Positions 1-64,000 of a stretch of DNA of 64,000 bases are shown piece after piece. A program made the translations under genes and the position numbers. Positions within the stretch are counted from its first letter, which is position 1; every line of letters starts with the position of its first letter. The notes under the pieces are model-generated. The model saw only the letters and a list, made by a program, of their open reading frames with translations. It did no database searches and was not told where the DNA came from. This DNA is from Intestinimonas butyriciproducens (GTDB taxonomy: Bacteria; Bacillota; Clostridia; Oscillospirales; Butyricicoccaceae), in the NCBI RefSeq assembly GCF_016901775.1, contig NZ_JACJKW010000015.1, positions 1-64,000 of the forward strand, in the 5' to 3' direction.

Positions 1-2
1 AA

Positions 3-500
3 CTGGAAAAGGCCGTTACCGGCTATGAGCAGAGCCGGAAATCTGCGGAGAAGTTTATTGCCCTGATTGATAAGTACGAGAACTTCGACACGCTGACAAA
101 CACCATGCTCAACGAGTTTGTAGAGAAAATCCTTGTCCATGAGCGCGCCCGGAAAGGCAGCCAGGATACCACGCAGGAGGTTGAAATCTACTTCAACTTT
201 GTGGGCCGGTATATCCCGCCCGCCTTGCAGCCGGTTCCCCTGACCCCGGAGGAACAGGAAGAACTGCGGAAGAAGGAGGAACGCAAGGACAGGCTTCACC
301 AGAACTACTTACGCCGCAAGGCAAATGGCAAGCAGAAGGAATGGGAAGAACGCTACAACGCCAAACGCAAAGCCCAAGTGGAGGTGGCAAAGGCCGCAAT
401 CCGGGCCGAGGACATGGAAAAGGGCATTTTTACCACCGTCAGCCAGTTACCCAGGCAGGAGCCGCGCAAGGCAACCGTATCGGCCAACGCCGCAGTTTAA
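3..500 (+). CDS. Large serine recombinase, C-terminal end (partial)
   Basis: The frame is open from the window edge and reads about 165 residues, starting LEKAVTGYEQSRKSAEKF. The charged helical segment with EFVEKILVHERARKGSQ resembles the C-terminal DUF4368-type end of large serine recombinases (TnpX family) that excise and integrate Clostridial transposons. The catalytic serine domain lies off the left edge. A long charged coiled segment (EEQEELRKKEERKDRLHQN) follows. TnpV starts 26 bp downstream, which is the usual order at the end of these elements. The family call rests on remembered family sequence and on the TnpV neighbour. Confidence 0.85.
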   Translation: MEKAVTGYEQSRKSAEKFIALIDKYENFDTLTNTMLNEFVEKILVHERARKGSQDTTQEVEIYFNFVGRYIPPALQPVPLTPEEQEELRKKEERKDRLHQNYLRRKANGKQKEWEERYNAKRKAQVEVAKAAIRAEDMEKGIFTTVSQLPRQEPRKATVSANAAV

Positions 501-526
501 CCATCACAGTGCAAAGGAGAATGAAC

Positions 527-880
527 ATGAGCGAATTGACTTACACCCGCTGCGGGGATTACTACATCCCCGACCTGAACTTGTCTGAGCAGCCGGAGGC
601 CCCCATCGGCAAGTATGGCCGTATGCGGCAACGCTATCTGAAGGAACACCGGCCCGGCCTTTATAGCAACCTAATTTTGAGCGAAAAGCTGTACCCGCAC
701 CTGTTGGAGATTGACCGGGCGGCGCGTGAACGGATGGACGCCATGCTGCCCCGTATGATGGAAGCGGCGGGCGTCACCGAAGAACTGAAAGCCCGTGACT
801 CCATGCGCTGGGTGGGGCTGATGAACACGCTGAAAGCACAGGCGGAGGAAGTTATATTAGCTGAACTTATTTTGGATTAA
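527..880 (+). CDS. tnpV: Transposon-encoded protein TnpV
   Basis: A 117-residue protein beginning MSELTYTRCGDYYIPDL and containing IGKYGRMRQRYLKEHRPG, which I recognise as the TnpV family found directly after the serine recombinase in Clostridial transposons. Its biochemical role is unknown. I chose the ATG at 527 because AAAGGAGA at 512-519 has good spacing to it; the ATG at 521 is too close. The longer reading frame upstream of 521 is antisense-like filler over the recombinase. A terminator follows at 895, so the gene closes a recombinase-tnpV unit. Confidence 0.85.
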   Translation: MSELTYTRCGDYYIPDLNLSEQPEAPIGKYGRMRQRYLKEHRPGLYSNLILSEKLYPHLLEIDRAARERMDAMLPRMMEAAGVTEELKARDSMRWVGLMNTLKAQAEEVILAELILD

Positions 881-894
881 CATACACAATACAC

Positions 895-927
895 ACAGAG
901 GCCGGTTAATACGGCTTCTGTGTTTTT
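895..927 (+). terminator. Rho-independent terminator after tnpV
   Basis: ACAGAGGCCG at 895-904 pairs with CGGCTTCTGT at 912-921 with one G-T pair, followed by a T run at 923-927. It ends the recombinase-tnpV transcript and probably lies close to the right end of that transposon. Confidence 0.8.
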
Positions 928-938
928 ACAGCAGCAAA

Positions 939-987
939 TTGACTTTTCTGGGTTAGTGTTGTAAACTATGATTAGCCGTGACTAACC
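939..987 (+). promoter_or_regulatory. Promoter and inverted repeat upstream of the AraC-type gene
   Basis: TTGACT at 939-944 and TAAACT at 962-967 are 17 bp apart and give a good sigma-A-type promoter. GGTTAGT at 951-957 and ACTAACC at 981-987 form a perfect 7-bp inverted repeat that brackets the -10 box, so a dimeric regulator could bind across the start site. The same GGTTAG/CTAACC arms recur in the hairpin at 2047-2078. Confidence 0.6.
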
Positions 988-1006
988 ATGAGGAGGGCGC
1001 TCATAC

Positions 1007-1972
1007 ATGACAAATCAATACATGAATAATCTTTATCGTGATCTGCTCTCTAATTCACCGCAGACAATCACCATAGATATTCCGGCAGACATGGGAACCG
1101 GTCAGATTTCGCAGATTGTTACGAAGCAGGGGGCCGTTGTTTCAGATTGGAGAATGAATTACTTTTCGGATATGAATGTGCAAGGAGTGAGCAGTGAAGA
1201 ATACATACAAATGCTGTTCTGCTTCAATGACGGTGTTTCCTGGAATATCGCAGACAACCGGCAAAGTGCCAGCATACAAAAAGGGGAATCCTGTATTTAT
1301 CGCGGCCACGGGAAAATGGAATATCTATGCTATTCTAAAAAGAGCAATTTCCTTTTCAAAAATGTGAAAATACCTCTATCCTATTTCTACAAGATTTTGA
1401 ATGACTACTTTGAGGCCGGTGAGATTGATGTCTATCAGAAAAAACTACTGGACGGCATATCAAAGGTGAATATTACTCCCTACATGGAACACATTTTTGC
1501 GGAACTGAAAGACTTTACGCAATATCGCGGCGGGTTGGGATACCTGTTTCTGGAAAGCAAGGTCTTTGAGTTGCTGTCGGTATATTTGAGCGAGGTCCTG
1601 GAGCTGAGTATTCTCGCATCAACCTATGTTGCAATTTCCAGAAGTGACCGGGGTTCCATCATAGAGGCAAAGAGAATTATTGACAGTCAGCTCGCTCTGG
1701 CTCCGAGCTGCGAGGAATTGGCGCGGCAGGTCAATATAAGCACTTCAAAATTGACAAAGGGCTTTTCCTCCCTGTTCGGAACATCAGTTCATGCGTATAT
1801 CATCGACCAACGGCTTGAAAAGGCGGCAAGCCTACTGTTAGAAAGCAATTTAAATGTCAGCCAGGTGGCTATACTGGTGGGATATTCAAAAGCGAGCAAT
1901 TTTGCGGCAGCGTTCAAAAGGAAATACGGAGTGAATCCAAAAAACTATAAAGCAGAAGTTACGATTGGATAA
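1007..1972 (+). CDS. AraC-family transcriptional regulator
   Basis: A 321-residue protein. The last ~105 residues form an AraC double helix-turn-helix: CEELARQVNISTSKLTKGF is the first helix pair and VSQVAILVGYSKASNFAAAF the second, followed by the usual FKRKYGVNPKNYK ending. The ~200-residue N-terminal part is presumably the ligand-sensing domain. The ATG at 1007 follows AGGAGGGCG at 991-999. It lies directly upstream of an ECF transporter and two YbtPQ-like ABC transporters, an arrangement like YbtA-type regulators of metal-siderophore uptake. Likely targets are the direct repeats at 1988-2022. The family is clear; the effector (iron chelate or heme) is inferred. Confidence 0.88.
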   Translation: MTNQYMNNLYRDLLSNSPQTITIDIPADMGTGQISQIVTKQGAVVSDWRMNYFSDMNVQGVSSEEYIQMLFCFNDGVSWNIADNRQSASIQKGESCIYRGHGKMEYLCYSKKSNFLFKNVKIPLSYFYKILNDYFEAGEIDVYQKKLLDGISKVNITPYMEHIFAELKDFTQYRGGLGYLFLESKVFELLSVYLSEVLELSILASTYVAISRSDRGSIIEAKRIIDSQLALAPSCEELARQVNISTSKLTKGFSSLFGTSVHAYIIDQRLEKAASLLLESNLNVSQVAILVGYSKASNFAAAFKRKYGVNPKNYKAEVTIG

Positions 1973-1987
1973 ACGCAAAAATACTGA

Positions 1988-2044
1988 TTTTGGGTAGAAT
2001 AAAATTGGTTTTGGGTTGGAATCGTGAGCGCAAATTGCTATTAT
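1988..2044 (+). promoter_or_regulatory. AraC-type direct-repeat operator overlapping the ECF operon promoter
   Basis: TTTTGGGTAGAAT at 1988-2000 and TTTTGGGTTGGAAT at 2009-2022 are direct repeats 21 bp apart, two helical turns, as expected for AraC-family half-sites. The second repeat overlaps a -35-like TTGGAA at 2016-2021, with TATTAT at 2039-2044 at 17 bp spacing. This geometry fits class II activation of the downstream ECF genes by the AraC protein encoded just upstream. Confidence 0.6.
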
Positions 2045-2046
2045 AA

Positions 2047-2078
2047 GTGGTGTGGTTAGAAGGAGCTAACCGCACCAC
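2047..2078 (+). promoter_or_regulatory. Leader hairpin before the ECF S gene
   Basis: GTGGTGTGGTTAG at 2047-2059 pairs with CTAACCGCACCAC at 2066-2078 with one wobble, around an AAGGAG loop. It falls at the expected transcription start of the ECF operon. The T-rich tract after it (ATTTTCATTTTC) is interrupted, so it could be a weak terminator of the regulator gene, an attenuator or a 5' stabilising hairpin. Confidence 0.5.
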
Positions 2079-2113
2079 ATTTTCATTTTCTCAGAGATAA
2101 GGAGGATACTGGT

Positions 2114-2710
2114 ATGAGTTCCCAGAAAAAAAGTTCCCGGCTTGAGGGAAAAGATTTAATTACTATCGGCATCTACACCGTCATCTATGTTGTCATCGTC
2201 ATGCTGGTGGCGATGCTTGGCTTCATCCCCGTTTTTATTCCGTTGATGGCGGTGCTGTGCCCTTTGATTGGTGGCATCCCCTATATGCTGTATGTTACAA
2301 AGGCTAAAAAATTCGGGATGACCGCAATCATGGGTTTCCTGATCGGCCTGGTCATGGTGTTCTTCGGCAACGGCTATCTTACTATGGTAACTGGTCTCGT
2401 TGGCGGCCTGTTGGCTGATGTGATCCTGAAAAAGGCTGACTACAAGAGCGCGAAAAGTACAGTCCTTTCCTGCGGCGTGTTCAGCATCTGGGTGTTTGGC
2501 AATTTTGCTCCCATTTTCCTGAACCGTGAAAGCTATATGGTAATGCTGACCGAAGGATACGGCGCTGAATATGCAGCTACCCTTAATACATATATGCCTA
2601 TGTGGATTGCGCCTATTCTGCTGGTTGCCTGCTTTGTGTTTGGTATTGTTGGTGGTCTGATTGGAAAGGCCATTTGTAAAAAGCACTTCCAGCGTGCTGG
2701 TATTGCATAA
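2114..2710 (+). CDS. ECF transporter S component, Trep_Strep/MptD type
   Basis: A 198-residue, strongly hydrophobic protein with five to six predicted membrane segments, starting after AAGGAGG at 2099-2105. It resembles the Trep_Strep family of substrate-binding S components of energy-coupling-factor importers. The stop overlaps the start of the EcfT gene (2710), so the two are translationally coupled. Its partners T and A follow immediately, which makes this a dedicated (group I) ECF importer. The substrate cannot be read from the sequence; the neighbouring DtxR-like and AraC regulators and YbtPQ-like transporters point to a metal, heme or iron chelate. Confidence 0.82.
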   Translation: MSSQKKSSRLEGKDLITIGIYTVIYVVIVMLVAMLGFIPVFIPLMAVLCPLIGGIPYMLYVTKAKKFGMTAIMGFLIGLVMVFFGNGYLTMVTGLVGGLLADVILKKADYKSAKSTVLSCGVFSIWVFGNFAPIFLNRESYMVMLTEGYGAEYAATLNTYMPMWIAPILLVACFVFGIVGGLIGKAICKKHFQRAGIA

Positions 2711-3462
2711 TGGCGCGGGAAATTCTACTCAGCAAAAAAGCAGAAACAGGCCTGCGGCTTGATCCGCGTACAAAGCTGTTGCTCATCTTCATCATCAGTA
2801 TTTTTGTCATGGGAGGGACAGGCGGAGAAGCTATGGGGCTGATCCGCCTTGTTCTTTGTGCGGTTCCGGCTATATTGCTGCTTACCTCAAAACAATGTGC
2901 AAAAGCGGTGGGCTATATTGCTGTGTTTTCTGTTTTTTATGCTGTTCAAATTTATGTTTTGCCGCACCTTACGGGGATATTGAATTTCCTCGTTCTGTTT
3001 ACAACAGGATTCTTCTGCCGAATCCTTCCCAGTGTTGCGATTGCTGCCTATGCAGTGAAAACAACAACTGTCAGCGAATTGATTTCCGGCATGGAAAGAA
3101 TCCATATGCCCAAAGAGGTGACGATTCCCTTAACAGTCATGTTCCGCTTCTTTCCGACTGTTTTTCAGGAGTCAGAAGCAATCAGCGATGCTATGAAAAT
3201 GCGGGGAATTAAGCTTGGAGGGAAAAAATCTTCAAAGATATTGGAGTATAAGCTGATCCCGATGATTACCTGCTCCGTGAAAATCGGTGAGGAACTCTCC
3301 GCTGCGGCAATTACCCGTGGTCTCGGCGCTCCTGTTAAACGCACAAACATTTGCCAGCTCAAATTTAATTTTGCCGATGTGGTGCTGATTTTGTTTTGCT
3401 GCTTTGTAGTGTTTTGGGCGATTGCTTCCCCGATAATTTCCGCAGGAGGGATTTTGCCATGA
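2710..3462 (+). CDS. ECF transporter transmembrane component EcfT (CbiQ family)
   Basis: A 250-residue membrane protein. LRLDPRTKLLLIFIIS near the N-terminus and the later MKMRGI motif (MKMRGIKLGG), followed by a second helix carrying AAITRGLG, are typical of EcfT/CbiQ coupling helices that contact the ATPases. It couples the S component to the A component for import. The start codon lies at the stop of the S gene and the end overlaps the ATPase gene by ATGA (3459-3462). Confidence 0.88.
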   Translation: MAREILLSKKAETGLRLDPRTKLLLIFIISIFVMGGTGGEAMGLIRLVLCAVPAILLLTSKQCAKAVGYIAVFSVFYAVQIYVLPHLTGILNFLVLFTTGFFCRILPSVAIAAYAVKTTTVSELISGMERIHMPKEVTIPLTVMFRFFPTVFQESEAISDAMKMRGIKLGGKKSSKILEYKLIPMITCSVKIGEELSAAAITRGLGAPVKRTNICQLKFNFADVVLILFCCFVVFWAIASPIISAGGILP

Positions 3463-4925
3463 TAGATTTTCAAAATGTTTCTTTTTCTTATGGTGAAGAA
3501 TCCTACGGCGGAGGTATTAGAAATATCAATCTAACCATAAAAACCGGGGAATTTGTTTTACTCACAGGGGAATCCGGCTGTGGGAAAACAACAATCACTC
3601 GTTTGGTAAACGGGCTGGTGCCTCATTATTATGAGGGCAATTTAGAGGGCAATGTCTTTCTGGACGGAAAAAGTGTATCCGATACGCCGCTTTACGACTT
3701 GGCTGCTATGGTGGGATCTGTGTTCCAAAATCCTAAAAGCCAGTTTTTCAACGTAGATACGGATAGTGAATTAGCCTTTGCCTGTGAAAATTTGGGCTAT
3801 CCTCAGGAGGACATCCTGCAAAGGATGGACAGGACAATTTCCGATTATCATATCGAAGATTTGATGGGGCGGAGCGTGTTTGCTCTGTCCGGTGGGGAAA
3901 AGCAAAAAATAGCCTGTGCTTCATCAAGTGTATTGCTGCCGGGAATTATGGTTCTTGACGAACCATCTTCTAATTTGGATATGGCTGCCATTGATGACTT
4001 GCGGCAGGTCCTGAGCCTCTGGAAAAAGCAGGGCAAAACAATTCTGATTGCAGAACACCGCCTTTACTACCTTCACGATCTTGTGGACCGTGTACTATAT
4101 GTAAAAGATGGGGAGATTGAGCAAGAATACACACCTGCTGAATTTGACAGCTTATCGGATAGCACTCGAAAGGAAATGGGGCTGCGACCGTTTTCTCTCT
4201 CGAAGCTGAAACCCGCTAATCAGTATCAGGCGCATACAACTAAACAGATGGAATTTCAAAATTTCTGCTTTGCGTATAAAAAGCAGGAACCGGAAAGCCT
4301 CCATATTCCGAGTGCAGAACTGCCCATTGGAGAAACGATTGCCATTATCGGCCTAAATGGCGCTGGAAAATCTACTCTGGCCCGCTGTGTTTGCGGGTTG
4401 GAAAAGAAATGTGGCGTCTTGCAGATTGATGGAAAATCCCTTGATTGGAAAGCCCGGCTCAAACATTGCTATATGGTGATGCAGGATACCAGCCATCAGC
4501 TATTTACCGAAAGCGTGACAGATGAAGTTCTTCTGAGCATGGATGATGAAGATGAGACTGTTGTGGAGCAAATCCTTGAACAGTTTGATCTGCTAGAATA
4601 TAAAGACAGGCACCCGCTTTCTCTTTCCGGCGGGCAGAAGCAGCGAGTAGCGATTGCGTCTGCCATTGTGAGTAACCGGGAGATCATTGTGTTTGACGAA
4701 CCAACCAGCGGGCTTGATCTCAAACATATGCGGGAGGTTGCGCGGAGTTTGAAGTCACTCGCGGATCAGGGCAAAACGCTTCTTGTTATTACGCACGATC
4801 CGGAGTTGGTGATGGCGGGATGCTCTTATGTAGTCCATATGGAAAAAGGGCAAATCAAAGAAAGCTATCCATTGGACGAATCCGGCAGTAAAAAGGTTTT
4901 GGATTTTTTCCGAATCCGCCAGTGA
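3459..4925 (+). CDS. ECF ATPase with two fused ABC domains
   Basis: A 488-residue protein with two ATP-binding cassettes in tandem, taking the role of EcfA1 plus EcfA2. Domain 1 has Walker A GESGCGKTT, signature LSGGEKQK and Walker B VLDEPSSNLD; domain 2 has GLNGAGKST, LSGGQKQR and VFDEPTSGLD. Both sites look intact. The start is the ATG at 3459 behind GCAGGAGGG at 3442-3450, not the upstream in-frame ATG that lies within ecfT. The gene completes the S-T-A importer and is followed by a strong terminator. Confidence 0.92.
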   Translation: MIDFQNVSFSYGEESYGGGIRNINLTIKTGEFVLLTGESGCGKTTITRLVNGLVPHYYEGNLEGNVFLDGKSVSDTPLYDLAAMVGSVFQNPKSQFFNVDTDSELAFACENLGYPQEDILQRMDRTISDYHIEDLMGRSVFALSGGEKQKIACASSSVLLPGIMVLDEPSSNLDMAAIDDLRQVLSLWKKQGKTILIAEHRLYYLHDLVDRVLYVKDGEIEQEYTPAEFDSLSDSTRKEMGLRPFSLSKLKPANQYQAHTTKQMEFQNFCFAYKKQEPESLHIPSAELPIGETIAIIGLNGAGKSTLARCVCGLEKKCGVLQIDGKSLDWKARLKHCYMVMQDTSHQLFTESVTDEVLLSMDDEDETVVEQILEQFDLLEYKDRHPLSLSGGQKQRVAIASAIVSNREIIVFDEPTSGLDLKHMREVARSLKSLADQGKTLLVITHDPELVMAGCSYVVHMEKGQIKESYPLDESGSKKVLDFFRIRQ

Positions 4926-4977
4926 ACTTTAGAAATTATGAATGTCAGGGCCGCCTTGACTGAATAGAAAGATAATG

Positions 4978-5014
4978 ACAGGAGGCCGCTTCACTTTGGC
5001 GGCCTCCTGTTTTT
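4978..5014 (+). terminator. Strong terminator or attenuator between the ECF and ABC genes
   Basis: ACAGGAGGCCGC at 4978-4989 and GCGGCCTCCTGT at 4999-5010 form a perfect 12-bp stem with a T run to 5014. It separates the importer genes from the two half-ABC transporter genes, which must be read through it or from a promoter I could not place. Confidence 0.88.
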
Positions 5015-5053
5015 GAAGCGCAGACAGTACGGCTCAATATAAGGAGGGCTTAT

Positions 5054-6838
5054 ATGTTCAAAAAAATCTTTGAGTACGCAGGGCCATATAAGAAAAATAT
5101 GTATGCGGCCACGGTGGTCGTACTGGTTAGCGTTCTTATGGGCGTCCTGCCCTTTGTGCTGGCCTATCAGGTCATTTCGCCATTGGTTATGGGCGATTCT
5201 GTTGAGACAGGATTTGTTTTATTGCGTGTTATAGGGGTTTTGTCCTGTCTTATTTTGCAGGCGATTTTGTATGGATGGGGATTATCAATTTCTCATAAAG
5301 CCGCATATAACACATTGCTTCGGCTGCGGGTATCTCTGCAAAAGAAATTTGAGAAACTTCCTCTTGGCATTGTGGAGGAAAAAGGAACAGGAACAATCAA
5401 AAAGCTGTTTGTTGATGATGTGGACAGCCTGGAATTGCTCCTTGCCCATTCTGTCCCTGAGGGCATCGCAAATTTACTGATTCCGCTGGTAATTTATATT
5501 GCCATGTTTTGCGCAGATTGGAAACTGGCTCTTATGTCTTTGGCCTCTATCCCGATCAGCCTGCTCTCTATGGTTATTATGTACTCTGTTGGAATGAAGC
5601 GTATGGGACCGTACTATCAGTCTGCACAGAAAATGAACAATACAATCATTGAGTACATCAATGGCATGGAGGTTGTCAAGGTTTTCAACCGGGAGAGTGA
5701 ATCTTACGAGAACTTCCGCAATGATGTAATGAACTATCGTGATTATACCCTGGCATGGTATAAGGCCGCCTGGCCCTGGATGGCGATATACGGAAGTTTG
5801 CTGCCCTGCACTGTTATTTTGACTTTGCCTCTTGGGGCGTGGTTTGTTCTCAGTGGCATAAGCACTTTGCCTGATTTGGTTTTAGTCCTCTGCCTTTCAC
5901 TCAGCATTGGGATTCCTCTCCTGAAAGCACTGAGCTTTATGGAGACGATTCCGAATCTGAATTATAAGATTACAGCACTTGAACAGATGTTAAATGCGGC
6001 ACCGTTAAAAGCTGCTGAAGATGATTTTCACGGACAGGATTTTAACATTTCTTACGATCATGTTTCCTTTGCATATCAGACGGCCCAGCCTGGCCCGGAT
6101 GGAAACCCGATAATAGCGGAAAACGAAGTCCTCCACGATATTACCTTTGTGGCAAAGGCAGGACAAAAAACTGCCCTGGTTGGTGAATCCGGCTCTGGAA
6201 AGAGTACCCTTGCAAAACTGTTGATTCACTACTACGATCCGCAGAAAGGGAGCATTTCCATTGGAGGGCAGAAACTATGCGATATGAGCCTGGAGGCATT
6301 GAACAGCCGTATTTCCTATGTGGCTCAGGATCAATATCTGTTTAATACTTCTCTGTTGGAAAACATCCGGGTTGGCCGACTGAACGCAACAGACGAGGAA
6401 GTAATGGAGGCAGCAAAGAAAGCTCAGTGCATGGAGTTCCTCGAAAAACTTCCCCAGGGCATTCACTCTATGGCGGGTGATGCAGGGAAAATGCTTTCCG
6501 GCGGCCAGCGCCAGCGCATTTCTTTGGCGCGAGCGATCTTAAAAGATGCTCCTATCGTTGTCCTCGATGAAGCGACCGCCTACGCTGATCCAGAGAATGA
6601 GGGAAAAATGGAGGCTGCTATTGCAGAACTGGTGCAGGGTAAGACCTTGGTTGTCATCGCTCACAAGCTGCCCGCAATTATGAACGCTGACCAGATTTGT
6701 GTTATGGATCATGGTAATCTGGTGGCTACCGGAAAACATCAGGAACTGATCCAGTCCTGCCCAGAGTATCAAAAACTATGGAAAGCTGCACAGGACAGCT
6801 CCGAGTGGAAAGTATCTACTGCAAAGGAGGGAAGATAA
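5054..6838 (+). CDS. Half-ABC transporter, YbtP/IrtA-like (membrane domain plus ATPase)
   Basis: A 594-residue protein with an N-terminal six-helix exporter-fold membrane domain (about residues 1-320) and a C-terminal ATPase with Walker A GESGSGKST, signature LSGGQRQR and VVLDEATAYADPEN. The D-loop reads AYADPE rather than the usual ASVD, as in YbtPQ-type proteins that import metal-siderophores with an exporter fold. RBS AAGGAGGG precedes the ATG. It ends directly before the second half-transporter (6839), so the two probably form a heterodimer. Direction and substrate are inferred from the regulators at both ends of the cassette. Confidence 0.87.
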   Translation: MFKKIFEYAGPYKKNMYAATVVVLVSVLMGVLPFVLAYQVISPLVMGDSVETGFVLLRVIGVLSCLILQAILYGWGLSISHKAAYNTLLRLRVSLQKKFEKLPLGIVEEKGTGTIKKLFVDDVDSLELLLAHSVPEGIANLLIPLVIYIAMFCADWKLALMSLASIPISLLSMVIMYSVGMKRMGPYYQSAQKMNNTIIEYINGMEVVKVFNRESESYENFRNDVMNYRDYTLAWYKAAWPWMAIYGSLLPCTVILTLPLGAWFVLSGISTLPDLVLVLCLSLSIGIPLLKALSFMETIPNLNYKITALEQMLNAAPLKAAEDDFHGQDFNISYDHVSFAYQTAQPGPDGNPIIAENEVLHDITFVAKAGQKTALVGESGSGKSTLAKLLIHYYDPQKGSISIGGQKLCDMSLEALNSRISYVAQDQYLFNTSLLENIRVGRLNATDEEVMEAAKKAQCMEFLEKLPQGIHSMAGDAGKMLSGGQRQRISLARAILKDAPIVVLDEATAYADPENEGKMEAAIAELVQGKTLVVIAHKLPAIMNADQICVMDHGNLVATGKHQELIQSCPEYQKLWKAAQDSSEWKVSTAKEGR

Positions 6839-8587
6839 ATGTTTGCATTGATTTCAAGAATCCTGAACCTCTCCGGGAGGTATAAAAGCCGTATTCAAGC
6901 TGCGTTTCTATGTGCATTTGTCGAGTCCATTCTCTCCAAAATGCCAATCTTCATGGCGTTTATTGTCTTGGCCGGGTTTGCGGATAATACGCTGGCTGGA
7001 AAGACCTGTCTGTTTGTCGGACTTGGATTGTTAGCCATTGTAGTGGTTCAGACAGTGGTTCACTATTTGAGCGACCGTCTGCAAAGTGCCGCTGGATTTA
7101 TGATCTTTGCTGATAAAAGGATGGAGTTGGGAAATCATTTAAGAAAAATGCCGATGGGTTATTTTACATCGGGGAATATTGGTAAAATCAGCTCTGTTCT
7201 CAGTACGGATATGGTATTCATTGAGGAAGTTTCTATGAGTACCATTGGAAACATGATGAGCTATATGCTGTCTACTTTGGTTTTAGCTGTGTTTATGTTC
7301 GTACTGGACTGGCGACTTGGAATGATTGCAGTAATCATTACCTTGCTGGCATCACTGGTTGCAAAATATATGAATAGGGTTTCCTTAACGGAAGCTGTCG
7401 GGCGTCAAAATCAGAGCGAGAATTTGACGGATGCGGTCTTATCGTTTGCTGAAGGAATTGGCGTTATCAAAAGTTACAATCTGCTTGGAGAAAAATCTGA
7501 TGAATTAACAGAAAACTTCAAAAAATCAAGGGATGCCAATACGAAGTTTGAGCAGAAAATGACACCGTGGACCACTGGCCTAAACATTCTCTATGGCGTG
7601 GGCATTGCTGTTATCTTCGGTTTGTCCGTTTTTTTACATCAGGAAGGCGTACTCTCCCTGGCTTATCTTTTGGGCGTGCTGCTGTTTGTCTTTGATCTCT
7701 TTGGACCTCTGAAAGCTCTTTATGGAGAAGCAACCCGCCTGACCGTGATGAATGCTGCGTTAGACCGCATTGAAGCTGTTTTGGACGAGCCCGAGCTTCC
7801 CAATAACGGAAATCAACATATTCCGTCAAAGGCACAGCCGGACCAGCCAGAAGTACAATTTAGTGATGTGGGCTTTGCCTATCAGGACAAGGAAGTCCTG
7901 CACAATATCAGCTTCTCTATGCAGAAAAACACCATGACTGCACTTGTGGGGCCGTCAGGCGGCGGCAAATCCACCATTGCAAATCTGTTGGCCCGGTTGT
8001 GGGATGTAAAATCCGGCAGGGTTGCAATAAGGGGCGTGGATATTCGGAATGTGCCGCTGGCAGAACTGATGGATCAGATCAGCATGGTATTCCAGCGCGT
8101 GTATTTGTTCCAGGATACCATCTATAACAACATTAGTATGGGAAAACCGGATGCCACGGAGGAAGAAGTCTATGAGGCGGCAAAGAAAGCCCGTTGCTAT
8201 GATTTCATTATGGCTCTGCCTGACGGGTTCCAGACTGTGGTGGGTGAAGGCGGCGCTACCCTTTCCGGCGGCGAGAAACAGCGAATTTCGATTGCACGCT
8301 GCATTTTGAAGGATGCACCCATCGTCATTTTGGATGAGGCTACTGCAAGTGTAGACACCGACAATGAAAGCTATATTCAGGAGGCCATTTCGGAGCTGGT
8401 AAAAGGTAAGACCCTGCTGGTGATTGCCCACCGCTTGAATACCATCCAGAACGCCAATCAAATTCTGGTAATTGACAACGGCCAAATCGCACAGCATGGC
8501 ACCCATGAGGAGCTTCTGGAGCAGCCCGGTATTTATCAGGACTTTGTTAATATCCGAAAAAACGCTGCCGGTTGGAGCCTGGCCTAA
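6839..8587 (+). CDS. Half-ABC transporter, YbtQ/IrtB-like partner
   Basis: A 582-residue partner of the preceding gene, with no intergenic gap; its RBS AAGGAGGG lies in the end of the upstream gene. Membrane domain about residues 1-320; ATPase with Walker A GPSGGGKST, signature LSGGEKQR, Walker B VILDEATASVD and switch histidine IAHRLNT, all intact. The asymmetric D-loops of the two proteins suggest a heterodimer with unequal ATP sites. Likely role is import of a metal chelate or heme together with, or downstream of, the ECF importer; a drug-exporter role cannot be excluded. Confidence 0.87.
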   Translation: MFALISRILNLSGRYKSRIQAAFLCAFVESILSKMPIFMAFIVLAGFADNTLAGKTCLFVGLGLLAIVVVQTVVHYLSDRLQSAAGFMIFADKRMELGNHLRKMPMGYFTSGNIGKISSVLSTDMVFIEEVSMSTIGNMMSYMLSTLVLAVFMFVLDWRLGMIAVIITLLASLVAKYMNRVSLTEAVGRQNQSENLTDAVLSFAEGIGVIKSYNLLGEKSDELTENFKKSRDANTKFEQKMTPWTTGLNILYGVGIAVIFGLSVFLHQEGVLSLAYLLGVLLFVFDLFGPLKALYGEATRLTVMNAALDRIEAVLDEPELPNNGNQHIPSKAQPDQPEVQFSDVGFAYQDKEVLHNISFSMQKNTMTALVGPSGGGKSTIANLLARLWDVKSGRVAIRGVDIRNVPLAELMDQISMVFQRVYLFQDTIYNNISMGKPDATEEEVYEAAKKARCYDFIMALPDGFQTVVGEGGATLSGGEKQRISIARCILKDAPIVILDEATASVDTDNESYIQEAISELVKGKTLLVIAHRLNTIQNANQILVIDNGQIAQHGTHEELLEQPGIYQDFVNIRKNAAGWSLA

Positions 8588-8605
8588 TAGCGAAGGGAGG
8601 TCTTA

Positions 8606-8977
8606 ATGAAACTTCATGCGTCCGGGGAGGACTACCTGGAAACCATCCTTGTTCTCCAAAAGAAACTTGGTATGGTGCGCTCCGTAGATGTGGCCCGGCA
8701 CATGGAGGTGTCAAAGCCCAGCGTGTGCCATGCAGTGGCTACCTTGCGGGACGGCGGCTTTCTTACAATGGACGAAGATCACTTTCTCCATCTGACCGAT
8801 GTAGGCCGCGAGGTGGCCGAAAAAATCTATGAGCGCCATTGCTTCTTTACCGAGCAGCTTATCGCCGCAGGCGTTGACCCCAGGATTGCGGAGGCCGATG
8901 CCTGCCGGATTGAACACATTATCAGCGATGAGAGCTTTTCGCGGCTGAAAGAGGCAGCCGCACAAGAGCAAGAATAA
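8606..8977 (+). CDS. DtxR/MntR-like metal-dependent regulator
   Basis: A 123-residue protein starting behind GGGAGG at 8595-8600. SGEDYLETILVLQKK, then VDVARHMEVSKPSVCHAVATLRDGGFL, is the DtxR winged helix; ERHCFFTEQLIAAGV and DACRIEHIISDE match the metal-binding and dimer region with the conserved Glu, Cys, Glu and His ligands. It lacks the C-terminal SH3-like domain, as MntR does. It lies 18 bp after the transporter genes, so the transported ligand probably is, or carries, iron or manganese. Expected to repress the cassette when metal is plentiful. Confidence 0.85.
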   Translation: MKLHASGEDYLETILVLQKKLGMVRSVDVARHMEVSKPSVCHAVATLRDGGFLTMDEDHFLHLTDVGREVAEKIYERHCFFTEQLIAAGVDPRIAEADACRIEHIISDESFSRLKEAAAQEQE

Positions 8978-9175
8978 ACCGAATAAGACAAGCTATCCTG
9001 CCCCGCTGAACGGGGAAAGAAAAAAACCGTTGCAGGGCAGGCAGCTTCGTGCGCCCATAATGGCTTTTCAAGGTACTGCGGCGGTTTTGAGTAACATCAA
9101 GGCCGCCGTTCCTTATGTCCTCGACAAAGGAGTGACGCCTACACGCTGACACGGCGGCTTACGGAGGGAGCCGCC

Positions 9176-9289
9176 ATGAAGCACACTGACCGCCGACAAA
9201 TTCAGACGATATTTGCACTATCGTCAAAAAAAGCCCGGCCACCGAACAGGCCCCGTCTGGCAGCCGGTGCGAAAATTGTCACAATGTAA
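9176..9289 (+). CDS. Possible small ORF in the 8978-9456 gap
   Basis: A 37-codon frame starting MKHTDRRQIQTIFALSSKK behind ACGGAGGG at 9161-9168. I do not recognise the peptide. The rest of the gap holds no other convincing gene: it has short hairpins such as CGGGCC-AGCAT-GGCCCG at 9366-9382 and the larger one at 9414-9445. This may be a leader peptide for the sigma-like genes or no gene at all. Confidence 0.25.
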   Translation: MKHTDRRQIQTIFALSSKKARPPNRPRLAAGAKIVTM

Positions 9290-9413
9290 CTGAATACCGT
9301 ATTTTTTGCGCTCGAATAGCTTCATGCTGTCCGGGCGCTTTTTCATACCTATGGGGCCGGAACATCGGGCCAGCATGGCCCGAACCCTGCCCCCGGTGTC
9401 GTTCCCCGCCGCC

Positions 9414-9445
9414 CCGTTCAGATTTTCCCGCAAAAATCTGAACGG
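9414..9445 (+). promoter_or_regulatory. Leader hairpin next to the RBS of the first sigma-like gene
   Basis: CCGTTCAGATTTT at 9414-9426 pairs perfectly with AAAATCTGAACGG at 9433-9445. It ends at the RBS (GGAGGAAAGG) of the gene at 9457, so it could gate translation or act as an attenuator for the sigma-like operon. Confidence 0.5.
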
Positions 9446-9456
9446 AGGAAAGGCCG

Positions 9457-9869
9457 ATGGAAGTCACCATCCATTACAACGGACAAGCTGTGGCCGTGGA
9501 GGTCACGCTGGAAGTCTATGAATTTCTTGACCGGGCCGACCACAAAGCCGAAAACCTATCCCATGAGCAGCGGCGGCATTGGGATGGCCGGGAGTTTGAC
9601 GAATACATAGTTGCCACCGAGGGCGTGGGTATCTACGGCGAAACGCCGGAGGAATACCTGTGCCGCATGGAAACGCTGGGCGAGCTGATGGCCGTCCTGG
9701 ACACCTGCACCGAGGCCCAGCGCCGCCAGTTCCTTCTCTATGCCCTGGACGGACTGAGTTTTTGGAGATTGCTGCCCTATGCGGCTGCTCCAAGAGTTCG
9801 GTGCAAGGCTCCATTGAAGCAGTCAGAAAAATTTTTCAAAAAAATTTGAGAAACCACCCATACGAATGA
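9457..9869 (+). pseudogene. Sigma-70-like transposon regulator, frameshifted
   Basis: The first frame (9457 on, MEVTIHYNGQAVAVEVTLEV) runs well to FLLYALDGLSF and then turns into PYAAAPRVRCKAP up to 9849. The next frame continues the expected protein: LEIAALCGCSKSSVQGSIEA and a stop at 9867-9869, which is a sigma-70 region-4 helix-turn-helix. One extra T in the five-T run at 9759-9763 would restore a single protein of ~137 residues. It is therefore a disrupted regulator, or the site of a sequencing slip in a homopolymer; -1 slippage on TTT is possible but not needed. First of four related genes in a row. Confidence 0.7.
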
Positions 9870-9972
9870 CCCCTTTTCGGGCTACCAAGTGAAAGGGATT
9901 GTTTCCCTTATCCCAGCGGGAGGCGGACAGCGGACAAGCTGCCCGCCTCTCCCATTTTCAGGAGGTAAGCCT

Positions 9973-10425
9973 ATGAAAACAATCAATCTGCGGTGGATTT
10001 ATCCCCACTACCGGCATGACGAGTTTGTGGAGGTCAGCGATGAAGTTTGGGAGGTCATGCGGCAGGCCCAGCGCGAGATGAACAACTATGAGCGCCGGAA
10101 GGTCTACCACCGCGCCTACTACTCTCTGGACGCATATAGCTGGACAGAGAACTACGCGCTGGAACAGGGAAGATCGCCGGAGGAAATCCTTTTGGAGCGC
10201 GAGGAACGGGCCGCCCATCTGCGGCTGCTGGCCGCCTTGCCGGAGGCCCTGGCCCATGCCACCCCCACACAGGCCCGTCGCGTCCGGGCCTACTACATCG
10301 CCGGTATCAGCCAGCCGGAAATCTCCCGGAGGGAGGGCGTACACAGCAGCAAGGTCAGCGTTGCCATCCGGCGGGGCCTGCGGAATATGCGCCGCTGCTA
10401 TGACTGCCTTTTCCCGGCAGAGTGA
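9973..10425 (+). CDS. Sigma-70 region 4-like regulator 1 of the tandem set
   Basis: A 150-residue protein starting MKTINLRWIYPHYRHDEFV behind AGGAGGT at 9960-9966. The middle has YSLDAYSWTENYALEQGRSP and EILLEREE; the C-terminus PTQARRVRAYYIAGISQPE with REGVHSSKVSVAIRRGL is a region-4-type helix-turn-helix. It has the same plan as the next two genes (Y-rich N-terminus, YSLD, SPEdilLEkE, tPTQARRvhA). Such sigma-like proteins accompany MobA/DUF3847 transposons and presumably control transfer genes; that role is inferred. The upstream in-frame ATG at 9889 lacks an RBS. Confidence 0.75.
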   Translation: MKTINLRWIYPHYRHDEFVEVSDEVWEVMRQAQREMNNYERRKVYHRAYYSLDAYSWTENYALEQGRSPEEILLEREERAAHLRLLAALPEALAHATPTQARRVRAYYIAGISQPEISRREGVHSSKVSVAIRRGLRNMRRCYDCLFPAE

Positions 10426-10435
10426 GGGCGGGCCT

Positions 10436-10897
10436 ATGCAGACCATCAACCTCAAACAGTATTACCCGTTCTGCACCGAGGACACCTTTGTGGAGGTGTC
10501 GGATGAAATTGTCGAGGCATTCCTGCTGGACAAGCGGGCCGAGGCCGCCAGGGAGCGCAAAATGTACCGCTACAAGGCGTTTTACTCCCTTGACTGCAAT
10601 GATGGGATTGAGAAGGCCGCCATCGGCTGGGCGCAGCCATCGCCGGAGGATTGCCTGATGGAAAAGGAGGCGCAGGCCGAATATGCCGAACTGCTCCGGC
10701 GGCTCTATGAGGCCCTTTCCTCTTTGCCCCCAACGCAGGCCCGGCGCGTCCATGCCCGGTATATGCTGGGGATGAAAGTAAAGGACATTGCCGCGATGGA
10801 GGGTATTACCCCATCCCAGACGGGAAAGTCCATCCATGCGGCGCTCCGGCGGCTGCGCCGGTACTTCATACGCCGGAAATGGACAAGCGGCCTATGA
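10436..10897 (+). CDS. Sigma-70 region 4-like regulator 2 of the tandem set
   Basis: A 153-residue paralogue of the preceding gene, starting MQTINLKQYYPFCTEDTFV behind GAGGGCGGG. It has YSLDCNDGIEKAAIGWAQPS, DCLMEKEAQ and the C-terminal HTH with PPTQARRVHARYMLGMKVKD and EGITPSQTGKSIHAALRRL. Only 10 bp separate it from the gene before and it overlaps the next by ATGA (10894-10897), so the three are co-translated. Three diverged paralogues side by side suggest old tandem duplication. Confidence 0.75.
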   Translation: MQTINLKQYYPFCTEDTFVEVSDEIVEAFLLDKRAEAARERKMYRYKAFYSLDCNDGIEKAAIGWAQPSPEDCLMEKEAQAEYAELLRRLYEALSSLPPTQARRVHARYMLGMKVKDIAAMEGITPSQTGKSIHAALRRLRRYFIRRKWTSGL

Positions 10898-11436
10898 AAA
10901 CCATCAACCTGAAAAAATACTACTACCCGATTTGCAAGAAGGACACCTTTGTGGAAGTGCCGGACGAGGTGGCAGACGCCATTGTGGAGGAAAGCCGCGC
11001 AGAGGACGCCAATGACGCCAAGCAGCACTATCACTGTTATTCTCTGGACGCTTCCCCCGGCATAGAAAACCATTTCCCGGAACAGACCATTTCCCCGGAA
11101 GATATTCTGATGGAGAAGGAAACGGAACGGGAACAGGAGGCCGCCCGCGCCCTGATGATGGAACGGCTCCGGGAGGCTCTTGCCACCTTAACGCCCACGC
11201 AGGCCCGCCGCCTGCACGCCCGTTTTGTAGAGGGCAAGAAGTACCGGGAGATTGCGGAGGACGAGGGGATTGCCAGTGTGAGCCTTGTTACCAATACCGT
11301 CCGGGACGCCATTTTGAAACTGCGGAAATATTTTATCAAACACGGCTGGATGGAGCCGCTGAAGGAGGACGCGATATGCACAAAGAAATCACCACCCAAG
11401 CGAAACAGAAAAAAGACGAGCGCGAAGAAGTCCTGA
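10894..11436 (+). CDS. Sigma-70 region 4-like regulator 3 of the tandem set
   Basis: A 180-residue paralogue starting MKTINLKKYYYPICKKDTF at the ATGA overlap with the gene before. YSLDASPGIENHFPEQTISP and ILMEKETE precede the HTH LTPTQARRLHARFVEGKKY with IAEDEGIASVSLVTNTVRDA. It is longer than its sisters because of a basic tail (KKSPPKRNRKKTSAKKS) that overlaps the DUF3847 gene by 61 bp. The more upstream in-frame ATG (10879) lies within the previous gene and has no RBS. Confidence 0.75.
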   Translation: MKTINLKKYYYPICKKDTFVEVPDEVADAIVEESRAEDANDAKQHYHCYSLDASPGIENHFPEQTISPEDILMEKETEREQEAARALMMERLREALATLTPTQARRLHARFVEGKKYREIAEDEGIASVSLVTNTVRDAILKLRKYFIKHGWMEPLKEDAICTKKSPPKRNRKKTSAKKS

Positions 11437-11672
11437 AGGAGATCCGGCAGCTTGAGAACCGCCAGAAGATTTTGGAGAACAAGCAGCGGGGCGAGGAGCG
11501 CAAGGCCCGCACCTGCCGCCTGATTGAACGCGGGGCCATTTTGGAGGGCGTGTTCCCTCTGGCCCCCGGCCTTCCCGGCGTAGAGGTCAAGGAGTTCCTG
11601 ATTGCCCTGTCCCATCTTCCGGGGGCGGGGGAACTGGCTGCAAAACTGCCGAAATCCGGGGAGAAGCCATAA
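11376..11672 (+). CDS. DUF3847 family transposon protein
   Basis: A 98-residue protein with a long charged coiled coil (KDEREEVLKEIRQLENRQKI) followed by RKARTCRLIERGAILEGVFP. This matches the DUF3847 family that precedes the MobA/MobL relaxase gene in Clostridial transposons. The function is not established; the position suggests a relaxosome accessory role. It starts inside the end of the third sigma-like gene in another frame. Confidence 0.75.
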   Translation: MHKEITTQAKQKKDEREEVLKEIRQLENRQKILENKQRGEERKARTCRLIERGAILEGVFPLAPGLPGVEVKEFLIALSHLPGAGELAAKLPKSGEKP

Positions 11673-11861
11673 GTCCATTCTCTGGAATGGCGCACTTATA
11701 CACCGTTGCCGGTGTCGTGCGCCCTGCCGGGGGCTGTTGCGCTCTCCGAGCGCGATGGGGCGCTACACTCCCCAAACCCCTTGTGCGCCACAGGTCACGG
11801 AATATCCGCAAGCGGCTGTCCCGTCCCCTGCGGCCTGAATATCCCTCACCGAAAGGAGGCG

Positions 11862-11945
11862 ATCCCCATAGATTTTTGTTATTTTCCCGTCAGTATCATC
11901 AAGCGTAGCGAGGGCCGTTCCGCTGTTGCCGCAGCCGCCTACCGA
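11862..11945 (+). pseudogene. MobA/MobL relaxase, N-terminal remnant
   Basis: About 28 codons read IPIDFCYFPVSIIKRSEGRS and continue SAVAAAAYR, which is the conserved beginning of MobA/MobL relaxases (normally IYHFSVSIIKRSEGRS). An AAAGGAGG lies at 11852-11859. After AAAYR at about 11945 the similarity stops and the sequence becomes the inverse of a gene of the ABC operon. A relaxase of this family is several hundred residues long and no continuation was found in the window, so it is a truncated pseudogene. The junction has a short GGTGAG stretch that also suits the expected relaxase sequence, possibly microhomology. Confidence 0.7.
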
Positions 11946-12026
11946 TGCCCCGGTGAGCTCTGTCACGGGCAGGAGCATATCTGTGCCCGCCACCGGCAGC
12001 ATGGTTTGGGATTTTGCAGCTTTCAT
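11946..12026 (-). CDS. Third gene of the ABC operon, 3' end lost (partial)
   Basis: The start codon at 12026 overlaps the stop of the ABC gene by ATGA, and GGAGGAATGGGG provides an RBS, so this is a real coupled start. About 27 residues, MKAAKSQTMLPVAGTDMLLP and a few more, precede the junction with the relaxase remnant at 11945-11960; beyond it the frame reads antisense relaxase. I do not recognise the peptide. The gene was cut when the ABC cassette and the transposon were joined. Confidence 0.45.
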
Positions 12027-13717
12027 TCCCCATTCCTCCTAACGTTTTGTTCTACGGCCCGCCCCTGTTCCAGGCGGACGATGCGGCCGCAGCCGGTGAG
12101 GGTGGAGGGCCGGTGGGACACAAGGAGCAGCAGCTTGTCCCGGCAGGCTTCCTCCAGCGTTTGCAGCAGCTCCTTTTCGTGGAGCACATCCAGACTGCTG
12201 GTGGGCTCGTCCATCACAATCACATCCGGGTTCAGCAGCAGCACACGGGCGATGCCCACCCGTTGGCGCTCTCCCCCAGAGAGCCGGGCGCCCATCTCCC
12301 CCATAGGGGTGTCGTAGCCCTGGGGCAGGGTTTCGATAAAGTCCGCCAACCCAGCCTGCCGGGCGGCCTCTCGTATCTCCTCCCTTGTAGCGTCAGGCTT
12401 CCCCAATGCGATATTCTCCCCCAGGGTGCCGCTGGTGAGGAAGGTCTCCTGCTCCAGCAGGGCGATACGCTGGCGCAGCTCGTTTAGGGAAATCTCCTGG
12501 ATCGGGATGCCGTTTATGGTGATCTGCCCCTGCTGGGGGTTCCAGAACCGCAGCAGCAGCCGGAGCACGGTGGATTTCCCCACGCCGCTCTCCCCCATGA
12601 CGCCCACCTTCTCCCGGCCGGACAGGGTGAGGGAGAAGTCCCGCAGCACGGGATTCCCCCCGTAGGAAAAGCCCACCTGGTCAAAGCAGATCTCTCGGAT
12701 GGGGCCGCAGGCCTTGGGACGGGCGGGCTCCGTCACCTGGGGCTGAGTGTCCTCGATTTGGAACAAACGCTCGGCGGCGGCGTAGGTTTCCAGCAGGCTG
12801 GAGACCACCATGGTCAGCGACTGGGTAGAGGAAAAGGAAGCCGCCGCCACAAAGGAGAGCACCACCGTCCCCACCGGGTGGGAGCTGCCCTGGACCGCCA
12901 AGTAGGAGGCCGTGGCGATAATGAGAATCCTGGCCAGGTACACAAAGAAGGTGGGGGCACTGGACACCGTCTGCCGGTGGAGGGTCAGACCGTGGGCGGC
13001 TTTGTTGATCTCCCGGTTCTTTTCCTCCACCTGCGCCAGGCGGGCCGGGCCAAAGCCGAAGATCTGGATGTCTTTCAGGCCGTAAACACTCTCCAGCACC
13101 AGGGATTTCAACTCCCCCAGCCGGGTGCGGTAGCGCAGCCCCACGCCACGGCCCGCTTTCACGGCAATCAGCGGGAACACCACGCTGACTACCAGGTACA
13201 CCGGCAGCAGCACGGCGGCGAACAGGGGGTGAAACCACAGCGCCAGCCCCAGGGTGACGCAGGGCAGGATTATCACGGTGAACAGAGGGCCAATGGTGTG
13301 GGCAAAGAAAAACTCCACCGTCTCAATGTCGGACACGGCGATATTCAGGATGTCCCCCTTTTGCCGGTCCATCAGGCAGGCGGGGGCCAGGGCCCGGATC
13401 TTCTCAAACAGGGCGACCCGCATGGAGGCCAACAGCTTGTAGGCACCGGCGTGGGAGACCACGCCCTCCACATACCGGCCTAGCACTATGAGCAGGGCGG
13501 AGAGGGCCATCAGACCGGCAAACACCCAGAGGGAGCCCTCCACCCACCCGGCGCAGCGGAGCAGCAGCAGGGCGCCAAAACCCATAATCCCCATCTGGGC
13601 CAGGTTCCCCAGGATGCTGGCCAGGGTGGACACCGCCAGCGTCCCCTTCACCGGGGCGGCGATGCGCAGCAGCCGCCCCGTCATCTGGGGAATGGAATAG
13701 GAAAACCGCTTAGGCAT
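12023..13717 (-). CDS. ABC transporter, membrane plus ATPase, CydC-like half
   Basis: A 564-residue protein with an exporter-fold membrane domain (about 1-310) and ATPase with Walker A GESGVGKST, signature LSGGERQR, Walker B VIVMDEPTSSLD and switch histidine SHRP. The DILNIAVSDIETVEFFFAHT segment recalls CydC-type subunits. It overlaps its partner gene by 8 bp (13710-13717), so they most likely form a heterodimeric exporter. The substrate is unknown; the strong palindromic operator upstream suggests induction by a small molecule, as for drug or peptide exporters. High GC, unlike the AT-richer neighbours to its right. Confidence 0.85.
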   Translation of the reverse strand: MPKRFSYSIPQMTGRLLRIAAPVKGTLAVSTLASILGNLAQMGIMGFGALLLLRCAGWVEGSLWVFAGLMALSALLIVLGRYVEGVVSHAGAYKLLASMRVALFEKIRALAPACLMDRQKGDILNIAVSDIETVEFFFAHTIGPLFTVIILPCVTLGLALWFHPLFAAVLLPVYLVVSVVFPLIAVKAGRGVGLRYRTRLGELKSLVLESVYGLKDIQIFGFGPARLAQVEEKNREINKAAHGLTLHRQTVSSAPTFFVYLARILIIATASYLAVQGSSHPVGTVVLSFVAAASFSSTQSLTMVVSSLLETYAAAERLFQIEDTQPQVTEPARPKACGPIREICFDQVGFSYGGNPVLRDFSLTLSGREKVGVMGESGVGKSTVLRLLLRFWNPQQGQITINGIPIQEISLNELRQRIALLEQETFLTSGTLGENIALGKPDATREEIREAARQAGLADFIETLPQGYDTPMGEMGARLSGGERQRVGIARVLLLNPDVIVMDEPTSSLDVLHEKELLQTLEEACRDKLLLLVSHRPSTLTGCGRIVRLEQGRAVEQNVRRNGE

Positions 13718-15470
13718 GGGCCAAGCCCTCCTCTCCTTTGCGTTCCAGCTGGGCCTGCTCCTCCACCAGGCGGCGGTAGAGGCCCGGCTCCGCCATCAGC
13801 TCCCCATGGCTGCCATGTTGGGCAATGGCGCCGTTTTCCAGCACATAGATCACATCGGCGCTGCGAATGGTGGACAGCCGGTGGGAGATGAGGACCAGCG
13901 TCCTGGTCTGGGCCAGCTCCTCGATGCAGTTCCAGATTTCCCTCTCGCTCTCCATGTCCACGCTGGAGGTAGCTTCGTCGAAAATGATGTACTCCGCCCT
14001 GCACAGCAGAGCACGGGCGATGCCCAGCTTCTGCCGCTGGCCCCCGGAGAGCTTGGCGCCGGTGTCCCCCACCGGTGTGTCCAATCCCAGGGGCTGGGTG
14101 CGGACCCAATCCCCCAGCCGCACTTGGTCCAGGGCTTCCAGCATATCCCCACGGGTGGCGTTGGGGGAGGCCATGCGCAGGTTCTCGGCAATGGTGCCGG
14201 AGAACAGGCTCACCGACTGAGGCACTAAAATCACCCGCTTTCGCAGCTCCTCCGGCGGGAAAGAGGTGTAGTCCCACCCCTCCAGCAGGATGCGGCCCTG
14301 TTCCAGGTCGTAAAACCGCATGAGCAGACTGGCGATGGTGGACTTCCCGCTGCCGGAAAGCCCCACCAGTGCCACTGTTTTCCCCCGGGGAACATCCAGG
14401 GACACGTCCCGCAGAGCCGCCTGTCTCCCCTGGTAGCCGAAAGAGATGTGCTCCAGGCGGATTCCGTCAAAGGGGCGGTTCTGACGGGGCAGGCCGGGAT
14501 GGCAGGGCCGGGCGGTGTCGATGTCAAGGAGTTTTTCCACCTTGTCCGCGGCGGAGACCCCGGCCAGGGCGGAGTGGGTGGCGTTCATCAGCTGGCGCAC
14601 GGAACCGAAGAAGCCAAAGGACAGAAGCAGCACCATCAGCGCGCCGGAAAAGGACAGCTCCCCTGTGAGCAGCTGCCCGGCGGCCAGCACCGCCGCCACC
14701 GCTACCGAAGCGTAGATGAGCCCATCCGTCAGGAGGAAAGAGGAGAAGTTCACCTTCATCACCCCCATCACTTTGCGGTTGAAATCCTGGGACTTTTCCT
14801 CTAAAAGCCGCTGCCGGTCCCCGTCCCTGCCAAAGAGCTTGAAGGTGCTCAGTCCCCGAACATTCTCCAAGTAGGTGCCGGTCAGGTCCTCCATGGAGGC
14901 CCAATAGCCGGCTTTCAGCTTCTCAATGTACCCCCGGAACAGGTTGTTCACCGGCAGCAGCACCAGGGACACCAGGAACAGCACCGCCGCAGGAAGAAGA
15001 GACACCCGGCCCATCCGCCAAAAGAGGTAAAAGGGCGCCGCCAGGCAGTAGAGCAGCCCCGGCAGGTATTTGCTGTAGTAGACCTGCATGGCCTCCACAC
15101 CGTCCACGGCGGAGGTGATGGCGGACACGGGGCCGATCTTTTCAATATTGCCCACGTCCAGCTCCAACGCTTTGGAGAAAATGGCCCGCCGCAGGGAAAG
15201 CCGGGCTTTAGCGGTGCAGTGGTACTCCGCCTCGCCGGTGAGGAGCTCCGCCCCCAGAAGCAGCAGGGCCGTCAGCAGCGCCGAAAGGACGGCCTGCCCC
15301 GCAGCGGCCGCCGTCATCTGGGGGCTGACCAAATCTCCCAGAAACCCGGAGATAATCTGGGCAAAGGCCGCCGTGCCCACCAGCGTCAGCAGCTTGAGCG
15401 CTGTGATGAGAAAAATCCACCCCCACAGGCCCTTGGCCATCCGCAAGAGGGTTTTGTTGAGCAAGAGCAT
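13710..15470 (-). CDS. ABC transporter, membrane plus ATPase, CydD-like half
   Basis: A 586-residue protein: membrane domain about 1-330, ATPase with Walker A GLSGSGKST, signature LSGGQRQK, Walker B IIFDEATSSVD and ISHRLST. I chose the ATG at 15470 because GGAGG lies just upstream at proper spacing; the in-frame ATG at 15488 precedes that RBS. The DVGNIEKIGPVSAITSAVDG segment is typical of the CydD-like group. First gene of a minus-strand operon behind a perfect 20-bp palindrome. No regulator gene is present beside it, so the repressor was probably lost or lies elsewhere. Confidence 0.85.
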   Translation of the reverse strand: MLLLNKTLLRMAKGLWGWIFLITALKLLTLVGTAAFAQIISGFLGDLVSPQMTAAAAGQAVLSALLTALLLLGAELLTGEAEYHCTAKARLSLRRAIFSKALELDVGNIEKIGPVSAITSAVDGVEAMQVYYSKYLPGLLYCLAAPFYLFWRMGRVSLLPAAVLFLVSLVLLPVNNLFRGYIEKLKAGYWASMEDLTGTYLENVRGLSTFKLFGRDGDRQRLLEEKSQDFNRKVMGVMKVNFSSFLLTDGLIYASVAVAAVLAAGQLLTGELSFSGALMVLLLSFGFFGSVRQLMNATHSALAGVSAADKVEKLLDIDTARPCHPGLPRQNRPFDGIRLEHISFGYQGRQAALRDVSLDVPRGKTVALVGLSGSGKSTIASLLMRFYDLEQGRILLEGWDYTSFPPEELRKRVILVPQSVSLFSGTIAENLRMASPNATRGDMLEALDQVRLGDWVRTQPLGLDTPVGDTGAKLSGGQRQKLGIARALLCRAEYIIFDEATSSVDMESEREIWNCIEELAQTRTLVLISHRLSTIRSADVIYVLENGAIAQHGSHGELMAEPGLYRRLVEEQAQLERKGEEGLAHA

Positions 15471-15517
15471 GATTTCGCCTCCTTTCATAACCTTGGCTTT
15501 CCCCGTTGGGAAGCCGC

Positions 15518-15575
15518 TAGTTAGTTATAACTAACTACAAAGGATAGTATACGACCTTCCCGCCGTCTTTGTCAA
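15518..15575 (-). promoter_or_regulatory. Promoter with perfect 20-bp palindromic operator for the ABC pair
   Basis: On the minus strand TTGACA (15575-15570) and TATACT (15551-15546) are 18 bp apart. Immediately downstream, at the expected start site, lies TAGTTAGTTATAACTAACTA (15537-15518), a perfect palindrome. Position and symmetry fit a TetR- or MarR-type repressor that blocks transcription of the exporter genes until its ligand is present. Confidence 0.75.
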
Positions 15576-15754
15576 GGGCGGGAGGAAAGCTGGGTTTTCT
15601 CCTAGCGCGAAACGGTTCTTCGCACTTCCATCATGTAGAAAGATCGTGAAAAAACTTGCTGCTGCTTTTATACTTCAAAAGATGTATAGACCGTCCTTCT
15701 GAAGGAAAAAAAGGGCTGCCCCCACTGGGAGGCAGCCCTTTTCGCTGGAAACTG

Positions 15755-16387
15755 TTAGAAGAGGTTTTTTTCTGCCGCCTCACCCACGCTGGGAAGTTCA
15801 CCCTCCTGGGGAGAAACATCACCCCTGGCGTAGCTGGCGGAAAGCCAGGCCTGGTAATGGGCCCTGGTGAGCAGTAGGAGCTCACAGAAGGACTCCATGG
15901 TCATGCTGAGGGCCACATGGTTTTCCGATTTCTTCCCGAAGCGGGGCACGATGAGTCCCTTGGCGTCCCGCTCTCCAGGGCCGCTGTCGGCCACCAGGAG
16001 AAAATCGGACCGGCTGCCGGGCAGCAGCTGAAAGACCCTGGACAGGCTCCTGCCGTCGGGCCTGGGCTTTCCCAGCTGCCGCAGCCGTTCCGCCGAGGTG
16101 CCGCCCATGCACTGGTACAGAGGGCCTTTGTCCCCGTCCCGCTTTTTGGCCTGCAGCGCCTGGCGCAGCTCCCCCGACTCCGCCTTCCGGCAGAGCTCCA
16201 GCAACTCGGCAATATCCAGGTAGATGTGGATGTTGTCGGTCTGCCGCTGACCGGCTGGGCTGTGCAGGTCGTAGGCCACAAAGGCCAGGTGCGCCTTGCC
16301 GATGGAGAACACATCGTTTAGGCTCTCCACAAAACAGCCGCGGGCATCTTTGCGGATGATCTGGTTGAGGTTCCGGTCCTTGCTCAT
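15755..16387 (-). CDS. Conserved hypothetical protein of conjugative elements
   Basis: A 210-residue soluble protein, MSKDRNLNQIIRKDARGCFV onward. I recall similar proteins in Clostridial conjugative elements but cannot name a domain. It has no membrane segment or obvious catalytic motif. It overlaps the next upstream gene by ATGA (16384-16387), so the two were one operon. Together they are a stray piece of a conjugative element in reverse orientation, cut off upstream at about 16640. The 15576-15754 stretch beyond its end holds no gene. Confidence 0.5.
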   Translation of the reverse strand: MSKDRNLNQIIRKDARGCFVESLNDVFSIGKAHLAFVAYDLHSPAGQRQTDNIHIYLDIAELLELCRKAESGELRQALQAKKRDGDKGPLYQCMGGTSAERLRQLGKPRPDGRSLSRVFQLLPGSRSDFLLVADSGPGERDAKGLIVPRFGKKSENHVALSMTMESFCELLLLTRAHYQAWLSASYARGDVSPQEGELPSVGEAAEKNLF

Positions 16388-16640
16388 GGTTCTGCCTCCA
16401 CCTTCTCCCGAAGCCCGGCGACAAGCTGTCGGACCGCTTCCATGTTCTTCCGGAACTGGGGCAGGAACTCCCCTTGGAGGGAATAGTCCAGATAGAGCCG
16501 CTGGTAGACCATGGGCCTCACCAAGACGGCGGTTGCAATCTCACTGGCCTGTTCCAGCTCCCGGAAGCTCTCACAGAGGAACTTTGCCCCCTGCTGCCAT
16601 TCCAGGAAGAACGGGTCGTCCACGGGGATGCGGAAGCTCC
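16384..16640 (-). CDS. DUF6100-like protein, N-terminus lost (partial)
   Basis: The frame reads ALGSFRIPVDDPFFLEWQQG and on to a C-terminal VRQLVAGLREKVEAEP. A GTG at 16623 could serve as start, but the frame stays open upstream and sequence consistent with the protein continues to about 16640, where a different, plus-strand gene fragment begins. I take it as the C-terminal ~85 residues of a longer protein found in Clostridial conjugative elements (DUF6100-like, from memory). Confidence 0.45.
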
Positions 16641-16645
16641 CTAAC

Positions 16646-17269
16646 GCTGATTTGGCAGAGGGCGACTATATCCTCACCAGCAAGGTCAGCACCGTCCCTG
16701 TTTCCTCGGATGTGGCGCTCAACGACATCCCCTCCGGCAAGGTCGCCATCTCGCTGACTGTGAAAACGCTGGCCTCCGGCCTGTCGGATAAGCTGCAGCC
16801 GGGCGACATCATCCGCATTTATCACTTCCTGGAGACGGCGGAAGAGGTGCCGGAACTGCGCTTTGTCAAGGTGCTGTCGGTCACCGACTCTGACGGTATC
16901 AATGTGGACAATACCAAGGAGCCTACCGAGGACGAAGAGCCGCAGCAGTCTGCCACCATCACTGTGCTGGCAAGCCCGGAGCAGGCCCGTATCATTACTG
17001 AAATGGAAAATGACGGCGTGGCCCATGTGGCGCTGATCTCCCGCAACAACGACCAGCTGGCCGAGGAACTGCTGGCTGAGCAGGACAAGACGCTTCAGGA
17101 GATCTACTTCCCCGAAACACTGGTTGAAGAAAATGCTGAAAGCCAGGATGGCGGAGAAACTGCTGAAGGCGCCGCAGATAGCGAGTCCACAGGCGAAGCG
17201 GGCACCGAAAATACGGAAGGCGGTGTGGAAACAACTCCTGCGGACAGCATCCCGGAAGACGGCGAATAA
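16646..17269 (+). CDS. CpaB/SAF-domain-like protein, C-terminal part (partial)
   Basis: From the junction the frame reads ADLAEGDYILTSKVSTVPVS, then IPSGKVAISLTVKTLASGLS and LQPGDIIRIYHFLETAEEVP, which resembles the SAF plus RcpC region of CpaB-type Flp-pilus proteins. About 207 residues remain, ending in a low-complexity acidic tail (Glu, Thr, Gly, Ser). The N-terminal membrane anchor is missing, because the sequence upstream of 16646 belongs to a gene on the other strand. No other pilus genes are nearby. It cannot be made as a complete protein here. Confidence 0.6.
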   Translation, partial: ADLAEGDYILTSKVSTVPVSSDVALNDIPSGKVAISLTVKTLASGLSDKLQPGDIIRIYHFLETAEEVPELRFVKVLSVTDSDGINVDNTKEPTEDEEPQQSATITVLASPEQARIITEMENDGVAHVALISRNNDQLAEELLAEQDKTLQEIYFPETLVEENAESQDGGETAEGAADSESTGEAGTENTEGGVETTPADSIPEDGE

Positions 17270-17273
17270 AAAT

Positions 17274-17297
17274 GGGCGGTGAATAGATTCACCGCCC
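17274..17297 (-). terminator. Terminator hairpin between converging genes
   Basis: GGGCGGTGAA at 17274-17283 pairs perfectly with TTCACCGCCC at 17288-17297. On the minus strand it is followed by ATTTTTATT, so it terminates the ATPase gene at 17304; on the plus strand there is no T run. Confidence 0.75.
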
Positions 17298-17303
17298 GAT
17301 TCC

Positions 17304-18728
17304 TCACTGCTGGGTAGAAAGATGATCCTCGTTAATCAGGAAAAGCTGTGGATTTTCTTTGCCCAAGTCAACAAGACGCTGGGTAAAACCGCTTTTAGAA
17401 AATATCCCAAAAATAGGCTGATAGCCTTTCCATACCTTTTGGATTTCGCCAGAAGCCTGCACCTTATCGCGGAGAGCAAAAAAGACAGGCGCATCCACCG
17501 GCTTATTGTGGTATTTGCACTCGCCGGCAAAGAATCGCTTGTTTTGATGGTCCACCGCCATCACATCAATTTCCGTATCGCTGTCCAAATCATTCAGCCA
17601 GTAAGCTCCGATCCGCGAGGGAACAAAGTCAATGGCACCTTCCCTGCAAAGGTCTGCAAAAATGGATCTGCAGATATCTTCATAGGCGAAGGCCACAAAC
17701 TTCTGTACGAAGTCTTTTCGGATTTCATCTAGAACAATCTGCGTATTGTCCAGTTCCAGTTCCCCTTTATATGGATAGACATACCGGAACCAGAAACGCA
17801 CAAAGTTATCAGAGATGAAATAAAGGCCTTTACGGGACTTCTCCGGATTTTTCTCCGTAACCGGCGTTTCCTTCACGACAAAGCCAAGGTCGCTGAGCGT
17901 GGAAAGATATGGCGTCAGCGCGGAAGTTTCTGTCCCCAGAGCTCCCGCAATTCTCCCCAACTTGTGGTTTCCATCCGCCATCACGCGGATAATGGAAAAA
18001 TAGTTGACAGCGGATACCACTTCATCTTTCAGCAGAAAGTTTGGTTCTTCATACAGAAAACCGTTCTTCGAGAGAACCGCAGACTCCACCTGTTCCAGCA
18101 GTCCTTCCTGATCGTTGAAAAACTCCAGATATTTGGGTACGCCGCCGGTAATCGCATATTGCTCCACCGCACGCTCAAAAGAAAGATGCTGAGCGGCATA
18201 CACATCCGGGAACGACAAAGGCGCCAACCGGATCTGTGCAGTCCGGCGGCCATACAGGGGGCTGTCATAAGACAGCGCGTGTTTTTGCATCATTCCAATC
18301 AAGGAGCCGCAAAGAATCAGCATCACATTGCTGTCCTTGAGAACCTCGTCCCATGCGTTTTGCAGAATAGACGGGAACGCCGGATTGGACTTAACCAGAT
18401 AAGGAAATTCATCAATAATCAGGACTTTCTTTTCCTCCGGCCGGAATTCCGCAATGATATGGAACAAATCCAGCCAGTCGGAAAAGGCTGCACGCTGCAG
18501 CAACGGATTCTGTGTTACCCGGGACACAACACCAGACAGCCGTTTTATGCTTTGTGATTCCACTTCCTCCGTTGCGAGAAAGTAGAATGCCAGCTTACCC
18601 TTGATAAATTCTTTAATCAGCGTTGTTTTTCCTACACGCCGCCTGCCGTAAATCACAACAAAGCTGCTGTCTTTTTGGTATTCCCTTTCAAGAGACTCCA
18701 GTTCTCGTTGTCTGCCGATAAACTTCAT
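17304..18728 (-). CDS. AAA ATPase of the archaeal ATPase_2/DUF234 type
   Basis: A 474-residue protein. MKFIGRQRELESLEREY leads into Walker A VIYGRRRVGKTT; Walker B is KKVLIIDEFPYL and sensor-1 is MLILCGS. The C-terminal third (FVRFWFRYVYPYKGELELDN and a later DTEIDVMAVDHQNKRFFAGE followed by CKY) is the DUF234 region. Its D-x-D and E-C-K spacing looks like a PD-(D/E)XK nuclease fold, so an ATP-driven nuclease is possible. Such proteins are common, mobile and of uncertain role; some are suspected in defence or toxin functions. It is intact, with its own promoter and terminator, amid fragments on both sides. Confidence 0.82.
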   Translation of the reverse strand: MKFIGRQRELESLEREYQKDSSFVVIYGRRRVGKTTLIKEFIKGKLAFYFLATEEVESQSIKRLSGVVSRVTQNPLLQRAAFSDWLDLFHIIAEFRPEEKKVLIIDEFPYLVKSNPAFPSILQNAWDEVLKDSNVMLILCGSLIGMMQKHALSYDSPLYGRRTAQIRLAPLSFPDVYAAQHLSFERAVEQYAITGGVPKYLEFFNDQEGLLEQVESAVLSKNGFLYEEPNFLLKDEVVSAVNYFSIIRVMADGNHKLGRIAGALGTETSALTPYLSTLSDLGFVVKETPVTEKNPEKSRKGLYFISDNFVRFWFRYVYPYKGELELDNTQIVLDEIRKDFVQKFVAFAYEDICRSIFADLCREGAIDFVPSRIGAYWLNDLDSDTEIDVMAVDHQNKRFFAGECKYHNKPVDAPVFFALRDKVQASGEIQKVWKGYQPIFGIFSKSGFTQRLVDLGKENPQLFLINEDHLSTQQ

Positions 18729-18741
18729 GTTGACGCCTCCT

Positions 18742-18803
18742 TTATCATAATTTATTTTATGATAATCTATCTTATATTATACATTTGTTTTGCAAAAAGT
18801 CAA
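18742..18803 (-). promoter_or_regulatory. Promoter and inverted repeat of the DUF234 ATPase gene
   Basis: On the minus strand TTGACT (18803-18798) and TATAAT (18781-18776) are 16 bp apart. Between promoter and RBS lies TTATCATAA-TTTATT-TTATGATAA (18742-18765), a perfect 9-bp inverted repeat that could be an operator or an mRNA hairpin controlling expression. Confidence 0.65.
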
Positions 18804-18832
18804 GGGCATTCCTCCCTTGGGAAAGGAGCTTA

Positions 18833-18955
18833 GTGTGAAAGTGAGTAGCCCGCCAGTGTGAGGGCGAAGATACGGCGCACAACTTCGGCAGCTTCCTCGT
18901 CTACGAGCCAATGCTCCCGTGTTTCATCCCATAAGTAACCGTAAATCACAGTGCC
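18833..18955 (-). pseudogene. Serine recombinase fragment
   Basis: On the minus strand the frame reads YGYLWDETREHWLVDEEAAE and then VVRRIFALTLAGYSL before a stop. This is a conserved stretch of large serine recombinases, after the catalytic domain. Only about 40 residues survive: it is cut on its upstream side by the topB fragment (18966 on) and ends at 18830. It is a relic of another mobile element. Confidence 0.6.
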
Positions 18956-18973
18956 GGTCAGGTGCTTAAACTC

Positions 18974-19108
18974 ATGATCTGCGAGAAGCCCTCGGTGGCA
19001 CAGAGCGTGGGCAAGGTGTTGGACGCCGTCAAACGGTGCGACGGCTACCTGGAGAGTGGCGGGTATCTTGTGAGCTGGTGTGTCGGCCATCTGGTGGAGC
19101 TGGCCTAA
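18974..19108 (+). pseudogene. topB: DNA topoisomerase III (TopB), N-terminal fragment
   Basis: The 44-residue frame MICEKPSVAQSVGKVLDAVK followed by RCDGYLESGGYLVSWCVGHL and VELA is the TOPRIM start of topoisomerase III. Two codons upstream (CTT AAA CTC) match the expected KL before MICEKP, but the normal first ATG is replaced, so the fragment starts at about 18966. It ends after VELA with a TAA made at the junction with the toxin fragment. TopB of conjugative elements is ~700 residues, so this is only its beginning. Confidence 0.75.
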
Positions 19109-19199
19109 TGTCATCCAGCAGGCCGATGTCCATGTGACGCTTCATCGCCAGCTTGTAGTCTTTTTTGAACTTTGTTGTCCAAACAATGTCGCGCTTCAT
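19109..19199 (-). pseudogene. RelE/YafQ-type toxin, N-terminal fragment
   Basis: The start at 19199 overlaps the antitoxin stop by ATGA and the first ~30 residues are MKRDIVWTTKFKKDYKLAMK followed by RHMDIGLLDD, the usual opening of YafQ-type mRNA interferases. At about 19108 the sequence runs into the topB fragment in reverse and the frame continues with unrelated residues to a stop near 19034. The catalytic C-terminal half is absent, so the toxin is dead. Confidence 0.72.
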
Positions 19200-19471
19200 C
19201 TTTTCAGCTCCCGGAGGGCTTCTTCCACATCGGAGTAGTGCTTCACGCTGGGATCACGCGCAACCCGTTCTGCCTCCAACATGGCGGCAATGGTTTCCTT
19301 GTTGGGCTGTTCCAGCCTGACTTCAAAGGGAAAGCCACCGGCGCGGAGCGACTGACGCAGAAAGACATTGATCGCTGTGGTAAGGTTTACGCCTAATTCG
19401 TTGTAAAGCGTTTCACACTGCTTTTTGATGTCGCTGTCCATACGGACGCTGAAATTTGTCGTGTTAGCCAT
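19196..19471 (-). CDS. RelB/DinJ family antitoxin
   Basis: A 91-residue protein starting MANTTNFSVRMDSDIKKQCE. The ribbon-helix-helix part (NFSVRMD) and VNLTTAINVFLRQSLRAGGF are characteristic of DinJ. It starts at 19471 behind AAAGGGGC. A longer upstream in-frame start (19522) overlaps the promoter and lacks an RBS. It normally neutralises the adjacent toxin and represses its own promoter at 19505-19533; here the toxin is truncated. A relative lies at 35018. Confidence 0.85.
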   Translation of the reverse strand: MANTTNFSVRMDSDIKKQCETLYNELGVNLTTAINVFLRQSLRAGGFPFEVRLEQPNKETIAAMLEAERVARDPSVKHYSDVEEALRELKR

Positions 19472-19504
19472 TGTATCAGCCCCTTTCAAGTTTATTGCAC
19501 TTAT

Positions 19505-19533
19505 AGTATATGCCATTTGCAACGCAAAATCAA
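19505..19533 (-). promoter_or_regulatory. Promoter of the RelB/DinJ antitoxin
   Basis: On the minus strand TTGATT (19533-19528) and TATACT (19510-19505) are 17 bp apart, and the start codon lies ~35 bp further on. No longer palindrome is obvious around the -10 box. Confidence 0.6.
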
Positions 19534-19573
19534 CTCAATAGCCTTGAAATTCACAAAAAAGAGGGAACCGCCT

Positions 19574-19749
19574 ATGACTACCGTTCACTATCTTGTCACC
19601 GTCCACCTGAATATCCGCCTGCCCCTGCCCTCTTGCAGTCGGAACTGGCAGGCGCGCCCACCGGCCCGGAGCCGGAGGCCCATGCCTGCCAGGGCTGCGG
19701 CAACTGCGGCGGGTGTGGGAAGTGCCAGCATGAAGAAAAGCAAGCCTGA
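19574..19749 (+). pseudogene. Small Cys-rich transposon protein, frameshifted
   Basis: MTTVHYLVTVHLNIRLPLP starts at 19574 behind AGAGGGAAC. After about 19625 the convincing sequence moves to the next frame: QSELAGAPTGPEPEAHACQG and then CGNCGGCGKCQHEEKQA, ending at 19747-19749. I recall a single small protein with this N-terminus and Cys-rich end just before the VLP-domain gene in TnpW-type elements, so a single-base change near 19620-19635 probably broke it. The Cys-rich end suggests metal binding; function unknown. Confidence 0.5.
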
Positions 19750-20128
19750 ACCCGTCCCCGTCATGGACTACCGCCAGTACCGCAGGGCGCGGCGGCTGGT
19801 ACATGAGTGCTGCAACTATGACGGCGGCAACTGTATCGCGCTGGACGATGGGGAGGAATGTGTCTGCGTCCAGTCCATTTCCTACTCCCTGTTGTGCCGG
19901 TGGTTCCGGGCGGCGGTGCTGCCGCTGGACAGAGAACTGGAAACGGCCCTGTTCCACCGCCTGGACGCCAAGCGGTGCGCCGTCTGCGGGGCGCTGTTCA
20001 CCCCCGGCTCCAACCGGGCCAAATACTGCCCGGAATGTGCCGGGCGCATGAAGCGTATCAAGGCCGCCCAGCGCAAGCGCAAACAGAGGGCTAAGTGTCA
20101 CGCTTTAGGGGCCGAAAACCCCTTGTAA
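19730..20128 (+). CDS. Cysteine-rich VLP domain protein
   Basis: A 132-residue protein from the ATG at 19730 (MKKSKPEPVPVMDYRQYRRA). HECCNYDGGNCIALDDGEEC and CVCVQSISYSLLCRWFRAAV are the cysteine-rich VLP domain; a C-terminal zinc ribbon follows: CAVCGALFTPGSNRAKYCPE then CAGRMKRIKAAQRKRKQR. Found in the replication/mobilisation region of Clostridial transposons, probably DNA-binding. The longer frame starting at 19517 or 19574 runs through the frameshifted small gene, so I use the overlap start. Confidence 0.8.
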   Translation: MKKSKPEPVPVMDYRQYRRARRLVHECCNYDGGNCIALDDGEECVCVQSISYSLLCRWFRAAVLPLDRELETALFHRLDAKRCAVCGALFTPGSNRAKYCPECAGRMKRIKAAQRKRKQRAKCHALGAENPL

Positions 20129-20241
20129 ATCAAGGACTTTTTCGAGGGTGTCGGCGGGGGCCTGATAGATTTATCCTCTGACCCCCAAAACGGCCCTCTA
20201 AATGCGTACAGAAGCCCAAAACGAACCCCAAGGAGGAACCC

Positions 20242-20976
20242 ATGTCAGACAATCGAAAATATTACTACCTGAAACTCAAAGAAAACTATTTTGACGATGA
20301 CTCCATCGTGCTGCTGGAAAGTATGCAGGACGGTGTTCTGTACTCCAACATCCTGCTCAAGCTGTATCTGAAATCCCTGAAACACGGCGGGCGGCTCCAG
20401 CTTGACGAGAATATCCCCTACACGGCGCAGATGATCGCCACCATCACCCGCCAGCAGATTGGCACTGTGGAGAGGGCCTTGCAAATCTTCCTGAAGCTGG
20501 GCCTTGTAGAAGTGCTGGACAGCGGCACTTTTTACATGAGCAATATCGAGCTGCTGATCGGCCAGTCCTCCACCGAGGCCGAGCGAAAGCGGGCGGCGAG
20601 GCTCCAAAACAAGGCTCTTTCCGCGCCCCGGACAAACGGCGGACATTTGTCCGACATTCGTCCACCAGAGATAGAGATAGAGTTAGAGAAAGAGATAGAG
20701 ATAAAGAGAGAGATAGAGAAGGGACGCCCCGCCCGCGCCTATGGCCGTTACCAGAATGTTTTTCTGACGGACGAGGAACTGGCAGACCTGCAGGCCAGCT
20801 TTCCCACGGTATGGGGCCAGTACATCGAAAAGCTGTCCGAGTACATGGCTTCTACCGGCAAGCGGTATCAGAGCCATGCCGCCACCATCCGGCGCTGGGC
20901 CAGCGAGGACGCCAAGAAAGCAGCCCCGCCCTCTCGCAACCGGGATTACAGCGTAAAGGAGGATGAAACCGTATGA
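20242..20976 (+). CDS. Phage replisome organizer-like replication protein
   Basis: A 244-residue protein. The N-terminal ~120 residues (YYYLKLKENYFDDDSIVLLE, then YSNILLKLYLKSLKHGGRL and FLKLGLVEVLDSGTFYMSN) form the winged-helix replisome organizer domain. A low-complexity linker EIEIELEKEIEIKREIEKG comes from a GAGATA-type DNA repeat, and the C-terminus (YRQ-like FPTVWGQYIEKLSEYMASTG) resembles a DnaD-like end. RBS AAGGAGG at 20230-20236. It overlaps the DnaC-like gene (20973-20976, ATGA), the expected helicase-loading partner for replication of the excised circle. Confidence 0.82.
   Translation: MSDNRKYYYLKLKENYFDDDSIVLLESMQDGVLYSNILLKLYLKSLKHGGRLQLDENIPYTAQMIATITRQQIGTVERALQIFLKLGLVEVLDSGTFYMSNIELLIGQSSTEAERKRAARLQNKALSAPRTNGGHLSDIRPPEIEIELEKEIEIKREIEKGRPARAYGRYQNVFLTDEELADLQASFPTVWGQYIEKLSEYMASTGKRYQSHAATIRRWASEDAKKAAPPSRNRDYSVKEDETV
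20668..20720 (+). repeat. GAGATA-type low-complexity repeat inside the replisome organizer gene
   Basis: About 53 bp of GAGATA, GAGTTA, GAGAAA and similar 6-bp units encode alternating Glu/Ile/Lys. Unit length is a multiple of three, so slippage would lengthen or shorten the linker without breaking the frame. Confidence 0.8.
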
Positions 20977-21836
20977 TTGAGATTACCGCAGAAATCCGGG
21001 CGCTGATCGACAAGGCAGCCGCCGGTGTAGAACTGGCCGGGGACGAGTACATAGACCCGGCAGACGGCCTCATTCACTGTAAGAAGTGCGGCGGCCAGAG
21101 GCAGACCGTTGTGCCATGCTTTGGGAAACCGGGCTACTTCATGCCCCGCTGTATCTGCCAGTGCCAGCGGGAGGCCGAGGAACAGCGCAAGGCCGCCGAG
21201 GAACGGCAGCGCCGCATGGAGCGTATCAAGCGCCGGAAGGCTCAGGGCCTGCAAGACCGCTATCTGTACGACTACACCTTCGCCAACGACAACGGCCAAA
21301 ATCCCCTGATGGACAAGGCCCGCGCCTATGTGGAGAACTGGAAGGAGGCTTATAAGAACAACACCGGCCTGCTGCTGTTTGGGGATGTGGGAACCGGCAA
21401 ATCCTTTTTCGCCGGTTGTATCGCTAACGCCCTGCTTGACCGGGATGTGCCGGTGCTGATGACGAACTTTCCCACCATTCTGAACCGCCTGACAGGGATG
21501 TTCTCCGAGGACAGGGCAGACTTTATCGCCAGCTTTGACGAGTACGACCTGCTTATCATTGACGATTTGGGTGTGGAGCGCAGCACCGAGTATGCGATGG
21601 AGCAGATGTTTTTCGTCATTGACAGCCGCTACCGCAGCCGCAGGCCCATGATCATCACCACCAACCTGAAACTGGCCGAACTCAAGAACCCGCCTGACCT
21701 GGCCCACGCCCGTATCTATGACCGTATCCTGGAGCGGTGCGCCCCGATCCTCTTTGCCGGAAAGAACTTCCGGGAGGAAAACGCCGGGGCCACCAAACAG
21801 GCGGCAAAAGACATTGTGAACCGTAAGAGCGACTGA
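20973..21836 (+). CDS. DnaC-like helicase loader ATPase
   Basis: A 287-residue AAA+ protein: Walker A GDVGTGKS at 137-144, Walker B LLIIDDLGVE, sensor region PMIITTNLKLAEL and an arginine-finger region ARIYDRILERC. The N-terminus has paired cysteines (CKKCGG, then C49, C60, C62, C64) that look like a zinc site, followed by a charged coiled coil. It should load a replicative helicase for the element at origins marked by the organizer protein encoded just upstream. Confidence 0.88.
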   Translation: MIEITAEIRALIDKAAAGVELAGDEYIDPADGLIHCKKCGGQRQTVVPCFGKPGYFMPRCICQCQREAEEQRKAAEERQRRMERIKRRKAQGLQDRYLYDYTFANDNGQNPLMDKARAYVENWKEAYKNNTGLLLFGDVGTGKSFFAGCIANALLDRDVPVLMTNFPTILNRLTGMFSEDRADFIASFDEYDLLIIDDLGVERSTEYAMEQMFFVIDSRYRSRRPMIITTNLKLAELKNPPDLAHARIYDRILERCAPILFAGKNFREENAGATKQAAKDIVNRKSD

Positions 21837-21880
21837 TTGTTTTGCCGGACGGCGCAGCCCCGCCCGGAGAAAGGAGCGCC

Positions 21881-22072
21881 ATGAACGAAGAAACCCGTAC
21901 CATGCAGACCGCAGGCACCACCCCCGCCAGAGCGCCGGAGGACGCCCCCGCGCTGGTAAAGAAAATCGGCAAGACCACCTACAAGGTGCGCGTCCATTTC
22001 AGCAATACCAGCACCGAAACCATGAGCGACAAAATCAAGCGTATGCTCAAAAACGAGATACAGCAGATGTAA
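21881..22072 (+). CDS. tnpW: Transposon-encoded protein TnpW
   Basis: A 63-residue protein starting at 21881 behind AAAGGAG; the C-terminal half IGKTTYKVRVHFSNTSTETM followed by SDKIKRMLKNEIQ is the TnpW signature. In these elements tnpW normally precedes the serine recombinase gene; here a toxin-antitoxin pair and a decayed secretion cluster follow instead. Function unknown. Confidence 0.82.
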   Translation: MNEETRTMQTAGTTPARAPEDAPALVKKIGKTTYKVRVHFSNTSTETMSDKIKRMLKNEIQQM

Positions 22073-22080
22073 AACACAGC

Positions 22081-22115
22081 GGGCCGGAAACCTTCAAACA
22101 GGCTTCCGGCCCTTT
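22081..22115 (+). terminator. Terminator after tnpW
   Basis: GGGCCGGAAACC at 22081-22092 pairs with GGCTTCCGGCCC at 22101-22112, one mismatch, followed by TTT. It closes the replication operon of the element. Confidence 0.75.
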
Positions 22116-22141
22116 CCATGCCAGGAGAAAAGCCGCAGAGG

Positions 22142-22540
22142 TCAATCCTCCACGCCTTCGCTTTCGAGAAACTGTGCGACGGTCATGCACTTTGGATGTT
22201 CCATATCCAGACTTAAAAAGTCTTTATCGCCGGTGAGGATAATATCCACATCCGACACAATGGCCGCGTTTAAGATCGGCTGGTCTTTTGCGTCGCGTAT
22301 CAGCTTTTCCGCATGGTCTACCGCAGGAATTAACTCATAGGACATCTCTGCCAGCAGCACTTCGGCATCCGGGAGATACTTTGGCGCTTTCCGTCCGAGA
22401 ATATCCCGCAGCTCCGCGATGTTGCGGTCACACAGGACAATTTCGTGATTGTCTGCGATGTAGAGCAACGCCCGCGCCGGTTTGGAACGGGGAAAGACCA
22501 ATGCGGAAAACAGAATGTTTGTGTCTACCAATATCCGCAT
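22142..22540 (-). CDS. PIN-domain ribonuclease toxin
   Basis: A 132-residue protein starting MRILVDTNILFSALVFPRSK at 22540 behind GGGACGG. The acidic residues of a PIN active site are visible: D in LVDTN, E in RNIAELRDIL, D in RDAKDQPILNAAI and D in TGDKDFLSL. It resembles VapC-like toxins of the PF13470 group that cut RNA. It follows the AbrB-type antitoxin gene by 1 bp. The in-frame start at 22558 lies within the antitoxin gene and is less likely. Confidence 0.85.
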   Translation of the reverse strand: MRILVDTNILFSALVFPRSKPARALLYIADNHEIVLCDRNIAELRDILGRKAPKYLPDAEVLLAEMSYELIPAVDHAEKLIRDAKDQPILNAAIVSDVDIILTGDKDFLSLDMEHPKCMTVAQFLESEGVED

Positions 22541-22541
22541 T

Positions 22542-22799
22542 TTACCGTCCCTTTCCATAACGCGCTTCGTCTACAAGCGCCTGAATATCATCCTCGCTGG
22601 ATACGCCCAGTGCATCAGCAGCCCCGGCAAAGGCGGCCTGTGCTTTTCGGATGGCCGCAGCGGAGGCGTTGCTGACAACGATCTCTCCATTCTGCTTTTG
22701 GAGGAACAGGATTTTATCGCCGGATTTCAGCCCAAGCTGCCGCCTGATTTCTACCGGCACAGTGATTTGACCATTTGCAGAGATTTTCGCCAAATTCAT
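22542..22799 (-). CDS. AbrB/MazE-type antitoxin
   Basis: An 85-residue protein starting MNLAKISANGQITVPVEIRR, the swapped-hairpin AbrB DNA-binding domain, with a C-terminal helical tail that should wrap the PIN toxin. I take the ATG at 22799, with AAAGGG well placed, over the GTG at 22808. Forms a toxin-antitoxin operon with the next gene and probably autoregulates. The locus separates the replication operon from the secretion cluster. Confidence 0.85.
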   Translation of the reverse strand: MNLAKISANGQITVPVEIRRQLGLKSGDKILFLQKQNGEIVVSNASAAAIRKAQAAFAGAADALGVSSEDDIQALVDEARYGKGR

Positions 22800-22852
22800 A
22801 CAAGTCACCCTTTCTATTCTTTAGAACTCAAGTTTTCTTTATCTCTGCTTAT

Positions 22853-22881
22853 ATTATATCCCATGCGCTGGGGAAAGTAAA
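22853..22881 (-). promoter_or_regulatory. Promoter of the AbrB/PIN operon
   Basis: On the minus strand TTTACT (22881-22876) and a consensus TATAAT (22858-22853) are 17 bp apart. Confidence 0.65.
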
Positions 22882-22962
22882 CACGTCCGGGCAAAAAAGA
22901 GGCGCTTGTTTGTGACTTTTTCGTGAATTTGATTAAAAAGTCCTTGACAACTCGTTTCGGGA

Positions 22963-23832
22963 AAGACAGCCAAAAGCATCATTGTCAGCGCTGCTGTACG
23001 GCTGGCAGCTTTCAACTTGCCCCAGATTGCCCGCATGACCAGCCGGGACGAGCTGGATCTGGGCAGCCTGGGTGAGCGGAAACGGGCGATTTTCTGTGTG
23101 ATCCCGGACAACGACGCCAGTATGAATTACCTGGTGGGGATGCTTTATACCCAGGCATTCCAGGAGCTTTATTATCGGGCGGACAATTTGCATGACGGCG
23201 CTCTGCCGGTGCCGGTGCGGTGCATCCAGGATGAATGGGCCAATGTGGCCCAGCCGGACAGCTATCCCAAGATCCTGGCCACCTGCCGCAGCCGGAGGAT
23301 TTTCCTCAATATCATCGTCCAGAACATTGCCAGCATCAAGGCACAGTACAAGGACGAGTGGGAGGGGATCATGGGCAACTGTGATGTGCTGCTCTATTTG
23401 GGCGGCAACGAACAAAGCACTCATGAATACATTTCCAAGCTGCTGGGCAAGGAGACACTGGACACACGCACCTACGGAACCACCCGTGGTCGCAGCGGAA
23501 GCAGCTCTACCAATTATCAGAATACAGGACGAGAGCTGCTGACATCCGACGAAGTGCGGATGCTGGATGATAACGATGCTCTGCTTTTCATCCGTGGCGA
23601 ACGCCCCATAAAGGATAAGAAGTATGACATTATGAAGCATCCCAACATCAAAAAAAGCCGCGACGGCGGCGCACCCGCTTATGTGCATAAGCGGGAAGTA
23701 CCTGATTATCGTTTGCCTGATCTGCCTTATGGAGAGGAAGATCTGGACTATATTACGATCCTGGATGATCCCGATGAGGAAGAGGATTTCTTCCAGGGAG
23801 AAAACAAGGAGGAAGGGTACGATGAAGAATGA
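22963..23832 (+). CDS. VirD4/TraG coupling protein, C-terminal part (partial)
   Basis: About 289 residues of a conjugation coupling ATPase: KTAKSIIVSAAVRLAAFNLP, LGERKRAIFCVIPDND, the Walker B-like IQDEWANVAQPD and later QNIASIKAQYKDEWEGIMGN and LYLGGNEQSTHEYISKLLGK. The N-terminal membrane helices and Walker A are missing; a TGA at 22945-22947 precedes the frame and similarity starts at about 22963, so it is truncated. The acidic tail overlaps the next gene by 11 bp. It cannot work as a coupling protein in this form. Confidence 0.85.
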   Translation, partial: KTAKSIIVSAAVRLAAFNLPQIARMTSRDELDLGSLGERKRAIFCVIPDNDASMNYLVGMLYTQAFQELYYRADNLHDGALPVPVRCIQDEWANVAQPDSYPKILATCRSRRIFLNIIVQNIASIKAQYKDEWEGIMGNCDVLLYLGGNEQSTHEYISKLLGKETLDTRTYGTTRGRSGSSSTNYQNTGRELLTSDEVRMLDDNDALLFIRGERPIKDKKYDIMKHPNIKKSRDGGAPAYVHKREVPDYRLPDLPYGEEDLDYITILDDPDEEEDFFQGENKEEGYDEE

Positions 23833-24178
23833 AAAAGCAGTGTCCGCTGAACGCCAGGAAGAGCTGGTTCGGTGGGAAAGAAGATGCCGGAAGATCCAGC
23901 ATGGGCTGCGGATCGCCATGATGGCGATGGTGCTGTTCATCGGTGTGATGACCATGGCCTTTGCCGATCCCCTGACCCCCATTACCAAGTTGTCCGAGTT
24001 TATCGGCAACGCCATCAAGGCCATCGGTATGATCATCCTGTTGTTCGGCGTGGTGCAGGTGGGCCTGTCTGTCAAGAGCCATGATGCCACCCAGCGGTCT
24101 CAGGGTTTCCTGACCTTCCTGGGTGGTGTGATCATTGCCTTTGCCCAGGATATCCTGGCCATGGTGACTGGTGGATGA
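23822..24178 (+). CDS. Maff2-like/VirB2-type small membrane protein
   Basis: A 118-residue protein from the ATG at 23822 behind AGGAGG. A charged cytoplasmic start is followed by a hydrophobic helix ending in MTMAFA, which looks like a signal-peptide cleavage site, then IGNAIKAIGMIILLFGVVQV and GFLTFLGGVIIAFAQDIL. This matches the Maff2/VirB2-type pilin-like proteins of Gram-positive conjugation clusters. It lies between VirD4 and TrbL-like genes as expected. Confidence 0.75.
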   Translation: MKNEKAVSAERQEELVRWERRCRKIQHGLRIAMMAMVLFIGVMTMAFADPLTPITKLSEFIGNAIKAIGMIILLFGVVQVGLSVKSHDATQRSQGFLTFLGGVIIAFAQDILAMVTGG

Positions 24179-24182
24179 TCTT

Positions 24183-24254
24183 ATGGCACATAAGCAAAAT
24201 AAGCGGGGGAGGGGCCAGGAGCCCTTCCCCCAGGGAAAGGAAGTGACGCTATGA
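24183..24254 (+). CDS. Possible small coupled ORF between pilin-like and TrbL-like genes
   Basis: A 23-codon frame, MAHKQNKRGRGQEPFPQGKE then VTL, whose stop overlaps the TrbL-like start as ATGA (24251-24254). The RBS is poor (GGTGG). It might only serve translational coupling. Basic, no recognisable domain. Confidence 0.3.
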   Translation: MAHKQNKRGRGQEPFPQGKEVTL

Positions 24255-25081
24255 CTTGGACGGCAGAACTTTTGCAGGATTCCCTGAATCGGTGGAACAC
24301 CACCATGGAGACCATCTGGGAACTGCTGCTGCAATCGCCGCAAACCTTTAAAGGTGGTTCCATATGGATAACCATCGTCAATATCAATGGAGCAATGAAA
24401 GCCGCTGGCTATGCCCTTCTGGTGCTCTTCTTTTTGATCGGCGTGGCCCAGAGCACCATCAACTTCCGGGACTTTCAGCGTCCGGAGTATGCCATCAAAC
24501 ATTTTCTGCATTTTTTATTGGCAAAAGTGGCCATCACTTACGGCCTTCAGCTGATGCAGACTATCTTTTCCATAGGTGCCGGGATTGCCAGTACGGCCAT
24601 GAGCAGCCTGGGCGGCGTGGAAAATACCAAGGTATCACTGCCTGCGGAAATCATTGAAGCCACCGATAAGATGAAATTCCTGGAGAGCATCCCCATGTGG
24701 GCACTGGCTCTGCTGGGCAGCCTGGGGATCGTGTTGATTTCCTTCGGACTGATCCTGGTGATTTACGGGAGATTTTTCAAAATCTATATGTATACTGCTG
24801 TTGCGCCGCTGGCCTTGGCCACCTTCGGCGGCACCGGAACCAGTTCCATGGGAAAATCTTTTCTCCGCTCTTATGCGGCCCTCTGTGTCCAAGGGGTGGT
24901 GATCGTGCTATGTTGTATCATCTTTTCCGCCTTTGCTTCATCCGGATCGCCAGCGATTGTGGATGGCAGCGCCATGATGAAGGTGTGGAATTACCTTCAA
25001 GAGACTTTCTTCAATATGGCGCTGCTGATCATTATGATCTTCGGGGCCAACAGCGTGGTGAAGGAAATGTTCGGCCTGTAA
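24251..25081 (+). CDS. TrbL/VirB6-like conjugal transfer membrane protein
   Basis: A 276-residue protein with about six membrane segments (for example YALLVLFFLIGVAQSTINF and ALLGSLGIVLISFGLILVIY) and the conserved FFKIYMYTAVAPLALATFGG, matching the VirB6/TrbL family of Gram-positive elements. It would form the inner part of the transfer channel. AAAGGAAGTG gives the RBS. It appears complete, unlike its neighbours. Confidence 0.82.
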   Translation: MTWTAELLQDSLNRWNTTMETIWELLLQSPQTFKGGSIWITIVNINGAMKAAGYALLVLFFLIGVAQSTINFRDFQRPEYAIKHFLHFLLAKVAITYGLQLMQTIFSIGAGIASTAMSSLGGVENTKVSLPAEIIEATDKMKFLESIPMWALALLGSLGIVLISFGLILVIYGRFFKIYMYTAVAPLALATFGGTGTSSMGKSFLRSYAALCVQGVVIVLCCIIFSAFASSGSPAIVDGSAMMKVWNYLQETFFNMALLIIMIFGANSVVKEMFGL

Positions 25082-25097
25082 AGAAGGGGGAAAGTGC

Positions 25098-25505
25098 ATG
25101 GCCATTGAGATTAAGATCAACAAAGAAATCAACAACTACAAAGAAAATATCTTTTTCGGCCTGACACTGCGTCAGTTTGTGTGTTCAGCCGCAGCAGTGG
25201 CAATCGCTGTGGGGGCTTATTTCGTATGCGTTCCTATTTTAGGGGAGGAAGCTGTGAGCTGGATCTGCATCCTGTGTGCAGTGCCCATGGGCGCTGCTGG
25301 TTTTATTGAGTATAACGGAATGCACCTGGAACAGCTCCTGTAGACTATCTGTAAAACGCAGCTGCTGTGTGCCGGAAAACGGGTATGGCGGGCACAAAAC
25401 TATTATTTTGATGCTTTCGCTATGGTGATAAAGGAAGAAGAACAGGCTAACCGAAAAAGGAAAAAGCCGAAAAAGAAAAAAGACAGTGAGACAGGGGGAA
25501 TTTGA
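25098..25505 (+). pseudogene. PrgI family secretion protein with internal stop
   Basis: MAIEIKINKEINNYKENIFF, two hydrophobic segments and FIEYNGMHLEQLL are typical PrgI (VirB3-like) sequence. A TAG at 25341-25343 stops it at 81 residues, yet the same frame continues with convincing PrgI sequence (TICKTQLLCAGKRVWRAQNY and a lysine-rich tail) to a TGA at 25503-25505 that overlaps the next gene as TGATG. Family members have Trp at this point, so TGG to TAG is the likely change. The full protein would be 135 residues. Confidence 0.75.
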
Positions 25506-25732
25506 TGGCAGTGCAATTCAGCTTGCCTTGGATCAAGCCTGATCCGGAGAGGGATGGCTTTCAGGTACCGAAAAGTGCCCAGCAGAGCATCCCGATCAAG
25601 CGGATCTACAAAGATGGAATTTTCCAGGTGGCAGGCAAGTTTTCAAAAACATGGAGGTTTTCCGATATCAATTATGCGGTGGCATCTATGGAGCGGCAGC
25701 AGCAAATGCTTCTGGCTTGGTGTAACCGATGA
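25505..25732 (+). pseudogene. VirB4-like ATPase, N-terminal fragment
   Basis: MAVQFSLPWIKPDPERDGFQ, then IPIKRIYKDGIFQVAGKFSK and TWRFSDINYAVAS, is the usual start of VirB4-like ATPases in these clusters. About 75 residues remain; at about 25730 it passes directly into an RloB-like gene fragment in another frame and stops at TGA 25730-25732. VirB4 proteins are ~750 residues with Walker motifs, none of which is present. Confidence 0.72.
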
Positions 25733-26180
25733 AATATGGTTTTTCTTTGATGTGGAAACCAAAGATGTCCCGAAGTGGGATAGTAGGCTGAAAATTATCC
25801 GTCACCTGCGCTCCTTGCGTAAAGACTCTAATATTAAAGTCAGATTACTGATGACAACGGGCTGTATCGAATATTGGCTGATGCTGCATTATGAGATGCT
25901 TGCTCCTTCCATCCAAACGCCGGAAGAAAAGAAACGGGTGATGGATCGGCTGTGCGCAAGGGTACCGGAGTATGAAAAAGGTAATGCGGCAGTTACTTCC
26001 AAAATCGCAAAGAATTATCCAACAGCAGTTAAAAATGCCCAAAGGACCATATCTAATTTGCTTGCAGAAGGACTGCCCGGCTTGGAAGATTCTGATGAGA
26101 GAAACCGATGGTTATGCCAAAAGTGTCTGACTTTTTCCAATGTGCACGAAGCAATTGATTTTTTGCTTCAACTGAGATGA
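25729..26180 (+). pseudogene. RloB-like protein, C-terminal fragment
   Basis: From the junction the frame reads DEIWFFFDVETKDVPKWDSR and later LLMTTGCIEYWLMLHYEML, which match the acidic FDxD and the CFEYWLLLHF motifs of RloB proteins. RloB has a TOPRIM-like fold and works with the ATPase RloA in phage-restriction islands. The C-terminal half (~150 residues, AVKNAQRTISNLLAEG and on) is complete, but the N-terminal ~90 residues are missing and no RloA gene is present. It is a relic of a defence locus. Confidence 0.6.
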
Positions 26181-26217
26181 TGTTTTCGAAAAAAGTCTGA
26201 AAAAGTGAATAAGGATG

Positions 26218-26265
26218 AAAAGACAGACTGATAGCTGAAAGATTGGCTGACCAGTCTGTCTTTTT
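26218..26265 (+). terminator. Terminator before the hydrolase gene
   Basis: AAAGACAGACTG (from 26218) pairs with CAGTCTGTCTTT (from 26252) followed by further T residues. It ends the RloB-like fragment and isolates the hydrolase gene. Confidence 0.65.
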
Positions 26266-26289
26266 GTTTTGGAAGAAAGAGGTGAAGCC

Positions 26290-28306
26290 ATGAGAGATAT
26301 CAAGATGAAAGAAAAGGCCGAACCCACGCTGCACACATTGGAAAGGAAAGTGTGGCGGATTAAGGATGCGCAGGGGCTGAGAATGCCGGTGCCCAGGATC
26401 GGGAAGGAGATCGACCGCTTTGGAAGAAGTGGGAAGCAGAATGTTTCCCAGCTATCCCGAATGCGTCCGGAGCAGGGGAAGCCGGAAGAATTCAATGCTC
26501 AGGAAGGGCAGGGGCAGCCCCAAATGGAAGGGGGGCAGGTGGCGAATTTAACGCTGCATACAGAAGAACAGCTGATTCGGAATATAGGACAAGTTTCCCC
26601 CCCATGCAGCGCAGCGTCTAAAAGCAGTTTATTTGAAAAAACAAGCCCAAAAGGCGGCCCAGGCTAAGCAAGCAGAGATCATCCCAGCTCCACCAGTGGA
26701 AGCTGCTCTAACTTCACAGATTACACCCCCCACACCCATGGAGAGAGGGCGGCAAAAAGCAATCTCTGATGCACAGAAAACTGCTGTGCTGCGAAAAGAA
26801 TGGGCATCCCTGGCTGAAAAAGAAAACGAACTTTCGATATCAGAATTTGGCCTGAAAGAACAGGGTAAAGCGCTGAAGATAAAGTCAGCAGGAGAAGGGC
26901 CTACGGATGAACAGCGTACGAGATTTGCTTTCCGTGAGCGGAACCCTTCAGTTAGTGCGCTCAAAGAAAGAAACACTATTGTAAGTGCGTCCCTCAAATC
27001 CCGATCGACTTCTTCTGTTTCGGCTAGGCAATCCGCAGAAGCTGCGAAACAAGGCAGTGCGGCGATGCTGAAGAGCGGCATGGCCAAACAGGCAAAGGCG
27101 CGGGTACAGAAGCAGGCGGAAGAGCGCCTGAGAGAAACGGTGGTAAAAAAAGCGAAGAAGGTCGTGGCTGCGGCACGAAAACGGGCACAGAAATCCACAA
27201 AACAGGCAGCTCAGGCAGCGGCTATGTTTGCCCGGGTGTTGATTGCCGCTGTTGGTGGTGGTATTTTCGCATTTCTTCTCTTTCTCGTGTTGGCTTTGGG
27301 AGCAGTAATTGCTTCTCCTTTCGGCATTTTTGCAGCTGGAGAGAATGACACTCCTGGAACTATCGCCCCGTCTGCGGCTATTGCCCAGGTCAATGAAGAA
27401 TACACGGAAAAGCTGGAAGAGATCCAAAGTTCTTTTGAAGGCTCTTACAGCCGGATTGAGACTGATGGTGCGCTGCCGGACTGGCGGGAAGTGCTGGCGG
27501 TATTCGCTGTTAAAGTAGCGGGCAGTGATGGAGAAGATGCCACCGATGTGGCCACCTTTGACGAAGATCGGGTAAAACGGCTGAAGAAAGTGTTTTGGGA
27601 TATGGTGGAGGTCTGGGGTGAGGTAGTAGAGGTGGAAGAAGGAGAGCTGAAGGTAAAGGTGCTCATTCTACACATCGAAAGTAAGACCGTGGATGAGATG
27701 CGGGATTTTTACCACTTCACCGAATATCAGAATACCGACCTGGATGCGCTGCTGGATGGGCTGGGAATGTTTGACGATATGCTTGGAGATCTGACCATTA
27801 CCCAGGAGGATGCTCTTAAACTGCTGGAAAACTTGCCGGAGGGTCTCAATCCTGACCGCAAGGCCGTGATTGAAAAGGCATTGACCCTGGTGGGCAAGGT
27901 GAACTACTTCTGGGGCGGCAAGAGCAACGCCATCGGCTGGGACAGCCGGTGGGGAACTATGCAAAAGGTCACCGCAGAGGGCAGCAAGACCACAGGGACT
28001 TATCGGCCGTACGGCTTGGATTGCTCTGGATTTGTGGATTGGGTCTTTCACAACGCCCTGGGATATAAGCCTGGCCACGGTGGCGGCGCAGCGTCCCAGC
28101 ATGATTATTGCACACCGGTTTCCTGGGCAGATGCTCAGCCGGGTGACCTGGTCTTTTATGGTGATGACAGCCATGTGGGTATCGTAGGGGGCCGGGATGA
28201 AGATGGCAATCTGCTGATCATCCATTGCTCCAGCGGATCAAATAATGTGGTGATCTCCGGCAAAAAAGGTTTTGACAGCGTAGGCAGACCAGAAGCATTT
28301 CGGTAA
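26290..28306 (+). pseudogene. NlpC/P60 cell-wall hydrolase of the secretion cluster, frameshifted
   Basis: MRDIKMKEKAEPTLHTLERK opens the VirB1-like hydrolase of these clusters. The frame is lost in a seven-C run at 26597-26603; with six C it would read VSPHAAQRLKAVYLKKQAQK and continue in the long downstream frame. That part has Ala/Lys-rich coiled sequence, a membrane helix (GGGIFAFLLFLVLALGAVIA), a lysozyme-like middle and a C-terminal NlpC/P60 domain with GLDCSGFVDWVF, DDSHVGIV and IIHCSS around the Cys/His catalytic pair. It would open the wall for the transfer channel. Either broken, phase-variable or a homopolymer error. Confidence 0.72.
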
Positions 28307-28334
28307 AAGAAATGGCTTTTCAGTCTGACAGTTG

Positions 28335-28372
28335 GTATACTAGCTGCTTTGCAGCTAGTATACTTTGTTTTT
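28335..28372 (+). terminator. Terminator after the hydrolase gene
   Basis: GTATACTAGCTGC at 28335-28347 pairs perfectly with GCAGCTAGTATAC at 28351-28363 across a three-base loop, followed by TTTGTTTTT. Confidence 0.9.
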
Positions 28373-28386
28373 ACAGCCGTTTTCTC

Positions 28387-28452
28387 GTCCCGCAAGCGGG
28401 ACAACCGAAAACACGGCCAATATACCACTTCACTGTTGTTTCGTGGTATAAT
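28387..28452 (+). promoter_or_regulatory. Operator/promoter region of the HipA-like kinase gene
   Basis: TATACCAC at 28421-28428 and GTGGTATA at 28443-28450 form a perfect 8-bp inverted repeat that overlaps a consensus TATAAT (28447-28452). A small hairpin, GTCCCGC-AA-GCGGGAC, lies at 28387-28402. Symmetry over the -10 box suggests repression by a dimer, as HipB does, but no hipB gene is adjacent. Confidence 0.6.
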
Positions 28453-28474
28453 AACTTTAAATGGAGGTGAGCAA

Positions 28475-29665
28475 ATGCCGAAAGAGTACGAATTGCGGTT
28501 GTTTGATGAGACCTTGCTGACCTTTACCCTGGAGGAAAAAGGAATCCAGGGCCTTGTGGCTCATGTGACCGGGGTGAAATCAGAAAAACGCAGTCTGCTT
28601 CCTTTGGAATGGTACGGAGACAGCTGTGATGAAAATTTGCTTCAATGGCTGCGGCGGCGGGTAATTCCCAAAAACCGCACCTTTGTGGACGAGATCTTAA
28701 AGACCTTGGGGCTGTCTGTCAATGACACAAAAGGCATTATTGATGTGTGCAAAGGGCTATCTTTGAATGACAGCTATTGGGTTGTCCCTGCTGGTTTTGA
28801 GGGCAGCTTTGCAGAGTATAATTTGTACGAAAATCGCTTTTCGGAGATCCTGGCTTTGGTAGCCTACACTGGTGCGGGAAGCAGCCATCAAGTGTTTACT
28901 ACTTCGCCGGAACTGACCACAGGTGGTATGCTTCCCAAAGCCTGGCGGTTTTTGGGCAAAGAGGGAATTTGGCTGTACAAAGGTGGAACTTCCGGTGCGG
29001 CCAATACCGGAAAAGAGCCATATAGTGAATACTACGCCTGCCAGGTGGCAGAAGCGATGGGACTTCATGCTGTTCAGTATGATTTGGAAAATTGGAAAGG
29101 TATCCTGGCTTCCAAGTGCAAATTGTTTACCGACATACACACTGCATTTGTTCCCATTGGACGGATCGTCACTTCTGGTGGTCTGCCAGCTTGTCTGGCT
29201 TATTATGAAAAGCTGGGTAAGGATGCCTATGAGCAAGTCAAGAGTATGCTGGTGTTTGACGCCGTAATTTACAATGAGGATCGGCATTTCGGCAATTTTG
29301 GTATTTTGCGCAATAACCATACCGGCGAAGTGCTGGGAGCCGCACCAATTTTTGATAATGGCTTGTCGCTGTTTAATTTTGCCATGGAATCCGATCTGGC
29401 CAACTTGGATGCATATGCCCGTACACGAACGACCCCTTATGGCAGCGTCACTTATGAAGCTATCTGCCGGGAAGTGATGGGGAAGGTGCAGGCAGAACAG
29501 CTGAGAAAGCTGATTGGATTTACCTTTACCCGGCATCCTCACCTCAATCTTCCGGAAGAACGGTTGAAAGCCATTGAAGGACATATGCAAAAGCGTGTTC
29601 GTTATTTGTTGGAGCTGTCCCGAATGAAAAAACGGGAAAGAGCAGAAAGAGCTTCAGAGCGGTGA
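28475..29665 (+). CDS. HipA-like protein kinase
   Basis: A 396-residue protein from the ATG at 28475 behind TGGAGGTGAG. The C-terminal lobe has VFDAVIYNEDRHFGNFGILR (catalytic loop, near residue 267) and APIFDNGLSL (metal-binding loop), with an upstream LYKGG glycine/lysine region: the HipA/CtkA kinase fold. HipA kinases phosphorylate translation factors and cause growth arrest, usually restrained by HipB. No separate antitoxin is encoded here; it may be orphan or use its own N-terminal ~150 residues. The gene is bracketed by two copies of the hydrolase 3' end (28219-28306, 29668-29754), so it came in as an insertion. Confidence 0.75.
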   Translation: MPKEYELRLFDETLLTFTLEEKGIQGLVAHVTGVKSEKRSLLPLEWYGDSCDENLLQWLRRRVIPKNRTFVDEILKTLGLSVNDTKGIIDVCKGLSLNDSYWVVPAGFEGSFAEYNLYENRFSEILALVAYTGAGSSHQVFTTSPELTTGGMLPKAWRFLGKEGIWLYKGGTSGAANTGKEPYSEYYACQVAEAMGLHAVQYDLENWKGILASKCKLFTDIHTAFVPIGRIVTSGGLPACLAYYEKLGKDAYEQVKSMLVFDAVIYNEDRHFGNFGILRNNHTGEVLGAAPIFDNGLSLFNFAMESDLANLDAYARTRTTPYGSVTYEAICREVMGKVQAEQLRKLIGFTFTRHPHLNLPEERLKAIEGHMQKRVRYLLELSRMKKRERAERASER

Positions 29666-29667
29666 AA

Positions 29668-29754
29668 CATCCATTGCTTCAGCGGATCGAATAATGTGGT
29701 GCTCTCCGGCAAAAAGGTTTTGACAGCGTAGGCAGACCGGAAGTATCTCAGTAA
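29668..29754 (+). repeat. Second copy of the hydrolase gene 3' end
   Basis: This 87-bp stretch matches 28219-28306 at about 80 of 88 positions, including the stop codon, with one A missing from the A6 run. The two copies flank the HipA-like gene in direct orientation. The copy here is not translated because it lacks the upstream frame. Confidence 0.85.
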
Positions 29755-29756
29755 TA

Positions 29757-29785
29757 TTGACATTTCAGCGGCCTTGAATTATACT
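29757..29785 (+). promoter_or_regulatory. Promoter of the antisense antitoxin RNA
   Basis: TTGACA at 29757-29762 and TATACT at 29780-29785 are 17 bp apart, close to consensus. No ORF follows; the transcript runs into the toxin gene region from the other side. Confidence 0.8.
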
Positions 29786-29791
29786 GAACAT

Positions 29792-29885
29792 AGAAAAAGG
29801 GTGCCACCGGCAAACGGTTAGCCCCCTACCTGATTACTGAAGTAACCGCTGGTTTGGGAAGGCCGGGCGGTTACTTCTTTTTATT
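29792..29885 (+). ncRNA. Antisense RNA antitoxin of the type I toxin
   Basis: The predicted ~90-nt RNA starts after the 29780 -10 box and ends at the hairpin GAAGTAACCGC (29839-29849) with GCGGTTACTTC (29867-29877) plus T run. It is complementary to the 3' end of the holin-like toxin mRNA (29871-29957, minus strand) and its terminator region. This is the arrangement of RatA/TxpA- and BsrG-type modules, in which the RNA prevents toxin translation or triggers mRNA decay. Confidence 0.7.
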
Positions 29886-29957
29886 GGCCTGAATGAACAG
29901 GGCAATAATGGCAACGACTAAAATACCTGTCTGAATCAGATCAGAATATGTAACCAT
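29871..29957 (-). CDS. Holin-like small toxic peptide (type I toxin)
   Basis: A 28-residue peptide, MVTYSDLIQTGILVVAIIAL followed by FIQANKKK: a short polar start, one membrane helix and a basic tail, as in the putative holin-like toxin family. RBS AAAGGGGGGG precedes the start. The leader contains AGATCAGGGG and CCCCTGATCT arms (about 29979-30010) that could fold the mRNA and hide the RBS, as is usual for such toxins. The converging antisense RNA at 29792-29885 completes a type I module. Confidence 0.8.
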   Translation of the reverse strand: MVTYSDLIQTGILVVAIIALFIQANKKK

Positions 29958-30022
29958 TGTCAGCCCCCCCTTTCTATAAAGATCAGGGGGCAAGAAGCGC
30001 CCCTGATCTGGTCAGGGGAACT

Positions 30023-30058
30023 AAAAAGTGGGAAATCCTTTGAGATTTCCCACTTTTT
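30023..30058 (+). terminator. Perfect terminator hairpin, usable on both strands
   Basis: AAAAAGTGGGAAATC at 30023-30037 and GATTTCCCACTTTTT at 30044-30058 form a perfect 15-bp stem with T runs on both strands. It insulates the toxin locus from the following operon. Confidence 0.88.
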
Positions 30059-30082
30059 CTTTGCTGGGAAAGGAGGATCAAT

Positions 30083-30743
30083 TTGAAGGGAATAAAAGTG
30101 AAAAAGTATAGGGGGATTGTCCGGCGTATGATGGAACGGCTTTCAGAAAACGGAAAGGATTGGGCGAAGCCTCGTTCCACTGTTATCCAGGCATATAAAT
30201 CTCCGCTTTGTGATCAAATGCACAGCTCAGATAGAAGAAATCTTGATGGCGGAGCTGATCAACAACTAAGCCTGTTCCCTTCGGAGAAAGAACAAATACA
30301 GAAAATTGATGAAGCAGAGAATGCGGAAGCATCCTCTGCTTTTTCTGTTTCCCGACCTGTGGGCTGTATCGAATATCTTGGAACAGATGGAATGCCAGTG
30401 GAAACTGTGGAGTATGCGGATGCAGAGCGATTTGTCCGGGATATTAAAGAGGAAACCTTCTACGGTGCACCCTTTACCCTTGTTTTCTACCGGGACAAGC
30501 AGGGACACACGATGTCACAGGAGTTTTTGATGGAGCTTGACCCTCCACCGATGGGATTTCGTGTGGAGGACGCCCCTGTGTTGGCTGCGCAGCGGGAACA
30601 GACATCCCGGTATGAGGTTGTTGTTTATCACCCTTTTGAGAATGGTTTTGATGAAAAACTGGACTATCCCACACTGGAAGAAGCGAAGGAAATCGCGCAG
30701 AAGTATGTGGAAGGCTCCATGGAGCCGGATGGCTTTGCCTACG
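30083..30743 (+). pseudogene. Conjugative-element protein with YodL-like region, truncated
   Basis: A TTG start at 30083 follows AAAGGAGG. The N-terminal ~55 residues are basic and unfamiliar; then DQQLSLFPSEKEQIQKIDEA and CIEYLGTDGMPVETVEYADA followed by YGAPFTLVFYRDKQGHT resemble the large helicase/antirestriction-type proteins of Clostridial conjugative elements. The good sequence ends at EGSMEPDGFAY (about 30743), where a different part of such a protein starts in another frame; this frame then reads nonsense to 30796. It is the front piece of a fusion of two fragments. Confidence 0.5.
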
Positions 30744-31364
30744 CTCGGCGTTCATCAGCTCACGGGCAACGTAGAGGAATACAATCAATTTTTTGAAGCG
30801 TTAAAGCAGATTTCCCCAGTCCCTGTAGCCTTTGAACAAATAGAAAGCGGCGCCAACGGATATTACCATTTAGAGGACAGACGCATTGCAATTCAAGAAA
30901 ACATCAGCGAATTGCAGACGGTCAAAACCGCTGTTCATGAAATCGCCCACGCAAAGCTGCACGCTTTACCTGAAAAGGAAGCTCAACCGGACGCGGTTAA
31001 AATTGACCGACGCACCCGTGAGGTGCAGGCGGAAAGCGTGGCGTATACCGTATGCCAGCACTTTGGTATTGATACCTCCGATTACTCATTCGGATATATT
31101 GCAAGCTGGAGCAGCGGACGGGAAACGGAGGAACTGAAAGCCTCTCTTGAAACAATCCGTAATACGGCGGCAGAATTTATTGACGCAATCGAGGATAAAT
31201 TTTTAGAGCGTGAACAGGCGCAGAACAAGGCCGCTGAACGGTCAAAGCCTGTAAAAGCCCAAACCGGAAAAAAGAAATCTATCAAAAAGCAGCTTGCCGA
31301 AAACAAAGGGAAATCGGCGGCGCCAAAAAAATCCGCACCCAAAAAGGAGGAACTTTCCCTATGA
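30744..31364 (+). pseudogene. ArdC-like metallopeptidase, C-terminal part
   Basis: From about 30744 the frame reads LGVHQLTGNVEEYNQFFEAL, NGYYHLEDRRIAIQENISEL and TAVHEIAHAKLHALP with a zinc-peptidase HExxH, then RRTREVQAESVAYTVCQHFG with the third ligand glutamate. This is the C-terminal peptidase domain of ArdC-like antirestriction proteins of conjugative elements, ending in a Lys/Ala-rich tail. The N-terminal ssDNA-binding domain is missing and no RBS or start is evident at the junction. The stop overlaps the next gene by ATGA (31361-31364). Confidence 0.65.
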
Positions 31365-31570
31365 TACATTTTTCAGACGAGGAAATAAATTTGATTTGTA
31401 TTTTTGATATGTCCTGTAAAAGCGCTTTAATCGCCGATATGCAGGACGCATTATTTTATATGGAGGACGACGAATTAAAGAGTATAACCAAAAATATCAT
31501 AGCAAAATTCCGGGCTATGACCGACCTTGAATTTTCGGCGATTGAATTTATACCGCCGTTTGGGGGGTGA
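31361..31570 (+). CDS. Transposon-transfer assisting family protein
   Basis: A 69-residue acidic protein, MIHFSDEEINLICIFDMSCK onward, with ALFYMEDDELKSITKNIIAK, which I recognise as the small TTAP family of conjugative transposons. Coupled to the gene before (ATGA) and to the DUF3846 gene after it (TGATG at 31568-31572). Role in transfer is presumed. Confidence 0.72.
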   Translation: MIHFSDEEINLICIFDMSCKSALIADMQDALFYMEDDELKSITKNIIAKFRAMTDLEFSAIEFIPPFGG

Positions 31571-32064
31571 TGAGGTTGAGTGATACCATTCGCGCATTGG
31601 TTGTAGAGCCGTGCAAGGAACCGTACATAAAAGACATTGAAAGCGGTTTGGAATCCCTGCAAAAAGAAGTCGGCGGCCTCATTGAAGCCTTTTATCCGTA
31701 TGAGGACGCTGTTTGTATTATCTGTAATGAGGAAGGCAAAATAAACGGCCTTCCTCTGAACCGCGCCATCTATGACGACGACAAAAATATGATTGAAATT
31801 ATGGCGGGGACATTCCTTGTTACGGGTCTTACAGAAGAAAATTTCGGGAGCTTATCGGACGAGCAGGTATTAAAATACGGGGATATGTTCAAAAACCCGG
31901 AGACCTTTTTAAGTATCGGCGGGGAAATCATTGCCCTGCCGTATAAGGCGGAGGATAAAAAGCCCTCTATCCGGCAGCAGCTTGCGGCAATAAAGGAAAA
32001 TACCGCGGAGAAAAAGGACATTCCCAAAACGAAAAATAAAGAGATTGGAGGCGAGAGCTTATGA
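31570..32064 (+). CDS. DUF3846 domain protein
   Basis: A 164-residue protein starting MRLSDTIRALVVEPCKEPYI; EEVGGLIE-like KEVGGLIEAFYPYEDAVCII and GLPLNRAIYDDDKNMIEIMA followed by GTFLVTG match the DUF3846 domain common in conjugative elements. GTG at 31567 is an alternative start, but TTTGGGGGGTG favours the ATG at 31570. Lys-rich C-terminus. Overlaps the next gene by ATGA (32061-32064). Function unknown. Confidence 0.75.
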   Translation: MRLSDTIRALVVEPCKEPYIKDIESGLESLQKEVGGLIEAFYPYEDAVCIICNEEGKINGLPLNRAIYDDDKNMIEIMAGTFLVTGLTEENFGSLSDEQVLKYGDMFKNPETFLSIGGEIIALPYKAEDKKPSIRQQLAAIKENTAEKKDIPKTKNKEIGGESL

Positions 32065-33227
32065 GCGGTGAAAGCTATGTATTTCAGTTTACCCTTGTAA
32101 ATAAACAAGACCCTGAGAATACCGTGGATATTACCTTTCCCACAACGGCGGAGGCAATAAACAGCGCGCTCAAAGAAATAGGGCTGCCCGAAAATGCAAG
32201 CCGTGATTTATATTTCCTGATAAGGTTTGAAACGCCTTACGAGGATTTTCAAACAATAGACAACATCTGTGAAACTACCTATGTATCAGGGAATAAGGTA
32301 TATGAAAACAGCATAAACGAACTGAATTATCTTGCGGAGCTATTGGACGGTATGACGCCTGACGAGAAACTTGTTTTTTCGGCGGCGATTGAAGCGGGCG
32401 AGCATTGCATGTATATATCAGACCTCATAAACCTTGCGCAGAATACGGAGTGTTACAATGTTATAGACAATATATACGATTATGAAGATGTAACGCGGTA
32501 TTTTCTTGCTGAACGCGGAGTTGACATATCCGGGCTTGGATTTTTAATTGATTACATTAACTTTGAAAAATGCGGCAAGGATTTATGCAAAGAAGATGGC
32601 GGCGTCCTGCTTGACGGGTGTTATCTTGAAACGAACCGCGCCCGTTTTGCGGAGGTATATAACGGAGATATTTTTACTGTTCCCGAACAGTACCGGGTTG
32701 TACCCTTTGCGCGCGAACCGGATTTTTTGGATAGGAAGGTTGAGCGTTCTATGGAACTGGCATTAGACCTTGACAGCTTCTTCCGTTCCCACGATAAAGA
32801 GTACGGCGAAAAATACTCTGCCGTGGACGTACCCGAACATTTATCCGATTGCCTTTTAGAAAACAACCTTGATAAAATCAAGGAAATGCTTGCAGATTTG
32901 GGGCAGCTTGAAAACGATGTGCTTCCGTCGGAGCTTGCGGAATATGAAAAGATATTTTTGGCAGACATACCGGAAAAGCAGGAAAGAGATTTTGAAAAGC
33001 CGGGGCGCCATTTGATACATGTTCAGTCGGCCTGCAACAGCAACTATAAAGGGATGATTGCTTTTGTGGGCGACGACGGCAAGGTGTATTTGGGAAAACA
33101 GGAAAACTATCTTTTCCGAACGGAGCATATTCCATTCTATGCAGTTCCTTTTTCTGCTGTGCCAGTTCTCCGGCGGCACGGTTTAATGCGTCAATCGGCA
33201 GCGCTTCTTTCCCTTTCAGATATTTAG
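32061..33227 (+). CDS. ArdA-like antirestriction protein with a chimeric C-terminus
   Basis: Residues ~75-215 (INELNYLAELLDGMTPDEKL, AGEHCMYISDLINLAQNTEC, FEKCGKDLCKEDGGVLLDGC and YLE) resemble ArdA, the acidic DNA mimic that protects incoming DNA from type I restriction enzymes. The protein is acidic throughout. After GDDGKVYLGKQENYLF (about 33118) the frame enters the antisense of the relaxase gene and adds ~35 foreign residues before stopping at 33227. The original C-terminus is lost; the ArdA-like core is intact and may still act. Confidence 0.62.
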   Translation: MSGESYVFQFTLVNKQDPENTVDITFPTTAEAINSALKEIGLPENASRDLYFLIRFETPYEDFQTIDNICETTYVSGNKVYENSINELNYLAELLDGMTPDEKLVFSAAIEAGEHCMYISDLINLAQNTECYNVIDNIYDYEDVTRYFLAERGVDISGLGFLIDYINFEKCGKDLCKEDGGVLLDGCYLETNRARFAEVYNGDIFTVPEQYRVVPFAREPDFLDRKVERSMELALDLDSFFRSHDKEYGEKYSAVDVPEHLSDCLLENNLDKIKEMLADLGQLENDVLPSELAEYEKIFLADIPEKQERDFEKPGRHLIHVQSACNSNYKGMIAFVGDDGKVYLGKQENYLFRTEHIPFYAVPFSAVPVLRRHGLMRQSAALLSLSDI

Positions 33228-34341
33228 CCGAAGCCTCAAACAAAACGATTTCCCTGCGGTATTTATTTTCAAAGGCGGCCTTGTTTTTCGCTCTTTTGTA
33301 TTTCTCGTAAACCGGCTTACAAGCGGAGTGGGTCTCAGCGTGTTTTATCAGGAGGGCGGTTTCGTTTATACTCTTTTCCGTCCCCTTGATTTGCTCCGAA
33401 ACGTCGTCAAAAGAGGCGTGTATTTTCTCTGTTTCCCGTTCCAATTCCTCATACGTACTGATGTTGTGTTCGGTCAGGAAATTCAGCGTTTTGCTCGCCT
33501 GTTTCAAATTATACAGCTTCGCCCAATGCTCGTAGCCCTTGCTTTCCTGCGCCTTGATATTGTTTTGAATATCTATCAAAAGATTGATACGGCGCTCCGG
33601 TCTCGGTGATTTTGTTCTCTGGGCGATCCTGCCTTTGATTGCTTCTTCGGTATAGCGCGGGCCTAAGGTCTTGCCCCTTGTAAACCGTTCTTTTCCCTTT
33701 GGGCGGAATGAAATGTATTTGCCCTGCTTTATCTCATAGCCGGCAATCTCCATACGCAGGAGAAAATCTTCAAAGTCTGTTGCCCGTGAAACCACCTTGT
33801 CAATATCCGCTTTTATCTGCGCTTTCCAGCTCGTGCCCTGTTGGGCGGCGGTGTGTTCTATGTAGCTTTTGCCTTTATTCTCATTTGGCGGTATGACGGA
33901 CAAACCGTGCTCCCCGCACAGCCGGTCGCTGATACGTCGGACGCGGCTTTTCCACTTCCGGTTGACATGGCTGTGTTTGAAGTCAACAAAGCTGACATCG
34001 TTAAAAATGATGTGGTTATGGATATGGCCGCGGTCTATGTGCGTTGTCAGCACATATTCATATTTGCCGCCCAAAACCTCCTCCGCAAGCTGTTTCCCTA
34101 TCTCGTGCGCCTGTTCCGGCGTGGTCTCGCCGGGCTTAAACGCCTGTATCAAGTGCCGGGCTAAATGCGGGCCCGGCTCCCGCGCCTTTTCCCGCGTCCA
34201 TTCAAATTCAATATCCGCTGTTTCCGGGGCACAGCCGTAGGAATATACCAGTAGCGTACCGTCCGTTTTGGCAGGGTTACAGATATAGTCAACCGCCTTT
34301 TTCAGCGTAGCGTTGATAGGATGGTTCTTTGTAATTGCCAT
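33120..34341 (-). CDS. MobA/VirD2-type relaxase, C-terminus replaced (partial)
   Basis: About 405 residues from MAITKNHPINATLKKAVDYI. The relaxase motifs are present: tyrosine in VDYICNPAKT, HLARHLIQAFKPGE, and the histidine triad in THIDRGHIHNHIIFNDVSF. A long coiled-coil follows. The normal C-terminal end is lost at about 33120, where the frame runs into the antisense of the ArdA-like gene and continues to 32878. Nicking activity resides in the N-terminal domain, so it could still act on the oriT at 34661-34789. It overlaps the MobC gene by 40 bp. Confidence 0.85.
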
Positions 34342-34631
34342 ATCTCGCCGAGCCTTTCCCGAAGCTCCGTAATATCCCCGCGGTATATATCACCGGTGGA
34401 ATTGACGCGCTTTGCAATCTGGTTTATGTTGCGGCCGATTGCGCGGAGCTCCTTATTCATCTCTTTTATGTTGGCGGTGTCGGTATAAATAATATACCCG
34501 TCAATCGCCATTTTCCGTATGTACGCGCCGATTTGGGAAGTAGGCAGCAGCTTCATTTTCTCGTCAATCAGCCGCCGTTCTTCCTCTGTCAGCCATATTT
34601 TAAGCTGTATATTGCGTTTCCTGTTCACCAT
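34302..34631 (-). CDS. MobC-like relaxosome protein
   Basis: A 109-residue protein from the ATG at 34631 behind CGGAGG. MVNRKRNIQLKIWLTEEERR with IGAYIRKMAIDGYI is the ribbon-helix-helix start; ELRAIGRNINQIAKRVNSTG is the MobC signature. It should bind oriT and help the relaxase nick. The longer in-frame start at 34724 lies within the putative oriT and is unlikely. Confidence 0.82.
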   Translation of the reverse strand: MVNRKRNIQLKIWLTEEERRLIDEKMKLLPTSQIGAYIRKMAIDGYIIYTDTANIKEMNKELRAIGRNINQIAKRVNSTGDIYRGDITELRERLGEIWQLQRTILSTLR

Positions 34632-34660
34632 AGCGTAAGCCTCCGATAAATTAGGGTTTA

Positions 34661-34789
34661 CAGACAATGGACAAGCCATTGTCTGCATAAGTTCCGCCAG
34701 CGAAAACAAGTTTTCGGGCGTCACTTAAAGGGTTTGGGACTATCCCAAAAATATTTTGCACAGTTCGGGGCCGCCGACAAAGTGCAAAA
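34661..34789. other. Probable origin of transfer (oriT)
   Basis: Directly upstream of mobC-relaxase lie four inverted repeats in 130 bp: CAGACAATGG-ACAAG-CCATTGTCTG (34661-34685), CGAAAAC-AA-GTTTTCG (34701-34716), TTTGGGA-CTA-TCCCAAA (34733-34749) and TTTTGCAC (34754-34761) with GTGCAAAA (34782-34789). Stacked repeats next to mobC are typical of oriT regions. The nick site cannot be assigned from sequence alone. Confidence 0.6.
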
Positions 34790-34973
34790 ACCGCGAATGG
34801 GTACTCATTCGCTTTGCTTGCTATTCCGTAAAAGTTAGTTTTTCCCCTATATATAAGGAGTGCGGAAAACGCCTTTTCAGCAACCCGTTTTTGAAAAAAG
34901 CATATGAAAATTCTGTCGTACTGAAAACCTCCAAAATCCGCCACAGGTATACCTGGCAAACAATGATTTTGTA

Positions 34974-35003
34974 TTGACAACGTACATATTTTGTGAATAT
35001 ATT
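34974..35003 (+). promoter_or_regulatory. Promoter of the orphan antitoxin
   Basis: TTGACA at 34974-34979 and TATATT at 34998-35003 are 18 bp apart, 14 bp ahead of the ATG at 35018. Confidence 0.6.
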
Positions 35004-35017
35004 AAGAGTGAAAGGAA

Positions 35018-35302
35018 ATGGGTACAGTGGCGACAACGAATATAAGTATCCGCATGGATACGGAATTAAAGAAACAGGCGGAATCCATGTTTGCAGAGAT
35101 GGGACTGAACATGACCACTGCAATGAATATATTTTTGCGTCAGGTTGTGCGTCAGGGTAAAATTCCTTTTGAAATCGCAACCGACATACCCAATGCCGAA
35201 ATGCTTGAAACTATGAAAGAAATGAATGATACCATACATGATAGCATCCCTGCGGAAAAATTTACAGACACAAAGGAACTGCGTGAGGGTTTGGATTCAT
35301 GA
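35018..35302 (+). CDS. RelB/DinJ family antitoxin, orphan
   Basis: A 94-residue protein with TTNISIRMDTELKKQAESMF and LNMTTAMNIFLRQVVRQGKI, the DinJ ribbon-helix-helix pattern, related to the antitoxin at 19196-19471. RBS GAAAGGAAATG. No toxin gene follows: 40 bp later a LuxR-type gene begins. It may be a remnant of a module or act in trans on other toxins. Confidence 0.8.
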   Translation: MGTVATTNISIRMDTELKKQAESMFAEMGLNMTTAMNIFLRQVVRQGKIPFEIATDIPNAEMLETMKEMNDTIHDSIPAEKFTDTKELREGLDS

Positions 35303-35343
35303 AAGACATAATGAAAATGAAAAATACATAGAAAGGCATAAAC

Positions 35344-36813
35344 ATGATGATAGATGAACTGAGGAAACGGACAACGGTAAGCGCCATCCTTTTAATTGGC
35401 CTGTTTACCTTTATCTTTTTAGGCGCGGAATACTTGTATGTAAATATGATTGCGCTGACCGCGGAGGCGAGAAAGGCCGTAAACGCGCAAAACTATGCGC
35501 TGGGCGTAAGCGTAGCCGGTTTTTTACTGTATCCGGCGCTGAGCCGCCTTGTAAAAAGACAGTATCAGGGTATCATTACCCTGGCATTAGCGCTGGCAGC
35601 GATTGTGTGTATATTCGTTATGCAGCAGCATTTATCCTATGCGGCAATTCTCATATCCGGCATGGTGCTGTTTTTTGTCCTTGGCTTTTTTGGCAGCGCG
35701 GTCCACAGCATAGCGGCGCGCATTGTTCGGGCAAGCGCGGCGCTGGCGCGGATTGTCGGGATAGCCTATGCCCTGGGGATTTTGCTGCAATTTTTAAACA
35801 ACAACCTGGTCAATGTCGAAACCGCAGAAGCGGGTTTTCTATCCGCTTTTTTAGCCATGCTGTGCGTCTTAATGCTGTGGACACAGCAGCGGTACTTAAA
35901 GCATGTGAAAGAAACGGAACCGGAAAGCAGCGGGCAAAATGAGGAGGCGGCCATGTCCCGGAAAAAGCTGTCGGCAGGGCTTTTGCTGGCGTTGCTTGTC
36001 GCGCTGATGGCCTGCGTATTCAGCACATTGGACAACGCGGTAACACTCCCTCACGCGTCGGGACACGCGGACGTCGGGCAATGGCCAAGGATCCTCCTGG
36101 CTGTTAGCGGGCTTATGGCAGGGTTTTTGTTTGATATACGGAAAAGAAAGTTTATGAACCTCATCATGTACTGTGTGATGATGCTGTCCACGTTGTGTGT
36201 TGCGGTAATATGGCTGGGAGACCCGTTCCTGATCGGGCTTGTGGTGTTTTACCTGACTGCCGGTTTTTTCGCGGTATACTTTACCACCAGCTTTATGGAG
36301 CTGTCATTGCATATGCGGTTTCCAGCGCTGTGGGCAGGTCTTGGCCGCGCGGTTAACAATCTCAGCGCCGTCCTGGTTACAAACGGTTCGGTTACGCTGC
36401 TGTTTGCAGGCGGCGGTATTATCACAATCCTGCTTGTGCTGCTCTTGTTCGCGGCGGTTATGGTTGTAATGGCCGCGTATGCCGCGCAAATGCGGGAGAT
36501 TACCAGGATGAACGATGCGCAGCGCAGAGAGGCAGACAAGTTTTCAAAATTTACACAGGTTTTCTCCCTGACGCCGCGTGAGAAGGAGGTTTTTCAGCAG
36601 CTGCTTGCCGAGCCAAACGAAAACCTCCAGGTAATCTCGGAACAATTGGCGATTTCCAGGACGGCTTTATATAAACATATCCGCAGCCTGAACGACAAGA
36701 CGCAGACAGGAACCCGGCTGGATTTAACGCAATTTTATTATCAATGGGGCGAACGAAATACAATCAAAGGACCTATTGGCCAGCCCTTTAAAACGGAAAC
36801 GGAAAATTTGTAA
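35344..36813 (+). CDS. Membrane-bound LuxR-type transcriptional regulator
   Basis: A 489-residue protein with about twelve hydrophobic segments arranged like an MFS transporter (residues ~10-380), for example AILLIGLFTFIFLGAEYLYV, and a C-terminal LuxR helix-turn-helix (SLTPREKEVFQQLLAEPNEN, VISEQLAISRTALYKHIRSL). Such transporter-like one-component regulators sense a signal at the membrane and bind DNA directly. The ATG at 35347 is an equally possible start. The repeated dyads at 37041-37157 just ahead of a secreted-protein cluster are its likely target, but this is inference. Confidence 0.82.
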   Translation: MMIDELRKRTTVSAILLIGLFTFIFLGAEYLYVNMIALTAEARKAVNAQNYALGVSVAGFLLYPALSRLVKRQYQGIITLALALAAIVCIFVMQQHLSYAAILISGMVLFFVLGFFGSAVHSIAARIVRASAALARIVGIAYALGILLQFLNNNLVNVETAEAGFLSAFLAMLCVLMLWTQQRYLKHVKETEPESSGQNEEAAMSRKKLSAGLLLALLVALMACVFSTLDNAVTLPHASGHADVGQWPRILLAVSGLMAGFLFDIRKRKFMNLIMYCVMMLSTLCVAVIWLGDPFLIGLVVFYLTAGFFAVYFTTSFMELSLHMRFPALWAGLGRAVNNLSAVLVTNGSVTLLFAGGGIITILLVLLLFAAVMVVMAAYAAQMREITRMNDAQRREADKFSKFTQVFSLTPREKEVFQQLLAEPNENLQVISEQLAISRTALYKHIRSLNDKTQTGTRLDLTQFYYQWGERNTIKGPIGQPFKTETENL

Positions 36814-36930
36814 GTATATTTCTCCTCCCTTCTTAAATGGCGTTTGTCTTTTTCTGTGCTATTTTAAAAATATCGTGCGGATTTTACATCTTAAAAACAA
36901 AAACATAATCCATTGATTCTTTGAAATGGA

Positions 36931-36957
36931 AAGCGAGGCGTTTGCCCCGCTTTTTTT
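36931..36957 (+). terminator. Terminator after the LuxR-type gene
   Basis: AAGCGAGGC at 36931-36939 pairs with GCCCCGCTT at 36944-36952 with one mismatch, and T residues continue to 36957. Confidence 0.75.
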
Positions 36958-37040
36958 ATTGCTTTTTTCATATGCAAATATATGTTCGTAAAAACAGCCT
37001 CAAAATATCAAATAATAGAAAAAAATACATGAAAAATAGG

Positions 37041-37157
37041 GGGTTTACAAATGTTAACCCCTCCAAAACAGGCCAGAGTTTACATTTGATAACCCCAAAA
37101 TGGCCGGGGGTTTACAAAATTCAACCCTGAAAAACAAAAAATGTACGTTTGTAAACT
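37041..37157 (+). promoter_or_regulatory. Array of GTTTACA dyads, putative operators
   Basis: Three copies of GTTTACA-N4-x-T/C-AACCC start at 37043, 37078 and 37110 (spacing 35 and 32 bp, about three turns); the first, GTTTACAAATGTTAAC, is an imperfect palindrome. A fourth related site, GTTTGTAAAC, lies at 37148-37157. The rest of the 36814-37308 gap is AT-rich and holds the terminator at 36931 but no convincing gene. The array lies ~150 bp before the gene at 37309 and could bind the LuxR-type regulator. Confidence 0.55.
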
Positions 37158-37308
37158 TATATTTTTTTCAGGACTATGCTATATTTTTTTTCAGAGACCG
37201 ACAGTTGTTTGGAGGGAAATAAAAAAATCTGCAACATTAACAGGATGGACTCAAATGGGGATGCTCTGCCGGGCATTCAAAAAATAATTGTAAGAAGGAG
37301 GCAGAAAA

Positions 37309-37662
37309 ATGGAAGTAATGGAAAGGATGCTCCCGTATGCAAAAAAAAATGTCCAGCTTGCCGTATATGACATGCTGGATCAGATGGAGGCAGAATACGG
37401 CGATGGCGAGGCGAAGGACGTGATTGCGGAGGCAAACATTTACGGCAATGTAAGCAAGTTTTCTATCACAGTGAAAGAGGGCGGTTGCGGAACCATTATG
37501 ACACTCGCTATGCTTGCGCCATGCTGCGGACTGTCCATTCCCGGACAGCAGCGTGCTTTGACCGCCGTGGCTGACCGGATCACCCAGCATCTAGAAAACG
37601 TGTTGGTGATGAAGGGCGTCCGGTTCCAGCCGCCGGAAGATACAGGCGCGGCGGCACAGTAA
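37309..37662 (+). CDS. Hypothetical protein at the head of the surface-protein island
   Basis: A 117-residue protein behind AAGGAGGC. I do not recognise it. MEVMERMLPYAKKNVQLAVY is helical, followed by NVSKFSITVKEGGCGTIMTL and AMLAPCCGLSIPGQQRAL, an apolar glycine/cysteine-rich stretch, then a C-terminal helix. No signal peptide. It is the first gene after the dyad array and lies 44 bp before a lipoprotein gene, so it is probably co-regulated with the surface proteins. Confidence 0.6.
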   Translation: MEVMERMLPYAKKNVQLAVYDMLDQMEAEYGDGEAKDVIAEANIYGNVSKFSITVKEGGCGTIMTLAMLAPCCGLSIPGQQRALTAVADRITQHLENVLVMKGVRFQPPEDTGAAAQ

Positions 37663-37706
37663 GCTGTGCCGAATATACTTGCCATGCGGAAGGAGGCCGA
37701 CGGCCT

Positions 37707-38843
37707 GTGCAAATCAAATGCAAGCGGCGCTTGCCAGTGGTGTTATCCGTTACCCTGCTGGCAGCAGTCCTTTCCGCCTGCGGCGTTAAAGCGCCGCCCG
37801 TGCAAACCGGGATGCCGGTTCAGACGCCGGACAGCGGAAACGTTACCATTACCAAAACCAAAGCAAAAGCAACCGAGACAGAGTTGTACAGCGCGCCGGA
37901 CGGTTCGTTCAGCATGCAAATCCCGGCCGGCTGGTCGGTATCCAGCGGAGGCACCGGGATGTATCACAGTATCCGCGTAACCGACCCGGAGGAGCCGCTG
38001 AACCAGATGTTCGTTTTGCTGAAAGCGGACGCCCTGCTGCACAGCCAGGCGGGGAAGGAGGCGTGGCAGTACACTTATGCAGCGGGCAACAGCCAGGCGT
38101 ACCTATTTACCCTTGCGCCGGTATTGGCGCAGCCGTCCACTGAAAATTTCTATAAGCTGTTCCCCCAGTATGCGGACTTTGCCGTGCAGGCAGAACCAGG
38201 CTACGCGGGCTACACCTTCCCACGGTTTGAGGATTTCACTGTTACCGAGCGTTTCCCGTCTGCGGGCAATTTCGGGCAGGCGGCGCTGGGCGACGAGCTG
38301 CTCCGCGCCACCTTCACAGAGGATGGCAGGGAAGGCGAAGGGATGTTCGCCGCCACGGTGGTAGATTTCGGACCGGTTCAGATTGCCGCGGGCGCTCCGT
38401 CGGGCTATCAGATCCCCAGCGCGGACGGCGGCTATTATATGGCGTACAATATCATGGCGGTCACCGCTGCAAAGGATACGCTGATTGAGTGGGAAGACGT
38501 GCTGACCCAATGCATGGGGACGCTGGAATACTCCCAGGCTTATGTGCAAAGCGTGCAGCAGGCGGGGCAGGAGCAGGTGGCGCAGGCGATGCAGTTCAGC
38601 GCCAACGGCAATGCTGTTTTGGACGGCATCATGTCCTCCTGGGAAGCGCGCAGCACCAGCCAGGATATTATCAGCCAGAAGCAGAGTGACGCCACGTTGG
38701 GATATGAACGGGTTTACGATACTCAAACCGGCGAAATCTACCGGGCGGAAAACGGCTGGAGCGATACCTACCAGGGCGGGCGCTACGAGCCTGTAACCGA
38801 CGACAGTATGTATACAAAGCCAATTTCCGGCTATATTGAATAG
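37707..38843 (+). CDS. Secreted lipoprotein of unknown function
   Basis: A 378-residue protein with a lipoprotein signal: basic start, hydrophobic core and lipobox LSAC with Cys25. GTG start at 37707 behind GGAAGGAGG. After a Thr/Lys-rich linker comes ELYSAPDGSFSMQIPAGWSV, a pattern seen in surface lipoproteins with a PsbP/DUF1795-like fold; the rest is unfamiliar. It probably sits on the outer face of the membrane. It lies between the hypothetical gene at 37309 and the CAP-SLH gene. Confidence 0.72.
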   Translation: MQIKCKRRLPVVLSVTLLAAVLSACGVKAPPVQTGMPVQTPDSGNVTITKTKAKATETELYSAPDGSFSMQIPAGWSVSSGGTGMYHSIRVTDPEEPLNQMFVLLKADALLHSQAGKEAWQYTYAAGNSQAYLFTLAPVLAQPSTENFYKLFPQYADFAVQAEPGYAGYTFPRFEDFTVTERFPSAGNFGQAALGDELLRATFTEDGREGEGMFAATVVDFGPVQIAAGAPSGYQIPSADGGYYMAYNIMAVTAAKDTLIEWEDVLTQCMGTLEYSQAYVQSVQQAGQEQVAQAMQFSANGNAVLDGIMSSWEARSTSQDIISQKQSDATLGYERVYDTQTGEIYRAENGWSDTYQGGRYEPVTDDSMYTKPISGYIE

Positions 38844-38872
38844 GATAAAATCCTGGACAGGAGGGATTCCAT

Positions 38873-39955
38873 ATGAAGATACATAGCAAATTGCTTGCTG
38901 CTTTCCTTGCGCTGCTCCTGGCCGCGCTGCCCCTGCAGGCCTTCGCCTTCAGCGATACCCGGGGGCATTGGGCGGAGGAAACCATCCAGGCCATGACGGA
39001 AAAGGGGTATCTCAGCGGCTATCCGGACGGCACCTTTGGGCCGAACAACACCATCCGCCGGGCGGAGTTCATGAGGATCCTGACCTCCATGTATGGCCTG
39101 ACGGAACGGTCAGACGCTTATATCCTTTGGACAGACGTCCGCTCTGACGCATGGTACGCCCCCTGTATGGGAGCCGGCCTGCTGCTGCCGCTGTATCCGG
39201 GGCACTATATCTATCCGGAGGAGCCCCTGACCCGGCTGGATGCGGCCTACGCCATCCTCATGACCCATGACATCGAATTTGACTATGAGAGCACATCGGC
39301 CCAGTCCATGGGCGACTATGCCGGATACGCCGGCGACGCGGACGTGTGCGCCGTAATCTCCACGGCGCTGGACAGGGGCATCATGAAAGGAACGGGCAGC
39401 GGCTTCGCGCCTTACGAATACATGACCCGGGCGGAGCTGTGCACCCTGCTCAGCCGGCTGAATCCTGAGGAAGCCGATGTGGAAAAGCTTAACGGCATCA
39501 TTGACGGCCTGATCGACGATGTGGCCGCCAGCGCGCCTGCCCAGGGGGTGCCGGGCACTGTGGAGGGCTATTCCGAGGAGTATGAGCAGGTGCTCTTTGA
39601 GATGGTGAACACGGCACGGACGGAGAACGGACTTCCCGCGTTGTCCTGGAGCAACGCCCTGGCCGGCATTGCCCGAAACCATGGCGCGGACATGATCCAG
39701 CGTGGCTACTATGACCATGTGGATCCAGAGGGCCGCGGCCCGGACTACCGGGCGGACGCCGCCGGCATCTCCTATTATCTGATCAGTGAGAACATCGCTG
39801 CCGGCAATGTGTCACCGGAGGTCATCTTTGACGGCTGGATGGCCTCCCCCGACCACCGCTACAACATCCTGGATCCGGAGGTGGATCAGGTGGGAATCGG
39901 GGTAGTCCTTGGCGGTGAAATGGGGATCTACTGGGTCCAATGCTTCATTGGATAA
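38873..39955 (+). CDS. SLH-domain protein with C-terminal CAP domain
   Basis: A 360-residue secreted protein: signal peptide (1-26, ending LQAFAF), SLH repeats (FSDTRGHWAEETIQAMTEKG, YLSGYPDGTFGPNNTIRRAE, and two more divergent ones to ~200) and a CAP/SCP domain (about 240-360) with FEMVNTARTENGLPALSWSN, DMIQRGYYDHVDPEGRGPDY and SENIAAGN, GWMASPDHRYNILDP. SLH repeats bind wall polysaccharide; bacterial CAP domains have uncertain enzymatic or binding roles. RBS GGAGG. Mirror order to its neighbours, whose SLH repeats are C-terminal. Confidence 0.88.
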   Translation: MKIHSKLLAAFLALLLAALPLQAFAFSDTRGHWAEETIQAMTEKGYLSGYPDGTFGPNNTIRRAEFMRILTSMYGLTERSDAYILWTDVRSDAWYAPCMGAGLLLPLYPGHYIYPEEPLTRLDAAYAILMTHDIEFDYESTSAQSMGDYAGYAGDADVCAVISTALDRGIMKGTGSGFAPYEYMTRAELCTLLSRLNPEEADVEKLNGIIDGLIDDVAASAPAQGVPGTVEGYSEEYEQVLFEMVNTARTENGLPALSWSNALAGIARNHGADMIQRGYYDHVDPEGRGPDYRADAAGISYYLISENIAAGNVSPEVIFDGWMASPDHRYNILDPEVDQVGIGVVLGGEMGIYWVQCFIG

Positions 39956-39998
39956 AGATTATATCAAATAATTGCTTTGTCAAAGGAGGAATCAGGCA

Positions 39999-42900
39999 AT
40001 GAAGAAAACTGGAAAACGACTGCGGCGGGCAGCCTCCCTGCTGCTGTCCCTGTGCCTGTCGGCGGGGCTGCTCACTACAGCGGCCCTGGCATCGGATGCG
40101 CCGGCGGCGCCCACCAACTTGCGCTTTGAGATTGAGCCCCATGACCCGAAGCAGGAGAAAGTATCAAATTCGCCAACAGACACACATCCGTGGGCGCTCG
40201 TTTGGCGCTGGGATGAAAAAAACCACTGGCGCGACTGTCTGGAGGAGGGCTGCAGAGAACAGACTGATAAGGCAGCCCACCTCATGGACACCGATGGCAG
40301 CTGCACGGTTTGCGGTTATGCCCCGGACTATCCGGACCTGGCTGTACCCACAAACCTTCGCTGGGACGGTACGGTTGCTAAATGGGACGCTGTGAAGAAT
40401 GCAGGCAATTACAGGCTCACCCTTTATCAAAACGGCAAACTCATGTGGGCTCAAGACGTTAAAGCCACTGAAAGGGATTTTGGCGGATGGCTGAAGGATC
40501 CGGGCGAGTTTTATTTCACTGTAGCCCCTATGCAAGCAGGCTATACCTATTCTTATCCGGGACCGGTACCGCACTGGGCAGAGCAAAGCCCGGCCTATAT
40601 CAATGAGACTGGGAGCAAGGAAGAACAACCCTATAACCCGACCGTAATTGAAAGAATTGAACTGGATATGGAAGCGCCGGCTGCCGGGCAGCCGCTGGGA
40701 AGACCGAGGACAGCGGAGGATGCGCTGTACCAAGTGGATGGTTTTAGCTGGCAGCTGTGCGCCGGTCCCGGCGGCAGCGGCATAGAGTATCTGGTCTCCG
40801 GGGAAGACAATTTTGAGAATGGTAAGTGTTACCGTCTGTACATAGAATTGCAGGCTGAATTTAACTGCGTGATCTCGGAGAATGCGACGGCTACCTTCGG
40901 TGGCCTCTCACCCGATCGAATAGAAATAGAAACTTCCGAGCACGGAGACATCAGCTCGATTGTTGCATGGTTTACCGTAGGTAGTACGCCGACGGTGCCG
41001 ACGGAGATTTCAGAGCTGACTTTTTCCGATATTCCGGAGCCAACGAGCGGAATCAATTTCACCGAGGCTCAGGAAGCGGCACAAACCCATATCAATGATA
41101 GTGTGGCAGGGATATACCAGGCCAGAGTAAGCTATTACAAATGGGATGGAGCAAAAGACTGGGATTGGCAATACAGCAGCAACGCTTATGATGAAAACGG
41201 GCACTATGCCCTTGGCCTTGAACTAAAGGCAGCGGATGGATACAAATTTGGCGAGGAGATCACGGTCACGGTAAACGGAAAGACCGCCAGAATCATATCC
41301 CAATCCGACTATTCCATCGAAGTGTTTATGCTGTTTAACCCTGATAATCCAATCATAATCAATTATGTCGAGATTAATAGCAAGGCATGGCCCCATGATA
41401 AGGTGGAAATCCAAATTGAGGAGGACAACTTCCAAATCAATGACTATATCCACTCCTACGGTGATATGGCGATGTTCACCATCAAGGAAGCGGAGCTGAA
41501 GATCAGCGAGGATCAGGGCTCTACATGGCGTTCTTTGAAGTCGACGGATACGCACTTTGCCCAACGGTTTCGGTACGGCTTCTTCGTCACAGTAGAAGCA
41601 CGGGAAGGCGCGAAGTTTGACCCCAATATGACGGCGTCAATCAATGGAGCAGCTTCGGTTCGGGTATCGAATGATGGGAAAACGGCCGAGATATACCGCG
41701 ACCATCTGCGGGTGTATAAAAACGCGGGCGTCTCTAGTATGTCCGGCGATGATACAATCTGGGATCACGACAGCGTCCCCATTGCTATCAACAAGCCTGT
41801 GGCGGGAGCCTCAACCCTGGTGCAGGAGAAATATGCCGCCGCAGTCGTAACGAGCCGTTCCCTGGGACTGAAGGCAAACGGCCATTGGTACGAGGTGCCT
41901 TATGTGGGCTCCACATATGTGCTTAAGGATAGACCGGAAACTTTTGAGTCCGGAAAAACCTATATGCTGGCGGTAGACTTCGAATGCGAAACCAGTGGGG
42001 AATATTCCTTTGGCGGCCCATTTGAGGTGGAGAAATTTGTAAACTATAATGATATTGACGAGATCATCAACTACGCGCGCAAAGAAGCGCTGACCAATGA
42101 CGACCCCCACTTTAAACAAAGCTATCGTTACTGGTTCACGGTTGATGGCGCTACATCTGAGCCGGAGAAAATCACCTCGATCAACATCACCGGACCGGAA
42201 GTCCTGCGGGATGCGCTGGGTGATGAAACGATTTATTCCCTCAGTGAGGAACAGTTGGCGCAATTCGAGGTGGATGGAGACGTTACGGTTGAGGATATAT
42301 GGTGGTCTGTATGGTGGTCTGGCAGTGGCCGACTGTATCTGGATCTGGCCGTGCCCAGCGGACACTATTTTGAGATTCCGAGCAAGCTCTCCGTCAAATA
42401 CAACGGTAGCGACGCGCAGATATACACGGTGGGCTTTGGTGTTTATCCCTACGACCTGCTGTCCGTAACGATCATGGACGTTCCGTCCGCGGCAGCCACG
42501 GTCACCCAGGGAGAAGTGGTGACGGAATATGAAACCCTGGAAAGTGCGGTAGCGGCTCTGGGAGAAAATGAGGGTGTTATCACTCTGCTGCGAAGCGCCG
42601 AAGTAGTCGGCACAGACGGCAGCAGTACTCTGAGCATCCCGGGTACGGCCGAACTTAAAATCAGCGAAAACGCCACATTGACGGTGCCGGAAGGCAAGAC
42701 CCTGCAGCTGGCGAATCCCGCTTTCTTGAACAGCCCCGGCTCCATCGCCGTGGAGGCCGGTGGTACGCTGAATATCCCGGCGGCTAATGGAACGACGGAA
42801 GCCTTTGTGGGCGCAGACAATAACGCCCGAATCCACCTCACTTCCGGCACGCTGACCCTTGATATGGGGGAGGATCTGCTGACCCTCAGCGAGAATGCCG

Positions 42901-44597
42901 TGGCAGAGATCCCGGAGAATCAGGAGGCGTGGCTCCTCCAGAGCACGGACGGCACAACGAAGACCCCGCTGGATGCCGTCATTGAGACCGGCGCGAAGCT
43001 GACGGTCAATGGTACGCTGAATGCGATCTCCGGCACCGACCGGAGCGGTTCCACCCTCACTGTGAAAGGCACGCTGGACGCCTCCGGCGGCACCCTCTCC
43101 GTGGCAATGTACGCCGAGGTCGCGGTGGAACAGGGCGGCAAAGTCACCCTGAGCCCCGCCTCCCTGCTTTCCGGCGGGATACTGGGCAAGGCCACCATCG
43201 CCGCCGGCGGCTCTGTTGCTGTGGGCGATGATGACTGGATCGGCACCGGCGGCAATGTGAACCTCACCACCGGCCGCATGACGATGGACTTCGGCGACAT
43301 CGCAAGCAGAAAAATCGCCGCCACGCTCACCGGAAACGCCCAGGCCACCGTCCCCACCGGCAAGCGCTGGACACTGAAGGTCGGCACGGAGGACGCCTCC
43401 GCAAATGTAAACCTGGCGGTGGAGACCGGCTCCACCCTCGCTGTGGCCGGCGAATTCCATGTGGCCAACAACTCTATACTGACGGTGGACGGTGCCGTGG
43501 ATATCACCGGGCATCTGAGCATCGGTTCCGCAGGCACTGTTAACGGCAGCGGCGGCATCACCAATCAAGGTATTCTCACGCTGGACAAGGGCGAGGGCGA
43601 GGCCGTCGGTAATCTGAGTGTCAATGTAGCCCTGAGTGGCAGCGGCAAGGCTTACGCTATGACGGACATTGCCGAAAAGCTCACCAATGCCGAGAAGCTG
43701 GAGGACAATATCTACAACAATGTGGAATACGCCTTTGCCTGGGCAGCAAAGGTGCCCGATCCCACCCCCGGTGGCGGCAGTGGCGGCGTGAGCACCTATG
43801 CCATCACGGTGGAGGACAGCGAGAATGGTGAAGTGGAGAGCAGCCGGACAAGAGCCGCCCGGGGTGACACGGTGACTTTGACCGTCACGCCGGATGAAGG
43901 TTACGAGCTGGATACCCTTACCGTCACCGACAGCAAGGGTGAGGAACTGGAACTGACCAATAAAGGCGGCGGCAAGTACACCTTTGAGATGCCCAGCGGT
44001 AAGGTGACCGTGGAGGCGGAGTTCGTCCCAGAAGAAGCGGAGAAACTGCCTTTCACCGACGTACCTGAAGACGAGTGGTACTACGATGCGGTGGCCTATG
44101 CCTACGAGAATGGGTGGATGAACGGAACCACCAGCACCACCTTCGCACCGGGGAGCACCACCTCCCGGGCCATGATCGTGACAATCCTCCATCGGATTGA
44201 GGGCAAGCCCTCAATCCAGGAAAGCACTGCTTTCCTGGATGTTCCTCTGGACGCGTGGTATGCCGATGCGGTGGCCTGGGCGGCGGAACACGGGATTGTC
44301 GAAGGATACAGCGACACGGCTTTCGGACCCAATGATCCCATCACCCGGGAACAGCTGGCAGCCATCCTCTACCGCTACGCTCAGTACAAGGGCTATGACG
44401 TAAGCGCAAAAGCAGATCTGAACAAATTTACAGATGCGGACGAGATCAGCGGCTACGCCCTTGAGGCCCTCCAGTGGGCCAACGCGGAGGGGCTGATCAA
44501 CGGCAAGGGGGACGGCGTTTTGGATCCCAGAGGCCAGGCCTCCCGGGCCGAGGCGGCAGCCATCCTCATGCGGTTCATCGAGGATGTGGCAAAATAG
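39999..44597 (+). CDS. Giant SLH-anchored surface protein (1532 residues)
   Basis: ATG at 39999 behind AAAGGAGG. Signal peptide to about residue 28 (LLTTAALA). A long region of beta-rich, unfamiliar modules follows; around residues 830-1240 there are repetitive stretches (SIPGTAELKISENATLTVPE, SGTLTLDMGEDLLTLSENA) like a beta-solenoid, then an InlB B-repeat-like module (YAITVEDSENGEVESSRTRA, TVTPDEGYELDTLTVTDSKG, at ~1265-1345) and three SLH repeats (1349-1529: FTDVPEDEWYYDAVAYAYEN and on). Likely an adhesin held on the cell wall. The 793-residue antisense frame over it is a shadow. Confidence 0.85.
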   Translation: MKKTGKRLRRAASLLLSLCLSAGLLTTAALASDAPAAPTNLRFEIEPHDPKQEKVSNSPTDTHPWALVWRWDEKNHWRDCLEEGCREQTDKAAHLMDTDGSCTVCGYAPDYPDLAVPTNLRWDGTVAKWDAVKNAGNYRLTLYQNGKLMWAQDVKATERDFGGWLKDPGEFYFTVAPMQAGYTYSYPGPVPHWAEQSPAYINETGSKEEQPYNPTVIERIELDMEAPAAGQPLGRPRTAEDALYQVDGFSWQLCAGPGGSGIEYLVSGEDNFENGKCYRLYIELQAEFNCVISENATATFGGLSPDRIEIETSEHGDISSIVAWFTVGSTPTVPTEISELTFSDIPEPTSGINFTEAQEAAQTHINDSVAGIYQARVSYYKWDGAKDWDWQYSSNAYDENGHYALGLELKAADGYKFGEEITVTVNGKTARIISQSDYSIEVFMLFNPDNPIIINYVEINSKAWPHDKVEIQIEEDNFQINDYIHSYGDMAMFTIKEAELKISEDQGSTWRSLKSTDTHFAQRFRYGFFVTVEAREGAKFDPNMTASINGAASVRVSNDGKTAEIYRDHLRVYKNAGVSSMSGDDTIWDHDSVPIAINKPVAGASTLVQEKYAAAVVTSRSLGLKANGHWYEVPYVGSTYVLKDRPETFESGKTYMLAVDFECETSGEYSFGGPFEVEKFVNYNDIDEIINYARKEALTNDDPHFKQSYRYWFTVDGATSEPEKITSINITGPEVLRDALGDETIYSLSEEQLAQFEVDGDVTVEDIWWSVWWSGSGRLYLDLAVPSGHYFEIPSKLSVKYNGSDAQIYTVGFGVYPYDLLSVTIMDVPSAAATVTQGEVVTEYETLESAVAALGENEGVITLLRSAEVVGTDGSSTLSIPGTAELKISENATLTVPEGKTLQLANPAFLNSPGSIAVEAGGTLNIPAANGTTEAFVGADNNARIHLTSGTLTLDMGEDLLTLSENAVAEIPENQEAWLLQSTDGTTKTPLDAVIETGAKLTVNGTLNAISGTDRSGSTLTVKGTLDASGGTLSVAMYAEVAVEQGGKVTLSPASLLSGGILGKATIAAGGSVAVGDDDWIGTGGNVNLTTGRMTMDFGDIASRKIAATLTGNAQATVPTGKRWTLKVGTEDASANVNLAVETGSTLAVAGEFHVANNSILTVDGAVDITGHLSIGSAGTVNGSGGITNQGILTLDKGEGEAVGNLSVNVALSGSGKAYAMTDIAEKLTNAEKLEDNIYNNVEYAFAWAAKVPDPTPGGGSGGVSTYAITVEDSENGEVESSRTRAARGDTVTLTVTPDEGYELDTLTVTDSKGEELELTNKGGGKYTFEMPSGKVTVEAEFVPEEAEKLPFTDVPEDEWYYDAVAYAYENGWMNGTTSTTFAPGSTTSRAMIVTILHRIEGKPSIQESTAFLDVPLDAWYADAVAWAAEHGIVEGYSDTAFGPNDPITREQLAAILYRYAQYKGYDVSAKADLNKFTDADEISGYALEALQWANAEGLINGKGDGVLDPRGQASRAEAAAILMRFIEDVAK

Positions 44598-44608
44598 CAA
44601 CAGGGAAA

Positions 44609-44629
44609 CAGGGGGGCGCTGCCCCCCTG
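44609..44629 (+). promoter_or_regulatory. GC-rich hairpin between the two SLH protein genes
   Basis: CAGGGGGGC at 44609-44617 and GCCCCCCTG at 44621-44629 form a perfect stem with a three-base loop and no T run. It could be an mRNA-stabilising or processing hairpin within one operon rather than a terminator. Confidence 0.5.
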
Positions 44630-44661
44630 CTCCCCAAACTTTGAAAAAGGAGGAAACTACT

Positions 44662-47196
44662 ATGCAACGAACGAGAAATTTGCGGCGCATTTTAGGTTTG
44701 CTCATGGCCATTTGCCTGCTGGCCGGATTGCTGCCGGTGACCGCCATGGCGGCGGAAGACCCAAGCGTTGTCTACGACTACCGCTTTGTTACCGAGGACA
44801 CCATTGAAATCATGGGCTATAACGGCACGGAAACCGACCTGGTGATCCCCTCGCAAATCAACGGCTACACCGTGGTGGGGATAGGAGACCTTGATCTTCT
44901 GGGTGACGACACCGATACGGTGGAAAGTGTCGTTGTACCGGACACCGTGAAGTACATTGAAACATTTGCCTATTACCCAAATACAGCTTACTATGTGAGT
45001 AGTCTGACGAAGGTTACACTGCCGGAAGGCTTGGAAACCATTGGCGATAATGCGTTTGCAAGCGCCCCGGGTTTGTCGGAAATCAACTTGCCCTCCACGT
45101 TGAAATCCATCGGTGAACGTGCTTTTATGAACTGCAACATAGACAATTTCACCATCCCAGCCGGTGTAGAATATATCGGCGCCAACGCATTCAACGAGAC
45201 CTATATGGCGGTTCGTAAAGCAAACGAGGTAAGGGCTCGTGGCGGAGACCCCTTTATTGTCATTGGCGGAGAGCTGGTGAAGTATGCAGGCGATGATACT
45301 GTGGTCACCGTGCCGGACGGCGTCAGGGGCATTGCTACTGACGCTTTCTCCCCCTATGGCGGCGACGTCACCTCCATCACGCTGCCGGACAGCGTGGAAT
45401 ATATTGCGGAAGAGGGTTTTTCCGATCTGTCGGCTTTGGCTACAGTCAACTTTGGCAGCGGCTTAAAAGAGATTGGCGATGCCGCATTTTCCGGCTGCGA
45501 TAGTCTGAACAATGTCGTGCTGCCGGAAGGGCTGAAAAGGATAGAACAACTTGCATTCGCCAACTGCTCCTCACTGACCAATGTTACCTTCCCCAACACA
45601 CTGGAAGTGCTCTATGCGGCCGATGAAAGTTCACGCACGGGAAGTTTTCAGAATACCCCATTTTGGGAGAACCTGCCGGGGGGTGAAAACTATCTTGGCA
45701 GCGTATTCTGCTTTAAGGAAACCGAACTGGATCCCTGGTCATCGCTCCATGTCGATGTCCGTCCCGGTACGCTGGGATTGGCGGCGTGGCAATCCAGCCG
45801 GCATTCCACTACCGTGTCCCTTCCGGACGGGCTGCGCTATATCGGACCCAACGCATTTCCTTATGGGATGCACGACCCCAAAATAACTGATTTCAGACTT
45901 CCGGAGAGCGTCACCTATATCGACCACGAGGCCGGCGTTCCCACAAGCGCAATGCTTGACTTACCGGATGCCCTGACCTATATCGGCGACTCTGCGTTTG
46001 TCGGAAGTGGCCAGGTTGATCTTACCTATCTGGAAATCCCCAACGGAGTGAAGTATATCGGACAGCATGCTTTCTCGGGCGTCCATATGACCTACGAGGT
46101 AGAGGTGGTCGATGGGGATGATGTATGGCGGCAAGATCGCTATTGGACATCAAAAATGGATGTCCGCCTGCCGGACAGCTTGGAATATATGGGCTGGGAG
46201 GCGTTTGCGGGTAACAACATTGGCCAGATCACCAACTGGCCTGCCGCCATCACCACATGGGATAACTTTTTGTCACACTGCCCGATGGATGCGCTAACCC
46301 TGCCGGATACAATTCTTAACATTCATGGTCTGACATCAGATTCCATTCCCGTCATAAACCTGAACCAGGCAAAGGTGATAGAAGGCTTTGACGGCTACAG
46401 AACTGTTGAAATATACACCTCTGACGCCATCCAGCCGGGCAGCGGAACCATCCTGATGCCCAACATGGAACGGGTGTACCCGAATACCCGTGTCGGCGGC
46501 GATGGCGCAGGTGTGGTGGCCATACCCAATATGGATGTTTACGTCCCCTTCAACGGTGTTGATGAAGGCTTTGATGAGCATTTGAAGGTTGTCATCTTTG
46601 ATGAATCCATGCTGGAAGGGCTGCCCTCTGCGCCGTCGAGCGCCGCGCCAATGGTCGGCTCCTTTACCGATGTGCGGACAAACAACTGGTTTGCAGGCGC
46701 GGTGGAGTACGTGGTGAATAACGGCCTCTTTTCCGGCGTGTCGGACACCTCGTTCGCGCCCAATGAACCTGTTACCCGCGGTATGCTGGTGACGGTGCTG
46801 TGGCGGGCCGCGGGCGAGCCTTCGGCAAGTGCAAGCGCCTTTGCGGACGTACCGGCGGATGCGTGGTACGCCAAGGCGGTGGCATGGGCGAACGCCAACG
46901 GCATTGTACAGGGCTATGACGCCTCCACCTTTGCCCCGGACGACCGCATCACCCGCGAGCAGCTTGCCGCCATTTTCCAGCGGTATGCGGGCTTTAAGGG
47001 TATGGAAACTTCCGGGCGTGGCGACCTGTCGCAGTTCGGCGACACGGGCGCGGTATCTGGCTGGGCGCAGGAGGGCGTGTCCTGGGCGGTCGGCGCAGGG
47101 CTCATCTCCGGCAAGGGCGACGGCGTCCTCGACCCGCAGGGCGCCACCACCCGCGCAGAAGCCGCAGTGATTTTGCAGCGGTTTTTGGAAAAGTAA
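44662..47196 (+). CDS. BspA-type leucine-rich-repeat protein with SLH anchor
   Basis: An 844-residue secreted protein from the ATG at 44662 behind AAAGGAGG: signal peptide (LLAGLLPVTAMA), then many LRR_5/BspA units (for example VTLPEGLETIGDNAFASAPG, INLPSTLKSIGERAFMNCNI, TIPAGVEYIGANAF) to about residue 640, and three SLH repeats at the C-terminus (SFTDVRTNNWFAGAVEYVVN, FADVPADAWYAKAVAWANAN, FGDTGAVSGWAQEGVSWAVG). BspA-type repeats occur in adhesins of gut and oral bacteria. The earlier in-frame start at 44584 lies in the previous gene. A terminator ends the island. Confidence 0.9.
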   Translation: MQRTRNLRRILGLLMAICLLAGLLPVTAMAAEDPSVVYDYRFVTEDTIEIMGYNGTETDLVIPSQINGYTVVGIGDLDLLGDDTDTVESVVVPDTVKYIETFAYYPNTAYYVSSLTKVTLPEGLETIGDNAFASAPGLSEINLPSTLKSIGERAFMNCNIDNFTIPAGVEYIGANAFNETYMAVRKANEVRARGGDPFIVIGGELVKYAGDDTVVTVPDGVRGIATDAFSPYGGDVTSITLPDSVEYIAEEGFSDLSALATVNFGSGLKEIGDAAFSGCDSLNNVVLPEGLKRIEQLAFANCSSLTNVTFPNTLEVLYAADESSRTGSFQNTPFWENLPGGENYLGSVFCFKETELDPWSSLHVDVRPGTLGLAAWQSSRHSTTVSLPDGLRYIGPNAFPYGMHDPKITDFRLPESVTYIDHEAGVPTSAMLDLPDALTYIGDSAFVGSGQVDLTYLEIPNGVKYIGQHAFSGVHMTYEVEVVDGDDVWRQDRYWTSKMDVRLPDSLEYMGWEAFAGNNIGQITNWPAAITTWDNFLSHCPMDALTLPDTILNIHGLTSDSIPVINLNQAKVIEGFDGYRTVEIYTSDAIQPGSGTILMPNMERVYPNTRVGGDGAGVVAIPNMDVYVPFNGVDEGFDEHLKVVIFDESMLEGLPSAPSSAAPMVGSFTDVRTNNWFAGAVEYVVNNGLFSGVSDTSFAPNEPVTRGMLVTVLWRAAGEPSASASAFADVPADAWYAKAVAWANANGIVQGYDASTFAPDDRITREQLAAIFQRYAGFKGMETSGRGDLSQFGDTGAVSGWAQEGVSWAVGAGLISGKGDGVLDPQGATTRAEAAVILQRFLEK

Positions 47197-47241
47197 TAAA
47201 TAATACGCCTTCGCAAACGAAGGCAGAAAGATACAGCGAAA

Positions 47242-47285
47242 GCCGTTCGCAGGAAGGTTTTACTTTCCTGCGGACGGCTTTTTTC
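47242..47285 (+). terminator. Terminator of the surface-protein island
   Basis: GCCGTTCGCAGGAA at 47242-47255 pairs with TTCCTGCGGACGGC at 47265-47278 (one wobble), followed by six T. A smaller hairpin, GCCTTCG-CAAA-CGAAGGC, precedes it. Confidence 0.88.
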
Positions 47286-47462
47286 TTTTTTTCGCCGGCT
47301 TTTTAATCAGCGTGCGCCCCTCTTGATTTGAGGCTATAAGAAATCTATTCTGAAAAATTTTTAACTTTTTTTAATTTCCGAGTTGCCAAAAGGACATGTT
47401 TTGCACTCCTTAAATGAAAGGGAAAAACAACACCGACTTTCGCAAAGAAAGGAGGTGAGAAA

Positions 47463-47903
47463 ATGAAAAAATCCAAGTCTTATGAGGAGCGCATACAAAA
47501 TCAATTCGGCGGTTTTTGCACCCGTGTTTTGAAGAACGAAGCAAAATACATCTATCGGGAATTAAGTAATCAGGCGGTAAAAGAAAAGGTGTTTGACGAA
47601 CTTTCTGATAAAGAACTTTCCGAATTGGCGGTATACGATAATTACTTCAATTCGGAGCATGTATTCAATGTTCACGGAAAAGAGGTAGTTGTCAACGGCG
47701 ATTTGCTGGCGGAAGCGTTGGAAAAACTTCCGGCGGATAAAAGGGACGTCATTCTGCTGTCATACTTCCTTGAAATGACGGACGCTGAAATCGGGAAAGA
47801 ACTTGACACAGTAAGGCAAAACATTTCAAAACGCCGTGCCTACATACTGAAACTGATGCGCAAATATCTGGAAAAGGAGGGTTTTGAATGGCCGCAAACG
47901 TGA
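47463..47903 (+). CDS. Sigma-70 family regulator, Tn916 Orf7-like
   Basis: A 146-residue protein behind AAAGGAGG. FEWP-ending C-terminus with LEKLPADKRDVILLSYFLEM, TDAEIGKELDTVRQNISKRR is sigma-70 region 4; the N-terminus KSYEERIQNQFGGFCTRVLK and EARAIRRE-like RELSNQAVKEKVFDELSDKE match Orf7 of Tn916-like elements, where orf7-orf8 precede excision and transfer control. It overlaps the orf8-like gene by 16 bp. This is the only part of such an element here. Confidence 0.78.
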   Translation: MKKSKSYEERIQNQFGGFCTRVLKNEAKYIYRELSNQAVKEKVFDELSDKELSELAVYDNYFNSEHVFNVHGKEVVVNGDLLAEALEKLPADKRDVILLSYFLEMTDAEIGKELDTVRQNISKRRAYILKLMRKYLEKEGFEWPQT

Positions 47904-48067
47904 AAAATCTGCCTTTATCGGTTATTTTTGCCGCAAAAAGCGGTGACGGACAGGCTTTAGGCGCTGTATTAAACCACTACCAGCGGTACATACGCAGTTT
48001 GGCGACAAGAACGCTTACAGACGAATGTGGAAGCAAACTTCTGATGATACAGACGCATACGACCTGA
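47888..48067 (+). pseudogene. Tn916 Orf8-like helix-turn-helix protein, truncated
   Basis: MAANVKNLPLSVIFAAKSGD, then GQALGAVLNHYQRYIRSLAT, is the start of the helix-turn-helix protein that normally follows Orf7. At TLTDECGSKL (about 48030-48040) it changes into the frame-shifted start of a restriction-enzyme fragment and stops at 48065-48067, giving 59 residues. The C-terminal third of the normal protein is missing. Confidence 0.65.
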
Positions 48068-49596
48068 TTATGAAGGACAAGGAGCGGCTGCTCAGTTTGA
48101 AGGAACCGGTGCGGTTTATTTTTTCCCACTCGGCTCTCCGGGAAGGCTGGGATAATCCCAATGTGTTTCAGATTTGCACTTTGAAGCCCCAGAGCGCTTC
48201 GGAAATCAAGAACCGACAGGAAATCGGCCGTGGCCTGCGTCTGTGCGTCAATCAGCAGGGTGAGCGCATGGATGAAAGTGTGCTGGGCAGCGAAGTGCAG
48301 GAGTTGAACAAGCTGACGCTGGTTACTGATATGGGATTTGCGGCGTTTGCTACAGCATTGCAGAACGGCCTGGCTGAGTCCCTGGCTGACCGGCCCAAGA
48401 AGGTGGATGCACAGCTGTTCCTGGGCAGGGAGCTGGTCAATGCCAACGGCGAAAAGGTCAAGGTCACACAGGACCTGGCGGAGGCAATTTACGAGGATTT
48501 GATCGGCAGCGGCTATGTGAAGCGGGGCGAGTTGACGGACAAGTACTACGCCGACAAAGCCAGCGGTACCGTTCAAGTGGCGGACGAAGTCAAAGACTGC
48601 GCCGCCTCCGTGGTATCCATCCTGTCTACCATCTATGACAGCCACTCTGTTGAGCTTGAGGACGCCCACGGAAATAATATAGAGGCCAAGGTGGACCCAG
48701 ATAAGCTGAAAAAGAAGGAATTCCTGGTACTCTGGGAGAAGATCAACCAGAAGTCCTTCTATACGGTCTCTTTTGACACAAAGGATCTCATTCAGAAAGC
48801 CATTGACAAGCTGAATAGCCATCTGGAGGTCTCCCGCATTTTTGTAAAAAAGGAGTACGGCGAGCAGGAGGCGAAGATCCAGTCGAAAGACCAGCTGCTT
48901 CAGGGAGAAGGTTTCCGGCAGAAAAAGGGAGACCAGGAGGTGGCGGACCGTTCTGTACTGGGCAGTGTGCGTTATGATCTGGTGGGCAAGCTGGTGGAAG
49001 AGACAGGCCTGACCCGTGCCACAGTTGCTGCAATTTTGGCAGGTATGGCACCAATCAAGTTTGCCATGTACCGCCTCAACCCGGAGGAGTTTATCCTCAA
49101 GGCGGGGAAAATTATCAACAACGAGAAAGCTACGGCAATCATCCAGCATATTGCCTACAATAAGCTGGATGCAGTCTATGATACTGACATCTTTACTGCG
49201 GCAACCTTGCGGGGCAAGCTGGGGCAGAATGCCATGCCGGTGGACCGGAGCATCTACGACTATCTGATTTACGATTCGGATGGAGAGCGCAAATTCGCCG
49301 GGCAGTTGGATATCAATGAAAAAGTTGCCGTCTATGTAAAACTGCCGAAATCCTTCTTTATCTCTACACCGGTAGGCAAATATAGCCCCGACTGGGCGAT
49401 TGCTTTCCATGAAGGTACTGTGAAGCATGTCTATTTCGTGGCGGAAACCAAAGGCAACAACGACACTATGGAGCTGCGCGGTGTGGAGGAGGCTAAGATT
49501 GAGTGCGCCAAAGCCCATTTTGCGGCAATCAGCAACAGCAGCATCACATATGATGTGATAACAAGCTTTGAAGAATTGATCAATCTAGTTTCTTGA
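48025..49596 (+). CDS. Type III restriction enzyme Res subunit, C-terminal half (partial)
   Basis: About 520 residues: the end of the helicase (VRFIFSHSALREGWDNPNVF is motif V, QEIGRGLRLCVNQQGER is motif VI), a long middle region and a C-terminal PD-(D/E)XK nuclease, YSPDWAIAFHEG followed by YFVAETKG, with D and E-x-K in place. Type III Res subunits are ~900-1000 residues; the DEAD-type ATP-binding half is missing, replaced by the orf8-like fragment, and no Mod methyltransferase gene is present. It is a relic of a restriction locus; an isolated nuclease activity is unlikely. Confidence 0.82.
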   Translation: MWKQTSDDTDAYDLIMKDKERLLSLKEPVRFIFSHSALREGWDNPNVFQICTLKPQSASEIKNRQEIGRGLRLCVNQQGERMDESVLGSEVQELNKLTLVTDMGFAAFATALQNGLAESLADRPKKVDAQLFLGRELVNANGEKVKVTQDLAEAIYEDLIGSGYVKRGELTDKYYADKASGTVQVADEVKDCAASVVSILSTIYDSHSVELEDAHGNNIEAKVDPDKLKKKEFLVLWEKINQKSFYTVSFDTKDLIQKAIDKLNSHLEVSRIFVKKEYGEQEAKIQSKDQLLQGEGFRQKKGDQEVADRSVLGSVRYDLVGKLVEETGLTRATVAAILAGMAPIKFAMYRLNPEEFILKAGKIINNEKATAIIQHIAYNKLDAVYDTDIFTAATLRGKLGQNAMPVDRSIYDYLIYDSDGERKFAGQLDINEKVAVYVKLPKSFFISTPVGKYSPDWAIAFHEGTVKHVYFVAETKGNNDTMELRGVEEAKIECAKAHFAAISNSSITYDVITSFEELINLVS

Positions 49597-49614
49597 TAGG
49601 GAAAAGATCGGCAG

Positions 49615-49660
49615 GTTAAAAGTCACGCATTTCCTAGGAAAAGCGTGACTTTTAACTTTA
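49615..49660 (+). terminator. Terminator after the restriction fragment
   Basis: GTTAAAAGTCACGC at 49615-49628 pairs perfectly with GCGTGACTTTTAAC at 49643-49656, followed by TTTA. From here to 49859 nothing recognisable is present. Confidence 0.8.
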
Positions 49661-49859
49661 AGAAGGAGTAGCAAAGCAATGTAGAATGCGTACAATTCTA
49701 CTAGTTTTATGATCTTCATGACTCATAGAGCGGATGATCTGTTTTTACAAGATGGTGCTTTTATTGATTCTTGAAATGAATTTGGGTGATTTGGTTTAGA
49801 GCAGCACAAAAATAGATTAAAAGAAATCATATTTTATTTGGTCTATTGAGAAGCAGAAT

Positions 49860-50288
49860 TCAGAAAACATAGCAAAAAAGCTTGCTTTCTATGCTCATCA
49901 CATCATCCAGCGGGATCTTTGTGCCGTCTGTGAGAAGCATCCACCGTTCAGACGGATTGATTTTTTTGAGATTCCCAGCTTTCCTTATATACGCACCGCC
50001 GGATTTTTTCTCATCGGGAACAAAGTAGGTGACGGTGAGAGAAGGCAACTCATCCAGTTTTTCCAGAAGGAGCCGCTGTTTTCTGTCCAGTATTGCTTTT
50101 TCCTCTTCGCCCAGCTCCGTTTTTTCCTCTGTCAGACGCCCGGTCTCATAAATGGCTTCCTCATAACCGGTGAGGGCGGCAAAAGGGGAAAACTGGGCGG
50201 CCCTGTCCTGCATGGGCATCCGGGGATGTTTTTCCGAGACAGGGTGGGGAAGATGGATGATGTCACCGTATTTCTCAGTTGTGCTCAT
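49860..50288 (-). CDS. YolD-like protein
   Basis: A 142-residue protein. MPMQDRAAQFSPFAALTGYE is the YolD signature, and RWMLLTDGTKIPLDDVMSIE is its usual C-terminal beta region. YolD-like proteins accompany UmuC-type polymerases (YqjW/YqjX, UvrX) in Firmicutes and plasmids, with a proposed UmuD-like accessory role. The start overlaps the polymerase stop by ATGA (50285-50288), so they are translated together under SOS control. Confidence 0.85.
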   Translation of the reverse strand: MSTTEKYGDIIHLPHPVSEKHPRMPMQDRAAQFSPFAALTGYEEAIYETGRLTEEKTELGEEEKAILDRKQRLLLEKLDELPSLTVTYFVPDEKKSGGAYIRKAGNLKKINPSERWMLLTDGTKIPLDDVMSIESKLFCYVF

Positions 50289-51793
50289 GCCTTGTGCCCT
50301 CCGATCTGCCTGTTCCGCTCCTTTGCCGTTGCGCCATCCTCCAGGTTCATTCCCTTGAGGATGGCGTTTTTTCCATATCGCTTTTTAATATGCAGCATGG
50401 CTTGCTGTATTCTTTTTTCCCTCTCCAGCTCTTCTTCTTCCTGCTTGTGTTTGGCTTCCAGAGCGGCATAGTCGGTGAAAAGGTCAAGCTGCTGAAACTC
50501 CCCTTGGGGGGAGGGGGCAGAGGCTTCCTGGATCACATGGTTTGCGGTGATGTTCAGCCGCCGGATCAAAAGGTTTTTGTCTGCAATCCGGTCGAACAGA
50601 TCTCCGGCGGCGTCCATGATCCGTTTGGAAGAAGAAGTAAAGCGTCTCAGCGGGATGGTGCCATGGGAGTGCTTGGGTATTTGCCGCCCATAGGGATCCT
50701 TCACAATTTCGCCGTGATAGGTTTTCCGGCGGAGGGGATTGGTGAGGTTTTCCATGTCGTAACCGATGGTAATGACCAGCTGATCGGTGACAAAGCCTTT
50801 GTCCACCAGATCCAGGGAAAGACTGTCCGCCATTTCCCGCAGCACCAGTCTTGCTTTTTCAGCATCATATGGCTGGTGAAGAACCTGTCCGGAGCTCATG
50901 CTGTTGGAAGCAGGTTTGTAGGCCTTGACGGCTTCCACGGTGCAGGGTTCCCAGCCCCAGGCATGGTCGATGAGAAGTTCTGCGTTTTTGCCGAACAGCT
51001 TGTAAAGCAAGTCCTCATTGGTAAGAGAAACCCGGGCCACATCTCCCATGGTGAACATTCTGTATTCTTCCAGCTTTCTGGCATAGCCTTTGCCCACCCG
51101 CCAGAAATCGGTGAGGGGCTGGTGGGCCCAGAGGGTCTGCCGGTAGCTCATTTCGTCCAGCTCTACGATGCGCACACCGTATTGGTCGGCTGGAATGTGC
51201 TTGGCCACAATGTCCATGGCCACTTTGCACAGATAAAGATTGGTGCCGATGCCGGCCGTGGCTGTGATGCCGGTGGTTTCCAGCACATCCAGAATGATTT
51301 TCCGGGCCAGGTCCCGGGGAGAGAGCCGGTAGGCGGCAAGGTAGTTTGTCACATCCATAAAGACCTCGTCGATGGAATAGACGATGATGTCCTCCGGGGC
51401 GATGTATTTCATGTATACCTGATAAATGCGGGTACTGTATTCCATATAATGGGCCATACGGGGCGGCGCAATGATGAAGTCGATGGCAAGGGAGGGATCG
51501 GCCTGGAGCTGGGAAAGGAAATGGGATGAGCCTGCCAGCCGGCGGCCCGGTGCATCATGGCGCCGGTCTGCATTGGCCTCTTTGATACGCTGCCGGACTT
51601 CAAACAGCCTTCCACGGCCGGAAATGCCATAGCTTTTCAGAGAGGGGGTCACCGCCAGGCAGATGGTTTTGTCGGTGCGGCTTTCATCCGCCACCACCAG
51701 ATGGGTGTCCAAGGGGTCCAGTCCCCGCTCCCGACACTCCACCGAAGCATAAAAGCTTTTCAGATCAATGGCGATATAGGTGCGGTTTTTCAT
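50285..51793 (-). CDS. Y-family translesion DNA polymerase (UmuC/UvrX-like)
   Basis: A 502-residue protein: catalytic YIAIDLKSFYASVE (D10) and IVYSIDEVFMDVT carboxylates, fingers and palm typical of Y-family polymerases, helix-hairpin-helix region (FWRVGKGYARKLEEYRMFTM), little-finger domain, and the clamp-binding motif QQLDLF near residue 435. Longer than DinB; the Firmicutes UvrX/YqjW group fits the YolD partner. It copies past damaged bases and raises mutation. Controlled by a LexA box at 51843-51856. Such genes are frequent cargo of conjugative elements. Confidence 0.9.
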   Translation of the reverse strand: MKNRTYIAIDLKSFYASVECRERGLDPLDTHLVVADESRTDKTICLAVTPSLKSYGISGRGRLFEVRQRIKEANADRRHDAPGRRLAGSSHFLSQLQADPSLAIDFIIAPPRMAHYMEYSTRIYQVYMKYIAPEDIIVYSIDEVFMDVTNYLAAYRLSPRDLARKIILDVLETTGITATAGIGTNLYLCKVAMDIVAKHIPADQYGVRIVELDEMSYRQTLWAHQPLTDFWRVGKGYARKLEEYRMFTMGDVARVSLTNEDLLYKLFGKNAELLIDHAWGWEPCTVEAVKAYKPASNSMSSGQVLHQPYDAEKARLVLREMADSLSLDLVDKGFVTDQLVITIGYDMENLTNPLRRKTYHGEIVKDPYGRQIPKHSHGTIPLRRFTSSSKRIMDAAGDLFDRIADKNLLIRRLNITANHVIQEASAPSPQGEFQQLDLFTDYAALEAKHKQEEEELEREKRIQQAMLHIKKRYGKNAILKGMNLEDGATAKERNRQIGGHKA

Positions 51794-51842
51794 GCTCCGG
51801 TTTCCTCCTTTGCGGATGTCCCCAATAGGGGATGAGATAAAA

Positions 51843-51891
51843 CGAACATTTGTTCGTATTCATCATATCATAGTTTTCTTTTGTGCGTCAA
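51843..51891 (-). promoter_or_regulatory. SOS promoter with LexA box
   Basis: CGAACATTTGTTCG at 51843-51856 fits the Gram-positive LexA box CGAAC-N4-GTTCG perfectly. On the minus strand TTGACG (51891-51886) and TATGAT (51867-51862) are 18 bp apart, placing the box at the start site, where LexA would block transcription of the polymerase-yolD operon. Confidence 0.85.
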
Positions 51892-52068
51892 CCATATTGT
51901 GCTATTGGGTGCGAGAGAGTTTAATTTTTAGAAACAGAAAGAATAGGTAATTTATAAAAAACGACAGATGGCAAAGAGTTTTATTAGACTTGGCGGGCAG
52001 AGCGTCTGAAGGGATGATCCGAATTATGAGTAAAACTATTTATTTGAGTTGAGATGAGGCTGTGGTTG

Positions 52069-52097
52069 TTGTCGTTTTTTGTTATTTATGGTACCAT
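52069..52097 (+). promoter_or_regulatory. Possible promoter of the four-gene helicase operon
   Basis: TTGTCG at 52069-52074 and TACCAT at 52092-52097 are 17 bp apart, weak matches to consensus. The 51900-52164 gap also has AAAAAACGACA (51957-51967) and TGTCGTTTTTT (about 52070-52080), complementary arms ~100 bp apart, whose meaning is unclear. No other gene was seen in the gap. Confidence 0.35.
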
Positions 52098-52164
52098 ATT
52101 CTTGTATCGGCCTTAGCAGGGTTTGTGACTTTCAGACAAATGGGCGAAGCGAGGATGTGACAAA

Positions 52165-55100
52165 ATGGCACATTTTATTGGGTCTGATCCTCATACGGAT
52201 AATTGGGGAGAAGATTATGTCATTGAGAAATGCGTGGAGTATCTGGACGACTCCTGCATCATTTATCGCAATAGAGAGGTTTTCGGCACGCAGTTTGATG
52301 TGTGCATTTTGCTTCCTGATCAGGGGATTGCCGTGATCGAGGTCAAGGCCTGGCGGCCGCAAACCATTCAGCGGGTGGAAAATGGAGACAGAATCGTCAT
52401 CCGGACTTCTTCCGGAGGGGAAGAGGGTGCAAGTCCCACGAAGCAGGCCCGGGGATATGTGTTTTCATTGCGCAATCGAATCCGTCAGAAAACGGGAAAG
52501 ACGCCATTTATCTTTCCTCTGGTTTGTTTTCCCCAGCTGACAGCGGAGGAATATCAGAATAAGCATCTGGAATCTGTTTGTGAACCGGAGACCACACTGC
52601 TGAAAGACGACTTTGTCAACAAAGCCGCTTTGTATCGGAAAATGAACCTGGCCATGGGCAATGGCCAGAGGAGCCTTTCCCATTGCAATCCATTGGACAA
52701 GCAGCTCATGCTTCAGGTGCGGCAGATTTTTGAGTCGGAATTGGATCTGAGCAGCCTGGATGAAGACAAAAAAGAAGAGATGGTGCGCACCGTCCCGCTG
52801 GAAAGGGATACCATATACTCACTTTTTTATTTTTTCCAAAAAGGCGAGCATCCCTCCCAGGAACAGATCCGACAGATTGTGCAATACTATCTGGATGGAA
52901 CGAAGATCACCGCTGTTGTACGGGATAGGGCTTTAATGGAACAACTGGTGCAGGCGATCGCAGGGGCCCTGACGCAACGGGGGCTTACAGCCTGGGGAGA
53001 AAATCTGAAGCTGTGTCTGGAAGAAGAAAAAACGGAAAAAATTTCCTCGCAATCAGAATATCGTATCTTTAACTGTCTGATCGGCCTGGCCGATGATGGG
53101 CTCAGCGGAGATATTCCGTCTTTTTGTGTGGCCGATGGCAAGACAGAAGGGGAAGAGGAAAACCGGCGTCTCCATGAGATCGGCCAGCACAGCGCCTTTA
53201 ACTGGGAGCAATACCAAATAGAGCACGCAGAAGCATCGAAAAATATTCTGATCCGGGCCGGCGCCGGTACCGGAAAAACATATACCATGATTTCCCGCAT
53301 CGGTTTTCTTTGTCGGACACAAAGCTGCAATGTGCAGGAGATGGCCAATCGCATTGTGATGATCACCTTTACCAACGATGCGGCCAATCAGATGAAGGAG
53401 AAAATCAAGCAATATTTCAACAACTTCTATCTGCTCACCGGCAATGTAAATTATTTGCAATTTATGGGCTTGATCGACAATATGCGCATCAGCACCATTC
53501 ATTCCTATGGCAAATACCTGATTTCCCTGTTGGGGATGGAGCTGGGGTATGGTGCGGAACTCCATGTCACATCGGGGGAGTACATCAGAAAGCAGATTGT
53601 GGAAGAAAAGCTGGACCAATACCTGGAAGAAAAGGTAAGACAGCATGGTGACAACTACACAGCCAAACTGGGCCAGCCGGTGTATGCCATACAGAATAAT
53701 ATTCTGGAGTTTATTAACCATCTTCACAATCAAAGCGTGGATGTGCAGAATGTGGATGCATCTAGCTTTGGCGAGCTGGATGGTCAGCTGGGCTGGGATG
53801 GCGCAAAGGAACTGCACCAGCTGTTTGCATCCTTGGTTCCCGATGTGGAGAAGGCCTATTCGGCGCAGCTGCTCAAAGAAAATCAGATCCATCTGAGCAC
53901 CATGATGTCGGTGCTGAAGCGATGCATTCAGAATCCGGACAATGTGGAGCGGCTGCGGAAGATGCAGACCGGCACACCCCAGTTTATGTTTGTGGATGAG
54001 TTTCAAGATACTGACGATGTGCAGATCGAAACACTAAAATCCATTGCACAGCTGCTGCAATATAAATTGTTTGTGGTGGGTGATATCAAACAATGCATCT
54101 ACCGGTTCCGAGGTGCAAAGGAAAAGGCCTTTGATCAGCTGCATATTGAAGAAACAACAGATCAATGGCTGACATTCTCTCTCACCAAAAACTTCAGAAC
54201 CGACATAGGCCTTTTGGAATTATTTGATAAATCCTTTTCGCAGTGGGGGATCACAGAAGGGGAGAAGGACCCGCTGCTTGTTTATGATCCGCAGGAGGAC
54301 AAGCTGGTCGGAACCAGGTCCTTTAATGAGGACTGCTCTGGTTCTAAGTTTTACAAGGCAATTCATGTGAGTGAAGAGCGATACCTGATGGGGTCGTTGT
54401 TTGAAGAAGTGAAGCGGCAGATTCGCCGCATAGAATGTGAAGAGCAGAATGGCCGTACATTGAGCCGCAAAGAAAAGGAAATTACCATTCTGGTGCGTGA
54501 AAACTGGCAGGCCGATGCCATCCGTCAGGAAGCCAAACGGCGGAAGCTACCTTTTGAAGTCATAACCAATACCGGCGGGGATCTCTACCGCACCGAGCCG
54601 GCGCTGGATATGCTGACCCTGGCCAATGCGCTGCTTCACTATGATGAAGCGGATTATCTTTATACATTGGTGGCTTCCAACTTTATTGGCGGCGGGGCCA
54701 GCAAGGCCTATCTGTATCATCTTCGCCAGAAGCAGAAGGGCGGCTGGCGTCAGCGGAACAAAGTGACCGACACCGATCAGGCCAAGGCGCTGCAGCGCCT
54801 GATTGATGGGAAGTGGGGCGATCAGGAATTTAGCTGGAATAAAGTGGTGCGCAGTTTGCGTATCCAGCCGGTGATGCAGGTGATGCGCACGATCTATTCC
54901 TCCCTGAAACCATGGGTTTCCTATGGGGGAGAGAACCAATGGAAGCAAGATTATTACCGCCAGAATGTAGACCTTTTGTTTGAGCAGCTGATGACAGCCT
55001 GCAACCTGGATGTGCTGACCATCAACTCGCTGGCGGATATTCTGCTGAGTAACATCCGCTCCTGCAAGAATGTGGACAGCCGCAATCCCACCTACAATCC

Positions 55101-55464
55101 GGAAGAAAATCCCATTGTTGTGCGAAGCATCACGGTGCATAAGGCCAAGGGATTGGAGTATGGTTCTGTGATTTTGCCCTATTGCTGGAATGCCATCAAC
55201 CGGCCGAAAAATGCCAATCTGCATATCAGCACATCCCTGGAGGATGGGCATTACCGCATCGGATACCAGATCCGGACAGTGGAAAAGCAAACCTATCAGA
55301 ACAGTTTTTTTGATATGGTCACAGAGGCAGAAGAGCGGCAGCGGGAAGAAATGCGCATTCTTTATGTGGCAATGACCCGGGCCATACGGTCCTTTTCGTG
55401 GCTGATAGTGGACAACAAAAACACAGTAAGCTGGCAAAGCATGATTTGGGAGGGGGAAGTATAA
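52165..55464 (+). CDS. NERD nuclease-UvrD helicase fusion, gene 1 of the helicase operon
   Basis: A 1099-residue protein. The N-terminus (about 10-125) is a NERD nuclease-related domain with D45 in FDVCILLPDQ and E59-x-K61 in AVIEVKAW, a PD-(D/E)XK-type site. After a ~230-residue linker the UvrD/AddA-type helicase has Walker A RAGAGTGKT (~364), IVMITFTNDAANQMKEKI, STIHSYGK, Walker B MFVDEFQDTDD (~609), VGDIKQCIYRFRGA, SITVHKAKGLEY (~987) and ILYVAMTRA (~1065). All motor motifs look intact. It overlaps the AddB-like gene (TAATG), forming an AddAB-like pair with the nuclease moved to the N-terminus. The start follows only a weak RBS. Confidence 0.85.
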   Translation: MAHFIGSDPHTDNWGEDYVIEKCVEYLDDSCIIYRNREVFGTQFDVCILLPDQGIAVIEVKAWRPQTIQRVENGDRIVIRTSSGGEEGASPTKQARGYVFSLRNRIRQKTGKTPFIFPLVCFPQLTAEEYQNKHLESVCEPETTLLKDDFVNKAALYRKMNLAMGNGQRSLSHCNPLDKQLMLQVRQIFESELDLSSLDEDKKEEMVRTVPLERDTIYSLFYFFQKGEHPSQEQIRQIVQYYLDGTKITAVVRDRALMEQLVQAIAGALTQRGLTAWGENLKLCLEEEKTEKISSQSEYRIFNCLIGLADDGLSGDIPSFCVADGKTEGEEENRRLHEIGQHSAFNWEQYQIEHAEASKNILIRAGAGTGKTYTMISRIGFLCRTQSCNVQEMANRIVMITFTNDAANQMKEKIKQYFNNFYLLTGNVNYLQFMGLIDNMRISTIHSYGKYLISLLGMELGYGAELHVTSGEYIRKQIVEEKLDQYLEEKVRQHGDNYTAKLGQPVYAIQNNILEFINHLHNQSVDVQNVDASSFGELDGQLGWDGAKELHQLFASLVPDVEKAYSAQLLKENQIHLSTMMSVLKRCIQNPDNVERLRKMQTGTPQFMFVDEFQDTDDVQIETLKSIAQLLQYKLFVVGDIKQCIYRFRGAKEKAFDQLHIEETTDQWLTFSLTKNFRTDIGLLELFDKSFSQWGITEGEKDPLLVYDPQEDKLVGTRSFNEDCSGSKFYKAIHVSEERYLMGSLFEEVKRQIRRIECEEQNGRTLSRKEKEITILVRENWQADAIRQEAKRRKLPFEVITNTGGDLYRTEPALDMLTLANALLHYDEADYLYTLVASNFIGGGASKAYLYHLRQKQKGGWRQRNKVTDTDQAKALQRLIDGKWGDQEFSWNKVVRSLRIQPVMQVMRTIYSSLKPWVSYGGENQWKQDYYRQNVDLLFEQLMTACNLDVLTINSLADILLSNIRSCKNVDSRNPTYNPEENPIVVRSITVHKAKGLEYGSVILPYCWNAINRPKNANLHISTSLEDGHYRIGYQIRTVEKQTYQNSFFDMVTEAEERQREEMRILYVAMTRAIRSFSWLIVDNKNTVSWQSMIWEGEV

Positions 55465-58430
55465 TGTCCTATAAAATTTATACATATACCGATCCCTACC
55501 GGCTACACGAGACAGATTTCTGGGAGGAGATTCAGGCCATCCCTCATCTGTGCTCATCCCGTACTCTGGTCAATGGCCTGGTGGATGTGATGCAGGACAG
55601 CATCCACTGCTTGATCTGTCCATTGGATGAGATCATTGGCGACAAAAGGGTATTCCGCTCCTGGACAAGAAATATCACAGGCCAGATCCAACAGTATGGA
55701 TATCTGACCAGTGTGTATGCACAACTGCCTGAAAACGATAAGACCGGTGAATTTGACGATGCCTTTCTGTCGGCGCTGAAGCACAATAAAAATTCCATGC
55801 TGGAAGCCATCCGCCTTTTTGTGGAATTGGATATTCCTGCGGCGTCGCTGCATCCGGAGGCGGCCAACAAGGAACAACGGCTGTTCATCCAGCTTCTGAG
55901 GGGGATACAGGAAGAAAAGAATCCGTTGTTTGCTTTTCCGGCCCCGCCCACCATTCCGGTGATGAAACAGGTGATTCGGGACAAAGCCGCCCAGGAAAAA
56001 GAGGATTTTCAAAACAGAAACCAGGAAAGCTCCAGACGAAATCAGGAATTTTACCGCAAACGGCTGGCCATGTATGACAGAGGCATTGCTGCGGCGGAAA
56101 AGTGGAGCGGAGAAAAACTTGTCATCCATGGGGTGCATCAGTTTTCTCCCATACAACTGCGGTTTATCATAGCTCTGGAGCAGCAAGGCACAGAGATCAT
56201 TTTTCTGCACAATTTCCAGGAAGAGTTTCCAGCGATGTATTCTTCCTGGAATTATATCTACCAATATTTTGGAGCGGAAACCCACGCAGACCAGAACATC
56301 AAGACCTATCGGGTGCCGGGCCAGCTGCCCAGACCGGGACACGCCTTGGCCGAAGCCATGGGCCTGATGTGTGAAGATGGCGCAAACCGTCTTAATCCCC
56401 GCTTCAAAGCAAACTTTGCCCTATACCGGGACATGAAGGTGAAGTTCTTTGAAAATGTGTCGGAATATGCGGGGTACATTTCAGATCGGGTGGAGGAAGC
56501 CAAAGAGCGTATAGAAAATGAGCGGTATCTGTATGAGCGGCCGCAGAAAAAGATGGGGACGGCAGCGGTGCTCAGCCGGATGAACGAGCTGATCTACACG
56601 GCCAACAAGGATGTAGAGGAACTGCTGCAGATTTATTATCCGGAATATTCCAGAAACCGTCATTTTCTCTCCTACCCCATTGGCCAGTTTTTTTCGGCGC
56701 TGTACCGTTTGTGGGACTGGGAAGCAGGAGAAATCCGTATTGAATACAGGGATATCCGGGAGTGTCTGAATTCCGGCATTCTGGCTAAATACCAGGCGGC
56801 AGAGCTGCTGAAAACAGCTATGAATTTAGAGCCCCTCTTCGCCAATGTGGCCACCTATTCCCAGCTGATGGAGCGTTTGCACAAGGATTATTTACCTCAG
56901 TATCAGGAGGTTCGGAGGGCCGTTGCAGGCTCCAATGCCTTTCCCTTTCGGCGCATGACTATTTACCAGGAGTACAAGGTTAGTCAGAAAAATATTACCG
57001 ATCTGATGGGGGCTATCCAGTCCATCAATAAGATCGCCTGCGATTTGTTTCGCTCAGACGATCAGCAAATCAGTTCCCACTACCTGTCTTTTCGGAAGCA
57101 CTTCTGCAATTTGGAGAAGTTTTTGAAAGAACGGCAGGACGATCTGGCCAATGAGGAAGAGCGGGATCTGATTACAAAACTGCTGGTGCGGTTTGAAGAG
57201 GTGCAGCTGACTTCCGAATCCAATAAGATGCAGGGTACCTTTGAGGATTTGCGGAATGGAATTTACTTTTTCCTGAAACAAAAGGAACAGCCCGATCCCA
57301 ACTGGTTGGTGAAAAACTTCGAGCAGATCGACGGCGATATCCTGAGCAGCAAGAAACAAAACCGGCCGGGGCAGAACAAGATCTACCACTTTGCCTGCGT
57401 CTCCGACCGGGATATGAACCAATCGGTCAACGATTTGCTGCCCTGGCCCCTTTCTGAGCGCTTTATTGAAACGGCCTATACCCCCATTGATCTGCAATTT
57501 CAGGTGTATTATGCGGCCCTTTGCGAAAGGAGCTCATTTCTTCGCTATTGTCTTTTTTATGGGCTGTATTACAACCAATGCGATTCCTGCATCAGCTATG
57601 TGCGGCAGTACGGGGATGAAACCACCGAAGAATACCATCTGCTCCGGCTTTTGGGGGTGGGGGAGCAGGCGATCTCCCTGGCGGTGTCCCAGGATGACAA
57701 CGCCCTGGTCTGCGCTCTGGAGGGGAAGAACATCACCACCATGCAGTATGACCAATATCAGATGATGGCCATGTTCCTGTGCCCATACAAGTACCTGCTG
57801 GATTATGTCCTCAACCCTCAGCCCGGTGTATCCAACCTGTTTTTGTACGGGCGGCTGTTTGAGAATGTGCTGGTGGCCAATGTGTGGAAGCGGCTGGCCG
57901 GGTTTACAATAGAACAGGCGGCCCGGCAGTATTACAGGGTGGTGAAGCAGGAAGCGGACAAAATAAAACGCTTTTTCCCCTTCTGGCGCAACCGTAATTC
58001 GGAATTTTCCGATCTGATCCGCAGAGCGGACAATTATTTCAAAAATCGGGTAATTACACCGGAGAGCCAGCACAACAGGCAGCAGCCTGTTCGGGAATAC
58101 AGTGAAAGTCATATGAAAATGCGGCAGATCTTTGGAAAGGCCCGTTTTGATGTGGAAAACAATGGGTTAGCGGAAGCTCTCCGGCCAAAGGCTTTTGAAA
58201 GCCTGGTGCAGCAGGAAGGGGAGAAGAGGATCTATTCTCTTCATAAGCTGCCCAAGGCCCAGGCGAAAAATCAGGAACCCATGCGGCAGGCGCTGCTCCA
58301 GGCCACGATGGATTACCTCAACCAATCCAGCACGCCGGAACAGCGGGTGGGGCCGTGGTGTTATAACTGCGGGAACAGGGATATTTGCCTGTATTCCTAT
58401 GCTCCCGAGGCATTTAGCGAGGTGGAATGA
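55464..58430 (+). CDS. AddB-like protein with Fe-S cysteines, gene 2 of the helicase operon
   Basis: A 988-residue protein from the ATG at 55464 (AGGGGGAAG upstream). KLVIHGVHQFSPIQLRFIIA with LEQQGTEIIFLHNFQEEFP resembles the inactive helicase half of AddB. Near the C-terminus C773 (FLCPYKYLLDYVL) and C966, C969, C975 (CYNCGNRDIC) match the four cysteines that hold the Fe-S cluster of AddB/Cas4-type nucleases. The acidic and lysine residues of the PD-(D/E)XK site are not evident between them, so the domain may bind DNA without cutting. It overlaps gene 3 by ATGA (58427-58430). Probable partner of the NERD-UvrD helicase. Confidence 0.72.
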   Translation: MSYKIYTYTDPYRLHETDFWEEIQAIPHLCSSRTLVNGLVDVMQDSIHCLICPLDEIIGDKRVFRSWTRNITGQIQQYGYLTSVYAQLPENDKTGEFDDAFLSALKHNKNSMLEAIRLFVELDIPAASLHPEAANKEQRLFIQLLRGIQEEKNPLFAFPAPPTIPVMKQVIRDKAAQEKEDFQNRNQESSRRNQEFYRKRLAMYDRGIAAAEKWSGEKLVIHGVHQFSPIQLRFIIALEQQGTEIIFLHNFQEEFPAMYSSWNYIYQYFGAETHADQNIKTYRVPGQLPRPGHALAEAMGLMCEDGANRLNPRFKANFALYRDMKVKFFENVSEYAGYISDRVEEAKERIENERYLYERPQKKMGTAAVLSRMNELIYTANKDVEELLQIYYPEYSRNRHFLSYPIGQFFSALYRLWDWEAGEIRIEYRDIRECLNSGILAKYQAAELLKTAMNLEPLFANVATYSQLMERLHKDYLPQYQEVRRAVAGSNAFPFRRMTIYQEYKVSQKNITDLMGAIQSINKIACDLFRSDDQQISSHYLSFRKHFCNLEKFLKERQDDLANEEERDLITKLLVRFEEVQLTSESNKMQGTFEDLRNGIYFFLKQKEQPDPNWLVKNFEQIDGDILSSKKQNRPGQNKIYHFACVSDRDMNQSVNDLLPWPLSERFIETAYTPIDLQFQVYYAALCERSSFLRYCLFYGLYYNQCDSCISYVRQYGDETTEEYHLLRLLGVGEQAISLAVSQDDNALVCALEGKNITTMQYDQYQMMAMFLCPYKYLLDYVLNPQPGVSNLFLYGRLFENVLVANVWKRLAGFTIEQAARQYYRVVKQEADKIKRFFPFWRNRNSEFSDLIRRADNYFKNRVITPESQHNRQQPVREYSESHMKMRQIFGKARFDVENNGLAEALRPKAFESLVQQEGEKRIYSLHKLPKAQAKNQEPMRQALLQATMDYLNQSSTPEQRVGPWCYNCGNRDICLYSYAPEAFSEVE

Positions 58431-61400
58431 CTGTGGTTTGCGGCCAGTATGTACGATGCCCCGTTTTATTTGAGGAAAAAGACGAAAAATTTCCTAGAAA
58501 TTTTATCCTGGCCAAGGTCATCGGGGTCAACGACCTTTCGGAAACGGTGACGGTAAAAATCCATGACCTTTGCGGGACCAGAAAGCTCTATGAGCACATC
58601 TTTGCAAAAGGGGATACACCGGAGTTTCCCCATGGCAGCGTGGCCCGTTGCCATGGCTGCAAAGGGGCCAGGGTGATGACGCCCGACGGCTGGGGCAAGA
58701 TCCTGACGGCCAACCCCCATCAGCCGGAGGATGTGTATTTTTCCTATTATGTCACCCTCTACAATGGCGAGATCCGGCGATACACCGAAGACGCACTGGA
58801 GATCGAATACACATCCTGCGATCATTCACCCCTGGAGCAGATGATCCACTATGAATTTCAGAACCCCAGCTGGTATGCACAGCGCTTGCGGGTGAGTGAA
58901 AATATGCACATGGTAAATAATGCCATCTATGGGTTTGATGTGATCTCCGGATGCAGGGTGTTTTTGATGGAGCATCAGATCACCACCGTGGCCAGAGCAT
59001 TGGAAGCAAGGCCTGTGAGGTATATGCTGGCCGATGAAGTTGGATTGGGCAAAACCATCGAGGCCTGTTCCATTATCAAGGTGATGACCAGCGAAAATGC
59101 CGGTTTGCGGGTGCTTTATGTGGTTCCCCGCACTCTGCTGCGGCAATGGCAGGTGGAGCTGAAATACAAGTACAATCTGTATGCCCAGGACGATATGGCG
59201 CTGATCTCCATGGCCAGCCAGTTTATTGTGGCTTTGGAGGACCTGGGGCCTCAGCACCAGGCCTTGCAGGAGGATTGGGATCTATTGCTGGTGGATGAGA
59301 CCCATCGGCTGCTTTCCATGCCGGACAAATACAGCCAAGTGTTTTCCATCAGCAAAAAGACGGAACATGTGCTGCTGCTCAGCGCAACGCCCATACAGGA
59401 CCGGAAGGAAGAGTACCTGAATCTATTGAAACTTTTGCTGCCGGACCAGTACGAAACCATGGAGTTGTCCCGGTTTTCCAAGCTGCTGAACAACCAGGAA
59501 AAGATCCAGCGCCGGGTCAATCGGGTGATGCGGAACATCCATGATTTTGATGACCCGGACCGCCGGGAGGAGATCTTTGCCCTGCTGGAAGAGCTGGCGG
59601 AGATACTGGATGACAAATACCTTCATCGGCGACTGGCCCAGGTGGACAAGGAGGGCGAGGACAAGGGTCTGGAGACGGTGCAGCAGTGCGTGTCGTACAT
59701 CACGGAAAATTACCGTGTGCAGCGAAAGGTCATCCGGAACCGCCGCAGCAGTCTGGGCCTGGCCATCGGGCAGCGGAAGCTGCATGCGCTGTCTTATGCT
59801 CCCTGTTCCAACGAGGAAAACTACGGGGAGATCGATGTTTACCATATTCTGCTACAATCTCTGGCCGACCGGTGCGACGATGCAGAGGATGTGGTCACCA
59901 CGGTGCAGCCATTGCTGATGGCCATGTTCAGTTCCCCCTGGGCCTTGCTCCGGGAGCTGAGACGGCAGGGAATCCAGGACCAGGCGCTGCTGGAAAGCGT
60001 GGAGCTGTGGGTGCAGCAGGCTGAGGACGAAATCCGCATGGCCGATGAATACCTGGACGAGCGGCCCGATGAGATCAAGAGCCGGCTGCTGCGGGCGGTG
60101 GACTACATCGAGCAGGAAATCGATGTGGGCGATGATGAGCCGAGAAAAATCGTGGTGTTTACCCGCTTCCCGGAGACCCATGAGAAATTCCTGGAGCTTC
60201 TGAAGATGCGCCATTTGCAGGCGGTGGCTTTTTGCCAGGGAATGTCCACAGAGGAACTGGAAGAAAGTGTGTATCAGTTCCAGAATGATCCCCAGTGCAA
60301 AATCATCGTTTGCGACGAAAGCGGCGGCGAAGGCCGGAATTTCCAGAACGCCGACTGGATCATCCACCTGGATCTGCCCTGGACGGCCAACGCCATTGAG
60401 CAGAGGATCGGGCGTCTGGACCGCCTGGGGCGGGACGAAGGGCACATGGTGGTTCATTCGGTGGTTCTGTTTGCAGAGGAGACCATGGAAAGCCAGCTGT
60501 TCCAGGTGTGGGACCGGGGCATGGGGCTTTTTGAGGAATCCCTGAGTGGGATGGAGATCATCACCGGAGAGCTGAACGAAGCCATTGCAGAGGCCATGGC
60601 CGACGATCTGCACAACGGCCTGAGCCATGCGCTGGAGGACATCATAGAGATCACAGAGGACGCCAGGGATGCTGTGGAAGAGGAACAGCTTTACGATTCC
60701 GGCGCGCAGATCTATAAACCGCTGGGAATGGCGGTGAACCATATGCTGAAGCTGTACCAGAGCGGCGAGGGAAATCCCTTCCAGGTGTCCATGCTGCAAT
60801 GGGCCACCCAAGCAGGACTTGTGCCGGAAAAGAACGATGAAAGCGGAAAGCTGATTCGCTTTAATGAGAGCCATTTCCGCCCTCATGCGGCCATGCAGGC
60901 CCTGCTGGTGCCCCCCAGCTGGAAAAGATACCGGAACACTCCCAGTATGCGGCGCTCCCATGGGATCCTGGGCACTTTTGACCGGGCCACGGCCATTCAA
61001 AGGGAGGATCTGCTGTTTTTTGCCCCAGGTGATTCGGTTTTTGACAGCATTGTGTGGAATGCATCCCACAACGGCCGCGGGCGCTGCTGCGCCTTTATCG
61101 CCCAGGGGACTTTTGACTATGCCGGGTTTGTTTTTACCTACAACATCGGCCCCAACATTCCCTTTTTGCTGGATCATCGTGTGCCGCTGCCGCTGCTGTC
61201 CCAGTTCGGGGTCTATTTGCCGGCCCATCAGATCCGGGTCTTTTTGCCATTGCGGCGTGAGTATGAGCAGGTTCCGGAAGACACCCTGAATGCCTTTTTG
61301 GGGGAAAGCTATCGTGTGCGCAAAGCGGTGCATCTGGGGGCGCGGGCCGGGGAGGAGGGTACTTCCCGCATAGAACAGTTCATCCAGCACAATCCCTTTG

Positions 61401-61669
61401 ACGAGTGGAGCGCATTGATCCACAGAGCGTCCAAAATGGCATACAAACGGGCCATGGAAAAATGCAAAGAAGAGGCCGACCTGGTGACGGCCAAAAAAGA
61501 GATCATCCGCGTGGTCAATGGATACGAAGCGGAGTATATCTATGCCGGAAAAGATCTGAAGCAGCTGGAAGAGATCAAGGATCACTACCGTGCTATCCTG
61601 CGCTCTCTGGAGCGGCCGGCTGTTTCCCTGGATTCCATTTGCTATATGAAGGTGGTAAACCGCTTGTGA
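58427..61669 (+). CDS. RapA/SNF2-like helicase, gene 3 of the helicase operon
   Basis: A 1080-residue protein. After a ~190-residue N-terminal region with several cysteines (CGQYVRC, CHGC) come SNF2 motifs: LADEVGLGKTIEACSII (~200), LYVVPRTLLRQWQVEL, LLLVDETHRLL (~287), LLLSATPIQDR (~318), IVVFTRFPETHEKFLEL, GEGRNFQNADWIIHLDLPW (~634) and EQRIGRLDRLGR (~660). The last ~400 residues resemble the C-terminal part of RapA-like proteins but are otherwise unfamiliar. It moves on duplex DNA and may displace proteins. From memory it resembles DpdE of 7-deazaguanine restriction systems. It overlaps gene 4 as GTGA (61666-61669). Confidence 0.82.
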   Translation: MTVVCGQYVRCPVLFEEKDEKFPRNFILAKVIGVNDLSETVTVKIHDLCGTRKLYEHIFAKGDTPEFPHGSVARCHGCKGARVMTPDGWGKILTANPHQPEDVYFSYYVTLYNGEIRRYTEDALEIEYTSCDHSPLEQMIHYEFQNPSWYAQRLRVSENMHMVNNAIYGFDVISGCRVFLMEHQITTVARALEARPVRYMLADEVGLGKTIEACSIIKVMTSENAGLRVLYVVPRTLLRQWQVELKYKYNLYAQDDMALISMASQFIVALEDLGPQHQALQEDWDLLLVDETHRLLSMPDKYSQVFSISKKTEHVLLLSATPIQDRKEEYLNLLKLLLPDQYETMELSRFSKLLNNQEKIQRRVNRVMRNIHDFDDPDRREEIFALLEELAEILDDKYLHRRLAQVDKEGEDKGLETVQQCVSYITENYRVQRKVIRNRRSSLGLAIGQRKLHALSYAPCSNEENYGEIDVYHILLQSLADRCDDAEDVVTTVQPLLMAMFSSPWALLRELRRQGIQDQALLESVELWVQQAEDEIRMADEYLDERPDEIKSRLLRAVDYIEQEIDVGDDEPRKIVVFTRFPETHEKFLELLKMRHLQAVAFCQGMSTEELEESVYQFQNDPQCKIIVCDESGGEGRNFQNADWIIHLDLPWTANAIEQRIGRLDRLGRDEGHMVVHSVVLFAEETMESQLFQVWDRGMGLFEESLSGMEIITGELNEAIAEAMADDLHNGLSHALEDIIEITEDARDAVEEEQLYDSGAQIYKPLGMAVNHMLKLYQSGEGNPFQVSMLQWATQAGLVPEKNDESGKLIRFNESHFRPHAAMQALLVPPSWKRYRNTPSMRRSHGILGTFDRATAIQREDLLFFAPGDSVFDSIVWNASHNGRGRCCAFIAQGTFDYAGFVFTYNIGPNIPFLLDHRVPLPLLSQFGVYLPAHQIRVFLPLRREYEQVPEDTLNAFLGESYRVRKAVHLGARAGEEGTSRIEQFIQHNPFDEWSALIHRASKMAYKRAMEKCKEEADLVTAKKEIIRVVNGYEAEYIYAGKDLKQLEEIKDHYRAILRSLERPAVSLDSICYMKVVNRL

Positions 61670-64000
61670 GTTACATTGAATTGTTTTCCGATTACGCCCG
61701 GGGAAAGGAACCGGCCAGCGGGGCAGAAGGCCGGATAGGGGAAGAGTATGCCCGGCTTCTGGGGGAGGGAAAGGTCAGCGAGGCCACCCGGGCCCAGCTT
61801 TGCCTGACCTTTTTCACCCGGTACCGGCAGTACAACAGCGGGGCCATTTCGCGCCAGGATCTGCTGCTGTTTCTCCGGGATTTCATCCTTTTCGTGGGCC
61901 GTTTTCCCATGCCAGCCCCGATGGAGGCCATCATCCGACAAAGCGGAACCGAGTACGGGTTGAGCATTGCAGCAGACGGCTGTGCCGATGCCGCTGACAT
62001 TCTTCCGGAATGGTTTCCCAACCCCGATTTTGTGCATCAGGTGTACGGGCTGGACGACAGCGGGATGGAGCGCCCCGCCCCGGCCGTAGGGGACGGCATC
62101 CTGCGGCGTCACAGCCGCTTCGCCCAATACCGCTCCATCGAGCAGAAGATCGCCGCGCATGCGGCAGTGAATCTTCCAGAAGATGCCACTCTGATGGTGT
62201 CGCTGCCCACAGGCGGCGGCAAAAGTCTGATTACACAGATGGTGTCGGCGGTGTCCCATGGGCTGACGATGGTCATGGTTCCCACCGTGGCGCTGATTTC
62301 CGACCAGTATATGCAGGCGTGTAGCTGTATGATAGAGGAATTCCAGGAGCATATTTTCTGCTATCGGGGCGATACAGGCCCGCGGGAAGCGGAAAAGATG
62401 CTGGGGGAGATCCGAAGCCGAAAGGCGCGGCTGATCTTCACCTCTCCTGAGGCGCTGCTGAAAAATCAGGCGCTAAATCAGGCCCTGCGGAAAGCGGCCC
62501 AGGAGAAATACCTTTGCAATGTGGTCATTGACGAGGCCCATATCGTGCCCGACTGGGGGACCCATTTCAGACCGGATTTCCAGATCTTTTCCGTGGTGCT
62601 GCGAGAGCTGCGGGAGCTGTCCGGCCACAGCATCCGCACCTATCTGCTGTCGGCCACCCTCTCCCAGGATGTGGTCCAGGTCCTGTTCGATCTCTTCGGG
62701 CAGGAGGGGAAGAATGTGGCGTATCGGTGCGACACCCTGCGCAAAGAGCCGCGTTTTGTGTTCAGCGAATGCCGGGATTACCGTCTGCGGGAAAGCCGAG
62801 GGATGGAACTGGTGAAAACCCTTCCCAAACCCCTGATTCTGTATGTGATCGAGCCGGAGGAAGCAGAACGGCTGAAAAAGAAATTCGTGCAGCAGGGATA
62901 CAAGAACATCCAGACTTTCACAGGGGATACCCCCAAAAAACAGCGGGAGCATCTGCTGAAAGCGTGGAAGGACAATCAGATCGATGTGATGATCGCCACT
63001 TCGGCTTTCGGCATGGGAGTGGATAAGCCCAATGTGCGCACCATTGTCCACCGGTGCGTCCCGGAAAATTTGAGCCGGTTTTATCAGGAGGTGGGGCGGT
63101 CCGGGCGGGACGGCCTGCCTGCTCTCAGTGTGCTGCTGCCCTACATGGGCAAAGACGGGCAAAAAAGCGATCTGGATACGGCATTTGGTCTTGTGAACAA
63201 AAGCATTCTGGGCGTGGATAAATTGCTGGTGCGTTGGTACAGCATGGTGCAAAATCCCAGCACCTACCTGGAAGGGGACCGGATGATCGTGGATCTCAGC
63301 ACGGTGCCCACTTCCTTCTCCCCGGAGGATGCCCAGTACGCCGGGGTGCGGAACATGATGTGGAATGTGAATGCTCTTCTCCTTTTGCATCGGGAGCATT
63401 ACATTGACATTCAGGGGGCCCGGTTCATTCCGGAGAAAAACACCTATTCCTTTACTTGCCGGCTGCTGGATACAGAGACCCTGATGGAGGAAGAAAAGCT
63501 CCGCCAGGCTCTGGAGCCAGACCGGCAAAGGGAATACGATATGCGGGTCTATGGGTACCGGCAGATGGCCGACCTGGTGCACAAGCCCAGGGTCCGGTGC
63601 TGGGCCAGAAGGCTGACGGCGCTGTTTCCCCTGGCCGAGGAATTTTGCGGCGGCTGTCCTGTGCATCCCCGGAAGCCGGAAAACGAGGAGGACGACATCA
63701 AAATCCGGGAGGCCTTTCTCCTGGAATGGAGCGCCGCAGCCCCAAAGGCCCCCTTGCAAAAACTGTTTGGCAGCCTTCACGATGTGGTGGTTCCGGTTGA
63801 AAACTGGAACAGCGTGGATCTGAATGGGCTGGTGCGCCGGGCCAATGAATGGGGCATCGGCTGCGTGGTTTTGCCCCAGGTGCAGGGCGTTACGGCCCTT
63901 TGCGAATCCATGCTCCTGTCCGCTGATGAGTTTCTGGTGATCGGCCCTCTGGCGCCGTGGCTCTTTCAAAAGGGCGTTCTGATTTTGTTTGATGAGGATG
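61666..64000 (+). CDS. RecQ-like helicase, gene 4 of the helicase operon (partial, runs off the edge)
   Basis: A GTG start at 61666 overlaps gene 3; 778 codons are open to the window end. A ~170-residue N-terminal extension of unknown type precedes the motor: LMVSLPTGGGKSLITQMV (~180), VVIDEAHIVPDWGTHFRPDF (~288), TYLLSATLSQ, IATSAFGMGVDKPNVRTIVH and FYQEVGRSGRDG, the classic RecQ order. A zinc-like RCWARRLTALFPLAEEFCGG with CPVHP follows, with three cysteines. The C-terminal ~130 residues are unfamiliar. From memory it resembles DpdF. All motor motifs look intact. The protein and any further genes continue beyond the window. Confidence 0.82.
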   Translation, partial: MSYIELFSDYARGKEPASGAEGRIGEEYARLLGEGKVSEATRAQLCLTFFTRYRQYNSGAISRQDLLLFLRDFILFVGRFPMPAPMEAIIRQSGTEYGLSIAADGCADAADILPEWFPNPDFVHQVYGLDDSGMERPAPAVGDGILRRHSRFAQYRSIEQKIAAHAAVNLPEDATLMVSLPTGGGKSLITQMVSAVSHGLTMVMVPTVALISDQYMQACSCMIEEFQEHIFCYRGDTGPREAEKMLGEIRSRKARLIFTSPEALLKNQALNQALRKAAQEKYLCNVVIDEAHIVPDWGTHFRPDFQIFSVVLRELRELSGHSIRTYLLSATLSQDVVQVLFDLFGQEGKNVAYRCDTLRKEPRFVFSECRDYRLRESRGMELVKTLPKPLILYVIEPEEAERLKKKFVQQGYKNIQTFTGDTPKKQREHLLKAWKDNQIDVMIATSAFGMGVDKPNVRTIVHRCVPENLSRFYQEVGRSGRDGLPALSVLLPYMGKDGQKSDLDTAFGLVNKSILGVDKLLVRWYSMVQNPSTYLEGDRMIVDLSTVPTSFSPEDAQYAGVRNMMWNVNALLLLHREHYIDIQGARFIPEKNTYSFTCRLLDTETLMEEEKLRQALEPDRQREYDMRVYGYRQMADLVHKPRVRCWARRLTALFPLAEEFCGGCPVHPRKPENEEDDIKIREAFLLEWSAAAPKAPLQKLFGSLHDVVVPVENWNSVDLNGLVRRANEWGIGCVVLPQVQGVTALCESMLLSADEFLVIGPLAPWLFQKGVLILFDED

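What the first reader, a model, noticed from the sequence alone, without database searches (positions are those of the whole stretch)
52165..64000. Four-gene helicase/nuclease operon: NERD-UvrD, AddB-like, SNF2-like, RecQ-like
Seen: four large genes with TAATG, ATGA and GTGA overlaps, so one co-translated unit. Gene 1 has a NERD nuclease site (D45, E59-x-K61) on a UvrD motor; gene 2 is AddB-like with Fe-S cysteines C773/C966/C969/C975; genes 3 and 4 are intact SNF2/RapA-like and RecQ-like motors. Known: AddAB processes broken or foreign DNA; DpdE/DpdF-type helicases act in modified-base restriction systems. Inference: one complex combining an AddAB-like engine with two further helicases, a plausible anti-phage or plasmid-restriction system. 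I know of no named system with exactly these four parts.
Basis: partly seen in the sequence, partly recalled or inferred. Interest (0 to 1): 0.9.

Follow-up and report, generated by a model that had tools for sequence, protein, structure and literature searches.

The report
Sulfur-marked DNA with borrowed restriction genes
The four genes are part of a conserved bacterial cluster in which genes that put sulfur into the DNA backbone sit beside a likely DNA-destroying module related to one from a different DNA-marking system; this suggests, but does not yet prove, a new kind of partner for sulfur-marked DNA.

Summary
The four genes are real, but the window cuts the operon. The contig continues it with DpdG-like, DpdH-like and a 221-aa gene; 66 bp further lies a convergent dndBCDEA operon for phosphorothioate (PT) modification of DNA. 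Gene 1 is NERD-UvrD, gene 2 an AddB-fold protein, genes 3 and 4 are DpdE-like and DpdF-like.

Of 80 related loci from named genomes, 33 hold dnd genes within the locus; 31 of these also hold the AddB gene. None of the 25 loci labelled Dpd (7-deazaguanine) does. In the DpdH tree 39 dnd-linked rows stand on one side of a branch against 26 Dpd rows, support 99. DpdA was not found in this genome; DndH and DndF were not found in it, nor above cut-off in 36 of 37 other carriers.

Best reading: a PT-based restriction-modification system in which DpdEFGHI plus NERD-UvrD/AddB takes the place of DndFGH. No activity was tested. Ten searches of an open-access library found no description of it; subscription papers and supplements were not searched. 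Verdict: new variant of a known kind, of high interest.

The parts
52165..55464 (+). Gene 1, NERD nuclease domain plus UvrD/AddA-like helicase, 1099 aa
   Evidence: Pfam NERD and UvrD-helicase; E16/D45/E59/K61 invariant in 32 of 32 aligned sequences
55464..58430 (+). Gene 2, AddB-like protein with four conserved cysteines and no recognisable nuclease motif, 988 aa
   Evidence: fold match to AddB, mainly residues 1-747; cysteines 34-35 of 35, no conserved D..E-x-K between them
58427..61669 (+). Gene 3, DpdE-like SNF2/RapA-type ATPase, 1080 aa
   Evidence: NF041062 399.5 bits, cut-off 500; PADLOC DpdE 275.3 bits
61666..64000 (+). Gene 4, DpdF-like RecQ-type helicase, 833 aa; cut by the window edge, it ends at contig C7:64167. 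The remaining parts of the cluster lie outside the window and are listed with contig coordinates in the full report.
   Evidence: NF041063 507.3 bits, cut-off 550, full length; L002

Best explanation
A phosphorothioate restriction-modification system with a restriction half that is not DndFGH. DndA/C/D/E put sulfur into the DNA backbone at a short motif of the host chromosome, with DndB as likely regulator (known for the family, inferred here). The seven-gene operon attacks DNA that lacks the mark: DpdG probably contacts the DNA, DpdH is its NTPase partner, DpdE and DpdF move along and open the duplex, the NERD domain cuts, and the UvrD/AddB pair unwinds and degrades from the break. Shown here: gene content, intact NERD and UvrD motifs, AddB fold, no recognisable nuclease motif in the AddB-like protein, conserved linkage to dnd. 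Inferred: every biochemical step, which subunit reads the mark, and that absence rather than presence of the mark triggers attack.
For: DndB, C, D and E exceed curated cut-offs. 31 of 33 loci with dnd in the locus have AddB; 35 of 35 AddB loci have it before DpdE on the same strand. Of those 35 loci, 31 hold dnd, in three DndC, DndD and DndA lie upstream of UvrD on its strand within 0.9 kb, and in one a dnd operon sits beside the gene-7 end on another contig of the same genome. Dnd-linked DpdH rows stand on one side of a branch against all 26 Dpd rows, while dnd lies convergent, co-directional or upstream, at least 4 changes on the tree. Gene-distance correlation DpdH-DndC r 0.86, AddB-DpdE r 0.98. 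DpdA not found in the own genome. DndH: 1 of 38 genomes, DndF above cut-off in the same one, Brevibacillus, where by coordinates both follow dndA on its strand.
Against: No activity, expression or PT content was measured. Linkage and correlated distances also follow from inheritance as one block. A UvrD/AddB pair exists on a plasmid record without matches to DpdE-I or Dnd. DpdE-H fall below NCBI's equivalog cut-offs, so their roles may differ from those in Dpd systems. Of 42 rows in the DpdH clade, L030 has no DndC in its genome, L024 and L042 are truncated and their genomes gave none, and L032 is counted on DndB alone, with only a weak DndC match (27 bits) in its genome. In the three loci with dnd upstream DndE gave no match and DndD only 112-183 bits. 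Outside the clade, 15 genomes with DpdH also hold an above-cut-off DndC elsewhere. Several carriers are metagenome bins.
Confidence: 0.6

Rival explanations
1. PT-sensing defence: the module is switched on by the mark, as described for SspE and DndI, rather than attacking unmarked DNA.
For: SspE and DndI are published PT-sensing partners of PT modification (titles and starts of abstracts of PMC8092258 and PMC11662687, listings). The DpdG-like fold has its longest structural match in SspB (Z 7.8, 214 residues), a protein of a PT system.
Against: No ORF examined beside the operon matched SspE; DndI was not sought by a profile. The Z value is below the level that marks a relationship, and SspB is listed among the modification proteins (SspABCD), not as the effector.
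Confidence: 0.2
2. Two independent defence systems that share an island: an orphan Dnd modification and a Dpd-type helicase-nuclease system that needs no mark or another mark.
For: A type II CRISPR-Cas9 locus lies next door, so the region collects defence genes. Solitary dndBCDE clusters are known (PMC8569181, passages). 15 genomes outside the clade hold DpdH and an above-cut-off DndC; in the 12 of them whose DndC surroundings I fetched no DpdE or DpdH match lies there.
Against: 39 of 42 rows of the DpdH clade are dnd-linked, one of them on DndB alone, in several arrangements; DpdA gave no match in the own genome nor in 31 of 33 genomes with dnd in the locus.
Confidence: 0.12
3. A recombination or repair unit: NERD-UvrD/AddB as a second AddAB that repairs breaks, not a defence effector.
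For: AddB fold and AddA/RecB-like motor. A DinB-type polymerase and a small protein that by eye resembles YolD lie upstream; DNA polymerase IV and a YolD-like protein are annotated beside the pair on the Geobacillus plasmid.
Against: Rare: AddB profile in 1 of 391 genomes of the class, the own one; constant place before DpdE and linkage to dnd; NERD in place of an AddA-type nuclease domain.
Confidence: 0.05

Closest known systems
Dnd PT restriction-modification (DndABCDE with DndFGH)
   Same: the modification half: DndB, C, D, E above curated cut-offs, DndA-like gene in the same operon
   Different: DndH and DndF not found in the own genome; a DpdEFGHI plus NERD-UvrD/AddB operon stands in their place
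Dpd 7-deazaguanine modification and restriction system
   Same: genes E-F-G-H and a smaller gene after H in the order seen in Enterobacter and Paenibacillus clusters
   Different: no DpdA in the genome; no match on the own contig to reference DpdA, B, D or K, and to DpdJ only a 59-64-aa helicase stretch inside DpdF; all four proteins below the equivalog cut-offs; UvrD/AddB pair instead
AddAB / RecBCD helicase-nucleases
   Same: AddB fold, UvrD-type partner encoded directly before it, conserved cysteine quartet as in AddB (that comparison is recalled)
   Different: nuclease is an N-terminal NERD domain on the motor subunit; AddA equivalog score 122.5 of 707.65; no conserved nuclease motif in the AddB-like protein
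PbeABCD, SspE, DndI, BREX type 4 (other PT-linked defence)
   Same: PT modification with an effector other than DndFGH
   Different: other effector genes, as described in PMC10853773 (sections and passages), PMC12707154 (passages), PMC12839542 (passages) and the listing entry of PMC11662687
BRIGADE and BREX-Related Capture (BRC), published hybrids with Dpd components
   Same: Dpd-like parts combined with another defence system (PMC12458937, abstract and passages; PMC12839542, passages)
   Different: in the passages seen they are hybrids with ARMADA or with BREX and HerA/FtsK, not with PT modification

Membership tests
Dnd phosphorothioate modification module | dndC, dndD, dndE present and above curated cut-offs | tested here: met
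   595.1 of 290.4, 445.1 of 245.85, 115.7 of 71.85 bits
Dnd phosphorothioate modification module | dndA-type cysteine desulfurase | tested here: inconclusive
   best family is DndA, 423.7 bits, below the equivalog cut-off of 480
Dnd phosphorothioate modification module | PT present in the organism's DNA | not testable with these tools
   needs LC-MS or PT sequencing
DndABCDE-FGH restriction-modification | DndF and DndH present | tested here: not met
   TIGR03237 and TIGR03238: no match in the own genome; DndG not searched
Dpd system | DpdA transglycosylase | tested here: not met
   NF041059: 0 of 1, own genome 99.5% complete
Dpd system | DpdE, F, G, H above NCBI equivalog cut-offs | tested here: not met
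   399.5/500, 507.3/550, 29.6/80 and 254.5/450 bits
Dpd system | gene order E-F-G-H followed by a smaller gene | tested here: met
   own operon against Enterobacter and Paenibacillus
AddAB | AddB fold | tested here: met
   3u4q_B top Foldseek match E 5e-11, 4cej_B Z 14.2; residues beyond 747 barely tested
AddAB | RecB-type nuclease motif in AddB | tested here: not met
   no conserved D..E-x-K between C773 and C966 in 35 aligned sequences
AddAB | AddA/RecB equivalog | tested here: not met
   gene 1: AddA 122.5 of 707.65, RecB 148 of 696.05 bits

The most novel reading that the evidence does not exclude
DpdEFGHI is a mark-independent restriction engine: the same core is coupled to different self-marks (7-deazaguanine bases or backbone sulfur) and to different nuclease sets (DpdJ/K in Dpd loci; NERD-UvrD/AddB, or in two dnd-linked loci a NERD-helicase with a second protein), so that self-recognition is plugged in rather than built in.
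Probability: 0.4. Interest if true: 0.88.

Novelty: new variant of a known kind. Interest (0 to 1): 0.76.

Why it matters
Many dnd clusters lack DndFGH, and what their PT mark is for has been an open question (PMC8569181, passages; PMC11931770, passages; PMC10853773, abstract and sections 17 and 24). Here is a specific, conserved candidate partner, chiefly in Bacillota (28 of the 33 carriers with dnd in the locus, 17 of them Lachnospiraceae), with named carriers in which it can be tested. It also ties two chemically unrelated self-marks to one restriction core.

Tried and rejected
Searches without result: single-protein DpdH query in genome contigs, AddB in viral contigs as a protein and as an alignment. 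AddB in the phage collection gave one unverified gut scaffold. AddB profile in 391 genomes of the class (E 1e-20): own genome only. DpdH in 394 genomes of the order: own genome only.

Rejected: the idea that L019, L021 and L035 lack dnd (DndC, DndD and DndA lie upstream of UvrD). The idea that cyanobacterial genomes with both DpdH and DndC are further cases: 13 of the 15 genomes outside the clade with an above-cut-off DndC are cyanobacteria; I fetched stretches of at most 19 kb around DndC in 10 of the 13 (three, G459, G466 and G467, not fetched) and found no DpdE or DpdH match, but DpdF matches of 42-43 bits in three and a DpdJ match of 64 bits in one. More distant linkage is not excluded. 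The AddB-like gene of the Paenibacillus dpd plasmid is not a close relative of gene 2 (E 0.011).

Limits: the 80 loci are the best 80 of 152 found with two DpdH patterns, so they are neither random nor independent. The DpdH tree holds 79 rows: own, one Paenibacillus plasmid row, and 77 of the 80 loci; L043, L044 and L072 were left out because the DpdH read was under 850 aa. It is a quick tree without mixture model, and the program warned of long branches that meet. For the arrangement count L034 was coded from another contig and L032 from DndB alone. The Mantel values rest on 31 loci, or 24 after thinning near-copies, and do not separate functional linkage from inheritance in one block. The label 'Dpd' uses thresholds on DpdJ, DpdK or DpdA matches; 14 rows have neither label after reassignment. 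DpdJ, K and D were sought on the own contig, not in the whole own genome. Literature: ten full-text searches of an open-access library; no supplements were read. 'DpdF' with 'phosphorothioate' returned no paper.

Geobacillus plasmid, gut scaffold and own contig were searched again with the reference proteins.
Full report
What is there. The window is contig C7:1-64000 of a 2.58-Mb genome, and the contig runs on to 82,208. The four reported genes are correct and tightly packed. The operon continues past the window edge with DpdG-like, DpdH-like and a 221-aa gene. A convergent operon follows on the minus strand: dndB, dndC, dndD, dndE and a dndA-like gene. The gap between the two stop codons is 66 bp and holds a perfect 16-bp hairpin. 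Beyond lies Cas9 with Cas1, Csn2 and a CRISPR array.

Parts outside the window, in contig C7 numbering, which continues the window's. Plus strand: gene 4 DpdF-like to 64167; gene 5 DpdG-like 64173-64967 (NF041064 29.6 bits, cut-off 80); gene 6 DpdH-like 64954-68037 (NF041065 254.5 bits, cut-off 450; PADLOC DpdH 121.9 bits); gene 7, called DpdI here by position, 68031-68696 (alignment of 28). Hairpin 68716-68754, read by eye, possible shared terminator. Minus strand: dndA-like 68763-69893 (TIGR03235 423.7 bits, cut-off 480); dndE 69897-70280 (115.7, cut-off 71.85); dndD 70277-72271 (445.1, cut-off 245.85); dndC 72287-73792 (595.1, cut-off 290.4; SGGKDS motif); dndB 73776-74810 (362, cut-off 328; DGQHR motif); scores.

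Identity of the parts. Gene 1 carries NERD and UvrD domains with an invariant NERD site in 32 of 32 aligned sequences, own included. Gene 2 has no family match in Pfam, PADLOC or NCBIfam at the thresholds used (at E 10 one weak Pfam match), but its predicted structure (mean pLDDT 81) matches AddB of AddAB first with Z 14.2. The match covers mainly residues 1-747. Its four cysteines are conserved in 34 to 35 of 35 aligned sequences, and no nuclease motif is conserved between them. So the AddB scaffold seems to have lost its own nuclease site, and the NERD domain of its partner is the obvious cutter; this is inference. Genes 3 to 6 are relatives of DpdE, F, G and H, each below the NCBI equivalog cut-off. 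A DpdG relative (L013, 50% identical to the own protein) is predicted with confidence (pLDDT 90.5) as what I read as three winged-helix units; its longest structural match is SspB (Z 7.8, 214 of 257 residues, rmsd 6.6), followed from Z 6.8 down by winged-helix domains of other proteins and by recognition domains of restriction enzymes such as FokI. Foldseek alone gave no match at E 0.001, and Z under 8 is common for unrelated folds, so this only suggests DNA contact.

Conservation. A scan of genomes of 84,980 species with a DpdH alignment found 152 relatives; the best 80 were kept and annotated by tblastn. AddB occurs in 35 of 80 loci, in all 35 before DpdE on the same strand (median gap 13 bases, range -85 to 1250). 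Dnd genes lie within 33 of the 80 loci, 31 of them with AddB. Among the 59 loci with enough flank, 30 have both, 2 AddB only, 2 dnd only, 25 neither. The two AddB-only loci (L019, L035), and L021 with less flank, have DndC, DndD and DndA upstream of UvrD on its strand, without a DndE match; for L034 a dnd operon lies beside the gene-7 end on another contig of the same genome. The two dnd-only loci (L026, L089) have a NERD-helicase and a second, unidentified protein in place of UvrD/AddB (Pfam for L026). None of the 25 loci labelled Dpd has AddB. Gene 1 was found in 34 of 34 genomes searched that carry AddB (the 35th, L051, was not searched), split with several stops in one (L041) and with one TAA inside the aligned stretch in four others, and in neither of L026 and L089 at E 1e-40.

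History. In the DpdH tree 34 dnd-labelled rows and 8 unlabelled ones form one group. Of the 8, five turned out to be dnd-linked (L019, L021, L034, L035, and L032 on a DndB match alone, with only a weak DndC match in its genome), two are truncated and their genomes gave no DndC (L024, L042), and one (L030) has no DndC in its genome. With these, 39 dnd rows stand against 26 Dpd rows on one branch, support 99. The dnd operon lies convergent, co-directional or upstream, at least 4 changes on the tree, so the link survived rearrangement. Distance matrices agree: AddB-DpdE r 0.98, DpdH-DndC r 0.86, both p 0.0005, the smallest value 2000 permutations allow. The lower value for dnd fits some exchange of the modification half.

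Other marks and partners. DpdA gave no match in the own genome. Among the 33 genomes with dnd in the locus it is above the cut-off in 1 (L050, a fragment with a stop) and weak in 1 (L089); among 10 further genomes 0; among 7 Dpd-type controls 7. Conversely, of 47 genomes without dnd in the locus 19 have an above-cut-off DndC: the four just named (L019, L021, L034, L035) and 15 outside the clade. I fetched the DndC surroundings of 12 of those 15; no DpdE or DpdH match lies there. DndH was not found in the own genome and in 36 of 37 others, DndF not above its cut-off in the same 36, with one weak match. The exception, Brevibacillus dissolubilis (L016), has both; by coordinates they follow dndA on the same strand, so one modification operon there may serve two restriction modules.

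Distribution. Of the 33 carriers with dnd in the locus 28 are Bacillota, 17 of them Lachnospiraceae; one each is labelled Bacteroidota, Actinomycetota and Pseudomonadota, two unassigned. Some are metagenome bins and may be misassigned. The system is rare in the samples drawn: 1 of 394 genomes of the order by DpdH, 1 of 391 of the class by AddB, each time the own genome. A UvrD/AddB pair also exists on a Geobacillus plasmid without NERD and without matches to DpdE-I or Dnd and, with NERD, on an unverified human-gut scaffold where another reading frame follows AddB before the record ends.

Mechanism. See Best explanation. Known for relatives: DndFGH binds, translocates along and nicks DNA that lacks PT (PMC10470545, abstract and passages). 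That the Dpd-type operon does the equivalent is inference from position, conservation and enzyme types.

Print record. Rakesh et al. 2024 (PMC10853773; abstract, outline, sections 17 and 24, passages) show that dnd modification is often decoupled from DndFGH and lies beside other nucleases, NERD included; 'dpd', 'UvrD', 'AddB' and 'RecQ' do not occur in its main text. Bell et al. 2025 (PMC12458937; abstract, outline, passages) treat Dpd, DISARM and relatives and name a Dpd hybrid, BRIGADE; 'phosphorothio' and 'DpdE' do not occur. A 2026 BREX survey (PMC12839542; passages) treats PT-based BREX and a BREX hybrid with Dpd parts (BRC); 'UvrD', 'AddB' and 'RecQ' do not occur. A 2025 review lists dndFGH/sspFGH, sspE and pbeABCD as PT restriction branches (PMC12707154, passages). 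GATOR-GC (PMC11888242, one passage) lists dpdE, F, H and J domains of dpd islands and no PT link. The supplements of these papers were not read, so a mention there cannot be excluded.

Noticed in passing
contig C7:75285-82023 (L002:15286-19901, L003:1-2123), outside the window: Type II CRISPR-Cas9 locus, with Csn2 probably II-A: Cas9, Cas1, a Cas2-like ORF (by eye), Csn2 and 12 repeats at 65-67 nt spacing, beyond dndB.
   Followed up: partly
window:48025-49596 (+): C-terminal half of a type III restriction (Res) protein, matching PADLOC REase_III positions 483-986 of 989 only; looks like a remnant.
   Followed up: no
window:49860-51793 (-): DinB-type polymerase with a small protein that by eye resembles YolD, next to the UvrD/AddB pair; DNA polymerase IV and a YolD-like protein are annotated beside the related pair on the Geobacillus plasmid (L005).
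   Followed up: partly
L030:13849-19742, L057:13811-21653: DpdE, F and H-like loci without dnd or AddB, followed by two large proteins (helicase and MZB zinc domains in L030) and, in L057, a NERD protein: a further effector combination.
   Followed up: partly
L026:49-3413, L089:168-3354: Dnd-linked DpdEFGHI loci in which a NERD-helicase and a protein with several cysteine pairs replace UvrD/AddB.
   Followed up: partly
genome G398 (L016), C20:336886-345217: Brevibacillus dissolubilis: DndF and DndH follow dndA at the end of the Dpd-type cluster, two candidate restriction modules for one PT operon.
   Followed up: partly
L041 genome (G414), C1:3452123-3455229: Gene 1 of Eubacterium plexicaudatum is split in two pieces with several stops, so this copy may be decaying or misassembled.
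   Followed up: no
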